The notes under the pieces were generated by a model. The model ran no database searches, had not been told where the DNA came from, and saw only the letters and a program-made list of their open reading frames with translations. Positions 1-64,000 of a stretch of 64,000 nt of DNA are shown here, piece after piece; the stretch's first letter is position 1; each line of letters begins with the position of its first letter. This DNA is from Saprospiraceae bacterium (lineage in GTDB: Bacteria > Bacteroidota > Bacteroidia > Chitinophagales > Saprospiraceae), in the NCBI GenBank assembly GCA_026986005.1, contig JALSPK010000160.1, positions 1 to 64,000 on the forward strand, written 5' to 3'. Made by a program: the position numbers and the translations under genes.

Positions 1-217
1 CATAAATATAAAGCCCTTTGAATAGCTCTTTTTTACCTTCGAAAACATCCTTAAGTGTATCCAAAAACAAACTTTTACCAAAACGGCGGGGACGGGACAG
101 AAAATAATACTCACCACCTTGAATTAAGTTATAAGCAATTTTTGTCTTATCTACATATACATAATTTCCTTCTATTATTTTGCTCAATGTCTGTATCCCG
201 ATTGGCAGTCTTTTCAT
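1..217 (-). CDS. AAA-ATPase-like / PD-(D/E)XK nuclease family protein, N-terminal part only
   Basis: The gene starts at 217 and runs off the left edge, leaving 72 codons. The translation opens [10 protein letters not shown], continues with YVDKT, and has the motif [17 protein letters not shown] at about residues 39-55. This is the typical start of the AAA-ATPase-like proteins that carry a C-terminal PD-(D/E)XK nuclease-like domain (AAA-ATPase_like/DUF1703), which are often present in many copies in Bacteroidota. RFGKS is the P-loop-like motif. The nuclease-like half is outside the window, so completeness cannot be judged. The function of the family is not established; defence or mobile-element roles have been suggested. 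Confidence 0.85.
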
Positions 218-482
218 AATGGCTTGCTTTTGTGAACAAAGATACAATATTTTTTTCTTATTATTAAGGTGTTTAAGAAGATTTCATACTGTTTTTTGTA
301 AGAATCAAAATTTTATCCTTCTCACTTTTTACATTTTTACTCTTCACTTTTGTTTTGCCACTATTTTGCTTTGGTGTGCTGCAAAAATATCGTCAAAAAA
401 CAGGGATGGAATGAATATTCAACCCTAAAAGTTTTGGCTACACTCGCCTCCTAGCCTTATAAAGAAGGTGTGTCAATTTACT
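218..482. other. Intergenic region without a recognised gene
   Basis: This 265-base stretch separates the leftward edge gene from the end of the DUF1501 gene. I see no conserved protein, RNA gene or convincing terminator. An 82-codon forward frame crosses it, but its translation is Phe/Cys/Leu-rich, begins inside the edge gene and resembles no family I know. Confidence 0.5.
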
Positions 483-2033
483 TTATATCTTCACTAATTT
501 TTTTGAAACAAACATGTTTTTTGATGCAATATTAATAAAGTATATTCCTGAACTCAATGAACCGGCATCAAATATTATTTCTTGTCTTCCATTTTCAAAT
601 ACCTTGTTATTTATTTGTTTTATCTCCGATCCCAATTCATTAATGACAGATACTTTTATTTGTTCTCCTCTACTAGTAAATGATATTGTTGCCCTTCCGG
701 AAACAGGGTTTGGACTGATAATAACATCAAAATTATCGGTAATAACTGTTTCATTTGAGGAAGGTGAACAACTACTGATTATAGGTAGTTTCTTAAAATC
801 TTCATATAGAAATGACTTTACATCATCTTCACTTGCTTCGAACCAATCTACTAATAAAGAACCGTAAACATCTCGATAATCCGTTTGCATAGCCACCGCT
901 TCTTTTTTATCCACATTGTCACTAATTTTGGGGTTTTCTCCGGTAAAACCAGCATTTATACATTTTCCGAAAACAAACATATCTACAGCGCTACCATGAT
1001 CTGTACCAAAACTTGCATTTGATTTTATCCTTCTTCCAAATTCAGAAAAAGTCATACCAACTACTCTTTCTTCAATATCCAAAAGATTTAGATCATCTTG
1101 AAATGCTTCAATAGCATCAGATAGTGTTTTTAATAATTCTGCATGTTTTCCCTTTGTAACATCAGTCGTATCCACTTGTCCTGAATGAGTGTCAAATCCA
1201 CCAAGTCTTACAATATAGACTTTGGTTTTTAATCCTCCTGAAATCATTTTTGCAACATCCTTAAGACTTTTTGCTAATTTGTTATCTTCGGGATATTTTG
1301 TCGATAGATTATTTCCTTTATTATATGCTTCAGAGACAATATCAGAATATGCATTGGATTGTCTTATTGTTTCTCTCACATATGACAATTGGTGTCCAAA
1401 GCAATTATCAGGTAGTTTTTCCCATTCTCCCTCAAATAATTCACCGGCTTGAGTTGCATCTGATACCGCAATACTGTAATTGCCAAGTTCTCCTTGGCAG
1501 GTATTGGAGGCAGTACTACCTATAGTGATAGCAAAAGGATAGTTAATATCAGAATTGGGATAACCCGTAGGGTAATCAGAATGCTCCTGACTAAAATAAC
1601 TCCCCATCCAACCGGTGGTTTTTTGTACATTTGCAGCCGAGCCTGACATCCATATATCTGTTGATCTAAAATGAGATCTGTTTTGATTTGGATAGCCTGC
1701 TGCCCTTACTATATTCAATTTGCTTTCATCCATCATACTCCTTAATCCGGTCATAGCAGGATGAAAACCGGTTTTATCGGTTACTTTTAAAACCTTGTTT
1801 TCCGGAATCATAATATTTGCCCTTACTTTGGACAAATTGGAATATTGATCTAATGGTATCACAGTATTTAAAGTGTCATTTCCTCCGTCCATCTGGATCA
1901 ATATCAAAATTTTGTCATTGTATTCATTGATGCTCGGTACAGGTTTATTGGCAAAAACTTTTAACCCAAATCCATTGAAAAATACGGGAACTGTCAATAT
2001 TGAACCTACTTTTATAAAATCTCTTCTTTTCAT
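483..2033 (-). CDS. DUF1501 family secreted protein with T9SS type A sorting domain
   Basis: The 516-residue protein begins MKRRDFIKVG followed by a hydrophobic stretch, a Tat-like twin-arginine leader usual for DUF1501 proteins. The body holds family landmarks: ILIQMDGGNDTLNTV near residue 43, the NQNRSHFRSTDIW region near 118, GGFDTHSGQ near 280 and FSEFGRRIKSN near 330. Residues from about 435 form a T9SS type A sorting domain (ISPNPVSGRATISF…SSGIYFINI…KKLVKI), so it is predicted to be exported and then moved over the outer membrane. DUF1501 proteins belong to the alkaline-phosphatase/sulfatase-like fold, but their substrate is unknown. It lies 54 bases downstream of a DUF1800 gene, its usual partner, and is probably co-transcribed with it. 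The combination of Tat-like leader and T9SS tail is noteworthy. Confidence 0.9.
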   Translation of the reverse strand: MKRRDFIKVGSILTVPVFFNGFGLKVFANKPVPSINEYNDKILILIQMDGGNDTLNTVIPLDQYSNLSKVRANIMIPENKVLKVTDKTGFHPAMTGLRSMMDESKLNIVRAAGYPNQNRSHFRSTDIWMSGSAANVQKTTGWMGSYFSQEHSDYPTGYPNSDINYPFAITIGSTASNTCQGELGNYSIAVSDATQAGELFEGEWEKLPDNCFGHQLSYVRETIRQSNAYSDIVSEAYNKGNNLSTKYPEDNKLAKSLKDVAKMISGGLKTKVYIVRLGGFDTHSGQVDTTDVTKGKHAELLKTLSDAIEAFQDDLNLLDIEERVVGMTFSEFGRRIKSNASFGTDHGSAVDMFVFGKCINAGFTGENPKISDNVDKKEAVAMQTDYRDVYGSLLVDWFEASEDDVKSFLYEDFKKLPIISSCSPSSNETVITDNFDVIISPNPVSGRATISFTSRGEQIKVSVINELGSEIKQINNKVFENGRQEIIFDAGSLSSGIYFINIASKNMFVSKKLVKI

Positions 2034-2087
2034 TTTAATTTACTTTTAATAATATATTTTAAAACCAATATTTGGATTTCCATTGGA

Positions 2088-3707
2088 TTACATCATTTGA
2101 AATTCTGCAAGATTTAGCAGAACTAACATCACTTCTTGTAGTCGATTTAATATCGGTTTGGACTTGCTCTCATTATTTGGGTCATTGGCATAGTCAGAAT
2201 ACTCTACCGTCCATTCATAATCAGGAAGACCCGGCAATAAGACTTGAGTTTTCAAAAATTCATATTGTTCATCAGTCAAGCTATATGCCAAGAAGAGATC
2301 TGTCATAGAACGCAATAATTTATTAGGATCTTCAGGAGAGTCAAATTTTGAAACTATTTTTAAAAGATCCATAGTCAGACTTTTCTTCCCCAATTTAGTA
2401 TTACCTTTGACAAGTGCAGTGACAAGTGAATTTCTTAGAGGTAATGTGACTGAACTCAACCATATTTTATAATAAACCGGCTCTTGATAATATGCAGGCC
2501 ATCCTGCAACTGATGGGATATCAAAGTAATTCTGTTCTTGTTTTCTTAATATTCTCCTTACTATACTGATTGAATATTTATACTGTAGAATAATATCGTC
2601 TTTTGGAACAGGAAATTCACCTGCTTTTAAAAGAGTTGTGGAAAAGTCAATTGGGCTTTTTATTATTGAACCAATGACACAATCATTATAGAAGTGTTCA
2701 CTTTGCAACAATGCTTTTACAGCTGGTTCAATAGCAAAATTGTTGTCTCTTAGAATCTTTGCCATAGGTACAATTACATTGGTTTCTACATCTTCTGTTA
2801 TCTCATAGTTAGCAAACCAGATGTATAATTGCCGACAAATAAATTTGGATGTTTCCTCTTGGTCGAAAATTATATCCACTACTTTTTTATATTCATCTGC
2901 TTCAAGATTTCCCAAACTTTTATTGTCAAATCTATGCGATAATTGCTTGATTCCTTTGTCATGTCTAATTGATTTGAAAACGGCTTTTCCCTGTCGAACT
3001 ACCCAGCCGGACAAAGCTCTTGAAAACTCTACAACATCTTGTTCCGTATAATTGGTATAATCACCATCTCCTACTAATGGCCCCTTCCCAATGGTGAAAA
3101 GTTCCATCAGTTCTCTTCCATAATTTTCATTAGGAGCTTTAGCGGTGTTTTCATTACCGTTGAGATAAAGCAGCATAGCCGGATTTATCGTCATGTCTTT
3201 AACAAATTGCTTAAAATCTCCAAGAGCATATTTACGAACCAACAAAATGTATTGATACTTTAATTCAGCCGAACCTATATCAGAAATAACCAAGTGGTTG
3301 TGCCAGAAAAGAATCATTTTTTCGAGAATGCTTACTTTCTTCTCCAGAACTTGGTTCATAATCCATGCTAAAAGAGAGTTGTTTCTTGAAGTAGCCAAAC
3401 CTTGAATACCCGGGGTGAACTTCTTGCCTACCCAAGTTTCACCAATTGGAACTTCGGGATCATTGGCAAAGTAATAATTTATTGGTAAATCAGGAGCGGC
3501 TTGTGGTTCAAATAAAGTATTTATGGTTTTTTCCATACCTTCAGATATACTTACGGATATTTGTTCATAGGTAGGGCCAAAAAGTGTTCTGCGCAACAAA
3601 TGAGACGCTTCTCTCCAAGTCCATTCTCCTTGATATGGGGTCAAAGAAGATGGGTTTGGACATTTACTAAGAGCTTTATCTGTTTTTAGAGTCATCGTGT
3701 TAGACAT
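2088..3707 (-). CDS. DUF1800 domain-containing protein
   Basis: The 539-residue protein matches the DUF1800 family: WREASHLLRRTLFGPTYEQI near residue 30, KMILFWHNHLV near 133, NPAMLLYLNGNEN near 173, NENYGRELMELFTIG near 192, FSRALSGWVV near 225, and a C-terminal IPSVAGWPAY…YYKIWLSS segment. Family proteins are usually found next to DUF1501 proteins, as here, and the pair is assumed to work together at the cell envelope, but no biochemical role is established. No obvious signal peptide is visible at the N-terminus. The start is the first of two nearby Met codons (residues 1 and 5). It is the first gene of a two-gene minus-strand unit. Confidence 0.9.
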   Translation of the reverse strand: MSNTMTLKTDKALSKCPNPSSLTPYQGEWTWREASHLLRRTLFGPTYEQISVSISEGMEKTINTLFEPQAAPDLPINYYFANDPEVPIGETWVGKKFTPGIQGLATSRNNSLLAWIMNQVLEKKVSILEKMILFWHNHLVISDIGSAELKYQYILLVRKYALGDFKQFVKDMTINPAMLLYLNGNENTAKAPNENYGRELMELFTIGKGPLVGDGDYTNYTEQDVVEFSRALSGWVVRQGKAVFKSIRHDKGIKQLSHRFDNKSLGNLEADEYKKVVDIIFDQEETSKFICRQLYIWFANYEITEDVETNVIVPMAKILRDNNFAIEPAVKALLQSEHFYNDCVIGSIIKSPIDFSTTLLKAGEFPVPKDDIILQYKYSISIVRRILRKQEQNYFDIPSVAGWPAYYQEPVYYKIWLSSVTLPLRNSLVTALVKGNTKLGKKSLTMDLLKIVSKFDSPEDPNKLLRSMTDLFLAYSLTDEQYEFLKTQVLLPGLPDYEWTVEYSDYANDPNNESKSKPILNRLQEVMLVLLNLAEFQMM

Positions 3708-3817
3708 AATATTATTTTTATTTGTACAATGTTAAGAATAGTAAAACAACAAAAGGTTTAATCAGTCCATAAAAATATTAAAAATTAAAAATAATCTTTT
3801 TGCGAAATTATGTAACC

Positions 3818-3904
3818 ACACAGGTAGAATCATTTTGGCTGAAAAACGCTCTTCTCGCATTAAAATTTATCAATATTTAATACCCACAATGATTTGGTCT
3901 GTGT
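3818..3904. repeat. Imperfect long inverted repeat in the 291-bp divergent intergenic region
   Basis: Arms 3818-3838 and 3884-3904 match at 16 of 21 positions when one is reverse-complemented (shared cores ACACAG, AATCATT and TGG) around a 45-base centre. The surrounding divergent region (3708-3998) has no gene and includes an ATTTATT-type AT-rich tract at about 3920-3945. The repeat could be a decayed palindromic element or a regulatory structure for the genes on either side. Confidence 0.4.
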
Positions 3905-3998
3905 ATTTGCTAAAAAAAATATTTATTATTTATTATTTATTATAAGTTATCCACTTCTTTTTCATATATTTACCAATCTATAAAATATTTTAATTTGT

Positions 3999-6900
3999 AT
4001 GAAAAGCAAACTTAACATAATCGTTTTTGTTTTGAGTGTGTTTTTGCAGTATGGGATATCGCAAAGTATTTCATTTATTAATCCTGAGAAAATCAATGTT
4101 TGTCAAGAGTCAGTATTTAAAGTAATTATTGTAAATAGTGATACAATAGATATGGAAGATATTGAGGTAGAGGTATCATTTCCTTGTATGATTAAGTATG
4201 TTGCAGGTAGTATTTTAGGAGCAGAAGAGCAGAATATTGACAATCCGGAAAGACCTTTGTTTAAGGTAAAAAAATTAACTACAAATCAAGAAGTTGAGCT
4301 GACATTCACTTTACGCTTTCCTTGTGATATAAAAAGTTGCATAGATAATGGAGAGATATTAAAAAACACATTAAAACTTAAATATAATGAGGATGAGTTT
4401 ATGAGCGTAGAGTCACCTGCATACGTAGTGGAGACGCCCCTATTAGTTTTCACAAGTATTGTAAACCCTGTCATTAAAGGATACAAAAAGCAAACAGTTT
4501 ATAGAAAAATCAAGGTAAAAAACACAAAGTTAGGTTCTGTAAAATCTTTTGTTTTTAGCGATAAACATGACGAAGGAATAGAAATATCATCAGATTTTGG
4601 TAAAGTTATTACTAATGACGATTCTATTATTAGTATAAAATTTGATAAAACTCAATTTCATCAGATAGGTGATGGAGATGAGCTGTTTGAGTACAATGAA
4701 GAATTGATCATAAATGAAAAAATACTTATAACTACGTGTATCTACGAATTGCTAAATGTTGTGTCTGAGATATCCATAAACTGGGGATGTCAAGCGACCG
4801 TTTGCGATTCGTTTTCACAAAATACACTCGTAGAGATTCAGGTCGATAGAGAACCGGGGCCTATTTTAAAATTTTATCCTATTTTAAACGAACCAACTTG
4901 TTACTGCGGGAATAATATCGTAGAACAAGGATTAAAAATACAAAATTTTAGTTCAATTCACGATGCGATAAATGTAAAAATAGATATTACTCAACTTTAT
5001 AATCGGGGTTATATTATAGGAGATAGCGTCAAAATAGTCAGTACAAAAATTGACTTTACTAAAGATTCACTTTTTTTGCCGATAATTAGTAAAGATTTTA
5101 AAAAACAAACATGTTCCGAAGTCAGTACTTACAAAAAAATCTTTTTTGAAATTCCTCTTATAGAAACACGAAGTGGCAGTATTGTTACGTGGAAAACAAT
5201 ATTTTGCAGTGAGGATTCATGTAAGGATGAAAGCAATTCTTGGTCATATCATTATTTTTATATTAAAGATTGTGCTTTACCTATTGACAGGTATGTCAAT
5301 AGGTTATTTCCAATTGTTGTTAACTCACAAAAAAATCTAATAAAGACAGAATTGCCTGAGATTGAAAGTTTCAAAGAAGGAGAAATACAGGATGTTGAAT
5401 TTACTATTAATAGCCCTTTATTCAACTCGGAAAAAGGTAGAGTTTATGTTGAGATCCAATTACCGTGCGGAATGAGTATTGTTAATCCTGATTGGAAGTT
5501 AAAGGGCATATTGCCGGATAGTGTAAAAACAGAATATTCTGACAGTACAACTCTAATCAGTTTGGAGTACACAACGCCTTTTTATTTTGATGAAGGGATA
5601 ATCACGCTACCGCTAAAGTATAATAATAATCAGAAATGCTTCCCTGACGGTTACCCTTCTTTGGATTCTATAGTGACTTCTTGTCTTGAAGATGGAATAA
5701 ATACGGAGTTAAATCAATGCAATTCGGATTTTACAGGATTTAAAATTCAAACAGAAACAATATTCGTTTATGATAGTATTTGTTCAAGTGAATGTTCACC
5801 ATCTTCATGTGAAGATAAAACGTACGTTTTTGAATATCCCAATCCGGAATATTGTATAGATACAATAAGAGGGTACTTAGATTATGAATTTGATGTTTTC
5901 CGTACAACCCTTGGGCTTCCGGACAATAATAATGATCACAAACCTGATGTTAGTGGAACGTTGAATACAAAAAAAATTCGATTAGATAGGGCTGTGATTG
6001 GCGATACAGTAAGGATGCAAACCAAAGGAAAAGTTGTAATAGATATAAATGATTTTTCATATTCAAGGTGTTTTATCGAGATGAAAATCGGCTACACACC
6101 ATATTATAGTAACCTCCCAAGGATTCAAGAATTTAAAAATATTGTTGATCCGGAAACGGGGTTTATTAACTTTAATAATTCGTTAAGAATATTTGATAGC
6201 AAAACCAATAAAACATACTTAATCAATAATATTACTCCAACTATTAAACCATTTTATCGAAAGGATACATTGTACTATATTTTTGATATTAATAAAGCTT
6301 TTTTTGATAAACATAAAACAGCGATTCCTTCTGGCTTTTTATTTGAAAGTAATGATTCTATCGTTTTAAACTCTGAGTTTGTACTGAATTCAAATAGTTA
6401 TCAAGGTCAGAATGATTATAATTTGCGTTTTCAAAAATTGTTTATTGAATCAAGATCTTTTCTATTAAATGCTGCTGACACTATGAGTGAAGATTTATTT
6501 ATTTGTGGTAATCACAGTACTTATCTTGAGACAGGTAACGTCTCAACATTTTCACTTTTTAGACCTTTCGAGAAAGGATTATGTAAATATTTTGAAGGGG
6601 AAATTAAAAGCGATCATTTTTATGGTTCTATTCGAAATTTTTTCCCTTTTGAATTTCGTCAAACTGCTTTGATAAAATCTATATGGTATCCTGAAATAAA
6701 AGGATTGAATTTTGAGGGTGTTGAGATAAAAGAGGCAAAAATAAACGGCAGCCATATTACAGACCCCCCGATCTTAAGCTACACCATGTATCAACAGGAT
6801 ACCGATAACAGTTATGGAGATGATATTTTAGGGTTTTATAAGTATGATTTTGATAGTATACAAAGATTAACATGGGATGATAACGGATGGTTGAACCTTA

Positions 6901-9900
6901 AAGCTGTTTATACAAATAATTTCGAAGGCTGTGATTTTATCAAAGATTATAAATACACGGCTTTGGTTGATGTTGTTTTTCTATCATCAAATGCAAATTA
7001 TAGAAAAAAGTTTACAAATGTAATTCATAGAAGTTCCCATATTACATACCCGGACTTGCACATTGATGTCCCTTTGTCCAATGCCACATCTCTCGATGAT
7101 ACTATATCATGGGATTTTCTTTTTATAAATGGGAGATATTGTCCAATTAATAGTAATTATGCTGATGCACCTAATGTGTTTATCCAGGTAGAAAACACAA
7201 CGAATAAGTTAAAAGAATTTAAACTAATAAATATAAAAACAGGAAAAGAGTATATACCTGAAAATGGTATCTATCAATTTAACACTTTGCTGTCATGTGA
7301 TACAATACCTTTACGGCTTACAGCGATAAATCACTCTTGTGCAATAGAGGAAGTCACATTCAGATATGGGTGGAGTTGTGAGCCTTTTATCGATCCTTTT
7401 GGTCAAACTCCTTGTTTTGAAAATATAGTAAAATGTACTGCAAAATCACCTCCCGGAGTATTAGAAATTGATCCGGATCAGGATGAACTTTTAGCAGAAC
7501 TTTGTGATACAATGACTTGGTCGGAGATTGAAATATTTGATGCAGGCCTTGGTGCTGCATTTAATACTAAAGTTGAGATTCAGTTACCCCCCGGATTGTT
7601 GTTAAAACCCGGAAGTGTACAAGTAGCTTATCCAACAGAAAAGGAGAATTATTTTAATATTAGCGATCCAATATCACTCGGGAATGGGACATATATGTGG
7701 GATATATCTGAATTGCTTGATACATTATTAAAAAATGGTTTGCCAGGTGTAAGTTTTATACCGGATAATTCACTTAGTTTAAGGTTTAAAACAATCACTA
7801 ATTGTGATTTTATTTCAGGTTCTTTTATTACATATTCTACTTCTGCTGAAAAAGTGTGTGGCGAACTGACAAATTCTCCGGCTAAGCAGAGTAAAGCAAT
7901 AAAAATAAAGGGAGCGAATACGTCTTATGCTGCAGATATCTCGGCATCTGTTGGAAATAATTCAGGATGTAGCGATAGTTTGGCCGTCAGCTTAAATATT
8001 AATTATTCTGAACCAACATCCCAAAACGCTCACATAGTAGTGCCGCTTCCATCAGGGGTTATTTATAAGCCCAATTCATGTTTTAGTAATTTATCCAATT
8101 GCATTCCCAAAATAGACAGTAATCTTTTGATTTGGAATGTTGACCCAGGATTATTAAATGTAAATTTGAATTTTTCAATAAGTGGTTTTGCGTCTTTAAA
8201 ATGTAAATCTGTTATTATTCCGGTATATTGTACAATTAGTGAAATAGCCCATTGTACTTCAACCGGCAATGATTGTGACATTAAAGTTTTAACAGGTTCA
8301 CAGACCATTTTGGTCTCAATAGAAAGACCTGTATTGAGGATTGAAAGTTTTACTATTAATCAGGACAAAACAGATAAATCAAATTTTAATTTTACCTCGA
8401 AATTGCATAATGTTGGGGTATTAAGCGACAAACTTATTAATATTAAATTGTATGAAGATAATGATGGTGACGGGTATTTATCTAATGGAGATATATTCAT
8501 TAAACAGTTTTATTTTGATAAACAAATAGAGTCTGGTGAATTTGAAATATTGAAATTTAGTATCCCCCAAAGCACCAAAATAGATTTATGTCACCTTATG
8601 CTGGTCATTGATGAAAAAGATAATTGTGTTTGTCTGAAAAATTCTTTACTTCTTCAGACACCTATTATGTTTTATGGATATGAAATAGACACTATATGTT
8701 CCGGAAGTGTAGTTGAGTTAGGGTTGGAGAAGGAAGAAGATAATCAATATTTTTGGGAAGATCAACAAGGAATTAGTTGTAGTGATTGCTCGATGACTAC
8801 TTTTTCTATGGAAAATACGGGTTATAGTCCCCAAAAATATAAAATTGTATTGTTGGTTAAAAACAAGGAAGGTTGTATTCTCGGATATGAATATATTGTG
8901 ATAGTGTTACCTAAATTAAGGATATTGTCAGCGCCTGAAAGTATTTGTGAAGGAGAAAGTGCAATTTTATTTGCATCACAAGGCAAATCATATCATTGGG
9001 AAGGTGATGGTATTGATGATGCAACGGAGCAAATACAAACAATTTTTCCTTTAAAAACCGATGTTTATAGGGTTACTATAACTAGTCAATATGGATGTAC
9101 CGAGACAGATTCTGTCGTAGTTGGGGTCAATCAAAAACCGGTAGCAGATGCAGGAGAAGATATTTCTATTTGTAGTGCAAATTCCGGGTATTTAAACGCT
9201 GTTAAATCAGAAGGAGTGAAGTATTTGTGGTCACCCGGATATCCGTATATCGATAATCCTACAGTTCCAAACCCCAGAATATTAACAAGAAAAAATACAG
9301 TATTTACTCTAACTGTAAATGATGAAAACTGTTCAGAAACAGATCAGGTGAAAGTGAGCTTTTACGATGAAATAGCTATAAATTATAAAGGAGATAGTGC
9401 AAAATGTTTTGGAGATACATTTAATATATATTTACAAGGTGCTGAAAAATATCAATGGCTTCCCTATTTTCCGGAGATGTGTAAAAATACTAATTGTGAT
9501 ACCGTCAGTTTTGTGCCGGATAGTATTACAAGTTTTGAGGTGATAGGTATTTCCAAAGAAGGGTGTATTGATACTGAAACGATCAAACTAAATATAATTG
9601 AAGATCAGATTTTAATCATGGACTCTTTGACTATATGTGAAGGTTCGTATGTAGATATATTTGGAATAGAAAGATCAGAATCGGGATTGTATTGTGATAC
9701 GACTTTTTTTGGGGGAGGCTGCATGGAAATAAATTGTGTGAAATTGAGTGTGAAAGACACAGTATTAGATTATGAAACAATAAAAATCTGCAAAGGAGAA
9801 TCTATCTTGTTTAATGGACAAGAATTGACAGAAACAGGTACTTATTGTGAAGACTTTTTAAGTGCCACCGGCTGTGATAGCACTTTTTGTATCACTTTGG

Positions 9901-10433
9901 AGGTATTTGATTTGCCATCGATAACTTTTGATATTGAATCGACAACGATAAATGAAGGAGAATCAACACAAATTTCTATCGTTGAAAATTATTCAAATTA
10001 CAGTTGGACATCTGAACAACAAAAAGATTGTGATGATTGTCAGAGTATATTAGCTACTCCTGATAAGAGCAGTATTTATTATGTAGAAGTTATTGATGAA
10101 AATGGTTGTGCAAATAATGATTCTATTAGTATTGATGTAATCCCTGTTTGTGGACAAAAAGATATATTGATTCCTGATGCATTCACTCCTGATATCAATG
10201 GGAAAAATGATATCTTCAGGATTGTTAATTTAAAAGAAGATATATCAACAGTTCATATATCAGTATTCAATAGATGGGGAGAACAAGTATTTTCAGAGCA
10301 GGGAAATATAGGTTGGGACGGAAAGTACAAGGGAGAAAATGCACCGGCAGAAATATATATTTATGTTATAACAATAGGGTGTAGTAGTGGAGAAAATATG
10401 GTTTTTAAAGGGGATTTGACATTGATTAGGTAA
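3999..10433 (+). CDS. Giant secreted surface protein with T9SS type B (gliding-motility) C-terminal domain
   Basis: The 2144-residue protein begins with a signal peptide (MKSKLNIIVFVLSVFLQYGISQ). The body is a long series of Cys-rich beta-sandwich-like segments resembling DUF11/CARDB-type repeats, with recurring VEIQLPxG-type strands (for example near residues 485 and 1190). From about residue 1570 it changes to Ig-like units of the type SICEGES…GCTETDSV and to short repeats ending GCDSTFCITLEV. The last 85 residues (IPDAFTPDINGKNDIFRI…FNRWGEQVFSE…GWDGKYKG…GDLTLIR) are a type B sorting domain, so T9SS export and surface display or release are predicted. The PorP/SprF-type gene follows 157 bases downstream, a common pairing for type B adhesins. 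The natural role is probably adhesion, matrix or motility; the ligand cannot be told. Confidence 0.9.
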   Translation: MKSKLNIIVFVLSVFLQYGISQSISFINPEKINVCQESVFKVIIVNSDTIDMEDIEVEVSFPCMIKYVAGSILGAEEQNIDNPERPLFKVKKLTTNQEVELTFTLRFPCDIKSCIDNGEILKNTLKLKYNEDEFMSVESPAYVVETPLLVFTSIVNPVIKGYKKQTVYRKIKVKNTKLGSVKSFVFSDKHDEGIEISSDFGKVITNDDSIISIKFDKTQFHQIGDGDELFEYNEELIINEKILITTCIYELLNVVSEISINWGCQATVCDSFSQNTLVEIQVDREPGPILKFYPILNEPTCYCGNNIVEQGLKIQNFSSIHDAINVKIDITQLYNRGYIIGDSVKIVSTKIDFTKDSLFLPIISKDFKKQTCSEVSTYKKIFFEIPLIETRSGSIVTWKTIFCSEDSCKDESNSWSYHYFYIKDCALPIDRYVNRLFPIVVNSQKNLIKTELPEIESFKEGEIQDVEFTINSPLFNSEKGRVYVEIQLPCGMSIVNPDWKLKGILPDSVKTEYSDSTTLISLEYTTPFYFDEGIITLPLKYNNNQKCFPDGYPSLDSIVTSCLEDGINTELNQCNSDFTGFKIQTETIFVYDSICSSECSPSSCEDKTYVFEYPNPEYCIDTIRGYLDYEFDVFRTTLGLPDNNNDHKPDVSGTLNTKKIRLDRAVIGDTVRMQTKGKVVIDINDFSYSRCFIEMKIGYTPYYSNLPRIQEFKNIVDPETGFINFNNSLRIFDSKTNKTYLINNITPTIKPFYRKDTLYYIFDINKAFFDKHKTAIPSGFLFESNDSIVLNSEFVLNSNSYQGQNDYNLRFQKLFIESRSFLLNAADTMSEDLFICGNHSTYLETGNVSTFSLFRPFEKGLCKYFEGEIKSDHFYGSIRNFFPFEFRQTALIKSIWYPEIKGLNFEGVEIKEAKINGSHITDPPILSYTMYQQDTDNSYGDDILGFYKYDFDSIQRLTWDDNGWLNLKAVYTNNFEGCDFIKDYKYTALVDVVFLSSNANYRKKFTNVIHRSSHITYPDLHIDVPLSNATSLDDTISWDFLFINGRYCPINSNYADAPNVFIQVENTTNKLKEFKLINIKTGKEYIPENGIYQFNTLLSCDTIPLRLTAINHSCAIEEVTFRYGWSCEPFIDPFGQTPCFENIVKCTAKSPPGVLEIDPDQDELLAELCDTMTWSEIEIFDAGLGAAFNTKVEIQLPPGLLLKPGSVQVAYPTEKENYFNISDPISLGNGTYMWDISELLDTLLKNGLPGVSFIPDNSLSLRFKTITNCDFISGSFITYSTSAEKVCGELTNSPAKQSKAIKIKGANTSYAADISASVGNNSGCSDSLAVSLNINYSEPTSQNAHIVVPLPSGVIYKPNSCFSNLSNCIPKIDSNLLIWNVDPGLLNVNLNFSISGFASLKCKSVIIPVYCTISEIAHCTSTGNDCDIKVLTGSQTILVSIERPVLRIESFTINQDKTDKSNFNFTSKLHNVGVLSDKLINIKLYEDNDGDGYLSNGDIFIKQFYFDKQIESGEFEILKFSIPQSTKIDLCHLMLVIDEKDNCVCLKNSLLLQTPIMFYGYEIDTICSGSVVELGLEKEEDNQYFWEDQQGISCSDCSMTTFSMENTGYSPQKYKIVLLVKNKEGCILGYEYIVIVLPKLRILSAPESICEGESAILFASQGKSYHWEGDGIDDATEQIQTIFPLKTDVYRVTITSQYGCTETDSVVVGVNQKPVADAGEDISICSANSGYLNAVKSEGVKYLWSPGYPYIDNPTVPNPRILTRKNTVFTLTVNDENCSETDQVKVSFYDEIAINYKGDSAKCFGDTFNIYLQGAEKYQWLPYFPEMCKNTNCDTVSFVPDSITSFEVIGISKEGCIDTETIKLNIIEDQILIMDSLTICEGSYVDIFGIERSESGLYCDTTFFGGGCMEINCVKLSVKDTVLDYETIKICKGESILFNGQELTETGTYCEDFLSATGCDSTFCITLEVFDLPSITFDIESTTINEGESTQISIVENYSNYSWTSEQQKDCDDCQSILATPDKSSIYYVEVIDENGCANNDSISIDVIPVCGQKDILIPDAFTPDINGKNDIFRIVNLKEDISTVHISVFNRWGEQVFSEQGNIGWDGKYKGENAPAEIYIYVITIGCSSGENMVFKGDLTLIR

Positions 10434-10590
10434 TCCTTTATCTCCGGTTCATTTTACTTTGAGTACAGCGAATAAAAGTACAAGAAGTATAAAGTCAAAG
10501 GAAAAATGTAGTGTGAAAATTGAACGGTTAAGAGAAAAATGTCTAAATGGTATATGAATATTTACATTGTTGCAAAACAAAAACTAGGAT

Positions 10591-12051
10591 ATGAAAAACA
10601 TTATTATTTTTATAGTGGTACTTTTTAGTATGTCTTCTTCGATATGTCAGGATATGCATATTTCCCAAAACTATCTATATCCCGTCTTTGCCAACTCTTC
10701 ATTTGCAGGAGATATTGAAAAAGGAAATATTCAATTTGGAACATTATATAGAAATCAAGCATTTACAGTGACTCCCAATCCATATAATACTTATTTTATT
10801 TTTGCCAATGGCAAAATTGAACCTCGTATCCTTAATGGCAATAATATCGGGATTGCCTTATTGGTTTTAAAAGATAATTCGGGTAAGGGGGGCTTAGTAA
10901 CGGATAAAACAACTTTGAATATCGCATATCATTTTAATTTTGCATCTGTGATTAGGAGTTTTTCTTTTGGGACAAAGCTGGAATATATTTCGAGAAGATT
11001 TAACAACTTTGGAGCTTTTAGCTTTGAGGAAGATTTGATTGGGGCTGGTTTCTCTGAAAAAGGTATTTATAATAATAACTATCTGGATTTTGGTTTGGGC
11101 ACATCATTAATTGTTCGAATATATAAACAAACCAATCTAAAACTCGGTTTAAGTGCCAATAATATTAGTTTTGGGACAAAAGGACTCAATTCAGGCTCAT
11201 TAAGAATTTTTGGAGTCTTATACAATGCATTTATCGAAATGAGAACCCCCTTAAATGAGAACTTATATTTTCTTCCCAAGGTGTTTTATGCAAAAACACA
11301 TAAGCAAAAAGAGATACAGGTTCAGTCCCTATTATCTTACGATTATAATAATGTAGATCTTAAAGCAGGAGTTGGACTACGGGTAGATGATGCGATGCAA
11401 ATACTATTAGGAGCTGATTTTGAAAATTGGGAGATAGGTGTGGCTTACGATATAAATATTTCTGATTTGGCAGTTGTATCCCGATATGGTTCCGGATTTG
11501 AGATTGGAGTAAAATATAGTTATGCAGCCTCAAAATATTTTCGTAAAACAGTGGATTTCCCAAGGATATTTTTAAAGCCAAAAGCAGAAGTAAAAAAGCC
11601 CCAAAATGCAGAATTAAAAGAAATAGAATTAAAAAAGAAGGATATAAAAAAGGAAGATGTAAAAAGAGATCACCCCATAGTTCTCAAAGACATATTTTTT
11701 GAATATGATAAAGCGGAAATACCCTTGGAATCTAAAAGTGAATTGATACAATTGTTAAGGTTGTTAAATAAAAACAAAGATATTATTATTGAAATATCAT
11801 CTCATACTGATTGCCGTGGGAGTGACAAGTACAATTTAGCATTGTCCCAACGCAGGGCAGAGGCTATTAATAAATGGTTTACAGATAGAGGAATTGATTC
11901 AGATAGGATAAAGGCAAAAGGATATGGTGAAACAAGATTGCTGAATCATTGTAAGGATGGAGTGCAATGTACAGAATCAGAACATAAAGTAAATAGACGA
12001 ACCGAATTTGTAATAATCGGTAGAGCAACTACCACTAAATTAAAAAAATGA
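10591..12051 (+). CDS. PorP/SprF-family T9SS membrane protein fused to a C-terminal OmpA-like domain
   Basis: The 486-residue protein has a signal peptide (MKNIIIFIVVLFSMSSSICQ), then a PorP/SprF-type outer-membrane barrel over about residues 22-320 (DMHISQNYLYPVFANSSFAG; later GVGLRVDDAMQILLGADFENWEIGVAYDIN). After a Lys/Glu-rich linker (about 330-360) comes an OmpA/MotB peptidoglycan-binding domain (LKDIFFEYDKAEIPLES; SSHTDCRGSDKYNLALSQRRA; VNRRTEFVI). Stand-alone PorP/SprF proteins lack the OmpA part, so this version would tie the outer-membrane component to the cell wall. It follows the giant type B substrate, which supports a dedicated substrate/partner pairing. Its stop overlaps the start of the WYL regulator by 4 bases. 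Confidence 0.9.
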   Translation: MKNIIIFIVVLFSMSSSICQDMHISQNYLYPVFANSSFAGDIEKGNIQFGTLYRNQAFTVTPNPYNTYFIFANGKIEPRILNGNNIGIALLVLKDNSGKGGLVTDKTTLNIAYHFNFASVIRSFSFGTKLEYISRRFNNFGAFSFEEDLIGAGFSEKGIYNNNYLDFGLGTSLIVRIYKQTNLKLGLSANNISFGTKGLNSGSLRIFGVLYNAFIEMRTPLNENLYFLPKVFYAKTHKQKEIQVQSLLSYDYNNVDLKAGVGLRVDDAMQILLGADFENWEIGVAYDINISDLAVVSRYGSGFEIGVKYSYAASKYFRKTVDFPRIFLKPKAEVKKPQNAELKEIELKKKDIKKEDVKRDHPIVLKDIFFEYDKAEIPLESKSELIQLLRLLNKNKDIIIEISSHTDCRGSDKYNLALSQRRAEAINKWFTDRGIDSDRIKAKGYGETRLLNHCKDGVQCTESEHKVNRRTEFVIIGRATTTKLKK

Positions 12052-12749
12052 GTCAAAGTGAGAAACCTCGTTTATCCAGATTAACTTCAATAATTACCGA
12101 ATTGCAATCCAATAAAATACTCAAAGCAAGAGTTATTGCTGACAAGTTCAAAATTTCAATAAGGACTGTTTATCGAGATATGGAGACTTTGAAAAAATCG
12201 GGAATTCCAATTTATACCGTTGATGGAAAAGGTTATTCCTTGGTTGATGGATACAGATTGCCTCCGATAATGTTTACTGAACAAGAAGCAAATGCATTGA
12301 TTACGGCAGCAAAGCTTATATCGAAAAATAAGGATAAATCTCTGATTGATAATCACGAGAGTGCTATTTCTAAAATAAAAGCAGTATTGAGGCATTCCGG
12401 TAAAGATAAAGCAGCTATACTCTCAGATAGAATTGCATTTTTTATTAATTATAACAAAGAGACCACCAGCGATAATCTTTCTTTGATACAAATTGCAATT
12501 ACAAATCAGAATCTATTAAAAATAACTTACAAATCCATAAGCAATAATGATGTCACTATTCGAGTAATTGAACCTTATGCTATTTACCATTCGAAGGAAA
12601 ATTGGATATTAATCGCTTATTGTAGATTGAGAAATGATTTTAGAGAATTTAGATTAGATAAGATAATATCAATAATCTCAACTAGCGAAAAATTTGAAGA
12701 TAAAAACTTTGTTTTGTATAAATATTTTGAAGAAAAAATTAACCCCTGA
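12048..12749 (+). CDS. YafY-type transcriptional regulator (HTH + WYL domain)
   Basis: The 233-residue protein carries an N-terminal DeoR-like winged helix (about 10-65: LTSIITELQSNKILKARVIA, then KFKISIRTVYRDMETLKKSG) and, after GYSLVDGYRLPPIMFTEQEA, a WYL domain (about 145-215: ITYKSISNNDV, WILIAYCRLRNDFREFRLDKI). WYL domains sense small ligands or nucleic acids and control transcription by the attached HTH. The ATG start overlaps the stop of the upstream gene (ATGA), so translation is probably coupled. The next gene downstream encodes a small dimeric-barrel protein, a possible target, but this is an inference from position. Confidence 0.9.
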   Translation: MSQSEKPRLSRLTSIITELQSNKILKARVIADKFKISIRTVYRDMETLKKSGIPIYTVDGKGYSLVDGYRLPPIMFTEQEANALITAAKLISKNKDKSLIDNHESAISKIKAVLRHSGKDKAAILSDRIAFFINYNKETTSDNLSLIQIAITNQNLLKITYKSISNNDVTIRVIEPYAIYHSKENWILIAYCRLRNDFREFRLDKIISIISTSEKFEDKNFVLYKYFEEKINP

Positions 12750-12773
12750 CATAAGGCTGACAAAATAAGTGTT

Positions 12774-12781
12774 TATCTTTG
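12774..12781 (+). promoter_or_regulatory. Bacteroidota -7 element upstream of the ABM-like gene
   Basis: TATCTTTG matches the TAnnTTTG -7 consensus of Bacteroidota and sits 61 bases before the ATG at 12843. No clear TTG -33 box is seen at the expected distance, so this is a partial match only. Confidence 0.45.
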
Positions 12782-12842
12782 TGTCGAAAATTTATTCAGT
12801 TTCCAAGAAAAAACGGAAACGCATCATTAAAATTTATATGTT

Positions 12843-13142
12843 ATGAAAAATGTAATTGTATTAGTGAGTTTTGATTTGAATAATGAGAACTTATTGGATG
12901 AGTGGAAAAAAATATCTGCCGGAATAACCGAAAGCCTAAAACAAGAAGATGGTTTTATCTCCAGATACTCAGGAGTAGATGAAAATGGAAGAATCCATTG
13001 TATCATAAAATGGGAAAACATGGAAAAACGCAAAGCTTTTGGAAAAAAGATGGAAGAGGAGTCTTTTAAAGAAAAAATGAAGGATTTTGGCAGAATAGCC
13101 AATATGGAAACCATGAAAATGGAAGTTGTAGAAGTTTTTTAA
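12843..13142 (+). CDS. Small ABM-like (dimeric alpha/beta barrel) protein
   Basis: The 99-residue protein has the pattern of a ferredoxin-like antibiotic-biosynthesis-monooxygenase or heme-degrading fold: strand MKNVIVLVSFDL, helix LLDEWKKISAGITESLKQEDGF, strand ISRYSGVDENGRIHCIIKWEN, helix EKRKAFGKKMEE, final strand MKMEVVEVF. The family covers small oxygenases and binding proteins, and no catalytic residue is certain here. It follows the WYL regulator by 93 bases, has its own -7-like element and ends in a strong terminator, so it appears to be a one-gene unit. No membrane segment or signal is present; the protein should be cytoplasmic. Confidence 0.6.
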   Translation: MKNVIVLVSFDLNNENLLDEWKKISAGITESLKQEDGFISRYSGVDENGRIHCIIKWENMEKRKAFGKKMEEESFKEKMKDFGRIANMETMKMEVVEVF

Positions 13143-13154
13143 AACACAGCTAAT

Positions 13155-13198
13155 AAAAGCTACTTGTGATTGATATATTCATTTCGAGTAGCTTTTTT
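13155..13198 (+). terminator. Rho-independent terminator
   Basis: A perfect 10-bp stem (AAAAGCTACT at 13155-13164 pairing with AGTAGCTTTT at 13187-13196) ends in a T run 12 bases after the stop of the ABM-like gene. Confidence 0.85.
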
Positions 13199-13332
13199 AA
13201 AAACATTACAGTTGTTAAGACATAGTGATATTAAAATTCTAATAATTTTTGACCCGGAAATTATAAAAAAATAGTATTTAAAATAGCTTTCTTAAGTATT
13301 ATATGTAATATTGCATTTTTCTAATTAAGAAG

Positions 13333-13926
13333 ATGTTTAAAATGAATATTTTACCGCAATTAAAAACTTTTTCTTCTCAGGAGTGGGTAAATGTAGTATT
13401 GGACAATTTTGATGAGTTTTTGCAAGATCATGCAGATGGTGAGCGCAAAGTAGCTGCCAATTCTATGGGTTTAATCGCAAAATATCCTAACAAAGTTGAG
13501 ATGATTCCGGATTTGACACAAAATGCTATTGAAGAGTTGGTTCATTTTAAAATGGTATATAAAGTCATGCTTGAGAGAGGTATTCAATTGAGGCATTCTA
13601 TACCAAAGGATGAATATGCTGTAGCAATGATAAAAAAAGCACATTCGGGTAGGATTGAGAGATTTCTTGATAGATTGTTGATAGTTTCTATTTCGGAGGT
13701 AAGAGGTAAGGAAAGATTTGGGGCTATTGAAGATGCATTAGAAGACCCTAAATTAAAGGCTCTTTATCGTAAAATAAGAATTGATGAAGAAAAGCACGGG
13801 AGTGTTTTTGTTGATTTGGCTTTGCTTTATTTTGATAGAGAACAAGTGAAAAAACGAATTAAATATTGGGAACAAGTAGAAGACGAAATATTCAGAAGCC
13901 TTCCACTAAGACCTCATTTACATTAA
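13333..13926 (+). CDS. miaE: tRNA-(ms2io6A37) hydroxylase MiaE
   Basis: The 197-residue protein matches MiaE, the di-iron, O2-dependent enzyme that hydroxylates the isopentenyl group of ms2i6A37 in tRNAs reading U-initial codons. Characteristic segments include FLQDHADGERKVAANSM (about 31-47), the ligand-bearing EELVHFKMVYKVM (about 67-80), SISEVRGKERF (about 120-130) and RIDEEKHGSVFVDLALLYF (about 153-171). These give the repeated Glu and ExxH ligands of a ferritin-like four-helix bundle. A second Met lies at residue 4 (13342), so the exact start is uncertain. It is followed after 22 bases by a small lipoprotein gene. Confidence 0.92.
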   Translation: MFKMNILPQLKTFSSQEWVNVVLDNFDEFLQDHADGERKVAANSMGLIAKYPNKVEMIPDLTQNAIEELVHFKMVYKVMLERGIQLRHSIPKDEYAVAMIKKAHSGRIERFLDRLLIVSISEVRGKERFGAIEDALEDPKLKALYRKIRIDEEKHGSVFVDLALLYFDREQVKKRIKYWEQVEDEIFRSLPLRPHLH

Positions 13927-13948
13927 ATAAATTAATAAAATCACGTAT

Positions 13949-14383
13949 ATGAAATCAGTTAAATCAAAAATAGTATTAATATTTCTTGTGCTCGCTTTTT
14001 TTTCTTGTAAGCAAGAAAATAAAACATCGGACGGTATTAATTCTCATAAAATTGAAACTAATGACATCATGGACTCAAAAGAGTTTGAAAATTATTTTTT
14101 GTTATTTTTTAGCCTCTCTGACGAAAACACAAAAACAGACCTGCCTTATGTAAATAAATTTATGACTGACAATAAATTATTTCCATTTAAGGATGTTTGT
14201 GGTTTATTGAATAATGAAAAAGTAAAATCAGATGAACGTGTATTAAAGTTTTGGGAGACTAGATGTAAATTTAATAAAGCAAAGGATAAGCTGATGAGAA
14301 AATATCAAATAGATGGTGATTCGATTAAGGTATTGATGTCAAAAGCTATAAAAATTGGCAAATACAATAAAAAATTAAAATAA
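13949..14383 (+). CDS. Hypothetical lipoprotein
   Basis: The 144-residue protein has a hydrophobic leader ending in a relaxed lipobox (VLAFFSCKQEN), so it is probably a membrane-anchored lipoprotein. The rest is charged and mainly helical, with two pairs of Asp/Glu-Lys stretches and no motif I recognise. It lies 22 bases after miaE on the same strand, but no functional link is evident. A 177-base AT-rich gap separates it from the rplU promoter. Confidence 0.6.
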   Translation: MKSVKSKIVLIFLVLAFFSCKQENKTSDGINSHKIETNDIMDSKEFENYFLLFFSLSDENTKTDLPYVNKFMTDNKLFPFKDVCGLLNNEKVKSDERVLKFWETRCKFNKAKDKLMRKYQIDGDSIKVLMSKAIKIGKYNKKLK

Positions 14384-14497
14384 CTGGGAAATCATATAAT
14401 AAATTGAAAAGAACAATTTTACATATATAATTTTAATTGTTTTTAAATATATTGTGCCATTATAAATACTTTTGATTCAAATTATTAACATATTTTA

Positions 14498-14527
14498 TTG
14501 ATATATTAAAACAAAATAGTATCTTTG
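14498..14527 (+). promoter_or_regulatory. Promoter of the rplU-rpmA operon
   Basis: TTG at 14498-14500 and TATCTTTG at 14520-14527 are spaced by 19 bases, matching the -33/-7 consensus of Bacteroidota. The rplU start codon is 33 bases downstream of the -7 box. Confidence 0.8.
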
Positions 14528-14560
14528 CGCTCCATTTTATTAAACTAAAAATATAACGAT

Positions 14561-14869
14561 ATGTTTGCAATAGTTGAAATAAACGGTCAGCAATTCAAAG
14601 TGACAAATGATCAAGAGATATTTGTCCACCGTTTACAAAACGCAGAAGGAGATAGTGTTACTTTTGACAAAGTGCTCCTCGTCAATGATGACAAAAACAC
14701 ACAAATTGGCAGCCCTGTATTGAAAGCTTCAGTTGGTGCTACAGTTTTAGAACATGTAAAAGGCGATAAGGTTATCGTTTTTAAGAAGAAAAGAAGAAAA
14801 GGTTACAGAGTAAAAAACGGACACAGACAGTATTTTACAAAATTGAAGATCGATTCAATTAAATTTTAA
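14561..14869 (+). CDS. rplU: 50S ribosomal protein L21
   Basis: The 102-residue protein is a full-length, unextended L21: MFAIVEINGQQFKVTNDQEI at the N-terminus, VLLVNDDKNTQIGSPVL in the middle, and the basic RNA-binding tail VIVFKKKRRKGYRVKNGHRQ. L21 binds 23S rRNA in the large subunit. It is followed by rpmA after 21 bases, the usual order. In some Bacteroidota it is L21 that carries a C-terminal helix-hairpin-helix extension (recalled, not checked); here L21 is short and the extension sits on L27. Confidence 0.97.
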   Translation: MFAIVEINGQQFKVTNDQEIFVHRLQNAEGDSVTFDKVLLVNDDKNTQIGSPVLKASVGATVLEHVKGDKVIVFKKKRRKGYRVKNGHRQYFTKLKIDSIKF

Positions 14870-14890
14870 TTAATCCAAAAATCTTAAGAA

Positions 14891-15559
14891 ATGGCACATA
14901 AAAAAGGAGTAGGTAGTTCTGACAATGGTAGGGATAGTAATAGTAAACGATTGGGAGTAAAATTGTTTGGAGGACAAGTAGCTAGAGCAGGAAATATCAT
15001 ACTAAAGCAAAGAGGAACAAAATTTCACCCGGGTGATAATGTTTATTTAAGTAGAGATCAATCAATTCATGCAAAGGTTGATGGCTTTGTAAAGTTTCAG
15101 GTTAAAAGAAACAAAAGAACGTACGTGAGCATTATTCCAATTACAGAAGAGTTGATAACAGCAGCTAATAATCAAGTTGAAGAAACAATTGCTCCACAAA
15201 AAGCAGTTTCAGATTCTACTCCAAAAGTAGAAAAAGTAACAGAAGAAAAAGTTGTTGCAGAAGAGACACCAAAAACAACTCAGGCACCAAAGAGAACAGA
15301 CGGTGATAAAGATGATTTGACAAAAGTAGAAGGAATAGGACCAAAACTAAAAGGCATTTTTCATGATGCAGGTATCTTGACTTTTGCTGACTTGGCGGCC
15401 AAAGCAGCTGATGAACTTAGAGAGATTTTATTAGAAGCAGGTGGTAACAGATATGCTAGATTTGATCCGACTACATGGCCTGCGCAAGCTAAATTGGCAG
15501 CGGAAGGTAAATGGGAAGAATTGAAAGTTTGGCAAGATGAACTAGATGGAGGCAAGTAG
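14891..15559 (+). CDS. rpmA: 50S ribosomal protein L27 with a C-terminal helix-hairpin-helix extension
   Basis: Residues 1-84 are a normal L27 ([47 protein letters not shown]), the large-subunit protein near the peptidyl-transferase centre. L27 is normally 85-95 residues, but this protein has 222. An acidic/Thr/Pro-rich linker (about 85-138) leads into a helix-hairpin-helix-like domain (about 139-222: [54 protein letters not shown]). This domain resembles the 'PDDLKKIEGIGP' modules found at the C-termini of other Bacteroidota proteins. The frame is continuous and the terminator lies just downstream, so the fusion is not an assembly artefact at a contig edge. The role of the tail is unknown. 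Confidence 0.95.
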
Positions 15560-15581
15560 CATTAAGCTCTTAGAAAATATG

Positions 15582-15614
15582 AAAAAGCTGTTTCTAGTCG
15601 AAGCAGCTTTTTTT
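15582..15614 (+). terminator. Rho-independent terminator of rplU-rpmA
   Basis: The arm AAAAAGCTG(t)TTC at 15582-15594 pairs with GAA(g)CAGCTTTTTT at about 15600-15613, giving a GC-cored hairpin with a T run, 22 bases after the rpmA stop. Confidence 0.85.
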
Positions 15615-15690
15615 ATTTGCCTACCATATTTTATACTAATTCGATACCAATACACCTGATAAATTCGCTATCTATTTCAGATATTATTCG

Positions 15691-16167
15691 TTAGTATTCT
15701 ATTTTATCAACCTTTTTTGTCCATTTTTTAAAAACTATTTGAGCATTTTTTTGAAGCAATTGATTCATCGGTATTTTGCGATTATTGATTGGGGTAGCTA
15801 TTTCTTGATATATAAAAGCATCGTCAAAACCGGCATTAGCAGCATCTATTTTATCAGCAGCATAGTATACCGCTTTTGGTCTTGCCCAGTAAATCGCTCC
15901 CAGGCACATGGGACAAGGTTCGCAACTCGTATATATTTCACAATTTTCCAACTGGAAAGAATTTATATTTTTACACGCATCTCTTATTGCCACTACTTCA
16001 GCGTGTGCGGTTGGGTCATTGCTGGTAGTTACCCGGTTATTTCCTCTTCCAATTATTTTTCCATCTTGTACTACAATGGCTCCAAAGGGTCCACCTTTTC
16101 CACTATTCATACCATCATTTGCCAATTTTATAGCTTCCAGCATAAATTTTTCTTTCGTTTTTGACAT
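15691..16167 (-). CDS. guaD: Guanine deaminase (CDA-fold nucleoside deaminase)
   Basis: The 158-residue protein has the zinc motifs of the cytidine-deaminase fold: HAE at residues 55-57 (catalytic Glu57) and PCPMC at 84-88. The segment AADKIDAANAGFDDAFIY and the C-terminal aromatic/acidic end (WTKKVDKIEY) resemble Bacillus-type GuaD more than tRNA adenosine deaminase TadA. GuaD converts guanine to xanthine and ammonia in purine salvage. TadA remains the alternative because the families share motifs. It is a monocistronic minus-strand gene between two plus-strand units. Confidence 0.82.
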   Translation of the reverse strand: MSKTKEKFMLEAIKLANDGMNSGKGGPFGAIVVQDGKIIGRGNNRVTTSNDPTAHAEVVAIRDACKNINSFQLENCEIYTSCEPCPMCLGAIYWARPKAVYYAADKIDAANAGFDDAFIYQEIATPINNRKIPMNQLLQKNAQIVFKKWTKKVDKIEY

Positions 16168-16289
16168 AATATATTTTTTACATCAAAGATAAAATATAAT
16201 ACAGCATAGTTCAAAAAAACTTTTATTAAATGTTAAAAAATTGAATCTTTTATTAATTTAGAGGTTTCTTTTAATAAAACAATCTGAAT

Positions 16290-17249
16290 ATGGTATTTTT
16301 AGAATTTGAAAAGCCTTTGGAGAAATTGCACGAGCAATTAGAAAAATTGATACAAATCAATGAGGAAGGGGAATTGGATATGAGTGATAAAATAAAAGAA
16401 CTAGAGAATAAAATCAATAAAAAGTCAAAAGAGATATTTTCTAACCTTAGCGGGTGGGAGAGAGTCCAATTATCAAGGCATCCCCAACGACCATATACAG
16501 AATTTTATATTGAGCATATTACAACAAAGTTTGTAGAATTGCATGGTGACAGGTATTTTAATGACGACAAAGCCATAATAGGAGGACTGGGAAAGATAGG
16601 TACTCAAAGTGTTGTTATAGTCGGTCAGCAAAAGGGGACAAATACCAAAATGAGACAATATAGAAATTTTGGCATGGCAAATCCTGACGGTTATAGAAAA
16701 GCACTAAGGTTAATGAAATTGGCTGAAAAATTCAAATTGCCTGTAATTACCTTAATAGACACTCCGGGAGCCTATCCTGGTATTGAAGCGGAAGAAAGAG
16801 GACAGGCAGAGGCAATAGCAAGAAACCTTTTTGAAATGGCAAACTTAAGAACTCCTATTTTAGCTTATGTGATTGGGGAAGGAGCTTCAGGAGGTGCATT
16901 GGGAATAGGTATTGGTGACAAAGTTTTCATGCTTGAGAACACTTGGTATTCTGTTATTTCTCCTGAAAACTGTTCGACGATATTGTGGAGAACTTGGGAC
17001 TATAAAGAGACTGCAGCAGAAGCATTGAAATTGACCCCTGAACATATGTTGGAGTTTGGTCTGATAGAAGATATTGTTAAAGAGCCACTAGGTGGAGCTC
17101 ATAAAGATCCTGAGAAAATGGCAAAGACACTAAAAGCGCATATAGTGAAACAATTGAAAGAAATCAATGAAATAGATACAGATACTCTGTTGAAAAACAG
17201 AATTGAGAGATATAAAAATATTGGCGAATTTGAGGAAGTAACTGAATAA
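16290..17249 (+). CDS. accA: Acetyl-CoA carboxylase carboxyltransferase subunit alpha
   Basis: The 319-residue protein is a full-length Acc[18 protein letters not shown] at the N-terminus, [19 protein letters not shown] (about 56-74), [59 protein letters not shown] (about 155-175) and [17 protein letters not shown]. It transfers the carboxyl group from biotin to acetyl-CoA with AccD, the first step of fatty acid synthesis. The gene for a DUF6913-type protein follows after 24 bases. No accD, accB or accC is present in this window. Confidence 0.97.
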
Positions 17250-17273
17250 AATCTTACAACTTGAAAGGAGAGG

Positions 17274-17789
17274 ATGAAGGAATACGCATATAATAAATCA
17301 TTAAAAAAATTACTTAAGGGTAAAAATAAAAAGAAGGAGGGATTGAGTATAAACCCGGCAAATTCAATTTTGATTCTTTTTGATGGTACTGATAATAAAA
17401 ATAGAAGAATAATACTTGAGTTTAGCGAAAAACTGAAATCTAAAGGTAGAAAAGTGAAATTATTGAGTTTTATAGATTCAAAAGGGGAGTTAATGGATTT
17501 TGGTATGGCTGTTTATAATAATAAGTCGATTAATGTTTTTGATTTCCCCAAAAAGCATATTTTGCAGTTGCTGGAATCTGAAAAATTCGATTTCCTTTTT
17601 AATCTTAATATAGATGATCACAAGCATCTACACGCTTTAGCCTGTAAAGCAGATGCTTCATTCAAATTGAGTTTACCTACAAAATATTCACATAATTTTA
17701 CTATGATAATGAATACAAAAGAGAAAAAAGATTTGGGTACAATTTTAAAAGAAACCAATAAATGTTTGGAAAAATTATCCCAAGAGTAG
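17274..17789 (+). CDS. DUF6913-type hypothetical protein
   Basis: The 171-residue protein resembles a conserved Bacteroidota family (DUF6913, recalled): a basic N-terminus, then a Rossmann-like strand/helix pattern SILILFDGTDNKNRRIILEF (about 31-50), KGRKVKLLSFID, INVFDFPKKHI and KFDFLFNLNIDDHKHLHALA. There is no signal peptide or membrane segment, so it should be cytoplasmic. It is probably co-transcribed with accA (24-base gap), but no function is known. Confidence 0.7.
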   Translation: MKEYAYNKSLKKLLKGKNKKKEGLSINPANSILILFDGTDNKNRRIILEFSEKLKSKGRKVKLLSFIDSKGELMDFGMAVYNNKSINVFDFPKKHILQLLESEKFDFLFNLNIDDHKHLHALACKADASFKLSLPTKYSHNFTMIMNTKEKKDLGTILKETNKCLEKLSQE

Positions 17790-17948
17790 AGTAAACCAAC
17801 ATGTATATAATCAGTATGTTTTTATTTTTTGTTCTGCTATCTTATAACTCTCCCGCTAAAGCTGGATAGGCTTCATTTATCCGTTGCTCTACGAAATCGG
17901 GACAAAATCTCTTAAATTTTCGATCTTTACACTTCTCTCTCCAAGGCA

Positions 17949-17970
17949 AAGGTCTCCTGACCTCTTGCCG
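17949..17970. terminator. Stem-loop between convergent genes
   Basis: AGGTC at 17950-17954 pairs with GACCT at 17959-17963 around a TCCT loop. The stem extends outward through GGCAA/TTGCC with a single bulged base. It lies between the converging DUF6913 and HEAT/cyclophilin genes and could act as a shared terminator, although it lacks a T run on either side. The surrounding 17842-17985 segment is visibly more GC-rich than its flanks. Confidence 0.4.
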
Positions 17971-17987
17971 AAAACGAATTCATTTGG

Positions 17988-20000
17988 CTATTTTAATAGG
18001 GCTACTTCTTCAATTATATCACCAATCTCTATTTTATCCAGTACATTCTCTCCTTCAATCACTTTGCCAAAAACGGTATATCTACCATCCAAATGTGGAG
18101 CAGGTGCCAGGGTGACAAACCATTGAGTTGATTCAGTATCTTTGCCGGCTGAGGCCATCCCGACCATACCGGCTGAGTTGTATTCTATTTGTGTTAATTC
18201 CGATCTGATAGTATAATTCAGACTACCATATCCATCGCCTCTGGTTCCTCCGGTTTGTACTACAAAATTGGGCACAACACGATGAAATTTTTTACCTTCG
18301 AAAAATTTTTTATCTATTAATTTAACAAAATTAACTACTGATCCGGGAGATTCGTTTTTATATAATTCTACTGTAAATTTACCTTTATTAGTAGAAATGC
18401 TAACCATAGGCTTTTCTGCAAGTTTGTCAAATACTTTCCAATCAATGGGGTTATTATATTTTATTTTAAACGGTTTATAAGTTTTATTTAACCATTTGTT
18501 TTCAAGTTTGCCTACGGCATTGTAAGCTTCAATATCTTTTGGTAAAACTAAGGAAGATTTACCTTTTGCAATAAAATCCAAATCTTCAAACTCCTGTTTA
18601 AAATCTACCACAGAATTAGTCAATACATCGACAGCTGATGCTATCAAACCGACATCTCCTGATTTGAATGCTTCAAGAATAATATTTTTAATTCCCTCTT
18701 TGAATTTTTTTAATCTCCATTTTGACAATTTCAATATCTTTTGCTTCTTGACCATTGTTGCCAATGCTTCCATTGATGCTGTTCTAACAACTGTTTCCGG
18801 TGCTTTAAAGCCTGATTCGTATATTAGATTGGTCATGCTTATATCTTCTCCCAATGCTCTAATATATGCTGCTTTTTCAAATGCATTTTCACTATTAGCT
18901 AATTTTTTCTTTATTTCCCATATAGAAGCAGACTTGGTTTTACTAAAATAAATTGGAACGAGTTTTAATATTGCTGCATATAATCTCGAATTAACAATCC
19001 AAGGCAAGTTCTTTTTAGCGGATCGCCTGTATATAATCACATCATTAGGTTCACCAAAATTGTATAGATAATTAGCTGCAGCATATGCAACTTTTTGGTT
19101 GTCATCTTCAAGATATTTAATGACGGTTTCTGCAACCTTGATATATTCAAAATTACCAAAGGCATTTATGATATTCACTTTCACCGCGGTAGGTTTATCA
19201 TCATTGTCCAATACTTCCTTCAAAGCTTTTAACGATTCATCATTTTGGGTTTTACCTAAAGCAATGGCCAAATTCATCTGAATGACAGGGTTTTTTTCTT
19301 TTTTAAAAAGATTATTCAACCTGAATACGTAATTATTCAAATCTTCCTTTTTTGCCCTAACCAAATAATAAGAGCTTAATTCTCTGATTTCTTTCGAATA
19401 AATTTTGCTATTTACAAGATCCAAAATTCTCTCTGTCCCTGCCGGTACTGACTTGCCCCTTGTGATATATCGATAGAGCCCTTTGGTTTGTCCCAATATC
19501 AATAGAGTATCAGTTGGTCTATACCCTTTTATTGTTGCCAATAATTTTAAATAGTTATCATCTCCTATTCTACCAATTGCTTCAAGTATATTTTCGTTGA
19601 AATGATTGTTTGGCTTTAAAGTATCGTATTGTCCAAATACTGAAATCAAACTATCCTGATAGTCCATATTTCCTATTTGACCCAAAGCATATGCTGCGGC
19701 TGCTCTTACTTCTGATATATTGTCATGAAGTCTTTCAGCTATTTGATCGCAAACCGAATTGTCTTGTACAGAAGCCATTGCGTATACAGAAGCATATCTA
19801 TAACTTGGGTTATCACTAGAAAAATATTCAACAAGACTATCAGTGAGTCTTTGGTCTTGAAAATCTAAAATTTTTCTATAAATTGAATCTTTAAGGTCAA
19901 TATGTACATCTGTAAGTTCTTTCTTCTCAGGAGGAATACACGAAAAGAAAGTAAATACCAATATAGAAACTAAAAAAGAAATTCTAGATAGTAATGTCAT
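17988..20000 (-). CDS. HEAT-repeat lipoprotein with C-terminal cyclophilin-type peptidyl-prolyl isomerase domain
   Basis: The 670-residue protein begins with a leader and lipobox (FTFFSCIPPEKK), suggesting an envelope lipoprotein. Residues about 55-480 form HEAT/PBS-lyase-like repeats (for example VRAAAAYALGQIGN and QKVAYAAANYLYNFG). Residues about 513-665 are a cyclophilin domain: ISTNKGKFTVELYKNESPGS, FFEGKKFHRVVPNFVVQTGG, STQWFVTLAPAPHLDGRYTV, FGKVIEGENVLDKIE. The FHR and QTGG residues of the active site are present, although the Gln/Phe stretch after GDG is altered as in many bacterial cyclophilins. Cyclophilins catalyse cis/trans isomerisation of X-Pro bonds, so a role in envelope protein folding is inferred. 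dnaJ and grpE lie directly upstream on the same strand. Confidence 0.9.
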   Translation of the reverse strand: MTLLSRISFLVSILVFTFFSCIPPEKKELTDVHIDLKDSIYRKILDFQDQRLTDSLVEYFSSDNPSYRYASVYAMASVQDNSVCDQIAERLHDNISEVRAAAAYALGQIGNMDYQDSLISVFGQYDTLKPNNHFNENILEAIGRIGDDNYLKLLATIKGYRPTDTLLILGQTKGLYRYITRGKSVPAGTERILDLVNSKIYSKEIRELSSYYLVRAKKEDLNNYVFRLNNLFKKEKNPVIQMNLAIALGKTQNDESLKALKEVLDNDDKPTAVKVNIINAFGNFEYIKVAETVIKYLEDDNQKVAYAAANYLYNFGEPNDVIIYRRSAKKNLPWIVNSRLYAAILKLVPIYFSKTKSASIWEIKKKLANSENAFEKAAYIRALGEDISMTNLIYESGFKAPETVVRTASMEALATMVKKQKILKLSKWRLKKFKEGIKNIILEAFKSGDVGLIASAVDVLTNSVVDFKQEFEDLDFIAKGKSSLVLPKDIEAYNAVGKLENKWLNKTYKPFKIKYNNPIDWKVFDKLAEKPMVSISTNKGKFTVELYKNESPGSVVNFVKLIDKKFFEGKKFHRVVPNFVVQTGGTRGDGYGSLNYTIRSELTQIEYNSAGMVGMASAGKDTESTQWFVTLAPAPHLDGRYTVFGKVIEGENVLDKIEIGDIIEEVALLK

Positions 20001-20068
20001 AGTAGTATATTTATGTCGATATACACTACAATAATAGTACCAATAAGCCTATTATAAAGAAAAACATC

Positions 20069-20088
20069 AATATTTTAATTAAAATATT
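20069..20088. repeat. Perfect 20-bp AT palindrome overlapping the dnaJ stop codon
   Basis: AATATTTTAATTAAAATATT at 20069-20088 is its own reverse complement and includes the dnaJ stop. It may help end the dnaJ transcript, or may be chance in AT-rich DNA. Confidence 0.5.
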
Positions 20089-21229
20089 CTTTCATCCTAT
20101 CAAAAAAACCTTTTCCCTGATGTTTTCCTTTAGGGTCAAAAGCTTCCATTCCTTGTAATTTCTCAATAGCGTCTTTCTCTTCCCCTGATAGCTTTTTGGG
20201 TATCCATACATTTACATTGACCAATTGATCTCCTTTTTGATAACTGTTCAATATTTGTATTCCTTTGTTCTTTAATCTGAACATTTTGCCTGCAGGTGTA
20301 CCTGCGGGGATATTTATTTTCACTTTACCGGCCAAAGTGGGTATTGTAACATCGGTACCTAGAACCAAATCTGCAAAACTCAAGTATAAGTCATAAATTA
20401 TATTCTGACCATCTCGAGTGAAGTTATCATGATGTTTCTCTTCAATATTGATTATCAAATCACCGTTTTGCCCCTGATTTTTACCTCTATTGCCTTTACC
20501 TCTCATTGATAACTGCATACCATCTTCTACACCCGCCGGTATTTTTATTTCAATCAAATCCTCTCCTTTTGTCACTCCTGTACCCCTGCATGAATTACAA
20601 TGATTCGTTATTCTTTTTCCACTACCACTACATGTTGGACAAACTCCTGTGGTTGCCATTTTACCTAGAAAAGTATGCTGAACCTGCCTTACATATCCTG
20701 ATCCTCGACATGTTTGACAAGTCGATATTGAATTTGGGTCTTTAGCTCCACTTCCCCCACAAGCATCACAAGAAATATCTTTTTTTATCTTGATTTTTTT
20801 TGTGACACCTTCAGCAATTTCTTCCAAAGATAAAGAAAGTTTTATTCTGATATTTGAACCTTTTTCTCCTCCACTATTTCTTTGAGATCTTCTGCTTCCT
20901 CCAAAAAATGAATCAAATGGACTACCACCATCTCCAAAAACATCTCCAAAATGCCTGAAAATATCATCCATATTCATATTACCTGAACCAAATCCACCGT
21001 TGTCATTCACTCCTGCATGCCCAAACTTGTCATATCTGGCTCTTTTTTCAGAGTCCTTTAACACTTCGTATGCTTCAGCAGCTTCCTTAAACTTGTCTTC
21101 AGCTGCTTTATCCCCGGGATTTCTGTCGGGATGATATTTCAAAGCCAATTTTCTATATGCTTTTTTGATTGTAGTACCATCAGCATCTTTTGTTACTTGC
21201 AATATCTCGTAATAATCTCTTTTAGTCAT
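20075..21229 (-). CDS. dnaJ: Molecular chaperone DnaJ (Hsp40)
   Basis: The protein (384 residues from the chosen start) has a J domain with the HPD motif ([11 protein letters not shown]), a Gly/Phe-rich segment with GGFGSG, FDSFFGG, four CxxCxGxG zinc repeats ([32 protein letters not shown]) and the C-terminal substrate-binding domain. It stimulates DnaK ATPase. I chose the ATG at 21229 ([10 protein letters not shown]), which gives the standard DnaJ start and lies 10 bases after the grpE stop; an upstream ATG at 21250 would overlap grpE. The gene is co-transcribed with grpE; dnaK is not in the window. Confidence 0.97.
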
Positions 21230-21239
21230 TTTACATGTT

Positions 21240-21758
21240 TTATTTTCCAACTACCACTTTAGGGTATCTGATTATTTTATCTTTTAGTTTATACCCCTTT
21301 TCAACAGTATCTATTACTTTTCCCTTTTGTTCCTCTTCTGTTACAGGAATCTCTGCTATTGCTTCGTGTTTTTCAGAATCAAAATCCTCGCCTGTACTTT
21401 TTTCGGATAGCAACCCCTTAGATTCTAAAATCGAAAATAATTTATCATATACCAACTCTACTCCCTCAGTAAAATTCTCAGTTGAATTTTTATCATCAGA
21501 TAGTTGTTTCGCTCTGTCAAAATCATCAAGGACAGGTAATATAGCCTTCATGACATCTTCAGATGCAGTACTTATCAAATTTTGATTTTCTTTTCGCATC
21601 CGTTTTTTGAAATTTTCAAACTCTGCAAACAATCTGAGGTACTTATCTTCAAGCTCTTGAATTTGTTCTTCTTTTTCTTTTATTGTTTCTTTATATTTGA
21701 AAAAAGGAGATTTCCTCTTTTTGGTTTTTCCCGTATTATTTTTTTTCTCTTCACTCAT
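21240..21758 (-). CDS. grpE: Nucleotide exchange factor GrpE
   Basis: The protein has an N-terminal Lys/Glu-rich coiled coil ([21 protein letters not shown]) followed by the GrpE core [41 protein letters not shown] and the C-terminal beta wing ending [21 protein letters not shown]. GrpE releases ADP from DnaK. I chose the ATG at 21758 ([10 protein letters not shown]); an upstream ATG at 21794 would add 12 basic residues and is less typical. grpE and dnaJ form an operon, and the inverted repeat at 21834-21854 lies upstream. Confidence 0.95.
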
Positions 21759-21833
21759 TTTTTTCTTTTTAATATTGTCAATTAGCCGTTTCAATCAGCA
21801 TAATCTATGCCATTTTATAATATCACTAACATT

Positions 21834-21854
21834 TATGAAATCAAATATTTCATA
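21834..21854. promoter_or_regulatory. Perfect 8-bp inverted repeat upstream of grpE (possible operator)
   Basis: TATGAAAT at 21834-21841 and ATTTCATA at 21847-21854 are perfect inverted copies around a 5-base spacer, 76 bases upstream of the chosen grpE start. No CIRCE element is present. The rest of the divergent region 21759-22136 (378 bases) holds no gene and no clear TAnnTTTG promoter that I can identify. Confidence 0.35.
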
Positions 21855-22136
21855 GACATACAAAAATTAAATCTCATAATGTATATCAATTTTATTGCCA
21901 ATTGTCTTTTTGCGCCACTTTGACATATATTTTAGAGATCTAATGAAAAAATAACAATTTATAAAGCCATTTTGTTACAATAATACGCAAGACCTCACAA
22001 ATTATGGTTAATATTGGTAAGTCCAAAATCCAATTTCAAATCATAATAAATTTTCTACAATAAACAAAACACAAAATTCGTTGTCTAATACTTAGTGTTT
22101 TCGTGCAGGCACTACTTAGAATATTGAACAATTACG

Positions 22137-23948
22137 ATGAAAAGAATACTTATCATATTTATATATATATTTACTTTCGCTTTAAATGCAAATGCTCAAT
22201 TGAGTAAATTAGCAAATAATTATTTTAACAATGGCGAGTATGAAAAGGCTGCTCCACTGTATAAAAAGCTATATTTAGAAAATAATTATAACGATATGTA
22301 CTTCATCTACTACTACAAAAGTTTGATGTATGATGAGAAATACGAGAAAGCTATTGATGCAATTAAAAAGCAGTTGAAAGCAAAACCTAATCAATTGTAT
22401 TTACTCGTTCACGAAGGAAATCTTTATGAAAAGATAAATAATCAAGATGAAGCAAACAAGCTTTACAAAAAAGCAATTGATAAAATAGGCTCTGATAAAA
22501 TCCAAATCATTAAATTGGCAAATGCTTTTAAAGAATATTCTTACTATGATTACGCTAAGCTTGCATATGAAAAAGGTGTAGAAAAAGTAGATGACAATAT
22601 ACTTTTTTTGATGTATTTGGGTGAGTTATCCTCATTGAAAAATGACTATGATAAGATGATTGACTATTATATCGCATATCTAAAAAAATCAAATAACAGA
22701 TATAGTGGACAAAATATCAAAAGCAAATTATCTAAGTCACTTGCAAAGGATAAAATGCTTTTGCTAAGAAAAAAATTGATAGGAAGCATACAAGAAAATC
22801 CCGACAATGTATCTTTGATTGATGTGTTGTCATGGGTTTATCTTCAATTGGGTGAATACGAGAAAGCAAGAAGACAAATTACTGCAATTGATAGACGTTT
22901 TGGTGAAAATGGCTCAAGAGTTTTTAAGTTTGCACAAGATGCTTACAAAGCGGAGAAATATAGCACAGCAGCCAAAGCATATCAATACATTATTGATAAT
23001 AAAAAAAGGAACTCTCCTTATTTTATGAAATCGATAAGACTTTATTTGAATATTACAAGCGAAATATTGGTTAAAGATACTTCAACAACAGAAGAAGATT
23101 TTTTGGGTATTGAAAAACAATACAATAAGTTTATTGCTGATTATGGGATAGGAGATCAAACAGCAGAATTGGTGATAGAATTGGCAAAATTAGAAGCACT
23201 AAATTTGCATGATATTGACAAAGGAATAAATACGCTGAAAGATTTAATAAAAAGGAATTATATTAGTGATTATTATATTGCGAAAGCCAAAATTGTTTTA
23301 GGTGATTTTTATATGTTAAAAGGTGAAATATGGGAGTCCTCGCTTCTTTACTCTCAAGTAGATAAGGATTTCAAAGAGGGAGAGTTGGGTGAATTGGCGA
23401 GGTATAAAAATGCTAAATTATATTATTATAAAGGGGATTTTGAGTGGGCTCAAATCATATTTGATATATTAAAACCGGCAACAACAAAAAAAATATCTAA
23501 TGATGCAATAGAATCGTCTGTTTTTATTACCGAAACGATAGGTGAGGATTCGATTGTTGAACCATTGCAAATGTTTGCGGAGTCTGAATTGCTTATCTAT
23601 CAAAACAAATTTGATAATGCGATTTCCACATTAGATTCTATCAATTTTTTATACCCAAAAAACAATCTGGAAGATGACATATGGTATATGAAAGCCCATA
23701 TTTTTCAGAAAACCAGAAAATACAATCTTGCTAAGAAAATGTACGAGCAGATAATTGAAAAATATCCTGATGAGCTCAGAACAGACAATTCTATTTTTGA
23801 ATTGGCACAGCTATATGAAGATATATTCGGCGATAAAAACATGGCTAAAGCGCTATATGAGAAACTATTTTTAGATTATGACAGTAGTACTTTGGCTGTG
23901 GAAGCAAGAAAGAAATACAGAGAGTTAAGCGGTGAAAATGTCCAATAA
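22137..23948 (+). CDS. Periplasmic tetratricopeptide-repeat protein
   Basis: The 603-residue protein has a signal peptide (MKRILIIFIYIFTFALNANA|Q) and then TPR-type helical repeats along the whole length, for example FNNGEYEKAAPLYKKLY (about 31-47), DKMIDYYIAYLKKS, YYYKGDFEWAQIIFDIL, KFDNAISTLDSI and KYNLAKKMYEQIIEKYPDE near the C-terminus. Such proteins act as scaffolds in the periplasm or at the outer membrane; no specific partner can be named. The stop overlaps the next gene (DUF4286), suggesting translational coupling. It is transcribed divergently from grpE-dnaJ. Confidence 0.88.
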   Translation: MKRILIIFIYIFTFALNANAQLSKLANNYFNNGEYEKAAPLYKKLYLENNYNDMYFIYYYKSLMYDEKYEKAIDAIKKQLKAKPNQLYLLVHEGNLYEKINNQDEANKLYKKAIDKIGSDKIQIIKLANAFKEYSYYDYAKLAYEKGVEKVDDNILFLMYLGELSSLKNDYDKMIDYYIAYLKKSNNRYSGQNIKSKLSKSLAKDKMLLLRKKLIGSIQENPDNVSLIDVLSWVYLQLGEYEKARRQITAIDRRFGENGSRVFKFAQDAYKAEKYSTAAKAYQYIIDNKKRNSPYFMKSIRLYLNITSEILVKDTSTTEEDFLGIEKQYNKFIADYGIGDQTAELVIELAKLEALNLHDIDKGINTLKDLIKRNYISDYYIAKAKIVLGDFYMLKGEIWESSLLYSQVDKDFKEGELGELARYKNAKLYYYKGDFEWAQIIFDILKPATTKKISNDAIESSVFITETIGEDSIVEPLQMFAESELLIYQNKFDNAISTLDSINFLYPKNNLEDDIWYMKAHIFQKTRKYNLAKKMYEQIIEKYPDELRTDNSIFELAQLYEDIFGDKNMAKALYEKLFLDYDSSTLAVEARKKYRELSGENVQ

Positions 23949-24264
23949 TAAATCTAAAATATTATTGATAAATGAGACATTCATTATAGACCACAAAGTT
24001 CACAATGAATGGTTGGAATGGTTTAGGGAAAGCTATTTGTCGGCAATCAAAATGTCTAATCTGACTGCAGATATCATATTGAGTAAAATCGGTGATTATA
24101 ATCCGGACGGTGTGACTTATGCGATGCAATTCAAAATTAGAAATAAAGATATGTTTGAATTTCAAAATGAAGAAAAATTAATCAAACTAAGAAATATTCT
24201 CAATTCCAAATTTAGCAATAAATTTGCCTCTTTTGTTACTGTGTTGGAAATAGTGGAAAGTTAG
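23938..24264 (+). CDS. DUF4286 family protein
   Basis: The 108-residue protein matches the small Bacteroidota DUF4286 family: ILLINETFIIDHKVHNEWLEW at the N-terminus, YAMQFKIRNKDMFEFQNEE in the middle and FASFVTVLEIVE at the end, a ferredoxin-like alternation of strands and helices. No function is known. The ATG at 23938 overlaps the end of the TPR gene; a GTG two codons earlier (23932) is a weaker alternative. It converges on the GHMP kinase gene with only 19 bases between stops. Confidence 0.8.
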   Translation: MSNNKSKILLINETFIIDHKVHNEWLEWFRESYLSAIKMSNLTADIILSKIGDYNPDGVTYAMQFKIRNKDMFEFQNEEKLIKLRNILNSKFSNKFASFVTVLEIVES

Positions 24265-24283
24265 ATGTACTACATATTTGATG

Positions 24284-25309
24284 TTATTTGACAGTAAATG
24301 TATACAATCCGTCTTCCTCAAATACAAAATTATATGCTCTTCCACCAAATCTCTCTAAAGCCTCTATCACCTTATGTTTTGTATTTCCAGGGCAATAAAA
24401 CATCATAAATCCGCCACCTCCTGCTCCTGATATTTTCCCGCCGCTTGCTCCTGCTGCAATTGCGGATTGATATACATTGTCAAGCGAATTATTGGTAATG
24501 GCTTTTGACATTTTCTTCTTGTCATGCCAATTTTCATCGAGTAAAGCGCCGATTTTATGTATTTCTCCTTTGAGAAGAGATTCTTTCATTTTATAGGCAA
24601 TCCTCTTAATCGAATGTGCTGCATTTATGGCTTCACTTTCCTTTTGTTTAAATTCCTCTGTCTGACTGTCAATTATATCAGCAGAATCGCGGCTAGTTCC
24701 TGTATAATACAATACCAAATTCCATTCTAATAGATTGCGATACAAACTTTTTACTCTCAGTGGATTTACAATGACCTGATCATTTTTAAGAAATTCTATA
24801 AAATTGAACCCACCGAATGTAGCTGCATATTGATCTTGTTTTCCTCCTGAGAGATTCAAATCTTTTCTTTCTATTTCGTATGCAAGATGTGCAATTTCAT
24901 AATCTCCCAATGGCAAATTCAGCCATTCCACAAAAGCTCCTAATATAGCTACAGTAAGAGTTGAAGAAGTCCCCAAACCAGAGCCTTTAGGTACATCAAC
25001 TATCGTTGTTAATCTAAAAGATAATGGTCTTTTAATATAATATTTGACAATTCTATTATACACACCTTTTAATAAGGGCAATTTTCTATCTATATCCAAT
25101 ACCATTGAACTTTCCAATTCCTGATACTCTCCCAAGTCGTGGGATTCAAGTACAATCTTACCATTATCTAAGGGTTCAATGATGGCCCGTGCAAAAAGAC
25201 TGATGGTAGTGTTCAAAACAGCACCTCCGAATTCATCAGAATAAGGGCTAACATCAGTACCTCCTCCTGCTAAGCCCAGTCTAAGGGGAGCTTTTGATTT
25301 TATTATCAT
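24284..25309 (-). CDS. GHMP sugar kinase (heptose-7-phosphate kinase-like)
   Basis: The 341-residue protein is a GHMP-family kinase: APLRLGLAGGGTDVSPYSDE at residues 7-26, the ATP-binding loop VPKGSGLGTSSTLTVAILGA (about 106-125) and the C-terminal motif AIAAGASGGKISGAGGGGFMMFY. It most resembles D-glycero-D-manno-heptose-7-phosphate kinase (HddA) and related fucokinase-like enzymes that activate sugars for surface glycans. The substrate cannot be fixed from sequence. It lies 11 bases after a family 4 glycosyltransferase gene on the same strand, supporting a role in glycan synthesis. Confidence 0.88.
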   Translation of the reverse strand: MIIKSKAPLRLGLAGGGTDVSPYSDEFGGAVLNTTISLFARAIIEPLDNGKIVLESHDLGEYQELESSMVLDIDRKLPLLKGVYNRIVKYYIKRPLSFRLTTIVDVPKGSGLGTSSTLTVAILGAFVEWLNLPLGDYEIAHLAYEIERKDLNLSGGKQDQYAATFGGFNFIEFLKNDQVIVNPLRVKSLYRNLLEWNLVLYYTGTSRDSADIIDSQTEEFKQKESEAINAAHSIKRIAYKMKESLLKGEIHKIGALLDENWHDKKKMSKAITNNSLDNVYQSAIAAGASGGKISGAGGGGFMMFYCPGNTKHKVIEALERFGGRAYNFVFEEDGLYTFTVK

Positions 25310-25320
25310 ATTCGTAATTT

Positions 25321-26433
25321 CTATTCCAATATCTTTTGAACGAAATTTCGCCAGGAAAATTCTTTTTTCTTTCTTTTTACAGCTTCTTCAAAATTTGATA
25401 TCTTATTTCCTTCAAAAAAATCTAATATCGATTTACTTATTTCCTCAGACTTAGGCTTGACCACGTATCCGGCTTTACCATGTTCAACTATCTCAGGCAA
25501 ACCGCCAACATCGGTTACTATCATTGGCTTTTCAAAATGATAAGCTATTTGAGAAATACCACTTTGCGTTGCGGTTATGTACGGCTGAACAACCAAATCA
25601 GCAGCACAAAAATAATATCTCACCTCTTCATTGGAAATAAAGTCTGTTCTTAAAACCAACCTATCTTTAATCCCCAACTCCTGAATAATTTTGTCGTACT
25701 TTTCCTTATTTCCATAATACTCGCCTGCAACTATACATTTTATTCCTGCATCTCCTACCTTTTTGTCTGCCATTGCTTCCAATAGCAAATCCAAACCTTT
25801 GTAATCTCTGATAAAACCAAAAAACATCACGTATTTGCCTGATTTATCCAGTTTGAGATATTCTCTTGCTTGGTCAGAAGTCAATATATCTCCATAATTG
25901 TCATAAATAGGATGTGGTTTATAGATTATTGGTTTTGTACTGGTAAAACTCTTCATATCTTCCTTAACAGACAAAGACATAACTATAAACCTATCTATAG
26001 CCCCAACAAAATATCCGGACAATATCTTATCACCAATACGTTTTTCATGGGGGATAATATTGTCAATTATAGAAATCGCTTTAGTATTCTTTGTTTTAGC
26101 TAGCCTAATCACAGTTCCAAGTGAAGGTCCCATAAAAGGAATCCAAAACTTTGAAATTATAATATCTGCTTTTTCTTTCCTTATCTTTAATCCACTAATA
26201 ATCCAGTTAAAAGGGTTAACAGAATTTAATATAGGTACTATTTTAAGATGAGTAGGTTTTGGATCATCTGAATATTGTGTTTTTCCAGGGAATAAAAAAT
26301 TGGGGTATTGTAATGTAAAGGTGAAAATTACTACTTCATGCCCCATTGCAATAAATTCTTCTGCCAGCCTTTCATTAAAAGACGCAATTCCCCCTCTGAA
26401 TGGGAAAGCCGTACCGATTATTATTATTTTCAA
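25321..26433 (-). CDS. Glycosyltransferase family 4-type protein
   Basis: The 370-residue protein is a GT-B glycosyltransferase: MKIIIIGTAFPFRGGIASFN at the N-terminus (acceptor domain with the Gly-rich loop), KYVMFFGFIRDYKGLDLLLEA (about 203-223) and the donor-binding VVQPYITATQSGISQIAYHF with VTDVGGLPEIVEHGKAGYVV near the C-terminus. It is predicted to be cytoplasmic or membrane-associated and to add a sugar from a nucleotide donor to a growing glycan. It is co-transcribed with the GHMP kinase downstream. Donor and acceptor are unknown. Confidence 0.9.
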   Translation of the reverse strand: MKIIIIGTAFPFRGGIASFNERLAEEFIAMGHEVVIFTFTLQYPNFLFPGKTQYSDDPKPTHLKIVPILNSVNPFNWIISGLKIRKEKADIIISKFWIPFMGPSLGTVIRLAKTKNTKAISIIDNIIPHEKRIGDKILSGYFVGAIDRFIVMSLSVKEDMKSFTSTKPIIYKPHPIYDNYGDILTSDQAREYLKLDKSGKYVMFFGFIRDYKGLDLLLEAMADKKVGDAGIKCIVAGEYYGNKEKYDKIIQELGIKDRLVLRTDFISNEEVRYYFCAADLVVQPYITATQSGISQIAYHFEKPMIVTDVGGLPEIVEHGKAGYVVKPKSEEISKSILDFFEGNKISNFEEAVKRKKKEFSWRNFVQKILE

Positions 26434-26570
26434 AATTCTATCACGGTTTAGTTTACATTATTTTAAAATATTGCAAAGTTAAAGAAAAAAAGGAAATAGA
26501 ATTATAATCTTTGTTTTTGTTAGTAGTTTATAATAATGTACTTTTGATTTTAAATATATATTTATACCAA

Positions 26571-27596
26571 ATGAGCAATTTTAATCCAAACATTAAATTC
26601 ACAAAAAAAACAGTTCCTGACGTAAAGGAACTTTTCAAAAATATTGTTGCCGGAGATAGGTTTTCCCTGAGTAAGGCGATAACCCTAGTCGAAAGTGAGA
26701 AAGACGAGCATAAAAAAATAGCAAAGGAATTAATAAATATTTGCTTATCAAAACCCCAAAATTCTTTAAGGATCGGTATTACAGGTTCACCCGGAGTAGG
26801 CAAAAGTACACTTTTGGAAAGTCTCGGATTGCATATAATCGGTCATAATAAAAAACCTGCAATTTTGGCTGTTGACCCAAGCAGCAACAAAACAAAAGGG
26901 AGTATACTTGGGGATAAAACTAGAATGAACAGCTTATCTATCTCAGAAGAGGCTTTTATAAGACCTTCTCCATCCGGATCGACATTAGGTGGAGTCGCTC
27001 AAAAAACCCGAGAATCTATTATTTTATCAGAAACAGCCGGATTCAATCCTGTTTTTATTGAAACAGTAGGAGTTGGACAATCAGAAATAGCAGTTCATTC
27101 GATGACTGATTTGTTTATTCTGCTTATACAGCCTGGAAGCGGTGATGAAATACAGGGGATTAAACGAGGAATAATGGAAATGGCGGATATAATAGTTATT
27201 AATAAAGCAGATAAAGATAATATAATAAAAGCAAAAACCAGTTATAACCACTATGCTAATGCAATGAGGCTATTTGGGCAAAAAGAAAACGGTTGGACGA
27301 CTGAAATAATGATGACCTCTGCTATTGAAAATACCGGAGTAAATAAACTTTGGGAGATTATTAAAAAATACGAAAAACACGTAAAATCAACTGGGTTTTT
27401 TGAAGAAAAAAGAAGAAAACAAAATATAAATTGGTTTCATGATTACTTGTTCAAAAGGATATTAGATATCTACAAAAGTGATGATAAACTGAGTAAAGAG
27501 TTTGATCTCAATGAAGGCAAGGTTGCTAAAGGAATACTTTCTCCATATCAAGCAGGAGATATTTTATTTAATCTATTAGTGAAAAAAGAAAAGTGA
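26571..27596 (+). CDS. meaB: Methylmalonyl-CoA mutase-associated GTPase MeaB
   Basis: The protein (341 residues from the chosen start) is a MeaB/ArgK G3E GTPase: the P loop GITGSPGVGKSTLLESLG, AVDPSSNKTKGSILGDKTRMN, the switch segment FIETVGVGQSEIAVHSMTD, and the guanine-specificity motif NKADKDN. It guards and reactivates methylmalonyl-CoA mutase. I chose the ATG at 26571 (MSNFNPNIKF) because the 20 extra residues from 26511 look like noncoding upstream sequence. No mutase genes (mutA/mutB) are in this window. The stop overlaps the start of the M23 peptidase gene by 4 bases (GTGA). Confidence 0.95.
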   Translation: MSNFNPNIKFTKKTVPDVKELFKNIVAGDRFSLSKAITLVESEKDEHKKIAKELINICLSKPQNSLRIGITGSPGVGKSTLLESLGLHIIGHNKKPAILAVDPSSNKTKGSILGDKTRMNSLSISEEAFIRPSPSGSTLGGVAQKTRESIILSETAGFNPVFIETVGVGQSEIAVHSMTDLFILLIQPGSGDEIQGIKRGIMEMADIIVINKADKDNIIKAKTSYNHYANAMRLFGQKENGWTTEIMMTSAIENTGVNKLWEIIKKYEKHVKSTGFFEEKRRKQNINWFHDYLFKRILDIYKSDDKLSKEFDLNEGKVAKGILSPYQAGDILFNLLVKKEK

Positions 27597-29287
27597 GCAA
27601 GAAAATACTATTTATAATCAGTTTTGTTATTGTCATATCCGGATTAGAAGCGCAAAATAAATTAACATTTCCTATTAAATACAAAATGAAGTTGAGTGGT
27701 TCTTTTGGAGAATTGCGTAAAAATCACTTTCATACAGGAATAGATATCAAAGGCTCCGGTAATTGGCATTCAAATAAAGCACTTTCTGTAATGGACGGCT
27801 ATATAAGCAGAATTATGGTTAAGCCTGATGGCTATGGCAATGCGGTATATATAAATCATCCAAATGGTATGACAAGTGTGTATGCTCATCTAAATAATTT
27901 TAATAAAAAAATAGCTGATATTGTTAGGGATATACAATATAAGAATCATACCTTTATCATAAATCCTGATAGTCTGCATATTCCGGTTTCTAAGGGTGAG
28001 ATATTGGGTCAAATCGGCAATACCGGGAGGTCTTTTGGAGCACATCTTCATTTTGAACTTAGAAAAACTGATACGGAACATCCTATAAATCCTTTTGCAA
28101 TGGGGATAAAACCAAAGGATAATATACCACCTGTACTGTCAATGCTTAAAATAGTCGCTTTAGACACTTCCTACAATATATTAAATTCAAAAAAAATAAA
28201 AATACTTAAAAACAGCCGGGGCAAATATACTGTTTCTCCATCAACTATCAGTTATGGAGCATGGAGGGTAGGGCTAGAAGTATTGGGCTATGACAAAATG
28301 GTAGGTGCTATTAATAAAAATGGAATTTACAGTATCTCAATGAAGGTGAATGGAGAATTGGTCTATCAATTCAAATTAGATTCGTTGGACTTTTCAAAAC
28401 AAAATTCCCTCAATGCACATATTGACTATGAGGAGTATGATTCAAGCAAGAAAAAATACAATAGGTTATTTATTCTCCCCGGAAATGAGCTTGATATTTA
28501 TACTGTAAAATCAAAAAATTCTATTGTGCCTCTCTACGAGAATAATCCTTCAAGGATAGAAATATTAGCCCAAGATTATGATGGAAATATTTCAAAATTG
28601 AATTTTAAAATAAAAAGAGATGCTAAAATAAAACAGTCTGTACCCAAACTTTTTAATCAGTATTTGGAATTTGGCAAGAAATATTTTATCAAAACATTTT
28701 ATTATAAATTGAAGATCGAAAAATCAGATTTATTTAAAGATATGTTTCTGTTTATTAACGACAATGATACAAACAAAAGGAATGCTTATTCTAAAGATAT
28801 AAGTTTATTTACAAATCATGAGATCTTTAAAAATAATGTTGATTTGTATATTCAACCACTAATAATAGATTCTCTTGTGGATAAACTTTGTATAGCGAAA
28901 ATCGAAAACAAGAAGATTACAAATCTCGGAAATGATATACAAGGTGGTTATTTTCATACAATAACCAAAACAGGAGGAATATATAAATTGATGCTTGACA
29001 CTATACCTCCTACGATTAAACCCGTAATATTTAAACGTAAAAAAAACAGGCATCGGAAAATTGCCTTTATCATTAAAGATAATTTTGAAATAGGGGGTAA
29101 TGCTCAGGATATATCATTCAATGGATATATAGATGGCAAATGGGTATTATTTGAATATGACAAAAAAAATAATAAAATCACTCACATATATAGCAAATCT
29201 CTAACTAAAGGCAAACATCATATTAAGTTGGAAGTAATAGATGATCGGGGTAATATAAGTACTTTTGAAAAAGATATTTGGAGGTAA
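27593..29287 (+). CDS. M23 family metallopeptidase (secreted)
   Basis: The 564-residue protein uses a GTG start that overlaps the meaB stop by 4 bases. A signal peptide (ISFVIVISGLEAQ) is followed by an M23/LytM domain: HTGID with zinc ligands His47 and Asp51, YAHLNN near 98 and HLHFE at 151-155. All zinc ligands are present, so endopeptidase activity on peptidoglycan cross-links is expected. The ~380-residue C-terminal part contains beta-strand-rich, Ig-like sequence without an identified family. Coupling with meaB is translational and probably not functional. A palindromic repeat follows 4 bases after the stop. Confidence 0.93.
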   Translation: MSKKILFIISFVIVISGLEAQNKLTFPIKYKMKLSGSFGELRKNHFHTGIDIKGSGNWHSNKALSVMDGYISRIMVKPDGYGNAVYINHPNGMTSVYAHLNNFNKKIADIVRDIQYKNHTFIINPDSLHIPVSKGEILGQIGNTGRSFGAHLHFELRKTDTEHPINPFAMGIKPKDNIPPVLSMLKIVALDTSYNILNSKKIKILKNSRGKYTVSPSTISYGAWRVGLEVLGYDKMVGAINKNGIYSISMKVNGELVYQFKLDSLDFSKQNSLNAHIDYEEYDSSKKKYNRLFILPGNELDIYTVKSKNSIVPLYENNPSRIEILAQDYDGNISKLNFKIKRDAKIKQSVPKLFNQYLEFGKKYFIKTFYYKLKIEKSDLFKDMFLFINDNDTNKRNAYSKDISLFTNHEIFKNNVDLYIQPLIIDSLVDKLCIAKIENKKITNLGNDIQGGYFHTITKTGGIYKLMLDTIPPTIKPVIFKRKKNRHRKIAFIIKDNFEIGGNAQDISFNGYIDGKWVLFEYDKKNNKITHIYSKSLTKGKHHIKLEVIDDRGNISTFEKDIWR

Positions 29288-29290
29288 AAC

Positions 29291-29355
29291 AATTAGTGTC
29301 TGTATACAAAGTGCTTGAATTTTAAGTTTTAATGACTTTGTGGACAGACACTAAT
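29291..29355. repeat. Palindromic repeat, copy A (complete)
   Basis: Two 22-bp arms at 29291-29312 and 29334-29355 are inverted copies (20 of 22 identical; core TTAGTGTCTGT…ACAAAGT) around a 21-base centre. It lies just after the M23 gene. A diverged full copy is at 43230-43291 and one well-preserved arm at 63688-63713, so this is a dispersed element of about 60 bp, like a MITE or a REP-type palindrome. It could also fold as a terminator. Confidence 0.8.
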
Positions 29356-29359
29356 TATT

Positions 29360-29460
29360 ACTCGGTAGCCGTAAGGTATGAAAAAGTATCTACATGAAAA
29401 ACAACCTCAACGTGAATTTTGTTGTTTACGTGCAGGATTTATAGAAGCTTAATACCGAGT
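29360..29460. repeat. Short distant inverted repeat adjoining copy A
   Basis: ACTCGGTA at 29360-29367 and TACCGAGT at 29453-29460 are perfect inverted copies. The 85 bases between them include CAAC/GTTG-type hairpin potential near 29400-29428. The downstream arm overlaps the 3' end of the next minus-strand gene. Confidence 0.4.
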
Positions 29461-29826
29461 TCTTGAATTATGTTTTTTCTCGTAGATTTTTCTATCCAAC
29501 CTCCTTTTTCTTTTTTCTATTTTTCTACGTTCATGTCTTGAAATATGGCCGTTTCTATACGCCTTGTTTTCCAATCTCACTAGTTTGTTTAACTTTCTTT
29601 TTAGATAACGCTCTTCACTTCTTGTCAATTCTCCTGACCATACACCTTGGTCTATTCTTTCCCTAAAATCAATTATTGAATTTCTGTCGTGTTTGTAATT
29701 CCTTTTATAATGCTTATGGTGATTGTGATAATAATAGCTATTGTTTGAATAGCATATCTGTGCATTTGAACTTTGAGAAATAAATGCAACAAAGACAAAA
29801 CTCATTAAGATACTTAAAACTCTCAT
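29449..29826 (-). CDS. Small secreted basic protein (uncharacterised)
   Basis: The 125-residue protein has a signal peptide (VFVAFISQSSNAQ), then a His/Lys/Tyr-rich stretch (HNHHKHYKRNYKHDR) and a helical part with internal symmetry: RIDQGVWSGELTRSEERYLK and RNGHISRHERRKIEKRKRRLDRK, ending in KHNSR. The pattern 'RI.QG..SG.LT..E…' followed by '.G.IS..ER…IY..KHN' recalls an uncharacterised periplasmic family also seen in Proteobacteria. It is very basic. No binding partner or function is known; metal or polyanion binding by the His/Lys stretch is only an inference. Confidence 0.7.
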   Translation of the reverse strand: MRVLSILMSFVFVAFISQSSNAQICYSNNSYYYHNHHKHYKRNYKHDRNSIIDFRERIDQGVWSGELTRSEERYLKRKLNKLVRLENKAYRNGHISRHERRKIEKRKRRLDRKIYEKKHNSRTRY

Positions 29827-29919
29827 AATTTACTTTTTTTAGATTAAACTTCAGAATTATTTTCAACAATAAGACGAATGATCTATTAAATAGTTAAAAG
29901 TGATTTGAGGCTTTAAGTT

Positions 29920-31722
29920 TTATTTAACATTTTCTTTAATGATATTTAAAATTTCATGTCCGTACTGTCTCAATTTCACTTCACCTATTCCATTTACTTG
30001 CAGGAGTTCAAAATTGTTGGTGGGCAATACTTGGCATATTTCCTTTAGGGTTTTATTTGCAAGAATGGTAAAAGCCGGAACATTCTTTTTACGGGCTAAA
30101 TCTAGTCGCCATGACTTTAGTATATCAAACAAATCAAGGTTGGTATCCATTTCTGTTTCTACAAATAGTTTTGGAGGTTTTTTGGCCTTGGTTTTCGGCA
30201 CAAAATCTACGATATTTACTTTCAGTTTATTATTGATTACTTCAGACGAAAGTGGTGTCCATTTCAAAGTTGAACCTGTGGCATAATCAATACTGATGAT
30301 ACCTTGATTGATCATTTGTATGATATAATTTTTCCAATTTGCACCTGAAATATTTCTTCCTACACCGAAAGTTTTGATTTTATCATATCCTCTTGAAGTT
30401 ATTTCACTTCTATATGAGCCTTTGAGCACTCCGATCAATGTTTCCATTCCTATTCTTTCGTTACATCTTTTAATTGCAGAAAGTGCCATCATTGCTTGTG
30501 TAGTACCGTCTTTCTTAGTAGGTGGATTAATGCAGTTATCACAGTGCCCACATTTTTCGCTTCTGTATTCTCCGAAATAATTAAGTACAAGATTGGTATG
30601 GCAATCAGAACTTGTACAATATTCCCACATACGTTTTAGTTTGGCTGTTTGAACCTTTTGAAATTCCGGATTAGCTTCTCCTTCATCTATGAATCTCTGT
30701 AGTTTTATAAAGTCTCCCCAACTATAAAACAATATTGCCTCAGCAGGCTCTCCGTCTCTCCCTGCTCTACCTATTTCCTGATAATACGCTTCAATATTTT
30801 TTGGCATATTGTAGTGTATAACAAATCTAATATTGGGTTTATCAATTCCCATCCCGAAAGCGATTGTCGCACAGATTATTTGAATCTCGTCATTTTGAAA
30901 TTGTCTTTGAACCCTACTTCGCTCAAACGAATCCAATCCAGCGTGATAAAAATCGGCATTGTAACCCGAAGCTTGAAGTTTTTTAGCAACTTTTTCAGTA
31001 TCATTTCTACTTAAACAGTAAATTATCCCTGATGCATCATTATATGTACGTAATATTGATTTTATTTTTTCTATTCTTTTCAAACCGGGTTCAACATAGG
31101 AAGTGATATTTTTTCTTTCAAAACTTTCCAAAAAAGTTTTAGGCTCTCTTAATTTCAATTGAGTTATGATATCGTCTTGTGTTGTTTTATCTGCTGTGGC
31201 AGTAAGAGCCATCATTGGAACATTGGGAAAAATAGTTCTTAAAGAGGACAGTTCAGCATAATCAGGTCTAAAATCATTGCCCCATACGGAAACGCAATGT
31301 GCTTCATCAATTGCAATCAAGCTAATATTGAGTGTGCTAAGAAATCTTTGTGTTGTCTCATTATTTATCCGCTCCGGAGACATATACAACAACTTTAATT
31401 CACCCGTTTTAAGTTGGTTGTACACAAATCTTGACTCATCAATCGAAAGATTGCTATGTAAAGCTTCTGCTTTGACCCCCATAAATCTCAAGGCAGAAAT
31501 TTGGTCATTCATCAAAGCAATCAATGGGGAAATGACAAGGGTAATACCTTCAGAAGCTAATGCAGGAATCTGATAACAAATAGATTTACCACCGCCTGTA
31601 GGCATTATCACCAAGCCATCTTTGCCTTCCAATGAATGATTGATTATTTTCTCCTGTTTGGATCTGAAATCATCGTATCCAAATGTTTTTTTTAGTATCT
31701 TATATATCAATGTTTTTTCCAA
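29920..31722 (-). CDS. recQ: ATP-dependent DNA helicase RecQ
   Basis: The 600-residue protein has the RecQ layout: motif I TGGGKS at 42-47, DEAH at 139-142, motif VI-like YQEIGRAGRDGEPA (about 312-325), the zinc-binding RQC subdomain with four Cys (CTSSDC and CGHC), a winged helix and a C-terminal HRDC domain (about 535-598). It unwinds DNA 3' to 5' in recombination and repair. The aromatic-rich loop reads CVSVWGNDFRPDY instead of the usual CISQWGHDFRPEY, so Gln and His are replaced by Val and Asn. It could be a second RecQ paralogue; no other is in the window. Confidence 0.95.
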   Translation of the reverse strand: MEKTLIYKILKKTFGYDDFRSKQEKIINHSLEGKDGLVIMPTGGGKSICYQIPALASEGITLVISPLIALMNDQISALRFMGVKAEALHSNLSIDESRFVYNQLKTGELKLLYMSPERINNETTQRFLSTLNISLIAIDEAHCVSVWGNDFRPDYAELSSLRTIFPNVPMMALTATADKTTQDDIITQLKLREPKTFLESFERKNITSYVEPGLKRIEKIKSILRTYNDASGIIYCLSRNDTEKVAKKLQASGYNADFYHAGLDSFERSRVQRQFQNDEIQIICATIAFGMGIDKPNIRFVIHYNMPKNIEAYYQEIGRAGRDGEPAEAILFYSWGDFIKLQRFIDEGEANPEFQKVQTAKLKRMWEYCTSSDCHTNLVLNYFGEYRSEKCGHCDNCINPPTKKDGTTQAMMALSAIKRCNERIGMETLIGVLKGSYRSEITSRGYDKIKTFGVGRNISGANWKNYIIQMINQGIISIDYATGSTLKWTPLSSEVINNKLKVNIVDFVPKTKAKKPPKLFVETEMDTNLDLFDILKSWRLDLARKKNVPAFTILANKTLKEICQVLPTNNFELLQVNGIGEVKLRQYGHEILNIIKENVK

Positions 31723-31862
31723 ATTGAATATTTTGGAGTAAAGGTAAGTTTTTTTTATCCAAAATCATTGAGCTGATTTTTAAAATTTGCAATTTACATC
31801 ACAAAACTCTGTGGTAGATTTAATTTGTGATGTTTTATTGCATGCAGTAGCCACATTATTTT

Positions 31863-31870
31863 TATCTTTG
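31863..31870 (+). promoter_or_regulatory. Bacteroidota -7 element upstream of the HI0933-type gene
   Basis: TATCTTTG sits 18 bases before the ATG at 31889. A TTG at 31838-31840 is 22 bases upstream, somewhat further than the usual 19-20. Confidence 0.5.
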
Positions 31871-31888
31871 AGATAATATATTTCACAG

Positions 31889-33112
31889 ATGAACTTTAAA
31901 AAGAAAATAGCAATAGTAGGGGGTGGAGTTGCTGCAATGATGTTGGCATCAGAATTAAATAATGAATTGTTTGATATTAATATTTTTGAAAAAGGATCAA
32001 GTATAGGTAAAAAATTTTTGGTAGCAGGAAAAGGTGGATTTAATCTAACACATTCCGAACCTTTAGAAACCTTTGTCACCAGATATGAACCTTCATCTTT
32101 TTTAAGAACATACCTTGAACGATTTAGCAATCAAGATTTGAGGAATTGGCTTGGAGATATTGGGATATCGACGATTGTCGGTAGCAGCAAAAAGGTATAT
32201 CCAATCAAGGGGATAAGACCAAACCAAGTGTTGGAGGCGATCAAAAATAAACTCTCTAAAAACCGAGTCAAAATCCATTACAAACATGAATTAATCGACA
32301 TTTTAAGCGAGTCATCTCTTTTATTCATAACTAAGAATTCAACAAAAACAATTATGTCTGATATTGTTGTATTTGCTATGGGGGGTGCTAGTTGGAAAGT
32401 TACGGGGTCAGACGGCAAATGGCTACAGATATTGAATAAAGCAGGAGTTAAAACAAAGGATTTTGAACCATCAAATTGTGCATTCAGAGTAAATTGGGAT
32501 AATGATTTTTTATTAAGGAATGAGGGGAAACCTCTTAAGAATATTGCAACACGAATAAATGAAAAATATATCAAGGGAGAGTTGATGATTACAAAGTTTG
32601 GTTTGGAAGGAGGAGCTATCTATGCTATGAGTAGTAAATTGAGAAAGGAATTGAAAAAAAACAATACTTCTAGTCTGTATATTGATTTGAAACCTACAAA
32701 CTCCATAGAAATGATAGAAAAAAATATAAAAAGGCTATCAAGCAGATTATCAATTACTAAAATCTTAAAAGAATATATAAAACTGGACAAAACAAAAATA
32801 GACTTAATAAAAAAATATATTTCTAAAGAAGAATTTAAAAATACAAAAACACTTTCTGATAAAATAAAAAATATGAGGATAGACGTCACCGGTATTGCTG
32901 ATATAGATGAAGCTATTTCTACGGTGGGTGGTATTAGTTTGGATGCTGTAGACAAAAATCTAAAAATAAAAAGCTTACCCTTTCATTATGCAATTGGTGA
33001 AATGCTAGATTGGGATGCACCTACGGGAGGATATCTGCTTCAGGCCTCATTTAGTATGGGATATTATCTGGCTAAGCATTTGAATGATTTGAATGATTTG
33101 AATATTGCCTAA
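31889..33112 (+). CDS. HI0933-family flavoprotein (TIGR03862-type NAD(P)/FAD oxidoreductase)
   Basis: The 407-residue protein has an N-terminal FAD-binding Rossmann motif (IAIVGGGVAAMMLASEL), then GKKFLVAGKGGFNLTHSEP, typical of HI0933-type proteins, and FAMGGASWKVTGSDG near residue 164. The C-terminal end VGGISLDAV…WDAPTGGYLLQASFSMGYYLA closes the FAD site. The reaction is unknown for this family. The tail contains a short tandem repeat (NDLNDLN, from two copies of a 9-bp unit at about 33080-33105). The promoter of the following glycosyltransferase gene lies inside the end of this gene. Confidence 0.9.
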   Translation: MNFKKKIAIVGGGVAAMMLASELNNELFDINIFEKGSSIGKKFLVAGKGGFNLTHSEPLETFVTRYEPSSFLRTYLERFSNQDLRNWLGDIGISTIVGSSKKVYPIKGIRPNQVLEAIKNKLSKNRVKIHYKHELIDILSESSLLFITKNSTKTIMSDIVVFAMGGASWKVTGSDGKWLQILNKAGVKTKDFEPSNCAFRVNWDNDFLLRNEGKPLKNIATRINEKYIKGELMITKFGLEGGAIYAMSSKLRKELKKNNTSSLYIDLKPTNSIEMIEKNIKRLSSRLSITKILKEYIKLDKTKIDLIKKYISKEEFKNTKTLSDKIKNMRIDVTGIADIDEAISTVGGISLDAVDKNLKIKSLPFHYAIGEMLDWDAPTGGYLLQASFSMGYYLAKHLNDLNDLNIA

Positions 33113-33127
33113 AAACTATTATATTTG
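33097..33127 (+). promoter_or_regulatory. Promoter of the glycosyltransferase gene at 33148
   Basis: TTTG at 33097-33100 and TATATTTG at 33120-33127 are separated by 19 bases, a good match to the Bacteroidota -33/-7 consensus, 20 bases before the ATG. Confidence 0.7.
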
Positions 33128-33147
33128 TAGCAGAAACTAATAAACAG

Positions 33148-34458
33148 ATGAAAAAAGTACTTATTATCACCTATTATTGGCCACCAAGTGGCGGTGCTGG
33201 AGTGCAAAGATGGGTGAAATTTGTAAAGTATTTACGTAAATTTGACTGGGAACCTTTTGTTTATATACCAGAGAATCCTCATTATCCGTCAATAGATAAA
33301 AGTTTTGAAGTAGATATTCCTGAGGGAATTACTATAATTAAGCATCCAATATGGGAGCCTTATTCATTTTATAAGAAATTTATGGGAATGAAAAAAGATG
33401 AAAAAGTGCAACATGGGTTTATTCAGGAAAAAAAACAAAGTAGCTTTAAACAAAATGTCAGCAATTGGATACGCAGCAATTTTTTTATTCCAGATGCACG
33501 TAAGTTTTGGATAAAACCCTCTATTAAATATCTGACAAATTACTTTATGCAACATGAAAAACCTGATGTAATAGTCAGTACAGGGCCACCTCATTCCATG
33601 CACTTAATAGCGATGGGTTTAAAAAAGAAACTGGATATACCTTGGGTTGCAGATTTTAGAGACCCATGGACCGGAATAGATTTTTATTCACAACTCAAAC
33701 TTACAAAATGGGCTAATAAAAAACATCACAAACTTGAAAAGGAGGTTTTACAAAATGCAGATAAAGTAATTGCTATTGGTTGGCACATGGCAAAAGAATT
33801 AGAGTCTTTGGGAGCAAACGATGTTAGTGTTATTACAAATGGATATGACAAAAGTGATTTTATAAGTGATCACAAAAGTGTGACTGGAAAAAACAATAAA
33901 TTTGTATTATCTCATATAGGATCGTTGAACAAAGATAGAAATCCCGAAGTATTGTGGAAAGCCATTGCGCAATTAATCAAGAATATTCCGGTATTAAAAT
34001 CTAAGTTGGAAATAAAATTAGTTGGTAAAGTAGATCATTTTGTAATAGAAAGTTTAAAAAAGTATAACTTGTATGATTTAATTGTTAAAATTGACTATTT
34101 ACCACATGATAAATTAGGAGATATCTTCAAATCATCTGATATTTTATTGCTTTTACTAAATGATACGCCGAATATAGAAGGTATTGTAACAGGTAAAATA
34201 TTTGAGTATCTTGCAGCGAATATACCTATTTTGTGCATCGGTTCAAGTACGGGAGATGCAGCGAAAATAATAACGGAAACTAAAACAGGGATAGCAGTCG
34301 ATTTTGAGGACGAAGAACGAATTATAGCGTTTATTAAAAACAGATATAATAATAATAATAATCGAGACAACACAAATAATAATATTGAAAAATTCTCAAG
34401 GGAGAAGTTAAGTATGGCTTTGACAGAGATTTTTAATAAAACAATAATTGAACATTAA
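33148..34458 (+). CDS. Glycosyltransferase family 4-type protein
   Basis: The 436-residue protein is a GT-B glycosyltransferase of the type that begins MKKVLIITYYWPPSGGAGVQ. WVADFRDPWTGIDFY lies near residue 168, the donor-binding half has VLSHIGSLNKDRNPEVLWKA (about 252-271), and the C-terminal ATPNIEG-type site reads LNDTPNIEGIVTGKIFEYLA. Such enzymes act in polysaccharide or glycoprotein-glycan synthesis; the sugar is unknown. It begins a plus-strand run that continues through the M43 protease and another glycosyltransferase, with gaps of only 9-26 bases. Confidence 0.9.
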   Translation: MKKVLIITYYWPPSGGAGVQRWVKFVKYLRKFDWEPFVYIPENPHYPSIDKSFEVDIPEGITIIKHPIWEPYSFYKKFMGMKKDEKVQHGFIQEKKQSSFKQNVSNWIRSNFFIPDARKFWIKPSIKYLTNYFMQHEKPDVIVSTGPPHSMHLIAMGLKKKLDIPWVADFRDPWTGIDFYSQLKLTKWANKKHHKLEKEVLQNADKVIAIGWHMAKELESLGANDVSVITNGYDKSDFISDHKSVTGKNNKFVLSHIGSLNKDRNPEVLWKAIAQLIKNIPVLKSKLEIKLVGKVDHFVIESLKKYNLYDLIVKIDYLPHDKLGDIFKSSDILLLLLNDTPNIEGIVTGKIFEYLAANIPILCIGSSTGDAAKIITETKTGIAVDFEDEERIIAFIKNRYNNNNNRDNTNNNIEKFSREKLSMALTEIFNKTIIEH

Positions 34459-34484
34459 CTTATTATCCAACTTAACCTCTAGCT

Positions 34485-37400
34485 ATGAAAATAATAAATA
34501 TTAAATACAGCTTATTGTTATTGCTAATATTATTTTCTTTTATGCCTGATTTATTAAGCCAACGCGATCAAATAAATTCGTGTGCTTTTGATGGAATACA
34601 CAAAGGATTATTAAAAAAAGATTATGAATACAGGGAAAAAAACGAAGAGTACGAAAAAGCATATATAAGATATCAAAAAGAGGATTTAACTCATAGAGAC
34701 AATCCCGAATATACTTTACCCGTGGTAGTTCATATTATTCACAATGGGGGTGCAGAGAATATTTCTGATGATGATGTACGTAAAGGAATTGACAATCTAA
34801 ATGATGCCTATGCTAACCTAGGGTATTACGATCAGAATACCGGTGTAGTGACAGGAATTCAGTTCTGTCTTGCACAGCAGACGCCGGAGGGTGATCCTAG
34901 TAAAGGAATAAACAGGATACAGTCCCCTTTGACTGAAGTGGATGGAGAAACGCAGGATTTGGATTTAAAGAATCTCATTCGTTGGGATCCATTGCACTAC
35001 ATAAATATATGGGTCGTGAAAGAAATATGCATGGGAAGCAAGTGCTCTGTAGTAGGCTATGCTTATTTTCCGGCCATGCATGGCAAAAGCCATGATGGAT
35101 TGGTAGTAGAAGCGGCATATTTTGCAGGCACAAAATCCAGTTCGGTTGTACAGGTACATGAATTAGGGCATTATTTAGGGTTGTATCATACTTTTCAAGG
35201 AGGATGTGATAATTATGATTGCAAAATCAATGGAGACAAAATATGTGATACTCCTCCGGATAATAGTACATTCAAGGTGAAATGTGGTGAAGATTTTAAC
35301 AGTTGTCAGACTGATGCACAGTCGGGTTTTTCTACTGACCAGAATGATATGTATTGGAATTATATGGATTATGGAGACTTTAAATGTTATTCGGCATTTA
35401 CCGAAGGACAAAGAAGAAGAATGATTTTTACTATAGAACAAATAAGAGCCAGTTTGCTTGACTCCAAAGCCTGTATTTCTCCTTGTCCAACCGATATATC
35501 TGCTAGTTTTACGACAAGTAAAGACACGTTTGTAATAGGTGAAAGCACTACTTTCACAAATAACAGTACAAACAATGCTACAGTTTTCTCTTGGGAAAAG
35601 AACGGAACTGTTATCTCTGTTGACAAGGATTTAAAGTACCGGTTTATAGAAGTCGGAAGTCATATATTTACTCTAAAAGTTTACAATAGTGATAAAACAT
35701 GTTACGATTATATAAACAAAGAGATTGTAGTCATCTGCAAAGCAAGAGCAAATATAACTGCGGATAAAATCGAAATACAATCGGGTGAAACGATTAATTT
35801 CAACTCGCCTTCCTCCGGTATTGATTCTTACAAATGGATTATTAATAATGACATATTATCTACCATACAGCAATTTAGCCATACTTTTTATGAAGAAGGG
35901 GTTTATACGGTCATGCTGATTGCTACAAACGATGAATGGAATTGCTCAGATACCTCCTTAATAGACATAAAAGTAATCTGTCCTGTAAATGCGAATTTTG
36001 CTACAAGTAGCTATTTCCCTTTGATAAATACCGATGTATTATTTACAAACAAAAGCATAAATGCGACGCAATACGAATGGACCGTTGATGGCGTGAACAT
36101 TTCAAATAGTCAAAACCTAAACTATTCTTTCAACTCAGCTGGAGAGTATACCGTATGCCTAACATCCGGAAATGGAAATTGCGAAAAAAAGTTTTGTATG
36201 CAAATATTTGTTGTAGATGGAGAAACAAATGATTGTGAAGATGTGTATTACAAAAGGATTGGCGACCCCAATATTGATGAAACATGCAGGGATTTTGAAT
36301 TTTTGAGTAATGGAACAATCGCAGTTGTAGGAAGTCATAATAACAATTCTATAGTATTTAACATTAATAAAACCTTAAAAGTTATCTCTTCAAATATTTA
36401 TGATTTTTTACAAGGAGATGAATACATATATAATACTTTCCTTGATAAAGATGGTTTTTTATTAATGTCAGGAATAGAAATAAATACATCATCGAATGGT
36501 AGAGGAGCTTTTTTATTAAAATATGATATAGCTAATAAGCAAGTAATCTGGAATAAAGTAATTATTGATACAAAAAAGAATTTTCCGATTTTTTGGACAC
36601 TTAGCCAACTCCCAAATGGAAATTATCTTTGTGGTGGGAAAACTTATGGAAATGGATGTGATGCTTTAATCGCAGAAATAACTAATCATACGGGTGATAT
36701 CCTTTGGAAAAAGACATTTGATACTGGTTCATGTGAAGGCTTCCTTAAAGCAATGTATATAGATGGATATATTTACGCTACTGGTCGATTTGCAATAAAC
36801 AGCTCTTCAGAAAATAAATTTAGAGGAGTAGTTGTGAAAATGAATTCTAAAGGGGAAGAAATATGGTCAAAAAATTATATATTTCCTGTTTCAGGTTCTT
36901 CAAGAATATATCCATTTGATATGGTCCAGGACAATGGATTAGTAATAGCAATTTTAGGTGATGAAACGGGAAGCGATTTAGATAACATAAAAATGCAAAT
37001 AATTAAAATAAACTATGAAGGTGATTTACTATGGGCTAAAGGATTTTATATAAATAACACATTACATAATAGAGCTGAAAAAATATTAAATTTGCCTGAT
37101 GGATATCTAATAGGTGGTGATTATATATATTCTAATAAAAACCGGAATCAATTAGTATATAAAATTGACAAATCCGGTAAACTTATTTGGGCAAAATCAT
37201 ATCAATTGGGGACTTCTACTAATCTAAACTCCATGAAAATCAAGAATGGTTACTTGTATTGTATGGGAACTGTGACAAATATTAATGATAAAGACATGTA
37301 TATTTTGAAATTAAAGTTGGATGGAAGCCTCCCAATAGATTGTAGTATTGATGTTGTAGATCCCGGACTAATGGAAAAAGCGTTTAACTTTTTCTCAGAA

Positions 37401-38876
37401 CCCATTAAAATTAAAGATTTAAGCAATAATATGCCATACGAAAATCGAAGTTTTACTGAACAAAATATAAATCTAATTGAAAACAATATCTGTAAAAAAG
37501 ATTGTGTTGATACATGTTTATTAGCTCCGGATGCTTCGATGATAATATCTGATGCACAGTGCAAGCAAGATTCTTTTATTATTAATTTTGAAATTTGTAA
37601 TCAGGGCAATTATGCGATTCCAATCAATACGCCTGTATCTTTTTATTCCCAAAATCCTTTAACAAAAAAATCTAAACTTATAGGTATTTTTTATATTCCT
37701 GATAGTATTCCGAAGGATGTTTGTAGAGATTATTTTTATACTATTAAATCTTTAGGAGATATCACTATTTATGGATTTGTAAATGATAACGGGACACTCA
37801 AAACACCTTATTTGCCGGATGTGGAAATGCCTAATACGGGGATTCTTGAATGCAATTGGGATAATAATCTGGGTTTCTTAGAATTGAGAGAAGCAAAATC
37901 AAAAATCCTGGATCTTGGTAATGATACGACAATGTGTATTTCAGGTATAGTAAATCTCAATGCAGGTGGGGGATTTGAGTCTTACCTTTGGAACGATGGT
38001 AGTACGGATTCGATATTTACTGCGTGGAATCCGGGAAAATATTGGGTAGAGGTCATTGATATGTGCGGCAATACACAAATAGATTCAATTGAAATAATAG
38101 TTGACCCTGCAACAAAAATTGATTTAGGAGAAGATCTGTCTATATGTAAAGGAGAAACTATAGAGTTTGAAGTGAATGGATTTGTTAATTATCAATGGCA
38201 GCCTCAAAAAGTATTTGATTGTAATAGTTGTAATAAAGTAACAGTAAAACCGGAAGAAGAGGTTAAGATTATTGTTGTTGCTAGCGATGAAAATGGGTGT
38301 TATTCTACTGATACTTTGGATATAACAGTTTTTAATACCGGAAATATCCATTTACCGGAGGATACTACCATTTATTTGGGAGATAAAATAAAGATTATTC
38401 CACAATTTCCAGATAGTAGTAAATACAAGTATTCTTGGACTCCTGATGAAGGATTGTCATGTGTAGATTGTTATTCGCCGGAGGCTTTTCCATTGAAAAC
38501 TACTAAATATACTTTGCAGGTATCGGATGAAAACGGTTGTTCATCTACAGATGATATAATAATCGAAGTAAAGAAAAATATCACCATAACGATATCTAAC
38601 ATCTTTACTCCAAATAGTGATGGGAAAAATGATTATTTTTATATTCAGGGCAAAGCAAAAGGAATAAAAGAAGTTAGTTCATTCAAAATATTCGATAGAT
38701 GGGGAGAATTAGTTTTTGAAAATGGGCATTTTAGGATAAATGATCCGTTATATGGATGGGATGGAAGATTCAAAGGGCAAAGAGTGAACCCCGGGGTTTA
38801 TGTATATGCCGCGGTTATAGAATTGTTGGATAATACTACAGTTAAATATAGTGGTGATATAACGGTGATACGGTAA
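34485..38876 (+). CDS. M43 (pappalysin-type) metalloprotease with PKD domains and T9SS type B sorting domain
   Basis: The 1463-residue protein has a signal peptide (MKIINIKYSL… to LLSQ), then an M43 catalytic domain with HELGHYLGLYH (zinc ligands His225, His229, His235; catalytic Glu226) and a Met-turn near NYMDYGD. PKD-type repeats follow (about 335-575, e.g. FVIGESTTFTNNSTN). Residues about 585-990 form a beta-propeller-like region, and Ig-like GCYSTDTLDI-type units come next. The last 80 residues (IFTPNSDGKNDYFYI…FDRWGELVFEN…GWDGRFKG) are a type B sorting domain. It is predicted to be a surface or released protease. Confidence 0.93.
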   Translation: MKIINIKYSLLLLLILFSFMPDLLSQRDQINSCAFDGIHKGLLKKDYEYREKNEEYEKAYIRYQKEDLTHRDNPEYTLPVVVHIIHNGGAENISDDDVRKGIDNLNDAYANLGYYDQNTGVVTGIQFCLAQQTPEGDPSKGINRIQSPLTEVDGETQDLDLKNLIRWDPLHYINIWVVKEICMGSKCSVVGYAYFPAMHGKSHDGLVVEAAYFAGTKSSSVVQVHELGHYLGLYHTFQGGCDNYDCKINGDKICDTPPDNSTFKVKCGEDFNSCQTDAQSGFSTDQNDMYWNYMDYGDFKCYSAFTEGQRRRMIFTIEQIRASLLDSKACISPCPTDISASFTTSKDTFVIGESTTFTNNSTNNATVFSWEKNGTVISVDKDLKYRFIEVGSHIFTLKVYNSDKTCYDYINKEIVVICKARANITADKIEIQSGETINFNSPSSGIDSYKWIINNDILSTIQQFSHTFYEEGVYTVMLIATNDEWNCSDTSLIDIKVICPVNANFATSSYFPLINTDVLFTNKSINATQYEWTVDGVNISNSQNLNYSFNSAGEYTVCLTSGNGNCEKKFCMQIFVVDGETNDCEDVYYKRIGDPNIDETCRDFEFLSNGTIAVVGSHNNNSIVFNINKTLKVISSNIYDFLQGDEYIYNTFLDKDGFLLMSGIEINTSSNGRGAFLLKYDIANKQVIWNKVIIDTKKNFPIFWTLSQLPNGNYLCGGKTYGNGCDALIAEITNHTGDILWKKTFDTGSCEGFLKAMYIDGYIYATGRFAINSSSENKFRGVVVKMNSKGEEIWSKNYIFPVSGSSRIYPFDMVQDNGLVIAILGDETGSDLDNIKMQIIKINYEGDLLWAKGFYINNTLHNRAEKILNLPDGYLIGGDYIYSNKNRNQLVYKIDKSGKLIWAKSYQLGTSTNLNSMKIKNGYLYCMGTVTNINDKDMYILKLKLDGSLPIDCSIDVVDPGLMEKAFNFFSEPIKIKDLSNNMPYENRSFTEQNINLIENNICKKDCVDTCLLAPDASMIISDAQCKQDSFIINFEICNQGNYAIPINTPVSFYSQNPLTKKSKLIGIFYIPDSIPKDVCRDYFYTIKSLGDITIYGFVNDNGTLKTPYLPDVEMPNTGILECNWDNNLGFLELREAKSKILDLGNDTTMCISGIVNLNAGGGFESYLWNDGSTDSIFTAWNPGKYWVEVIDMCGNTQIDSIEIIVDPATKIDLGEDLSICKGETIEFEVNGFVNYQWQPQKVFDCNSCNKVTVKPEEEVKIIVVASDENGCYSTDTLDITVFNTGNIHLPEDTTIYLGDKIKIIPQFPDSSKYKYSWTPDEGLSCVDCYSPEAFPLKTTKYTLQVSDENGCSSTDDIIIEVKKNITITISNIFTPNSDGKNDYFYIQGKAKGIKEVSSFKIFDRWGELVFENGHFRINDPLYGWDGRFKGQRVNPGVYVYAAVIELLDNTTVKYSGDITVIR

Positions 38877-38885
38877 TAGAATATT

Positions 38886-39950
38886 ATGAGAGACAAAAAA
38901 ATCTTAATAGTGTATACTAATTTTTCTACATTTGTAAAAAAAGATTATGAAGATTTAAATAAACACTATATAGTCAGAAGATATCGTTTTAAATCTTATA
39001 AAGGGATATTTAAAAATTTAATACAGTTTATTAAGCAGTTTTTTTTCTTGTGTTTTTTTGGTTGGAGGTTTCAAGTATTTTTAATATGGTTTGCAGATTA
39101 TCATTCAGTTCTACCTATCCTTTTTTCAAAACTATTTCATAAAAGATCTCTTTTAATTATTGGCGGTTATGATGCTACAGGTATAAAAGAAATAAACTAT
39201 GGTATATTTTATTCAAATAAACTGAGAAAAATAATAAATAAGTATTCGATTAAGCTAGCAAAATATATTTTACCTGTTGATAAATCTCTAATAAATGGAG
39301 AGAATAGTTATGCAAAATCAAACGAAATTATTCCAGTAGGTATTAAAAATATAGTTAATGAACTAAAAGGGGAAATAATTGAACTTCCCACTGGATACGA
39401 CAGTAATAATTGGAAAAGAAACACAAAAATCAAAAGGAATAGCGATGTAATGTGTGTTGCCGGAATAACAAATAAAAATACATGGATTCTAAAAGGAGGA
39501 GATTTATTATTGAATATTGCAAAAATCACATCTGAAATTGATTTTCATTTTTATGGTGTAAATGACAGCATGAAATATTATTTAGATAGCAAAAATATTC
39601 CTATAAATTTTCATATACATGGTTATGTTGATAATAAAGAGCTCCCTGATATTTATTCAAAACATAAAGTTTACGCACAATTTTCTTTAAGTGAAGGGCT
39701 ACCAAATGTACTTTGTGAAGCGATGCTATGCGAGTGTGTACCAGTTGGTTCTAATGTTAATGGAATTCCAAATGTAATAGGCAATAAAAACTTCATATTA
39801 GTTAAAAAGGATACTATACAAGCTAAAAATTTGCTTTTAAAAGCTATTGAAAGTGATGATCAATTAGGAAAACATTTTAGAACTAGAATAGTAAGAAAAT
39901 TTAGTCAGGAGAAACGTCATAACACCCTTCTAAAAATAATTAATGATTAA
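38886..39950 (+). CDS. Glycosyltransferase (GT-B, family 1/4 type)
   Basis: The 354-residue protein lacks a signal peptide and has a membrane-associating hydrophobic patch near residues 48-63 (FIKQFFFLCFFGWRFQVFLI). The donor half includes VCVAGITNKNTWILKGGDLLL (about 190-210), HIHGYVDNKELPDIYSKHKV and the donor-site segment FSLSEGLPNVLCEAMLCECV, with Glu residues of the EX7E-type motif. It follows the M43 protease gene by 9 bases. Sugar and acceptor are unknown. Its length and segment order agree with GT-B enzymes of cell-surface glycan pathways. Confidence 0.85.
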   Translation: MRDKKILIVYTNFSTFVKKDYEDLNKHYIVRRYRFKSYKGIFKNLIQFIKQFFFLCFFGWRFQVFLIWFADYHSVLPILFSKLFHKRSLLIIGGYDATGIKEINYGIFYSNKLRKIINKYSIKLAKYILPVDKSLINGENSYAKSNEIIPVGIKNIVNELKGEIIELPTGYDSNNWKRNTKIKRNSDVMCVAGITNKNTWILKGGDLLLNIAKITSEIDFHFYGVNDSMKYYLDSKNIPINFHIHGYVDNKELPDIYSKHKVYAQFSLSEGLPNVLCEAMLCECVPVGSNVNGIPNVIGNKNFILVKKDTIQAKNLLLKAIESDDQLGKHFRTRIVRKFSQEKRHNTLLKIIND

Positions 39951-39990
39951 AAGTTTTGACTGAACTGTTTTTATTTTAAAAGTTATTTAT

Positions 39991-39998
39991 TATGTTTG
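39991..39998 (+). promoter_or_regulatory. Bacteroidota -7 element upstream of the propeller protein gene
   Basis: TATGTTTG lies 30 bases before the ATG at 40028. Because an upstream ATG at 39992 falls inside this element, 40028 is the better start. No clear -33 box was seen. Confidence 0.5.
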
Positions 39999-40027
39999 TG
40001 TACAGTTTAATTAACAAAATTATCATT

Positions 40028-41203
40028 ATGAAAAATCTATTATTATTTGTTTTTATTTTTTCTGCTTATTTGGGGTTGAATGCCCAAACTTACATTTATT
40101 GGTGTGATGCTGATGAAAATGTAGTTAAAAGAGTAAATATTAATACTGGAAATACAGAAACCATATTATATGGTCAAAATACACCAAGAGGAATTACTAT
40201 TGACTATGAACATGGCAAATTATTTTTTGCAGATGGAGAGCACGATGCTATTACAGTTTCTAATCTTGATGGAACTGAACTTTCATTTTTAAATAATGTA
40301 AGTGAACCTATTGATGTATTTTTGGATAAGAGGTTTGGCATTATTTATTATTCAAATGTTTCTGCGGGGACAATTTCAAAAATCAAAACTGATGGTACTG
40401 GTGATAAAACTATAATTTCAAATCAAATCAAACCAGCGTTTCTAGATTTAGATATTGTCAACAATCACATTTTTTATACTTCAAAACAAGGTGACAATTC
40501 GGTTATTTATAGAGCAAATTTAGATGGTTCAAACATTGTTGAGATAATTAGAGAGAAAGGATATATTACAGGTGTTGCTGTTGATCCTTATTATGGAAAA
40601 TTATATTGGATTAACAGAGGATCATTAAAACTACATTCCTCGAATTTAGAAGGTGATGGTAAAGAAAACATAGCTAATGTAAGTTCTGCTTGTATTGGTT
40701 TAGAGCTAGATAATATAAATGGTAAATTGTACTGGTCAGAAAAAGATAATTCTCGTATGCAGGTTGTAAATACTGATGGAACTGACTTTAAAACTTTCCT
40801 TAAACATATAAATAAACCTGGAGGTATTGCTATTGATATAAAAAATTATTGTGCTAAAATAGTTGAAGTCTATGATACAACTTTTATCAAAGTTACGGAT
40901 ACATTAGTTATTGATGTTACATTTAATTCTACAAATAGTACTTTGTTAAATAATAAGATTAAAGTATATCCAAATCCTGCAAAAAACTTTGTAGTTATTG
41001 ATTTTGGTAAATATTTTGATAAAATTTCTGATTATAGTATAAATATTATTAATTCGTCAGGAGAAAAAGTGTTTTCTAGTTTATTTGATAAGAAAAAAAC
41101 AAAAATAAGTGTAAATACATTTGGAACTGTAGGAATTTACTTTATTCAATTAAAAGACGGTTCAGGTAATTTACTTGAGGTGAAAAAATTAGTACTTGAA
41201 TAA
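40028..41203 (+). CDS. YWTD-type beta-propeller protein with T9SS type A sorting domain
   Basis: From the start at 40028 the protein has 391 residues: a signal peptide (MKNLLLFVFIFSAYLGLNAQ), then LDL-receptor class B (YWTD)-like repeats such as YIYWCDADENVVKRVNINTG, GKLFFADGEHDAI, GKLYWINRGSLKL and GKLYWSEKDNSRM. The C-terminal 75 residues form a type A sorting domain (KVYPNPAKNFVVIDF…GIYFIQLKDG…LVLE). The propeller is likely to bind protein or glycan outside the cell. YWTD propellers are best known from eukaryotic receptors but occur in secreted Bacteroidota proteins. Confidence 0.9.
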   Translation: MKNLLLFVFIFSAYLGLNAQTYIYWCDADENVVKRVNINTGNTETILYGQNTPRGITIDYEHGKLFFADGEHDAITVSNLDGTELSFLNNVSEPIDVFLDKRFGIIYYSNVSAGTISKIKTDGTGDKTIISNQIKPAFLDLDIVNNHIFYTSKQGDNSVIYRANLDGSNIVEIIREKGYITGVAVDPYYGKLYWINRGSLKLHSSNLEGDGKENIANVSSACIGLELDNINGKLYWSEKDNSRMQVVNTDGTDFKTFLKHINKPGGIAIDIKNYCAKIVEVYDTTFIKVTDTLVIDVTFNSTNSTLLNNKIKVYPNPAKNFVVIDFGKYFDKISDYSINIINSSGEKVFSSLFDKKKTKISVNTFGTVGIYFIQLKDGSGNLLEVKKLVLE

Positions 41204-41218
41204 TACGATATTGATATC

Positions 41219-42196
41219 TTATTTCGATTCTAAAAATAATTTCACTCGTGTAGTAAGGTCGTTTTTAATGTCGTTAATATCTATGGGATTTTGAGGAGGA
41301 TTTTCCCAATCAAATTTTATTTTAGTTGTATTGTAATAGTATTTGTACAAGTGCAATTTTCTGACTAATAGGCTCATTGGATCAAGCCCATTAAAAGGGA
41401 AATCATTATTAGTCAATTTGTTAAAGTATTTGACAATACCATCAAATCTATTTCTACTATTTTTAAGATTAAAGCCTACATCTAAAAAAAGTACTGGAGT
41501 TCCTAGAGCTACACAGGGTAAAGCAACATGAATTCGAGAAGTGACAACAAGATGAGCTTTTGAATACCTATTGATTAAACTTCCTGCGTATTTTAAGCTA
41601 TCTTCAATATTTCTATTAGCAATTGAATGAGAATGTTCGATGAAACTTATTTTGTTTTTTATGGATTCAGGGACCAACTTATTAAACATTTTTTCCCTAA
41701 AGTCCTTAGGTAAGTTTTTATTAAAAGCATCAGCAAATATTATCTCATCAGTCTTCTCAGATGCTTTTGTTTCATTGTCTAATGTTAGTGTCAAACATCC
41801 TGAGTAATATGCATCTATTCCTATTCTTTTAAACAAATCTACAGTATGAAAATCTCTGCAGCCAATTGGCTCAAATTGCTTATAATAATCATAATGCCTT
41901 TTATTTATCATTTTAGAAGAAGCATTATTATTATGAGTGATATGCATTGAAATAAATAATGGTTCAATATTGTCAGCTGGAGGCCAATTATCAGGATTTT
42001 CCATAAACCAGCCACTATTTATTACTTTAATATTTTCATTGGTAATCTTTTTGTTAAGGTTCTCTCTATCCAAGAGAAAATCTACATTGTAACCTAGTTT
42101 CTTTACTAATCTATATGCTGCAATGCTTTGTATATCATCACCATAATTAAAGCTATTTGGATGCGTTATTATTCCATATTTCATTTCATTATTCAT
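41219..42196 (-). CDS. Polysaccharide pyruvyl transferase family protein
   Basis: The 325-residue protein has the family's N-terminal motif KYGIITHPNSFNYGDDIQSI and the C-terminal part HLVVTSRIHVALPCVALGTPVLF. PS_pyruv_trans enzymes transfer pyruvate from phosphoenolpyruvate to sugar hydroxyls to make ketals on surface polysaccharides. It lies near three glycosyltransferase genes but on the opposite strand. A second Met (residue 5, 42184) is an alternative start. The downstream end converges on the propeller gene with 15 bases between. Confidence 0.88.
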   Translation of the reverse strand: MNNEMKYGIITHPNSFNYGDDIQSIAAYRLVKKLGYNVDFLLDRENLNKKITNENIKVINSGWFMENPDNWPPADNIEPLFISMHITHNNNASSKMINKRHYDYYKQFEPIGCRDFHTVDLFKRIGIDAYYSGCLTLTLDNETKASEKTDEIIFADAFNKNLPKDFREKMFNKLVPESIKNKISFIEHSHSIANRNIEDSLKYAGSLINRYSKAHLVVTSRIHVALPCVALGTPVLFLDVGFNLKNSRNRFDGIVKYFNKLTNNDFPFNGLDPMSLLVRKLHLYKYYYNTTKIKFDWENPPQNPIDINDIKNDLTTRVKLFLESK

Positions 42197-42301
42197 TTTG
42201 AGTTTAACTCTGATTTATTTTATTCTAAATCATAAAAAGTTTTAATTTTACTTCTTATATTACAAACGAAACGTAAAATTAAAAATAAAACTATTATCAG
42301 T

Positions 42302-42720
42302 CTACTTAATCAAAATAACTTTTTTAATACATAAATTATTATTACTCTTATCTAATAATTTGAATAAATACACTCCTTGTATACCGATGTTTTCTAGATT
42401 GATAGATAAGCCCGACATTTTAATTTTACATTCTTTTATCTTTTTACCAATAGGTGAAATTAATTCCAAAATCATTCCAGAATCATATTTATTAGACTTA
42501 ATCTTTAAAAAGACATTATTTTTGTCGGGTTAGGATACAAATACATTATATCATTTTTATTATGAAGATCCTCTACCGAAGTTGGATTAAATGTCAAATC
42601 GGTAACTATTATTGAATCACAACCATGAATTGTCTTTAAGGTATCATCTCTTTTTGGATTATCTTCATCGTAAGTATTCCCACTTTATAGTAATGGTATA
42701 ACCATCTCCTTTAGTCCCTT
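42302..42720 (-). pseudogene. Decayed 3' end of a T9SS type A-secreted protein gene
   Basis: Read on the minus strand, this stretch encodes a type A sorting domain in pieces: …IHGCDSIIVTDLTFNPTSVE, DLHNKND, YLYPNPTK, then after a one-base loss VFLKIKSNKYDSGMILELIS, and finally GVYLFKLLDKS…KKVILIK with a stop at 42302-42304. A second frame change lies near 42675-42685, upstream of which the frame reads KGTKGDGYTITIK. GCDSI-type repeats followed by a YPNP sorting domain are typical of Bacteroidota exported proteins. The N-terminal part of the gene is missing, so it is a remnant. Nothing else is recognisable in 42197-42825. Confidence 0.75.
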
Positions 42721-42825
42721 TATAAAAGATAGTATTTAAAATAATTAACACAGTATAAAGTGCAACGTTTTTGTATTTTAAAGCAAATACAATAAAAAGA
42801 AAATATAATTTTTAGAAGATTAGAT

Positions 42826-43233
42826 ATGATAAAAAATATAATATTGCTGTTTGTTTCTCTATTTTTATTATCTTGTTCCTGCAAAAAGAGTTTTCAAAAT
42901 AACAAGAGGGATAGTGCTGTTGAAAAAATAGGAATTCAATCTTATGGTAAAGGATATAAGGTTAGTTATAACCCAACAAAAGAATATGCTTTGGTGTATA
43001 ATACCAAGGAAGTAAAGCTGAATGACCCTTTTCCGACGCTATTTTATTCTGTTGTTGAATTAAAAAATAATAAAGTAATCTTTAAAGATATTGTTGTTGG
43101 GGGAAAAATAAAATGGATTAGTGATTTTGAGCTTGAGCTTAGATCTCTTGTTAATAGACCTAAAGATATCCTGCATTCAACATCTAATGTGATATATAAA
43201 CTAAATGTAAAATCACTAAAAAAACATAAATAG
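42826..43233 (+). CDS. Hypothetical lipoprotein
   Basis: The 135-residue protein has a leader with lipobox (LFLLSCSCKK), predicting membrane attachment. The remainder is a small beta-rich domain (YGKGYKVSYNPTKEYALVYN; KVIFKDIVVGGKIKWISDFE) that I do not recognise. It lies directly next to the palindromic repeat copy B, which begins at its stop codon. No operon partner is evident. Confidence 0.65.
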   Translation: MIKNIILLFVSLFLLSCSCKKSFQNNKRDSAVEKIGIQSYGKGYKVSYNPTKEYALVYNTKEVKLNDPFPTLFYSVVELKNNKVIFKDIVVGGKIKWISDFELELRSLVNRPKDILHSTSNVIYKLNVKSLKKHK

Positions 43234-43291
43234 TGTCTATCTATAAAGTGCTTGATTTTTAAATTTTAATGTCTTTATGGTCATGCATTAA
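43230..43291. repeat. Palindromic repeat, copy B (diverged)
   Basis: This segment aligns end to end with copy A at 29291-29355 in the same orientation (shared TAGTGTCT, AAAGTGCTTGA, TTTTAATG, CTTT, CATTA-type blocks), with many substitutions that reduce the pairing of its arms. It overlaps the last bases of the lipoprotein gene and lies upstream of the propeller gene at 43338. Confidence 0.7.
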
Positions 43292-43337
43292 ATATCGTAG
43301 AAACACAATTTTTTAGTTAATAATAAAAGCATAAAAA

Positions 43338-46300
43338 ATGAAAAAACTTATTTTAGTATTTTTAAGTATTGTCGTTATTTTGTCCATAAAAGGTTTATTT
43401 GTACTGGATAGTAAAAACATTAAGATTAAAAATCTTTCTACGGTATTTGAGGAAGAATTTTTGCACTTTGACGGACCGGCAATGTACTATAAAATTCAAA
43501 ATACTATTAGGACTCGAAACAATAAAAAATTCACGGAATACAAACCCGGCTATTTGGCTAAAGAAATGAGCAAAATACAAAATTCTATTTCTTTCAGAGA
43601 TTCAAAAAAACTTGATTGGATAGAAAGAGGCCCCTCTAATGTAGGTGGTAGAACAAGAGGTTTAATTGTCGATCCGGATGACTCTACACACCATACGTGG
43701 TATGCGGGATCTGTTGGAGGAGGTATATGGAAAACTGAAAATGCCGGGGAAGAATGGATTAACTTAACGCCTGATTTTCCCAATCTTTCTACATCAACAC
43801 TCGCAATGTCTGCACACAACACAAATGTTATTTATGCCGGAACCGGAGAGGGATTTGACGGATTGATGGTCAATGGAAGCGGTATATGGAAATCAGTAGA
43901 TAAAGGAAAGACTTGGACTATACTCAAATCTACTGCAAGTAGTGATAGATTTCAAAATGTACTTCGGCTAATCGTTAATCCTTTAGACGAAAATGAACTA
44001 TTGGCATGTACTTTTTCTTCGCCTCGTGATGCTGTAAAAAACTCATCGAAATCTTTTATAATGAAATCAACAGATGGAGGAGAAAGTTGGGAAGAAAAAT
44101 ACACAAATGAGTCTTCTCCTATCCAACAGATAGTATATACTCCGGGAAATTTTTCAGTGATTTATGCTTCTTCAAATAGAGATGGGATTCTTAAATCGAC
44201 TGATTCAGGTGAAACATGGGAGAAAGTTTTTGATTCATCCTCAAAAGGGCTATCAAGAATTGAAATGACAGTTTCTCCTGTAAATTCGAGTGTAGTAGTT
44301 TTAGCGTGTGAAAAAGAAAACAGCTCTGAACTATATATTAGTAGAGATTCAATGCAAACAGTAAATAAAGTGCTATTTAATGGTGATGTTGAGGCTAATT
44401 GGCTTGGTGGTCAAGGTTGGTATGATAATACAATAGCTTCGCATCCATTTGAAGAAAATAAAGTTTGGGTTGGAGGATCAGGAGCGATATTAGAATTGAA
44501 TGTTGGAAGTGAAGAAAAAAACATTACTGTTCTCAAAAAGTTTGAAAATAATACAACATTTCTTCAAGATGTTGTGACAGATCAGCTCCCGGTAGGTCCA
44601 CACGGACTTGCATCAAAAATAATGGGGCAACTATTATTAGATCCCAAGACAACGGAAGAGGATTTAATTGATGTTGAAATTAGATTTGGCTCCGGAATAG
44701 GTCAAAAGGCTCATAGATTAAACCTGTCTTTTTCGACTTTTGAGGTAACATATCAAGATTATGTAGATGTGCCTTTTGAAGCATGGGATACAGTAAATAA
44801 TAGGCAGTTATCTCTTTCGTTTATAGACTTTGACGGCGATGGTAAATGGACATTCAAAGATTATTCAGACGAAAGTAATGCTACGCCTGATGTAGTAATA
44901 GTCAATATAATAGATTATAGTGAAGATCCAAATAACACGATTATAAACTCAAATGTTGCTTATAAAGGTGAATATTATTTTTACATGGGTAAAACCCCTG
45001 ATTTTAACGGTTCAATAGATGATTTACCGGAAGGAAATATTAGGTTTATGACAGGTGTGGAGTCAGGTGTTGTCGCTGATTATCTACCTGTGACCGATGG
45101 CTATTATCAGTTTTATAATGTTAGTGCAGTTGGTAGTAAGGGAGTTCATGTTGATCATCACAACATAGTTTTAGTTCCGGTTGATATTGACAACAATTTG
45201 TTTTACGTAATCAATGCCAACGATGGAGGGGTGGCATTTTCAGATGATAGTGGGAAGACATTTAAGCAAACAGGAGATACATTTAAAAATGGAACTTTTA
45301 CAACATCCAAAGGTTATAATGTTTCTCAGTTTTATGGTGTAGATAAAATGAATGGAGGAGATAGATATATCGGGGGTACTCAGGATAATGGGACTTGGAT
45401 TTCGCCATATAACCCCAATTCTGAGACAGAGTGGAAATCAGCTCCTAGTGGTGATGGATTTGAAGCTGCATGGAATTATGCCGATACCACTCAGATTTTG
45501 GAGTCTTCACAATACAATAATATTTTCAAAAGTACGGATGGAGGTAAAACATGGAATACAGTTGATTTGCCAGAATCTTATGGACCATTTCTCACAAGAA
45601 TAACCACTTCCCAATTAGATCCTGATTTAGTTTTTGTTTGTAGCGATAAAGGATTGATTAAATCAACTGATTTTGGAGATACATGGGAGATTAAAAGTAT
45701 GCCGGATAGTTGGGACTTTTCATTTTTTGGACCTCCTACGGCAATATCATTGGCTGATGGCAATATCGTATGGTCCGGATCCGGTATAAGTGAAGATAAT
45801 CGAGTCGCTTTATCAATAGACAAGGGAGAAACTTGGATAGAAACAGCCAATTACTCAATAGCTGAAATGGGAAGACTAACAGGGATTGCTACCCATCCTA
45901 AAAATCCAAACAAAGCTTATGTCATGTTTTCTCTTGCAGATGGTCCCAAGATTTTAAAAACGGAAGATTTGGGAAAAACATGGATGGACATTTCCGGGTT
46001 TGATACAAATAAAGATGAAAGTAGTAATGGGTTTCCTGATATTGCCACTTATTCTCTATTGGTTATGCCTTTTGATACAAATAGGATTTGGGCTGGAACA
46101 GAGCTTGGCATTTATGAATCTTTGGATGCAGGCAAATCATGGCAATATGCCAATAACGGACTTCCGGCAGTAGGCGTATGGCAAATGAGAATAGTAAATA
46201 ATCAGATTGTAGTGGCGACCCACGGTAGGGGTATTTGGACAGTAAATACAGATCAGATGGTGGCAACAAAAGAGTTGGCAAATGAAAAAGTTGATTTTAA

Positions 46301-46538
46301 GATAATGCCAAATCCTGTTACAGATCAAGCTGTAATTTCGTTTGAGATATTTGATAAAAGTTTTGTATCTCTAGATCTATATACTATTGATGGAAAAAAA
46401 GTTAAAAGTTTGATGAATACAAATATAATAGGTGATAAGAGAATAGTATTTACCAAAGGTAATTTACGAGCAGGTACATACATCTTAACTCTAAGAACAA
46501 AAGATGGTATTAGCTCCAAAAAGGTAATAATCCAGTAA
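43338..46538 (+). CDS. Large BNR/sortilin-type beta-propeller protein with T9SS type A sorting domain
   Basis: The 1066-residue protein starts with a hydrophobic leader (MKKLILVFLSIVVILSIKGL). It contains many BNR/Asp-box and sortilin (VPS10)-like repeats, e.g. WIERGPSNVGGRTRG, SVGGGIWKTENAGEEW (about 125-140), GSGIWKSVDKGKTWTIL, IMKSTDGGESWEE and LIKSTDFGDTWEI. A Ca-binding-like insert lies at FDGDGKW (about 495). The C-terminal 75 residues are a type A sorting domain (KIMPNPVTDQAVISF…GTYILTLRT…KVIIQ). Glycosidase, peptide-binding or adhesive roles occur in such proteins; no active site is certain. Confidence 0.9.
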   Translation: MKKLILVFLSIVVILSIKGLFVLDSKNIKIKNLSTVFEEEFLHFDGPAMYYKIQNTIRTRNNKKFTEYKPGYLAKEMSKIQNSISFRDSKKLDWIERGPSNVGGRTRGLIVDPDDSTHHTWYAGSVGGGIWKTENAGEEWINLTPDFPNLSTSTLAMSAHNTNVIYAGTGEGFDGLMVNGSGIWKSVDKGKTWTILKSTASSDRFQNVLRLIVNPLDENELLACTFSSPRDAVKNSSKSFIMKSTDGGESWEEKYTNESSPIQQIVYTPGNFSVIYASSNRDGILKSTDSGETWEKVFDSSSKGLSRIEMTVSPVNSSVVVLACEKENSSELYISRDSMQTVNKVLFNGDVEANWLGGQGWYDNTIASHPFEENKVWVGGSGAILELNVGSEEKNITVLKKFENNTTFLQDVVTDQLPVGPHGLASKIMGQLLLDPKTTEEDLIDVEIRFGSGIGQKAHRLNLSFSTFEVTYQDYVDVPFEAWDTVNNRQLSLSFIDFDGDGKWTFKDYSDESNATPDVVIVNIIDYSEDPNNTIINSNVAYKGEYYFYMGKTPDFNGSIDDLPEGNIRFMTGVESGVVADYLPVTDGYYQFYNVSAVGSKGVHVDHHNIVLVPVDIDNNLFYVINANDGGVAFSDDSGKTFKQTGDTFKNGTFTTSKGYNVSQFYGVDKMNGGDRYIGGTQDNGTWISPYNPNSETEWKSAPSGDGFEAAWNYADTTQILESSQYNNIFKSTDGGKTWNTVDLPESYGPFLTRITTSQLDPDLVFVCSDKGLIKSTDFGDTWEIKSMPDSWDFSFFGPPTAISLADGNIVWSGSGISEDNRVALSIDKGETWIETANYSIAEMGRLTGIATHPKNPNKAYVMFSLADGPKILKTEDLGKTWMDISGFDTNKDESSNGFPDIATYSLLVMPFDTNRIWAGTELGIYESLDAGKSWQYANNGLPAVGVWQMRIVNNQIVVATHGRGIWTVNTDQMVATKELANEKVDFKIMPNPVTDQAVISFEIFDKSFVSLDLYTIDGKKVKSLMNTNIIGDKRIVFTKGNLRAGTYILTLRTKDGISSKKVIIQ

Positions 46539-46615
46539 AAAGATAGTTGGGTTTTGTTGAGTTTACAATACCGTTATTTCATTGAATAAGCAAAATTAAT
46601 TCTTTTTATATTTCA

Positions 46616-47443
46616 CTATCTTGATAACGGTTTGGTATTAGAATATTCCTTGATTGCTTCTCTTACACTACCGTGTTTTTCAAGTAGGGCTTTTGCAGTT
46701 GTATAATCATTTATAGTCAAAGATTTCATAATCATTTTTGTACCTCTATCCCTCAATTTTTCATTGGTGATTTGCATATCAACCATCTTATTGTCCTCGA
46801 CATGGCCAAGTTTAATCATAACCGAAGTAGTAATCATATTTAGAACCATTTTTTGGGCTGTGCCTGCTTTCATGCGACTACTTCCTGTCACAAATTCAGG
46901 GCCGACTATTACTTCAATAGGAAAATCCGCATTGGCTGCAACCGGAGATCCGGGCGAACAAGTGATGCTTGCTGTACCAATACCGTTTTTTTGAGCATAC
47001 TCCAGTCCACCTACGACATAAGGTGTCGTACCTGATGCAGCGATTCCAACTACAAAATCATTTTCATCGATATTATATTCAAGCATATCTTTCCACGCTT
47101 GATCTATGTCATCTTCAGCCCATTCTACTGCTTTTCTAATCGCGACATCTCCACCTGCTATTATACCGATTACTAAATCGTATTCAGCACCGAAAGTAGG
47201 GGGAATCTCAGATGCATCAAGTATACCGAGTCGCCCGCTGGTTCCTGCCCCGATATAAAACAATCTACCGCCATTTTTCATACGGTCATAGACGGCATCG
47301 ACTGTTTTTCCGATTTGACCAATTTCGCGTTCTACAGCGATGGCAACTTTTTTATCCTCATTATTGATGTTTTTCAACAACTCTTGCGTTGACATTTTTT
47401 CTAAATGTCTGTATAATGAATCTTTTTCTGTTATTCTATCCAT
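46616..47443 (-). CDS. murQ: N-acetylmuramic acid 6-phosphate etherase
   Basis: From the start at 47443 the protein has 275 residues and matches MurQ: a SIS domain with YIGAGTSGRLGILDASEIPP (about 61-80), the segment PTFGAEYDLVIGIIAGGDVA, VGIAASGTTPYVVGGLEYA, and GPEFVTGSSRMKAGTAQKMV. It cleaves the lactyl ether of MurNAc-6-phosphate to give GlcNAc-6-phosphate in cell-wall recycling. An upstream Met (47482) would add a poorly conserved N-terminus; a TAAATTTG -7-like element (47468-47475) supports the shorter form. It converges with the propeller gene, 77 bases apart. Confidence 0.96.
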   Translation of the reverse strand: MDRITEKDSLYRHLEKMSTQELLKNINNEDKKVAIAVEREIGQIGKTVDAVYDRMKNGGRLFYIGAGTSGRLGILDASEIPPTFGAEYDLVIGIIAGGDVAIRKAVEWAEDDIDQAWKDMLEYNIDENDFVVGIAASGTTPYVVGGLEYAQKNGIGTASITCSPGSPVAANADFPIEVIVGPEFVTGSSRMKAGTAQKMVLNMITTSVMIKLGHVEDNKMVDMQITNEKLRDRGTKMIMKSLTINDYTTAKALLEKHGSVREAIKEYSNTKPLSR

Positions 47444-47467
47444 TTGTATGTTTATAAAAATATACTG

Positions 47468-47475
47468 CAAATTTA
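47468..47475 (-). promoter_or_regulatory. Bacteroidota -7 element upstream of murQ
   Basis: On the minus strand TAAATTTG (TAnnTTTG) lies 24 bases before the murQ ATG at 47443. No matching -33 TTG was found at the expected distance. Confidence 0.4.
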
Positions 47476-47614
47476 TTGCCAAAAAAATTGCGATAATACT
47501 AAAAAGCTACTAAAATATTGGCTACAATCATCAATCCTCTTTAACCATTTTAATAGCAGTTTGGTATAAATGATATTTTTTGAAAATCATCTCTCAAAAA
47601 AAGAAAAAAATATA

Positions 47615-49297
47615 TCAATTACCTTCTCTCAATAATCTTCTCAATATTTTACCAACATTTGATTTTGGAAGTTCTTTTTTAAATTCTACTTGTTTTGGTA
47701 CTTTATATGCAGTTAAGTTTTTTCTACAATATTCTATAATTTCTTTTTCTTTAAGCGATTTATCTTTTTTCACAATAAAAACCTTTACAACTTCTCCTGA
47801 TTTTTCATTAGGAACACCAATGGCAGCTACTTCCAGTACCTTAGGATGAGCTGCTATTACCTCTTCTACTTCATTTGGATAAACATTGAAACCGGATACA
47901 AGAATCATATCTTTCATCCTATCTACAATTTTGAAGAATCCGTTAGGCAACATTTTACCTATATCTCCGGTATAAAGCCAACCGTCTTTTAAAACCTTAT
48001 CAGTTTCTTCCTGTCTTTCATAATATCCTTTCATTACCTGTGGTCCTTTGATCAATATTTCACCGACTTCACCTACAGGGACAGCATCTCCTTTATCATT
48101 AACAATTTTCATGTAAGTAGATGGTACCGGAATACCTATTGTTCCTATCTTTGCGTTACCATCAACAGGGTTGACCGATGCTACCGGAGAACTTTCCGTG
48201 AGTCCATATCCTTCGGCTATTCTTAACCCTGTCAATTCTTCCCATTTTTTGGCAACAACATCTTGAAGCGCCATACCTCCTGCAACCACTATTTTAAATC
48301 CTGAAAAATCCAGTTCTTGAAAACCTTTGTTATGCAATAATGCATTGAATAGTGTATTCACCCCTGAAAATACAGAAATCTTATGAGTTTTGAATTCCTT
48401 TACAACAGAATTCAAGTCTCTTGCATTAGTTACCAACACATTTTTGACTCCCATACCAAGCATTGCCATAAGATTGACAGTCAGTGCAAAAATATGATAC
48501 AATGGTAAGGCTGTAAGAATTATCTCTTCTTTTTCTTTCAATCTAATTTGCATGATGTACTTTATCTGAAGCATATTGGCGACTATGTTTTTATTTGTCA
48601 ACATAGCTCCTTTTGATACGCCTGTAGTACCACCGGTATATTGCAAAAATATAAAATCATCAGGTCCTTGTGAATATTCTGTGATAGATTTGTTTTTACC
48701 TTCTTTTAATGCGGTTTTAAATTTAACCGCATTGGGTAAATTGTATTTAGGGACCATTTTTTTTACATTCTTCACAACAAAATTCACCATACCCCCTTTA
48801 AAGCCACCCAACATATCCCCAAGTCCGGTGGTAATAACAACATCAATATCAGTATCACCAACAATTTTTTCCAGATTACCTGCAAACATATCAGCAATGA
48901 TAATAGCTTTGGCTCCGGAGTCTGAAAACTGATGCTTCATCTCTCTGGGAGTGTATAGCGGATTGGTATTTACAACGACCAAACCGGCTTTTATTGCAGC
49001 AAAAATAGAGATTGGAGATTGTAAGATATTGGGCATCATAATTGCCACTCTATCTCCCGGTTTCAAGCCCCTGTAATGCAAATATGCAGCTAATCTGTCA
49101 GAATACTCGTCAACTTGTTTAAAAGTCAACCATTTTCCCATATTAAAAAATCCGGGTGTGTCGCCGTATTTTTTTAATTGCTCATCTATAAATCCTCTTA
49201 CAGTTGGATATTCATTGGTATCTATATTGGCAGGGATACCCGGAGAATATTCATTTAGCCAAATTCTATTGTTATAAACATCATGATTGTTTTCCAT
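47615..49297 (-). CDS. fadD: Long-chain acyl-CoA synthetase
   Basis: The 560-residue protein is an ANL-superfamily acyl-CoA ligase: the P-loop-like FLQYTGGTTGVSKGAMLTNK (about 222-241), LPLYHIFALTVNLMA, EGYGLTESSPVASV (about 370-383), YTGDIGKMLPNGFFKIVDRMKD and VSGFNVYPNEVEEVI, ending with the catalytic Lys region YKVPKQVEFKKELPKSNVGK. It activates fatty acids with ATP and CoA for beta-oxidation or lipid synthesis. It is monocistronic on the minus strand and divergent from fabF. The length and motif order agree with FadD. Confidence 0.93.
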   Translation of the reverse strand: MENNHDVYNNRIWLNEYSPGIPANIDTNEYPTVRGFIDEQLKKYGDTPGFFNMGKWLTFKQVDEYSDRLAAYLHYRGLKPGDRVAIMMPNILQSPISIFAAIKAGLVVVNTNPLYTPREMKHQFSDSGAKAIIIADMFAGNLEKIVGDTDIDVVITTGLGDMLGGFKGGMVNFVVKNVKKMVPKYNLPNAVKFKTALKEGKNKSITEYSQGPDDFIFLQYTGGTTGVSKGAMLTNKNIVANMLQIKYIMQIRLKEKEEIILTALPLYHIFALTVNLMAMLGMGVKNVLVTNARDLNSVVKEFKTHKISVFSGVNTLFNALLHNKGFQELDFSGFKIVVAGGMALQDVVAKKWEELTGLRIAEGYGLTESSPVASVNPVDGNAKIGTIGIPVPSTYMKIVNDKGDAVPVGEVGEILIKGPQVMKGYYERQEETDKVLKDGWLYTGDIGKMLPNGFFKIVDRMKDMILVSGFNVYPNEVEEVIAAHPKVLEVAAIGVPNEKSGEVVKVFIVKKDKSLKEKEIIEYCRKNLTAYKVPKQVEFKKELPKSNVGKILRRLLREGN

Positions 49298-49398
49298 TGT
49301 CTTGCATTTATTTTTTAAAAATGTTCAGCAAGATACAAAAGAAAATTTAATATCTTAAAGAAACTTATAAAAAGTCTAATAAAAATAGAAAAAAATAC

Positions 49399-49406
49399 TA
49401 TTTTTG
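49399..49406 (+). promoter_or_regulatory. Possible Bacteroidota -7 element upstream of fabF
   Basis: TATTTTTG fits TAnnTTTG and lies 18 bases before the ATG at 49425, inside the stretch that a TTG start at 49404 would need. The -33 box is not evident. Confidence 0.4.
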
Positions 49407-49424
49407 TTGTTTAAAAGAAAAAAT

Positions 49425-50672
49425 ATGAGAAGAGTTGTAATAACCGGGATTGGAGCATTGACCCCTATTGGGAACAATGTAGAGGAATATAAAAAAAGCT
49501 TATACAGAGGAGTTTCAGGTGCTGATTTCATTACTTATTTTGATATATCAGAGTTCAAAACTAAGTTTGCTTGCGAGCTAAAAAACTTCAATCCCGATGA
49601 TTATTTGGATAGAAAAGTGTGGAGAAAATTGGATCCGTTTTCTCAATATGCATTGGTTGCTGCTGAAGAAGCTATGAAAGATTCAGGACTGGATACCGGC
49701 AAGATTGATTTGACAAGAGCAGGAGTTATAATGGGTAGTGGTATTGGAGGATTTGATACATTTGAGAAGGAAGTCACCAAGGATGTACTCAGAGGTGCAG
49801 GGCCAAAATTCAGCCCTTTTCTTATACCAAAGCTTATACCTGATATTGTACCCGGGCATATATCTATTAAGTATGGTTTTACGGGAATCAATTATGCTAC
49901 AGTCGCTGCTTGTGCTTCTGCTTCCATGGCTATATCCAACTCATTTGATTATATTAGGTTTGGTAAAGCTGATATCATGATTTCGGGAGGATCAGAAGCA
50001 GCAGTTACCCGTACTGCTATTGGTGGTTTTAGTTCGATGAGAGCCTTATCTCAAAGAAATGACGATCCGAAAACAGCTTCAAGGCCATTTGACTTGGGTA
50101 GAGATGGATTTGTACTTGGTGAAGGATCAGGAGTATTGATACTGGAAGAATATGAACATGCAATAAAAAGAGGTGCTAAAATACACGCTGAGATAATCGG
50201 TGCAGCCATGTCAGCTGATGCCTATCATATCACAGCACCGCATCCGGAGGGTAATGGTGCAATGCAGGTAATGAAGACCGCTTTGGAAGATGCAAATATT
50301 GATATTTCAGATGTAGATTATATCAATGTACACGGTACTTCCACCCCTTTGGGCGATATTGCTGAAACATTGGCTATCAAAAAATTGTTTAAGGATCATG
50401 CGTACAAATTAAATATTAGTTCTACTAAATCAATGACGGGTCACTTACTGGGTGCTGCAGGAGCAGTTGAAGCAATAGCTTCTGTATTTGCTATAAATGA
50501 ATCTTTAGTACCTCCTACAATAAATCATTTTGAAGATGATCCACAAATTGATCCCAAACTTAATTTGACTTTTGAAAAGCCTCAAGATAGAAAAGTCGAT
50601 ATTGCGATGAGCAATACCTTTGGATTTGGAGGTCATAATTCTTCTATTGTTATTAAAAAATATATTGAATAA
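49425..50672 (+). CDS. fabF: Beta-ketoacyl-ACP synthase II
   Basis: The 415-residue protein is a KAS II: MRRVVITGIGALTPIGNNVE at the start, catalytic Cys163 in VAACASASMAI, catalytic His residues in YINVHGTSTPLGD (about 303) and STKSMTGHLLGAAGAVEA (about 338), and NTFGFGGHNSSIVIKKY at the end. It elongates acyl-ACP with malonyl-ACP. I chose the ATG at 49425, which gives the canonical start; an upstream TTG (49404) is less likely. rnc follows after 3 bases. The acpP gene that usually precedes fabF is absent here. Confidence 0.96.
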   Translation: MRRVVITGIGALTPIGNNVEEYKKSLYRGVSGADFITYFDISEFKTKFACELKNFNPDDYLDRKVWRKLDPFSQYALVAAEEAMKDSGLDTGKIDLTRAGVIMGSGIGGFDTFEKEVTKDVLRGAGPKFSPFLIPKLIPDIVPGHISIKYGFTGINYATVAACASASMAISNSFDYIRFGKADIMISGGSEAAVTRTAIGGFSSMRALSQRNDDPKTASRPFDLGRDGFVLGEGSGVLILEEYEHAIKRGAKIHAEIIGAAMSADAYHITAPHPEGNGAMQVMKTALEDANIDISDVDYINVHGTSTPLGDIAETLAIKKLFKDHAYKLNISSTKSMTGHLLGAAGAVEAIASVFAINESLVPPTINHFEDDPQIDPKLNLTFEKPQDRKVDIAMSNTFGFGGHNSSIVIKKYIE

Positions 50673-50675
50673 AAA

Positions 50676-51425
50676 GTGATTGGATATATAAAAAAAAGGT
50701 ACAATATTTATTTTTCAAAAAATAAACTATTAGCATATAAGCTACATGATATTCTCGGTTTTATACCGAAAAAGTTATACTTATATGAATTAGCATTTTT
50801 ACATAAATCTTATCAGGAAGCAAATAGCAAATACAAGTTTACAAATGAAAGGCTGGAGTATCTGGGAGATGCAGTATTGAGCGTAGTCGTTGGAGAGTAT
50901 TTATTTAAAAAATACCCCTTAGAAGACGAAGGGTTTTTGACGAAAATGAGATCAAAAATAGTAAAAAGAAAAACCCTCAATGAAGTATCTCAAAAAATGG
51001 GACTTGATAAAATATTGAGTGAATATGCTGTCGGTAAAGTGAGTAGATCAATGGCTGGAAATGCTCTGGAAGCTTTGGTAGGAGCTATTTATCTTGATAT
51101 CGGATATAGAAAGACTCAAAGATTTATTATTAGAAATATATTGAGAAATCAGATTGACATTAAAGCTCTTGAAAATCACGATGACAATTACAAAAGCCAA
51201 TTGCTCGAATGGGCTCAAAAAAATGGAAAGAGTATAGATTTCACTCTAAACGAAAAAGAGAAAATAAACGGCAGGGATTTTTTCAGAATAGCATTGATGA
51301 TTGATAATAAAAAAATATGCCAATCTGAAGCATACAATAAAAAATCAGCGGAACAAAAAGCTTCTTTGCTGGCGATGAACAAATTGAAAATAAATAAATC
51401 CAAAACTGATATGGATAGGTTTTAA
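50676..51425 (+). CDS. rnc: Ribonuclease III
   Basis: The 249-residue protein starts with GTG, 3 bases after the fabF stop. The RNase III signature NERLEYLGDAVLSVVVGEYL is at about 54-73, with acidic residues for two metal ions and a later EALVGAIYLDIGYRKT. The C-terminal half is a dsRNA-binding domain (YKSQLLEWAQKNGKSIDFTL … KKSAEQKASLLAMNKL). It processes rRNA precursors and cuts structured RNAs. The fabF-rnc order is typical of Bacteroidota. Confidence 0.95.
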   Translation: MIGYIKKRYNIYFSKNKLLAYKLHDILGFIPKKLYLYELAFLHKSYQEANSKYKFTNERLEYLGDAVLSVVVGEYLFKKYPLEDEGFLTKMRSKIVKRKTLNEVSQKMGLDKILSEYAVGKVSRSMAGNALEALVGAIYLDIGYRKTQRFIIRNILRNQIDIKALENHDDNYKSQLLEWAQKNGKSIDFTLNEKEKINGRDFFRIALMIDNKKICQSEAYNKKSAEQKASLLAMNKLKINKSKTDMDRF

Positions 51426-51436
51426 AGATAATATTG

Positions 51437-51444
51437 TATATTTG
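51437..51444 (+). promoter_or_regulatory. Bacteroidota -7 element upstream of the Ppx/GppA-like gene
   Basis: TATATTTG matches TAnnTTTG and would leave a leader of about 80 bases before the ATG at 51528. No -33 TTG is clear at the expected spacing. Confidence 0.45.
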
Positions 51445-51527
51445 TGGCAGTAGTAGTATGACTCTATAATAATTCACTACTGAATTCTGTAATATAAAAC
51501 ACTTCAATAACAAAAATAAATTTAAAA

Positions 51528-52538
51528 ATGTCAACAAGATTAACAACTTTCTCCAAACTTTTAATTGTCGTAGTAGTAATGGTAATTCTTTTCTTTTTGT
51601 TTCAAAAGTTCTTGCCAAAATTTACCGGAGATAATTCCGGTTCAACTCCTACTGAACAAAAAGTAGAAAATAAGTCGGACAATAATAATAGTTCAACAGC
51701 AAAAACCACAAATTCGCATATTTCAAATATCAAATCATTTAATTATACACCTACAAAACCCAAAAACGGAAAACTTAAGGGCGTCGTCGAACTTGGAGCA
51801 TCGGGTTTTAATAGTTTTATTGTTAATATTGATCAAAAGAAAAATTGGGAGCTTAAGAAAGCAGAGTGGGGAAATAGCCTTGTATATGACAATATGGCTT
51901 CTGCTGCCGATATAAGAGGAGGATTAAAAAAATATATCACTAACATATTGGACTATGGGGTGAATGGTAGAGATATTCATTTTGTAGTTAGTTCCGGAGC
52001 GATGAAAGTTGGTTCTACAAAAAAAATTATTTCCGAATTAAAGAATATGAATTACGTTGTCAATACGGTGACACCTGAACAAGAAGCTAGGTATGCCCTA
52101 AAATCAGTATTGCCGACTAGATACAAAGCTACAGCTTTTGTTGTTGACATAGGATCAGGAAACACAAAAATATCATGGGTACAAAATGACGGTTCAATCA
52201 AAGGTATCGAAACTTACGGAGCTAAATATTATAAAAATAATACGCCTGCAAAAACAGTATATCAAGATGTATTTGACAAATCAAAGATGGTGCCTCGCAA
52301 ACGAACAGATGTTTGTTTTATGATAGGTGGAGTCCCTTATAAATTGGCTAAAGCAGTAAGAAAAGGAAAGGAAAGATATACTGTACTAAAAGCTCCAAAA
52401 GACAACAAGGTTGAAGGAGCTAAGATGGAGGCAGGCATCAATATATACAAAGCTATTGAAGATGCAACAGGATGTGATACATATGTTTTTGATTGGGATG
52501 CAAATTTCACAATAGGGTTTTTATTAGATTTGCATTAA
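51528..52538 (+). CDS. Membrane-anchored Ppx/GppA-like (ASKHA-fold) protein
   Basis: The 336-residue protein has one N-terminal membrane helix (about 10-28) and a Ser/Thr/Asn-rich linker to residue 84. The rest resembles a short exopolyphosphatase/guanosine-pentaphosphatase module: phosphate-1 loop-like VELGASGFNSFIVNI (88-102), VVSSGAMKVGS (153-163), TPEQEARYALKSVLP (182-196; compare the SGEEEAR stretch of Ppx), phosphate-2-like FVVDIGSGNTKISWV (204-218) and adenosine/third-loop-like CFMIGGVPYKL (263-273). In bona fide Ppx/GppA the second motif is usually DIGGGSTE. It lacks the extra C-terminal domain of long Ppx. Polyphosphate or nucleotide binding outside or inside the membrane is inferred, not shown. 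Confidence 0.6.
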   Translation: MSTRLTTFSKLLIVVVVMVILFFLFQKFLPKFTGDNSGSTPTEQKVENKSDNNNSSTAKTTNSHISNIKSFNYTPTKPKNGKLKGVVELGASGFNSFIVNIDQKKNWELKKAEWGNSLVYDNMASAADIRGGLKKYITNILDYGVNGRDIHFVVSSGAMKVGSTKKIISELKNMNYVVNTVTPEQEARYALKSVLPTRYKATAFVVDIGSGNTKISWVQNDGSIKGIETYGAKYYKNNTPAKTVYQDVFDKSKMVPRKRTDVCFMIGGVPYKLAKAVRKGKERYTVLKAPKDNKVEGAKMEAGINIYKAIEDATGCDTYVFDWDANFTIGFLLDLH

Positions 52539-52568
52539 ACTGTTATAGGATAAATTATACTATTGAGT

Positions 52569-53801
52569 TTAGTCTACCCTTAATATCTTAATCTCTACCC
52601 TTTGGTTTTTTCTACGGCCTGAGGCTGTTTTATTGGTGTACAAGGGTTTGGTTTTCCCGTATCCTTTGTATTTTATTCTGAATTTAGCTATACCTTTTGT
52701 TTTCAAGTAATCTGCAACGGTTTTCGCTCTTGCAGTAGATAATCTATTACAGAATTTACTTGAAGGCATTCCGTTTGTATGACCTCCAATTTCTATTATC
52801 ACATTAGGATTATTTTTCAAAAAATCATATATTTCATCCAATACCTCATAGGAATCTTCTTTCAAGTTGGCGCTATCCGCTTCAAAATATAAATTATTAA
52901 TTTTGATTGTTTGCCCAATTGCAATGGAGTTTTTATCAAGTTTTTTCATTATTTTCGGCTTGGAATGACTTGACTTTTTGAGATTATTTATATCCACCTG
53001 TTTCGGATTATTTACAACTATGGGTTTGTTTATTTCTTTAGCTTTTGTTGACTTTTTAATAACTTTATTATTTTTAGCAACCGGCTTATTATTTGTAGCT
53101 ACTGAAGGCAAATCAATGTCTACAGAAGCCAATAATTCATCTTCCGGACAAGGTATTTCAATTATATCGCTAGCTTTGTCAATTAAGATATTGCCATTGT
53201 AGGGTTGTAAAACAGGTGTCACATAAAAAACTTCTAAAAGAATATAAGGATAAAAAGCTTTTGGTTTGAATCTAAATGTATATTCCCTCCAATCTGTGTG
53301 TTTTACAGGGTCGGATTCAGCCAGTAATTGAGTTTTTCTGCACCTTGCTGATCCTCCCCAAATTCTAAGTTTCACCGGTTTATTAAAATTATAAAAATGA
53401 GCAGTGTCTCTCTTATCTTTGCTCAAGTATCTTTCAGCTCTTGCCAACATAATTTTAAATTGATAACACTTGTCCGGCATAAGTGCTGAGTTTAGTCGTT
53501 GAGAGATCATTTCCCATGTTTCAGCACCACCTCTTGTTACCATTCCTACAAAAGTGTTACCGTCAATAGGCTCTCTGTGAACTCCAAAAAAACTTGTATG
53601 TCCTGAATGTATATCAGGAGGGGTTTCATTTCTGAAATAATAAGGAGCACAATCACTCCATCCGGGTAAAAAGAAACCTTGATCTATTCCCTGAGCAGGG
53701 ATACTTTCAAATGATGGATTCTTCAAGTGAATAACATGTCCCTGTCCATATCCCAATGCTTGAGCTATAAAAAAAGCGAATATTATAGAAAAAGACTTCA
53801 T
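52569..53801 (-). CDS. OmpA-family protein with N-terminal carbohydrate-binding-like domain
   Basis: The 410-residue protein has a signal peptide (MKSFSIIFAFFIAQALGYGQ), a galactose-binding-like (CBM/DUF642-like) beta-sandwich over about 25-210 (KNPSFESIPAQGIDQGFFLP, WEMISQRLNSALMPDKCYQF, RKTQLLAESDPVKHTDWREY), a Lys/Asn-rich linker and a C-terminal OmpA/MotB domain (about 290-405: INNLYFEADSANLKED, IGGHTNGMPSSKFCNRLSTA, RRKNQRVEIKIL). It would be anchored to peptidoglycan and expose a binding domain. Such proteins are common in Bacteroidota; the ligand is unknown. It converges on the Ppx/GppA-like gene with 30 bases between. Confidence 0.88.
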   Translation of the reverse strand: MKSFSIIFAFFIAQALGYGQGHVIHLKNPSFESIPAQGIDQGFFLPGWSDCAPYYFRNETPPDIHSGHTSFFGVHREPIDGNTFVGMVTRGGAETWEMISQRLNSALMPDKCYQFKIMLARAERYLSKDKRDTAHFYNFNKPVKLRIWGGSARCRKTQLLAESDPVKHTDWREYTFRFKPKAFYPYILLEVFYVTPVLQPYNGNILIDKASDIIEIPCPEDELLASVDIDLPSVATNNKPVAKNNKVIKKSTKAKEINKPIVVNNPKQVDINNLKKSSHSKPKIMKKLDKNSIAIGQTIKINNLYFEADSANLKEDSYEVLDEIYDFLKNNPNVIIEIGGHTNGMPSSKFCNRLSTARAKTVADYLKTKGIAKFRIKYKGYGKTKPLYTNKTASGRRKNQRVEIKILRVD

Positions 53802-53911
53802 ATAAATTATTATTATCTGCTTTGTATAACTGAAATTGATATAGATTTGTTATAAATTTATAAATAAGATTATAACTTTGGCATTCAATTTTAAAAATTA
53901 ACAAATATTTT

Positions 53912-55615
53912 ATGTACTACAAATGGTTTTTCCTTTTCTTTTTTTTACCGATTACAATATATAGTCAAATATTAATTGACGGACAATTTAATGATTGGAG
54001 TGAGATAAATACTGAATATATTGACTCTGCTAATGATGGTAAATTCGGTATTGACTTCGGAAAAATGTCTGTTGATAATGATTCTGAATATCTATACTTA
54101 AAATTCACTACGGGTAAATTGGTGAATCTTCAGAATGGCAATGATTTTGCTATATTTATAGACATTGATGATAATACTGAAACGGGATACAAAATAAACG
54201 GAATCGGTGCAGATATTTCATATTTTTTTGGAGAGAGATATGGATTTTTTTATAGAAACGGAAGCAGAATCACTTTAAAACATGCTGATATTGGACTGAT
54301 TCCTCTACCAACAGTTACATCTGAAACTTTTGAATTGGCGATAAAGAGAAAATTTAAAGCAGGATCATATTTGGTAAATATTAATAATAACATCAAATTA
54401 TTTTTACTCCAAGATGTGACAGGAGGGGATAAAATGCCTGATGAAAGCACTGGGTTTGCTTATACTATTAAAGATAAAGATCTTGAACTTCCTCCATTTA
54501 GTATCAATAAAATAAGCGAGGAGCATTTTAGAATTTTGACTTATAATGTTGAAAAAGATCATTTTTTTACCAATGAGCCACCTTATAGAAGGTTGATCCA
54601 AGCCGCAAACCCTGATGTCTTGTGTTTTCAAGAGGTCTATAGTCACAGTTCTTTCGAAATGAAAAATAAAATAAAATCATATTTTGGTGGAAATTGGTAT
54701 CATTCTAAAATCGGTAGCGATTTGATAATTGTCAGCAAATATCCGATAATTAAATCGGAGCCAATTGAAGGTAATGCTGCTTTTTTAGTTAATAAAAACG
54801 GCAAGGAAATAATGATTATAAACGCACATCTATATTGTTGTGACAAGGATAGTAAAAGACAAAAAGAAGTAGACAAAATCATGCAGTTTATCAAACAGTC
54901 AAAAGCAAATACTGGCTCAATACATTTGAAAAAAAACACTCCAATTATTATTATGGGTGACATGAATTTTGTAGGTAGCAATAGACAAAGAAAAACCCTG
55001 ATAGAAGGTGATATTTTTAATGAAAACTCGTATGGTGCAGATTTTCTTCCGGATTGGGATTCATCATTTTTAGAAGATGCAAGGCCATTGACTATGGGTT
55101 ATCCGGCTAGTTTCACATGGAATAGTGACGATTCTTCATATCCCAAAGGTCGATTGGACTACATGATTTATACAGGTTCAGTATTGCAAAAAGAAAATTC
55201 ATATGTATTTTTTACAAGAAAGCTTGGTTTTGAATTGCTTGATAAATACCATCTAAATTCGCAGGATTCTGACAATGCTTCAGATCATTTTCCGGTGATA
55301 GTTGATTTTAGTTTTAAAAACTACGATGGAGTTGAAGATATTGCAAAAGCCAATGTAGAAGTATTGCACTATTTTCCCAATCCTGCTACAGATAAATTGA
55401 ATATAGAGTTAAATAGTAAATCAACAGTTGCAGCAAAAATTTTGATATATAATAATGTTGGAAAATTAGTATTCTCAAAAAATCAAAAATTGATAATCGG
55501 GTTAAATAAATTTTCGTTGGATACAAAAGCATTGACTTCTGGTATATATTTTGTAAAGATTTTTACTATAAAAAATTTCGCTATTAAAGCTCTAAAATTT
55601 ACTGTTCAAAATTGA
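53912..55615 (+). CDS. Secreted endonuclease/exonuclease/phosphatase (EEP) protein with T9SS type A sorting domain
   Basis: The 567-residue protein has a signal peptide (to TIYSQ), a CBM9/DOMON-like domain (about 20-185: LIDGQFNDWSEI … YLYLKF … FIDIDDNTETGYKI), then an EEP catalytic domain (about 205-475) with LTYNVEKD, PDVLCFQEV, IIINAHLYCC-like strand, IMGDMNFVG and the catalytic-type SDHFPVIVDF. The C-terminal 85 residues are a type A sorting domain (HYFPNPATDKLNIEL…GIYFVKIFT). EEP enzymes are DNases, phosphodiesterases or sphingomyelinase-like phosphatases; substrate unknown. A TAACTTTG -7-like element is at 53873-53880. Confidence 0.9.
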   Translation: MYYKWFFLFFFLPITIYSQILIDGQFNDWSEINTEYIDSANDGKFGIDFGKMSVDNDSEYLYLKFTTGKLVNLQNGNDFAIFIDIDDNTETGYKINGIGADISYFFGERYGFFYRNGSRITLKHADIGLIPLPTVTSETFELAIKRKFKAGSYLVNINNNIKLFLLQDVTGGDKMPDESTGFAYTIKDKDLELPPFSINKISEEHFRILTYNVEKDHFFTNEPPYRRLIQAANPDVLCFQEVYSHSSFEMKNKIKSYFGGNWYHSKIGSDLIIVSKYPIIKSEPIEGNAAFLVNKNGKEIMIINAHLYCCDKDSKRQKEVDKIMQFIKQSKANTGSIHLKKNTPIIIMGDMNFVGSNRQRKTLIEGDIFNENSYGADFLPDWDSSFLEDARPLTMGYPASFTWNSDDSSYPKGRLDYMIYTGSVLQKENSYVFFTRKLGFELLDKYHLNSQDSDNASDHFPVIVDFSFKNYDGVEDIAKANVEVLHYFPNPATDKLNIELNSKSTVAAKILIYNNVGKLVFSKNQKLIIGLNKFSLDTKALTSGIYFVKIFTIKNFAIKALKFTVQN

Positions 55616-55752
55616 TACTATAATAGAATAATATTTACAAATCAGATGAAAAATTTCTTAAATTTTCTGCCATGTTTTTTCTTTTTTCATTAAAATTTAT
55701 CAATTTTTTGCTAATAAATACTATGCCAGCATAGGATATTGTAATTAAAGAA

Positions 55753-56235
55753 TCATTTTTCAGAGTTCCAATCTTTATATGGATTTTTCATTAACATGGC
55801 GTTATAGTATTTCACATCGCCTGTCACTTCTTTTCCTAGCCATTCAGGTTTTTCAAAAATATCATCCTCAGACTCCAATTCTATTTCAGCGACAATTAAT
55901 CCATTGTTATCACCATAAAATTCATCAATTTCATATACATAACCCTTGTGTTGAACTATAAATCGAGTTTTGTCAATTACACCGGGTTCACATATTTTCA
56001 ATAAGTCCTTCGCATCATCAACACTGATTTCTTTTTCCCATTCATAACGACTCATCCCTGATTTATTTCCGATACCCTTTATGGTCAAAAACCCTTTATC
56101 CCCTTTAATCCTAACTCTAACTGCTCTTTCAGGAACAGAAGACAAATAACCTTGAACTATCTTTTGTGATTGTCTTATACATCCCTTAAAATCATCATTT
56201 TTTACTAAAAACTTTCTTTCTATTTCTTGTGCCAT
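55753..56235 (-). CDS. CYTH-domain protein (triphosphate tunnel metalloenzyme family)
   Basis: From the start at 56235 the protein has 160 residues: the hallmark EIERKFLV (ExExK) at residues 4-11, RVRIKGDKGFLTIKG, YEWEKEISVDDAKDLL and GLIVAEIELESEDD near the C-terminus. These supply the acidic and basic residues lining the beta-barrel tunnel. CYTH enzymes hydrolyse inorganic triphosphate or nucleotide triphosphates, or act as class IV adenylate cyclases. This compact CYTH-only form is usually a triphosphatase. It is 13 bases downstream of a second CYTH-like gene, so the two are likely an operon. Confidence 0.9.
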   Translation of the reverse strand: MAQEIERKFLVKNDDFKGCIRQSQKIVQGYLSSVPERAVRVRIKGDKGFLTIKGIGNKSGMSRYEWEKEISVDDAKDLLKICEPGVIDKTRFIVQHKGYVYEIDEFYGDNNGLIVAEIELESEDDIFEKPEWLGKEVTGDVKYYNAMLMKNPYKDWNSEK

Positions 56236-56248
56236 TTTGTTTATATTT

Positions 56249-56890
56249 TTAATTTGCCAAAGGTTTATCAATCATTCCAATTACCCTCTTAATTACTTGT
56301 AAATAGTTAATATTCTCAACACCTATCAAACCTATATCTGACAATGTTTTCTTAATATCCTCTAGCTCGGTTGATTCTGAATTTATACTTATCACCTTTG
56401 CTCCATTAATCAATACATTTGCAACTTCACAAATAGTATCATTAACCATGTATCCAAACCTGTGCTTATGCACTTTTACAGCCTGTAAATCCGGATGTTT
56501 TTTTATCATTTGCAGAAATTCTTTCAACGTGTATTCTTTTTTATCCAAAGTAGGCATTTCTACGTTAAATGCGGGAAATACTTCTTTTACCAAGGTTTTC
56601 TTTGATATTGGAAACTTTGCTTTCATCAAAGGATTCCATTGTTCTAATCCATCAACGGTTTGGACAAATGTTTTGATATCCATCTTACCATTTCTGATTT
56701 TAGTATTGTTTATATCATTAGTTTTCGAAACAATATATATTTCATCAGATTGCCTTTCTTTTACCTTGTCAGGTACCGGAGCAGATAGTTCTTGCATCTT
56801 TTTGGAAGCCTCCTTGAAATCTTGTCCGAAAGACCTAAATTCAAACCTTGGTTTTGATATTTCCCCGATTTTTAATTTTTCTTTTACCAT
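56249..56890 (-). CDS. CYTH-like conserved protein
   Basis: The 213-residue protein is highly charged and has a divergent CYTH-like pattern: KPRFEFRSFG (residues 13-22, an ExR version of the ExExK strand), SDEIYIVSKTNDINNTKIRN (about 48-67), KMDIKTFVQTVDGLEQWNPL, and later KVHKHRFGYMVND followed by VANVLINGAKVISINSESTE. The regular strand pattern and the conserved blocks suggest a well-preserved family with a beta-barrel core. No signal or membrane segment. It immediately precedes the classical CYTH gene, which strengthens the assignment. Function is unknown; polyphosphate or triphosphate binding is an inference. Confidence 0.6.
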   Translation of the reverse strand: MVKEKLKIGEISKPRFEFRSFGQDFKEASKKMQELSAPVPDKVKERQSDEIYIVSKTNDINNTKIRNGKMDIKTFVQTVDGLEQWNPLMKAKFPISKKTLVKEVFPAFNVEMPTLDKKEYTLKEFLQMIKKHPDLQAVKVHKHRFGYMVNDTICEVANVLINGAKVISINSESTELEDIKKTLSDIGLIGVENINYLQVIKRVIGMIDKPLAN

Positions 56891-56925
56891 TTTTTTATAT
56901 TTTAAAAAATTTATTTTTCTGTGAT

Positions 56926-56998
56926 ATCTGAGACATCTGTGTGCTATTATATCTCACACGGATTCCTCAGATTTACACAGACACATATTTTTCTGTGT
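56926..56998. repeat. REP-like inverted repeat
   Basis: Arms 56926-56943 and 56955-56972 match at 15 of 18 positions after reverse-complementing (ATCTGAGnnATCnGTGTG), with an 11-base loop. A second small hairpin ACACAG/CTGTGT follows at 56975-56998. It lies in the 118-base gap between the phosphate operon's last gene and the CYTH-like gene. Confidence 0.6.
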
Positions 56999-57008
56999 TA
57001 TCTATTAA

Positions 57009-57746
57009 TCAATAGCTATACACTTGTAATTTATCCAAACCATCAAGTACAATGTATATTTTTCTATTATTAGCATCAACAACGATACCTTCAGCTTTTG
57101 ATTCTTTAATCTTGAAGCTCAATATCTTTTTTCCATTCAAATCGCATTTGGTTATAGATTTGGATTTATCGCTGATTATCCAAATAACATTTTCGCTTTG
57201 CTCATAAAATATGCCGGAGTAATCAATGGCAAAATCCAATTTTGTTTGCTTAATTATTTTGCCAAAAACATCCAATTCCACTAAGAGACCGGGGTTTTGT
57301 TCATTCAATAAATAGATATGGTTATTTTTTGCATTATACGTCACTCCTTCCAGGCCTTTATTAAGACTATTTTCTTCAATTGCTATGTGTAGTCTATCTA
57401 TTTCTTTTCCATTAGAATCTAGTTTGACCAATTCCCTTCTTCTTTCTTCTACAACCAATACATTACCGTTATTTGGATCTACAGTCACTCCCTCCAAGTC
57501 TTCTCCTTCATAGCTAAGAGTTTTAATCAATGCCCCTGTTAACGATAGTTTATTTACCTTAGCAGAATTATCACTGACGGTATAAAAAGCGTTTTTATTA
57601 GCTGTAAAACACAATCCTGAAGGCTCTTTTACCTCAAGTTTAACCGCTTTTATCAATTCCAATTTGGTATCATGTGTTTTTTTGGTTTCTTTATCACATG
57701 CCCCTAAGAATAACAATGCTATTAACAAACCTAGCATTTTATGCAT
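57009..57746 (-). CDS. SdiA-regulated-type beta-propeller lipoprotein
   Basis: From the start at 57746 the protein has 245 residues: a lipobox leader (LLFLGACDKETKK) and then NHL/YncE-like propeller repeats of the SdiA-regulated family (EPSGLCFTANKNAFYTVSDN, LEGVTVDPNNGNVLVVEERR, GLEGVTYNAKNNHIYLLNEQ, ASGI-type FYEQSENVIWIISDK, AEGIVVDANNRKIYIVLDG). Members sit at the outer membrane; the substrate is unknown and the link to quorum sensing is historic. The chosen ATG follows the stop of the LTD gene by one base (TAA-G-ATG); an upstream ATG (57758) would overlap it. Confidence 0.85.
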   Translation of the reverse strand: MHKMLGLLIALLFLGACDKETKKTHDTKLELIKAVKLEVKEPSGLCFTANKNAFYTVSDNSAKVNKLSLTGALIKTLSYEGEDLEGVTVDPNNGNVLVVEERRRELVKLDSNGKEIDRLHIAIEENSLNKGLEGVTYNAKNNHIYLLNEQNPGLLVELDVFGKIIKQTKLDFAIDYSGIFYEQSENVIWIISDKSKSITKCDLNGKKILSFKIKESKAEGIVVDANNRKIYIVLDGLDKLQVYSY

Positions 57747-57747
57747 C

Positions 57748-59286
57748 TTAATTGCCATTTGAACTTCCCTTAGATTCTTCACTTAAAACTGCCCATTTTA
57801 TGCCGCCATCAGGGATTCTTCCTACCAATCCATTATGTCCTTCAGGCCAATTGTCTTTTAGCAATTCATCAATTACTTCACCTGAAGCATTTAATAATGT
57901 AATATTTTCTCCTCCACTTGAAACTTTAAATAAAGTAGTAGAGCTACCGTCACAATCCAATGTCCAAAATCCTCCGGCGGAAATAATTGTTCCAGCCGGT
58001 ACTACGTAAGCTTCAGTTGAATCTTTATCATGCAATTTATATCCTCCTAAATCAATATCAGAGTCTGTTCCATTAAATAATTCAATATAATCAGGATCCC
58101 CCTTGCCTTGAATTTCATTTATTACTAGTGCGTCCAAAGTAGCCGGAGGAGCTACAACATATGATGGCCACATCTCCAAACTATCATTATCAAAAGATTC
58201 ATTCGTTGGGTAGTAACTCTTTAATCCTGACAAATCCACTGCTCTCATATAATATTTCACAGTTGTATTATTAGATTGTCCGGGCAATTTACCTTCATAA
58301 GTATTTCCACTAATATTGTCCATTATTATTTTTTCTTTATCATTTACTGTTTGATCTCCTACAACATAATACAATCTAACTTGATCTATTCCTGTAGCAT
58401 CAAAAACATCAACCGAAATAGTCACTTCCTCATCTGCTGACGGATTTTCAGTTGAAATATCAAAGTTTGAAAAAATAGCAAATCCATTTTGTGATACTAT
58501 TTTTAAAGGTTTGTCCGGAGCACTTTCCGGAAAATAACTTTTCAATCCTGTTTCATCTGCAGCCATTATATAATACTCCAATTCTTCTCCTGCCGGTATA
58601 TTTGGCAATACAAAGGAGTATTCGCCACTACCTAAAGGTACCATGTCAACAAAAGCAAATTGACTTCCATACTTATAGTATAATTTCACATCTCTTAGCC
58701 CTGAAATATCAACAACCATTGCAGAAATCTTATAATTTTGATTGTCATTTAAACCCGTAATAGAATCTACTGTAATAGAAGGTGCAGAGTTAGTGTTGCT
58801 ATTTGCCGCACCGGGAGAAGGATTTATCAATCCCCATTCAGCACCTCCGTCTGTTGTCCTACCGTAAGCTGTTCCGGGATCCATTGCAGGCAAGTCGATT
58901 TGATCGACCAAATTGCCTTCTTTGTCAACCAATTTAATAGGTTCACCTTTTGAAGAAATTTTAAAGTTTGTGTGTATTCCTTCATCATCTACCAATCCGG
59001 CTTTATCTGCTAAAAGAATTAAATATCCTCTTGCTTCAACCGAAACACCTGAAGGGATAACAAAATCTGCCCCTCCATCTGATATTGTATATCCGGTTAT
59101 ATCAACAGCTTCTTCTGCGTTATTGTACAGTTCTACATAATCGGGACTTCCGGTCGAGACCAATTCATTCAAAAATATAGATGAATCTCCATTTCCTTTA
59201 GGAGTGGGATCTTTAAGGTCTTCATCTTTTACACAAGATGTTACTCCAACGAAAATAATAGTCAATAATATAAGTAATTTTTTCAT
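57748..59286 (-). CDS. Lipoprotein with two lamin-tail (LTD) domains
   Basis: The 512-residue protein has a lipobox leader (IFVGVTSCVKDED). The first LTD domain is at about 30-155 (SIFLNELVSTGSPDYVELYN; YLILLADKAG; LVDQIDLPAMDPGTAYGR). The centre has Ig-like units (YYKYGSQFAFVDMVPLGSGEY; VRLYYVVGDQTVND). A second LTD is at about 385-510 (DALVINEIQGKGDPDYIELF; GGFWTLDCDGSSTTLF). LTD domains in bacterial surface proteins often accompany nucleases and phosphatases. No catalytic domain is visible in this protein. It is fourth in the phosphate operon. Confidence 0.88.
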   Translation of the reverse strand: MKKLLILLTIIFVGVTSCVKDEDLKDPTPKGNGDSSIFLNELVSTGSPDYVELYNNAEEAVDITGYTISDGGADFVIPSGVSVEARGYLILLADKAGLVDDEGIHTNFKISSKGEPIKLVDKEGNLVDQIDLPAMDPGTAYGRTTDGGAEWGLINPSPGAANSNTNSAPSITVDSITGLNDNQNYKISAMVVDISGLRDVKLYYKYGSQFAFVDMVPLGSGEYSFVLPNIPAGEELEYYIMAADETGLKSYFPESAPDKPLKIVSQNGFAIFSNFDISTENPSADEEVTISVDVFDATGIDQVRLYYVVGDQTVNDKEKIIMDNISGNTYEGKLPGQSNNTTVKYYMRAVDLSGLKSYYPTNESFDNDSLEMWPSYVVAPPATLDALVINEIQGKGDPDYIELFNGTDSDIDLGGYKLHDKDSTEAYVVPAGTIISAGGFWTLDCDGSSTTLFKVSSGGENITLLNASGEVIDELLKDNWPEGHNGLVGRIPDGGIKWAVLSEESKGSSNGN

Positions 59287-59355
59287 TTTATAATTTTTCA
59301 TTTTTTAATAATATTTTTGCTTTTTCATTAATCGTTTATCAAGCAATAAAAAAAA

Positions 59356-60729
59356 CTAAAAGTCGATTTCGATTCTTGCAGAAAGAAATCCAAAATCATC
59401 GCCGGCTTTACCTGCCGGTATGTTCAGGTCGGTAACATCTTTGTATTTTACACCGGCATCATCTTGGTAAATATACAGTTTCCCTTTACCGTTAGCATAT
59501 CTATCGTGATTCAAATAGTTGTAATTTAACATCATTTTTACATTGGTATTAGCGTGATATGTTAATCCTAAAGTATAACTCTCACCTGCTCCTCCATATA
59601 TATTGGCATCTTTATCATTTGCATTTACATAACTATATCTAAATGCCAATTCCAACTCTCCCCAATTATTCTTTTTTGAAATTTGTGTAAATTCTCCTTC
59701 TGCATTATTATAGTTGTATGTCGAACCAAATATCAACCATCCTGCTTGAATATATCCTCCATCAAAATTTGCAGTATATGCATTATCTATCCCATAAATA
59801 GCATTTTTCATATATTCACTTTGAAACATAAAGTTATTATAAGCTCCTGCCAATTCTACTCCCAATAAAACTTGGTGGTCAACATCACTCATATCATCCG
59901 TATCGATGTATTTTTTTCTATTTATAGAGGTTAAAGACCGAGTACTAAAACGATAGCTGTTTATTTCAGAATCACTAGTCTTTGGTGTACGATATGAGCC
60001 TGCCATTCCTATATGGATGACTTTATTTCTTTTTTGAATAGGCATAAAAGCAATTCTGCCCGTATATGAAATACCCTCGTCCAATCCATTTTTTTTATTA
60101 TGTGCTTGAGACAATTCTACCTCTTCAAACCCACCCACATCATTGAAGTGAATACCTGCAATTGCCAACCAATTATTTCCCCATTTAGAAGCAGCTATCC
60201 CAAGATTTCTAGAAGGTGCAAATTTACTTGGCAATGATCTTTCTATAAACGTAACATATCTTGAGGTAGTGGTAGTTTCCATTGAAAAAGATTCTTTATA
60301 GTTTCCTGCCTTAATAAAGCCATTATGCAATTGGTATTTGATATAGGCATCTTTGATTTCGGTAGCAGAACCGGCAAAATCAAGGTCAATTTCCCCATAC
60401 CAATTTTTATGCAACTGAGCTTTTACAGCAAATCTCATTCTTCTAATTGTTAATCCATCACCAATTGGATTAATCTGTGTACCAAAAAATTTGGCACCAT
60501 CAAAATATACTCGATTATCAAGCCAATACTTGTATTCTTTATCATTGCTCTCAAATACTAAAATACCATTTCTAGTTTCCGACTTTAAGTCAACTCTATC
60601 AACCTTTACCCCATATTCATTGTACCTAACACTATCTTCAGAGTTTTGTGAAAAAGAAGTAATTGAAAACAGCAAAACAACGAAAACTATCAGTTGCTTG
60701 TGAGGTAATAAATTGTAATTTTGTTTCAT
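59356..60729 (-). CDS. Phosphate-selective porin (OprO/OprP-type)
   Basis: The 457-residue protein has a signal peptide (LIVFVVLLFSITSFSQ), then barrel-type alternating strands typical of the OprO/P porin family: RRMRFAVKAQLHKNWYGEID near 95-115, FIKAGNYKESFSMETTTTSR near 145-165, and a C-terminal strand ending in FGFLSARIEIDF (final Phe). OprO/OprP-type porins admit phosphate or polyphosphate; specificity is an inference. It is third in the operon, 26 bases after the phosphate permease gene, which supports phosphate as the substrate. Confidence 0.8.
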   Translation of the reverse strand: MKQNYNLLPHKQLIVFVVLLFSITSFSQNSEDSVRYNEYGVKVDRVDLKSETRNGILVFESNDKEYKYWLDNRVYFDGAKFFGTQINPIGDGLTIRRMRFAVKAQLHKNWYGEIDLDFAGSATEIKDAYIKYQLHNGFIKAGNYKESFSMETTTTSRYVTFIERSLPSKFAPSRNLGIAASKWGNNWLAIAGIHFNDVGGFEEVELSQAHNKKNGLDEGISYTGRIAFMPIQKRNKVIHIGMAGSYRTPKTSDSEINSYRFSTRSLTSINRKKYIDTDDMSDVDHQVLLGVELAGAYNNFMFQSEYMKNAIYGIDNAYTANFDGGYIQAGWLIFGSTYNYNNAEGEFTQISKKNNWGELELAFRYSYVNANDKDANIYGGAGESYTLGLTYHANTNVKMMLNYNYLNHDRYANGKGKLYIYQDDAGVKYKDVTDLNIPAGKAGDDFGFLSARIEIDF

Positions 60730-60755
60730 GATTTTCGTTTTTATTATACAAATTG

Positions 60756-62648
60756 TTAAATGTTTTTTAATATTGTGTCCAATTGTTCGTTATGTCCTAA
60801 ATTCATCTTTTTACGCAACCTATATCTATTCATCTCCACGCTCTTTACTGAAATGTTTGTCAGTGCTGCAATTTCCTTTGAAGACATATTAAGCCTTAAA
60901 TATACACACAATCTTTTTTCATTTTTAGAAAGATTGGGATAAATTGAATTTAATTTATAAAAAAAATCTTTGTTGATTTCGTCAACATGCATTTGAAAAG
61001 CTTCTCTGTCGTTTTCGAGGTTCTGATTGTTAGAGATTAACAAGTATAACGCATTCAATTTTCTTAATAATGAAGAATCATTTGTTTCCAATTTAATTTC
61101 TTCGATTTTTGATTTTAATATCTCCAAAAAATTGTTTTTCTCAATTAAATTTAGAGCCATTGTGGTCAACTCACTATTTTTGAAACTCAATTTTTCCTCC
61201 ATCTGTTTAGTCTCTAGCAAATGAAACTTGGTTTCTATCTCTGCCAAAGCTTTTTGAGCTTCTAGAATTTGTCGATTTTTACTTAGAATAATTTTATTCC
61301 TTTTAAAAGCTGATTTTACCCAACTTACTATTAAAAATATTAAACCGAGTAATACTCCTACTATCAATGCAATATAAAAATATTTTGAAATATTATTGGT
61401 TTTACTTTCTTCTATTGCTTTAGGTTTAACCTCAGCTATAACATTTTTTAATTCATTTTGACGAGAGAGATTTGGGCCGACAATACTCTCTGAGGTATTA
61501 TTGTGTATCGAGTTAGTTTTTATCTGATAGCTGTCTTTAGAAGTATTTGTTTTTTGTACAGAATCTGTAATTATTGTTTGATTTGTTTTTGATTTGTCAA
61601 TATACTTGTTGGCACTAACCGGAATTAAGAAAACATTGCTTACAAAAAAAAGTGCAAAAAACGACAAAACTCCTGAAATAAATGGAGTTGCAATCCAACC
61701 GGATGCAATGCTTCCCAACATTTTGAAATTAATATTATAACCACCTTTTAATAATCCTAATCCTAAAATAGAACCAACGATAACTTGAGAACTCGAAACC
61801 GGTACCAATGGAATCGGTGGAAGCCCTATACTAACAAAAAAAGAAGATAAGCTGCTAGATGAGAAAACAAACAAGACCATCGAATTTGAAAGCACAGTAA
61901 TAATAGCAGATTTGGATGAAAGCTGCATTAAGCCGTTTCCTACTGTGTCCATTACTCTTTTAGAGTATGTAAAAATCCCTAAGGCAATTGCAAGTCCGCC
62001 TAAAAGAAACAGCTGTTGGATACCATTCAGTTTAAACAACCCAAAGTCTAGATAATTCTCTGGAGCAGCTAATACAAATACGCCCATAACATTTGCAATG
62101 TTGTTTGCTCCCAAACTAAAAGAACCAAATGCACCAACCAATAACAATGAAAATCTAATATATGCATCTTGCTTTAACAAATGTATTTTTACAACTTTTA
62201 GAAAAGCACGTTGAATATAATACAGTATTATGGCAAAAACAGCTCCTAATATTGGTCCCATCACCCATGTCGATACGATTTTTCCCAAAACCTTTACATC
62301 TGTTGGAGATCCCACAAAAAAATTCCAGCCTATAATCGCTCCGACAATTGCTTGTGAAGTGGATACGGGAATCCTGAATTTTGTCATCCAATAAACGGTA
62401 ATAGCCGCTGATAAAGCTACAGTAAATGAGCCGCCAATTGCAGATACCGAACCTAATTTACCTAAAGTATGAGTAGCTCCTGCACCTTGGATTACCGCTC
62501 CCAATATCACAAAAATAGACGCAATAATAGCTGCTTTTTTAAAACTAACCATCTTTGTTCCTACGGCAGACCCAAAAACGTTGGCAGCATCATTTGCTCC
62601 TAATGACCATCCTAGAAATAATCCACTTGATAAAAAAAAGAATATCAT
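60756..62648 (-). CDS. PiT-family phosphate permease fused to coiled coil and LuxR-type DNA-binding domain
   Basis: The 630-residue protein has the PiT sodium/proton-phosphate transporter core at residues 1-345, with the duplicated signatures GANDAAN (18-24) and GANNIAN (180-186). A polar linker follows (about 350-420), then an added membrane helix (YFYIALIVGVLLGLIFLIVS, about 423-442), a coiled coil (about 448-515) and a C-terminal LuxR/GerE-like HTH (about 570-625: LSKNEKRLCVYLRLNMSSKE, IAALTNISVKSVEMNRYRLR). This HTH type is common in Bacteroidota sensors. The fused protein could sense phosphate by transport and regulate genes. The start overlaps the DUF47 stop by one base (TAATG). Alternatively the HTH could be structural. 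Confidence 0.88.
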   Translation of the reverse strand: MIFFFLSSGLFLGWSLGANDAANVFGSAVGTKMVSFKKAAIIASIFVILGAVIQGAGATHTLGKLGSVSAIGGSFTVALSAAITVYWMTKFRIPVSTSQAIVGAIIGWNFFVGSPTDVKVLGKIVSTWVMGPILGAVFAIILYYIQRAFLKVVKIHLLKQDAYIRFSLLLVGAFGSFSLGANNIANVMGVFVLAAPENYLDFGLFKLNGIQQLFLLGGLAIALGIFTYSKRVMDTVGNGLMQLSSKSAIITVLSNSMVLFVFSSSSLSSFFVSIGLPPIPLVPVSSSQVIVGSILGLGLLKGGYNINFKMLGSIASGWIATPFISGVLSFFALFFVSNVFLIPVSANKYIDKSKTNQTIITDSVQKTNTSKDSYQIKTNSIHNNTSESIVGPNLSRQNELKNVIAEVKPKAIEESKTNNISKYFYIALIVGVLLGLIFLIVSWVKSAFKRNKIILSKNRQILEAQKALAEIETKFHLLETKQMEEKLSFKNSELTTMALNLIEKNNFLEILKSKIEEIKLETNDSSLLRKLNALYLLISNNQNLENDREAFQMHVDEINKDFFYKLNSIYPNLSKNEKRLCVYLRLNMSSKEIAALTNISVKSVEMNRYRLRKKMNLGHNEQLDTILKNI

Positions 62649-63292
62649 TAATCTTTTGTTTTTATTGATAAAGCTGATAATAATCTAGCAGCATATTCCG
62701 CTCTGTCCGAAATTTGTTCTATGTGTAAAGTGAAATATCGCAAGTGTATTTTTTGACTTAATTTTAAATGCTTACTATCCTTAAATATTTTTCTTTTTAA
62801 ATCTGCTGCCAAAACATCTGTTTCTTTTTCGTAATAAAACACGCGATGTTCGCTATCCTTAACAGCAGAGGGGTTATTGAAAAATGATCTAACTGCCGGA
62901 ATTACCGCCTCTGCAGAAGCACACGACACCTCAAGCAATTTTAAAAAATCACTATTTAACTTTTTTGGTATAGACGGCATTTCAACATCATATTGAAAAA
63001 GATTTTCCTTTGCTGTATCTATAATATCATCCAAGTTGTCAAGAAGCTTTACCACGTCTGCACTGTATTGTGGAATTAATGAGTGTTCAAAAAATTCATT
63101 TTGTATTTTGAGTACAATAGAGTCCGCTTTAGATTCCAATTTGTAAACTTTGTCAATACTTTTTGTAAACCCCTCTTCATCTTCTTCAAGATAACTTTTT
63201 ACTCCCTCTTTAAATACTAAGATTCCTTGATCCACCGTATCAAGGAACTCGTCTATATCTCTAATTGTAGATTTTGTCTTTTTAAAAAACAT
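62648..63292 (-). CDS. DUF47 (PhoU-like) phosphate transport regulator
   Basis: From the start at 63292 the protein has 214 residues: MFFKKTKSTIRDIDEFLDTV, the helical YKLESKADSIVLKIQNEFFE, ADVVKLLDNLDDIIDTAKEN (about 80-99), and DRAEYAARLLSAL at the end. DUF47 proteins have a PhoU-like fold and usually pair with PiT permeases, as here (1-base overlap). They probably modulate transport. An earlier TTG codon (63310) lies inside the promoter's -7 box, so the ATG at 63292 is preferred. First gene of the phosphate operon. Confidence 0.92.
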   Translation of the reverse strand: MFFKKTKSTIRDIDEFLDTVDQGILVFKEGVKSYLEEDEEGFTKSIDKVYKLESKADSIVLKIQNEFFEHSLIPQYSADVVKLLDNLDDIIDTAKENLFQYDVEMPSIPKKLNSDFLKLLEVSCASAEAVIPAVRSFFNNPSAVKDSEHRVFYYEKETDVLAADLKRKIFKDSKHLKLSQKIHLRYFTLHIEQISDRAEYAARLLSALSIKTKD

Positions 63293-63307
63293 ATATTCAT
63301 TTTGATA

Positions 63308-63339
63308 CAAATGTATGTTATTTATACAAACTTACCAAA
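63308..63339 (-). promoter_or_regulatory. Promoter of the phosphate operon
   Basis: On the minus strand TTTG (63339-63336) and TACATTTG (63315-63308) are separated by 20 bases, a good Bacteroidota -33/-7 pair. The leader would be very short (about 10-15 bases) if the ATG at 63292 is used. Confidence 0.7.
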
Positions 63340-63687
63340 TTTACGAATTTATCATATTTTGGCTTCAAATATGATGTATAGGTGATTAAGCAGTATGTGA
63401 ATTGATATATAGAACATTATGCAATTATGTAGAGTTTATAATCCAAGGCAATATTGACAAGAACAAAAATGTAGATATCAAGTATAGTAAATTTTCGATA
63501 AAAGTGTTAAATTTTTTAAGCACTGGTGACCTTATATAAATATGTCAGCCACAATATCGTTAATACTTTTTCATCTCAAAAGCACTCTATCTGTGTAGTT
63601 ACTTACTTTATTCAAATTACTGATGCTAAGGCATCACTAATTCTCAGAAAGACAAAAATCTCATCAAAAATCTTTATTTTTCCAAAA
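63340..63687. other. Intergenic region between divergent genes
   Basis: No gene is visible between the phosphate operon promoter and the ccs-type gene. A small perfect hairpin (TGATGC/GCATCA, 63621-63636) is present, and the half palindromic repeat follows at 63688. Confidence 0.5.
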
Positions 63688-63713
63688 TCAAGCACTTTGT
63701 AGACAGACACTAA
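63688..63713. repeat. Palindromic repeat, copy C (one arm)
   Basis: The sequence TCAAGCACTTTGTAGACAGACACTAA at about 63688-63713 is the reverse complement of one arm plus centre edge of copy A at 29291-29355, with one mismatch in the arm core. The partner arm upstream is absent or too diverged to recognise. Confidence 0.7.
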
Positions 63714-63768
63714 ATAATTATAGAATTTGTTATATAATGACAAAAAAGAATTTAAACCTCAGGTTTTA

Positions 63769-63799
63769 TTGATTTAGACTAAACAGAATACTACCTTTG
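63769..63799 (+). promoter_or_regulatory. Promoter of the ResB/Ccs-type gene
   Basis: TTG at 63769-63771 and TACCTTTG at 63792-63799 are separated by 20 bases, matching the Bacteroidota -33/-7 consensus, 29 bases before the ATG at 63829. Confidence 0.7.
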
Positions 63800-63828
63800 C
63801 TTGTATTATATAGTATAAATAAATAACT

Positions 63829-64000
63829 ATGTTAAAAAAGATATATAAGTTTTTCTTTTCTATACCATTTGCAGGTATTTTGATGCTTGCCTTGGCGGCA
63901 TCAATGGCAGTTGCTACTTTTATTGAAAATGATTACGGGACTATGACGGTTCAAAAAATAATCTATAAATCATGGTGGTTTGAGTTGTTGTGGGTTTTGT
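63829..64000 (+). CDS. ResB/Ccs-type cytochrome c biogenesis protein, N-terminal part
   Basis: The gene starts at 63829 and runs off the right edge, leaving 57 codons: MLKKIYKFFFSIPFAGILML, then LALAASMAVATFIENDYGTM and FELLWVL. This first membrane helix followed by 'ATFIENDYGT' is typical of the ResB-like half of cytochrome c maturation proteins (system II), often fused to CcsA in Bacteroidota. The heme-handling part is outside the window. Confidence 0.85.
   Translation, partial: MLKKIYKFFFSIPFAGILMLALAASMAVATFIENDYGTMTVQKIIYKSWWFELLWVL

Follow-up and report, generated by a model that had tools for sequence, protein, structure and literature searches.

The usual account of phosphate sensing in bacteria involves the Pst transporter, PhoU and a kinase that is a protein of its own; by what route the state of a transporter is passed on to the regulator has long been asked. 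The nearest functional analogues of the protein reported here are CbrA and Ks-Amt5, both of which signal by phosphorylation. CbrA of Pseudomonas is an SLC5-STAC-histidine kinase transceptor (PMC7096432, PMC13022988), the kinase of which is not needed for histidine transport (PMC7096432). Ks-Amt5 of Candidatus Kuenenia is an Amt module joined to a histidine kinase, and has lost transport (PMC5764959).

We analysed a stretch of 64,000 nucleotides of Saprospiraceae DNA (the window). On its minus strand (62648→60756), an ORF of 630 codons (60756..62648) encodes a PiT permease fused to an extra membrane helix, a long helix and a helix-turn-helix (HTH) domain. Like CbrA, whose transporter works without the output domain, the protein combines an uptake-type transporter and a transcription-controlling output in one polypeptide. 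The transporter family is, however, a different one, and whereas the output of CbrA is a histidine kinase acting via CbrB, with STAC/PAS in between, the fusion carries the DNA-binding domain itself, without a phosphorelay. With Ks-Amt5 it shares a transporter module in the place of the sensor and a C-terminal output that is cytoplasmic (by prediction in the fusion), but Ks-Amt5 is an ammonium-type protein with a kinase output and lost transport, and has neither the extra membrane helix nor the HTH. Scans with Pfam and NCBIfam found no SLC5 core and no histidine kinase domain in the fusion protein. A literature search, which covered few subscription journals, returned no description of a PiT-HTH fusion, of another transporter-HTH transceptor or of this gene cluster, in agreement with the first-pass annotation of the sequence, which knew of no example. 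If the reading developed below is true, the protein would represent a one-component, transporter-HTH class of transceptor, adding transporter-transcription factors to the transporter-kinases known among bacterial transceptors, and would place transporter and transcription factor in one molecule, beside a PhoU-like gene.

The transporter core (residues 1-340, 61629..62648, minus strand) matched PHO4 over residues 17-329 (Pfam, E 9e-61), the profile spanning the whole core. Both signatures from which a PiT permease had been proposed are in place: GANDAAN, with its Asp kept, at residues 17-23 (62580..62600), and GANNIAN, with Asn in place of Asp, at residues 180-186 (62091..62111). AlphaFold, supplied with an alignment of 50 rows taken from window and locus proteins, gave a mean pLDDT of 86.5 for the fusion protein and a helical core mostly above 90; TmPiT (6l85) was the sole significant structural match (Foldseek, E 5e-12, TMt 0.67). 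The core fold and the signatures are thus those of PiT/PHO4 proteins (TmPiT 6l85; CysP), but the core is shorter (~340 residues versus 400), the second motif is GANN and a membrane helix and HTH follow at the C terminus. The fusion was not found in the other PiT genes of the window genome, two further PHO4 genes whose products, of 752 and 791 residues, have no HTH.

The C-terminal domain (residues 566-630, 60759..60953, minus strand) is of the LuxR/GerE type. The GerE match of the window protein (residues 572-623, E 1e-4) scored 22.4 bits, slightly below the curated cut-off of 23.5 bits; since orthologues score above it (34.5 bits at L018 and 24.8 bits at L019), we regard the HTH as real. AlphaFold places it at residues 575-614 with a pLDDT of 94-97, and the two segments by which the first-pass annotation had picked out the domain, LSKNEKRLCVYL and SVKSVEMNRYRLRKK, are both found in the protein. 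A weak Pfam match to sigma-70 region 4 falls on the same helices. The remark that this HTH type is established behind TPR or propeller sensors also held, as the same output module is present in the Reg_prop/Y_Y_Y-TM-HTH and TPR-TM-HTH regulators of Bacteroidota, with 32-37% identity to the copies in the protein's own genome, although their sensor is a propeller or TPR and that of the fusion a membrane transporter. Since the membrane helix, long helix and HTH are also the output of these sensors, the module is a one-component output anchored in the membrane.

By family-averaged hydropathy and charge the core has ten membrane helices. Its Lys/Arg-rich loops (residues 31-38, 88-93, 147-162, 229-246 and 301-312) are separated by acidic or charge-poor ones, and by the positive-inside rule this pattern predicts a core with both termini outside, a periplasmic linker (residues 341-419, 61392..61628, minus strand) and an eleventh membrane helix, TM11, that crosses from out to in and brings the HTH to the cytoplasmic side, with KSAFKRNK directly after it. 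TM11, previously put at about residues 423-442, occupies residues 420-444 (61317..61391, minus strand) in the hydropathy profile and is kept in all six fused proteins compared. A complete transporter domain and a predicted cytoplasmic output domain are thereby found in one polypeptide, as in a transceptor. Between TM11 and the HTH lie a long cytoplasmic helix and a further helical segment (residues 445-565, 60954..61316, minus strand); in the AlphaFold model residues 420-521, TM11 included, form one unbroken helix. The coiled coil that had been proposed for this region survives as a long continuous helix (~100 residues); a heptad-type coiled coil is not supported, hydrophobic periodicity at 3.5 residues being no better than in shuffles.

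The linker, in contrast to the output unit, is not of fixed length. Its ~80 residues appear disordered in the window protein (pLDDT mostly below 55 over residues 345-418, and 38-53 over most of them), and its length in the six fused proteins is 85, 86, 86, 39, 36 and 24 residues. The distance from TM11 to RYRLRKK in the HTH is, in the same order, 182, 182, 182, 186, 185 and 192 residues. Comparison of congeners likewise separates the two parts: strong purifying selection acts on the long helix and HTH (pN 0.04-0.12, pS 0.60-0.85), much as on the PiT core, but not on the linker, which evolves fast (pN 0.31-0.53).

The architecture recurs in seven genomes of two Bacteroidia families, within the same operon and with conserved gene order, which excludes misassembly or chance read-through. 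Its carriers are a small group of environmental Bacteroidota. This PiT subfamily is present in 8 of 398 Saprospiraceae genomes and is fused in six of the eight (G000, G930, G899, G885, G053 and G024); the seventh fused protein, of 613 residues, comes from the other family (G1181). In the two remaining congeners (G077, L017/L003; G167, L016/L002) the PiT stops at 386-389 residues, and the porin gene starts a few bases after it. The whole TM-helix-HTH module is lost there and the transporter kept, a natural deletion experiment. In a tree of PiT cores built without G1181, all eight Saprospiraceae rows fall into a single clade with support, the truncated pair lying beside fused congeners, so the history of the module within the family would most simply be one gain and one loss. 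A tree of the HTH module itself allows a single origin but does not prove it (support 75/30, long branches). Elsewhere in Bacteroidota, non-fused members of the subfamily have a different C-terminal domain of ~150 residues or a short tail, and no HTH was found in the non-fused members examined from other bacteria.

In the window, the fusion is the second gene of an operon on the minus strand. The first gene (62648..63310) encodes a DUF47/PhoU_div protein (PF01865, E 7e-18); it overlaps the PiT ORF by one base, at which the first gene ends and the second begins, and its true start may be an internal ATG near 63292. This partner is conserved at every locus but L079. The fusion is followed after 26 bp by a Porin_O_P outer-membrane porin (59356..60729; PF07396, E 3e-41), which is conserved next to the PiT, and then by a lamin-tail-domain (LTD) protein (57748..59301; PF00932, E 1e-33) and an SdiA-regulated/phytase-like propeller protein (57009..57782; PF06977, E 3e-25; PF13449, E 1e-11), both conserved. 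Next come U213, a conserved 213-residue protein (56249..56890; L092:638-1327) that had no match in Pfam, NCBIfam or PDB, and a conserved CYTH-domain protein (55753..56271; PF01928, E 1e-14). The U213 gene adjoins the CYTH gene in most clusters and Ppx/GppA in G212, which hints at a link to polyphosphate.

The same cluster genes, usually with a DASS symporter, surround non-fused PiTs in other Bacteroidota. Outside the fused clade, each of the ten non-fused clusters that are complete (L078-L080 and L084-L090) adjoins genes for a PhnD/ArrX-like binding protein and a histidine kinase, with an NtrC-type regulator seen where the locus is long enough. The order in these clusters is binding protein, histidine kinase and NtrC, divergent from U213, CYTH, DASS, DUF47, PiT, Porin_O_P, LTD, SdiA-like and LTD genes, an arrangement that is conserved and apparently undescribed. 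The solved structure nearest to the cluster binding protein is ArrX (E 5e-13), which binds arsenate (Kd 1 μM) and phosphate (150 μM) but no other oxyanion among those assayed, sulphate being one of them (PMC5908839). The sister clusters are flanked in this way by a set resembling the AioX/ArxX/ArrX three-component systems (XSR; PMC5908839); those, however, are separate proteins, and none was found adjoining the fused loci that have context (L071, L073, L074 and L108). Nor was a close homologue of the cluster binding protein found in the fused and truncated genomes, among which only G000, G167 and G1181 have paralogues (22-27% identity). One of them, in the window genome (contig C112, L094:4141-7892), belongs to a paralogous binding protein-kinase-NtrC set near an RND-efflux-like gene of 1238 codons, and is 25-27% like the binding protein of the clusters. 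Where a short DUF47-PiT pair occurs without the rest of the cluster (L077 and L109), neither the HTH fusion nor the three-gene regulator is present. Because the fused loci are without an adjacent binding protein-kinase-NtrC set, the HTH fusion looks like a one-component substitute for that three-gene regulator. Only a small number of lineages underlie this mutual exclusion, and phylogeny confounds it, as the fused proteins may represent few independent events.

The non-fused PiTs that end in the ~150-residue domain (residues ~350-490, PYEISxSVLxKLxxEGI...; L049-L057, L005-L007 and L009) have no Pfam match in that part. It was modelled with a pLDDT of mostly 77-90 and, by core topology, would be periplasmic.

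Could the HTH be a passive passenger, or regulate something else in answer to a signal from the membrane, redox state or proteolysis rather than to the anion? A disordered and variable linker and the natural loss of the module in congeners would both suit this explanation, and an alignment of the regions preceding the operon in five congeners revealed no recognisable operator; the short TTTGG/ATTTG promoter-like blocks that emerged are common to fused and truncated loci. We nevertheless consider it unlikely, since the module is in frame with the core and under strong purifying selection across the seven genomes, and its presence coincides with the missing adjacent regulator of the oxyanion type.

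The architecture, predicted topology, conservation, selection, operon and co-distribution were computed, whereas the substrate, signal, route and target genes of the following scheme are what we infer. The explanation towards which we lean, with belief slightly outweighing doubt, is a membrane-anchored one-component regulator in which an N-terminal PiT oxyanion permease is coupled to an HTH that regulates its own genes, and which replaces an ArrX-like binding protein-kinase-NtrC system. The PiT core would import an anion, most likely phosphate, supplied via the neighbouring porin. From the periplasmic C terminus of the core, the tether and TM11 would lead to the long helix and the LuxR-type HTH inside the cytoplasm, and HTH dimerisation or availability would depend on whether the core is transporting or occupied. 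As the linker is disordered, fast-evolving and variable, it offers no visible rigid connection between core and HTH; the signal may pass instead through packing of TM11 on the core, or through the cytoplasmic DUF47 protein, which is PhoU-like and might form a bridge from the core to the long helix. The HTH would control its own operon, having taken over from the ArrX-like system that stands beside related clusters. In its fuller form, the proposal is that an active secondary transporter acts as its own transcription factor, the PiT reading oxyanion occupancy or flux and driving the uptake operon from its place in the membrane with neither a kinase nor a response regulator, after displacing the ArrX-type regulator; we offer this version tentatively and think it somewhat doubtful. 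The transceptor idea of the first-pass annotation, that phosphate flux is coupled to transcription, thus gains from the absence of a binding protein-kinase-NtrC set next to fused loci, but its choice of the core as sensor sits less well with the disordered, fast-evolving linker, and what is sensed might be occupancy or a partner protein instead of flux. Two congeners dropped the HTH yet kept the transporter, so the coupling is dispensable, and with non-fused, fused and secondarily truncated relatives available it is directly testable.

The second signature bears on whether the core transports at all. Its Asp is replaced by Asn in all 25 subfamily members aligned, and with Ks-Amt5 as a precedent for lost transport (PMC5764959) the change might mean that the PiT core no longer transports but binds the anion and signals via the HTH, like the Amt module. 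This we find quite improbable: the same Asn occurs in members fused or not and is thereby unlinked to sensing, pN/pS of the core is very low, both truncated congeners keep the core alone, and the porin and DUF47 partners are retained.

The substrate of the regulator that we favour is probably phosphate, judging from the company of the gene: phosphate or a phosphate analogue is favoured by the PhoU_div partner, the ArrX-like sensors of sister clusters and the CYTH and Ppx-GppA neighbours. No PstS was found in the window genome. The annotation as a phosphate transporter stands as regards the PiT core, but phosphate is only the probable substrate, given the CysP-like GANN motif. Instead of two GANDVAN-type motifs, both with Asp, the protein has GANDAAN and GANNIAN, which therefore make it a member of the PiT superfamily (TC 2.A.20) without implying phosphate specificity; with the second motif lacking the Asp of phosphate transporters, sulfate or another oxyanion could be the substrate. 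In B. subtilis CysP, Gly and Asn replace the two Asp, a change speculated to shift specificity to sulfate (PMC5840216). That the same one-component mechanism serves sulfate or another divalent oxyanion instead of phosphate is nonetheless the least probable of the alternatives, for the shared GANN change, the DASS anion symporter of the clusters and a match to the CysP sulfate permease model (NCBIfam NF053884) that at 86.3 bits is far under the equivalog cut-off of 400 are opposed by those same phosphate-related partners, neighbours and sister-cluster sensors, by the retained Asp of the first motif and by clusters without a recognised sulfur-assimilation gene.

In many non-fused members (L050-L057), the position of Asp20 is taken by His or Asn (GANHAVN, GANNAVG). 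These proteins thus lack the aspartate of either signature, and their substrate or ion coupling may differ.
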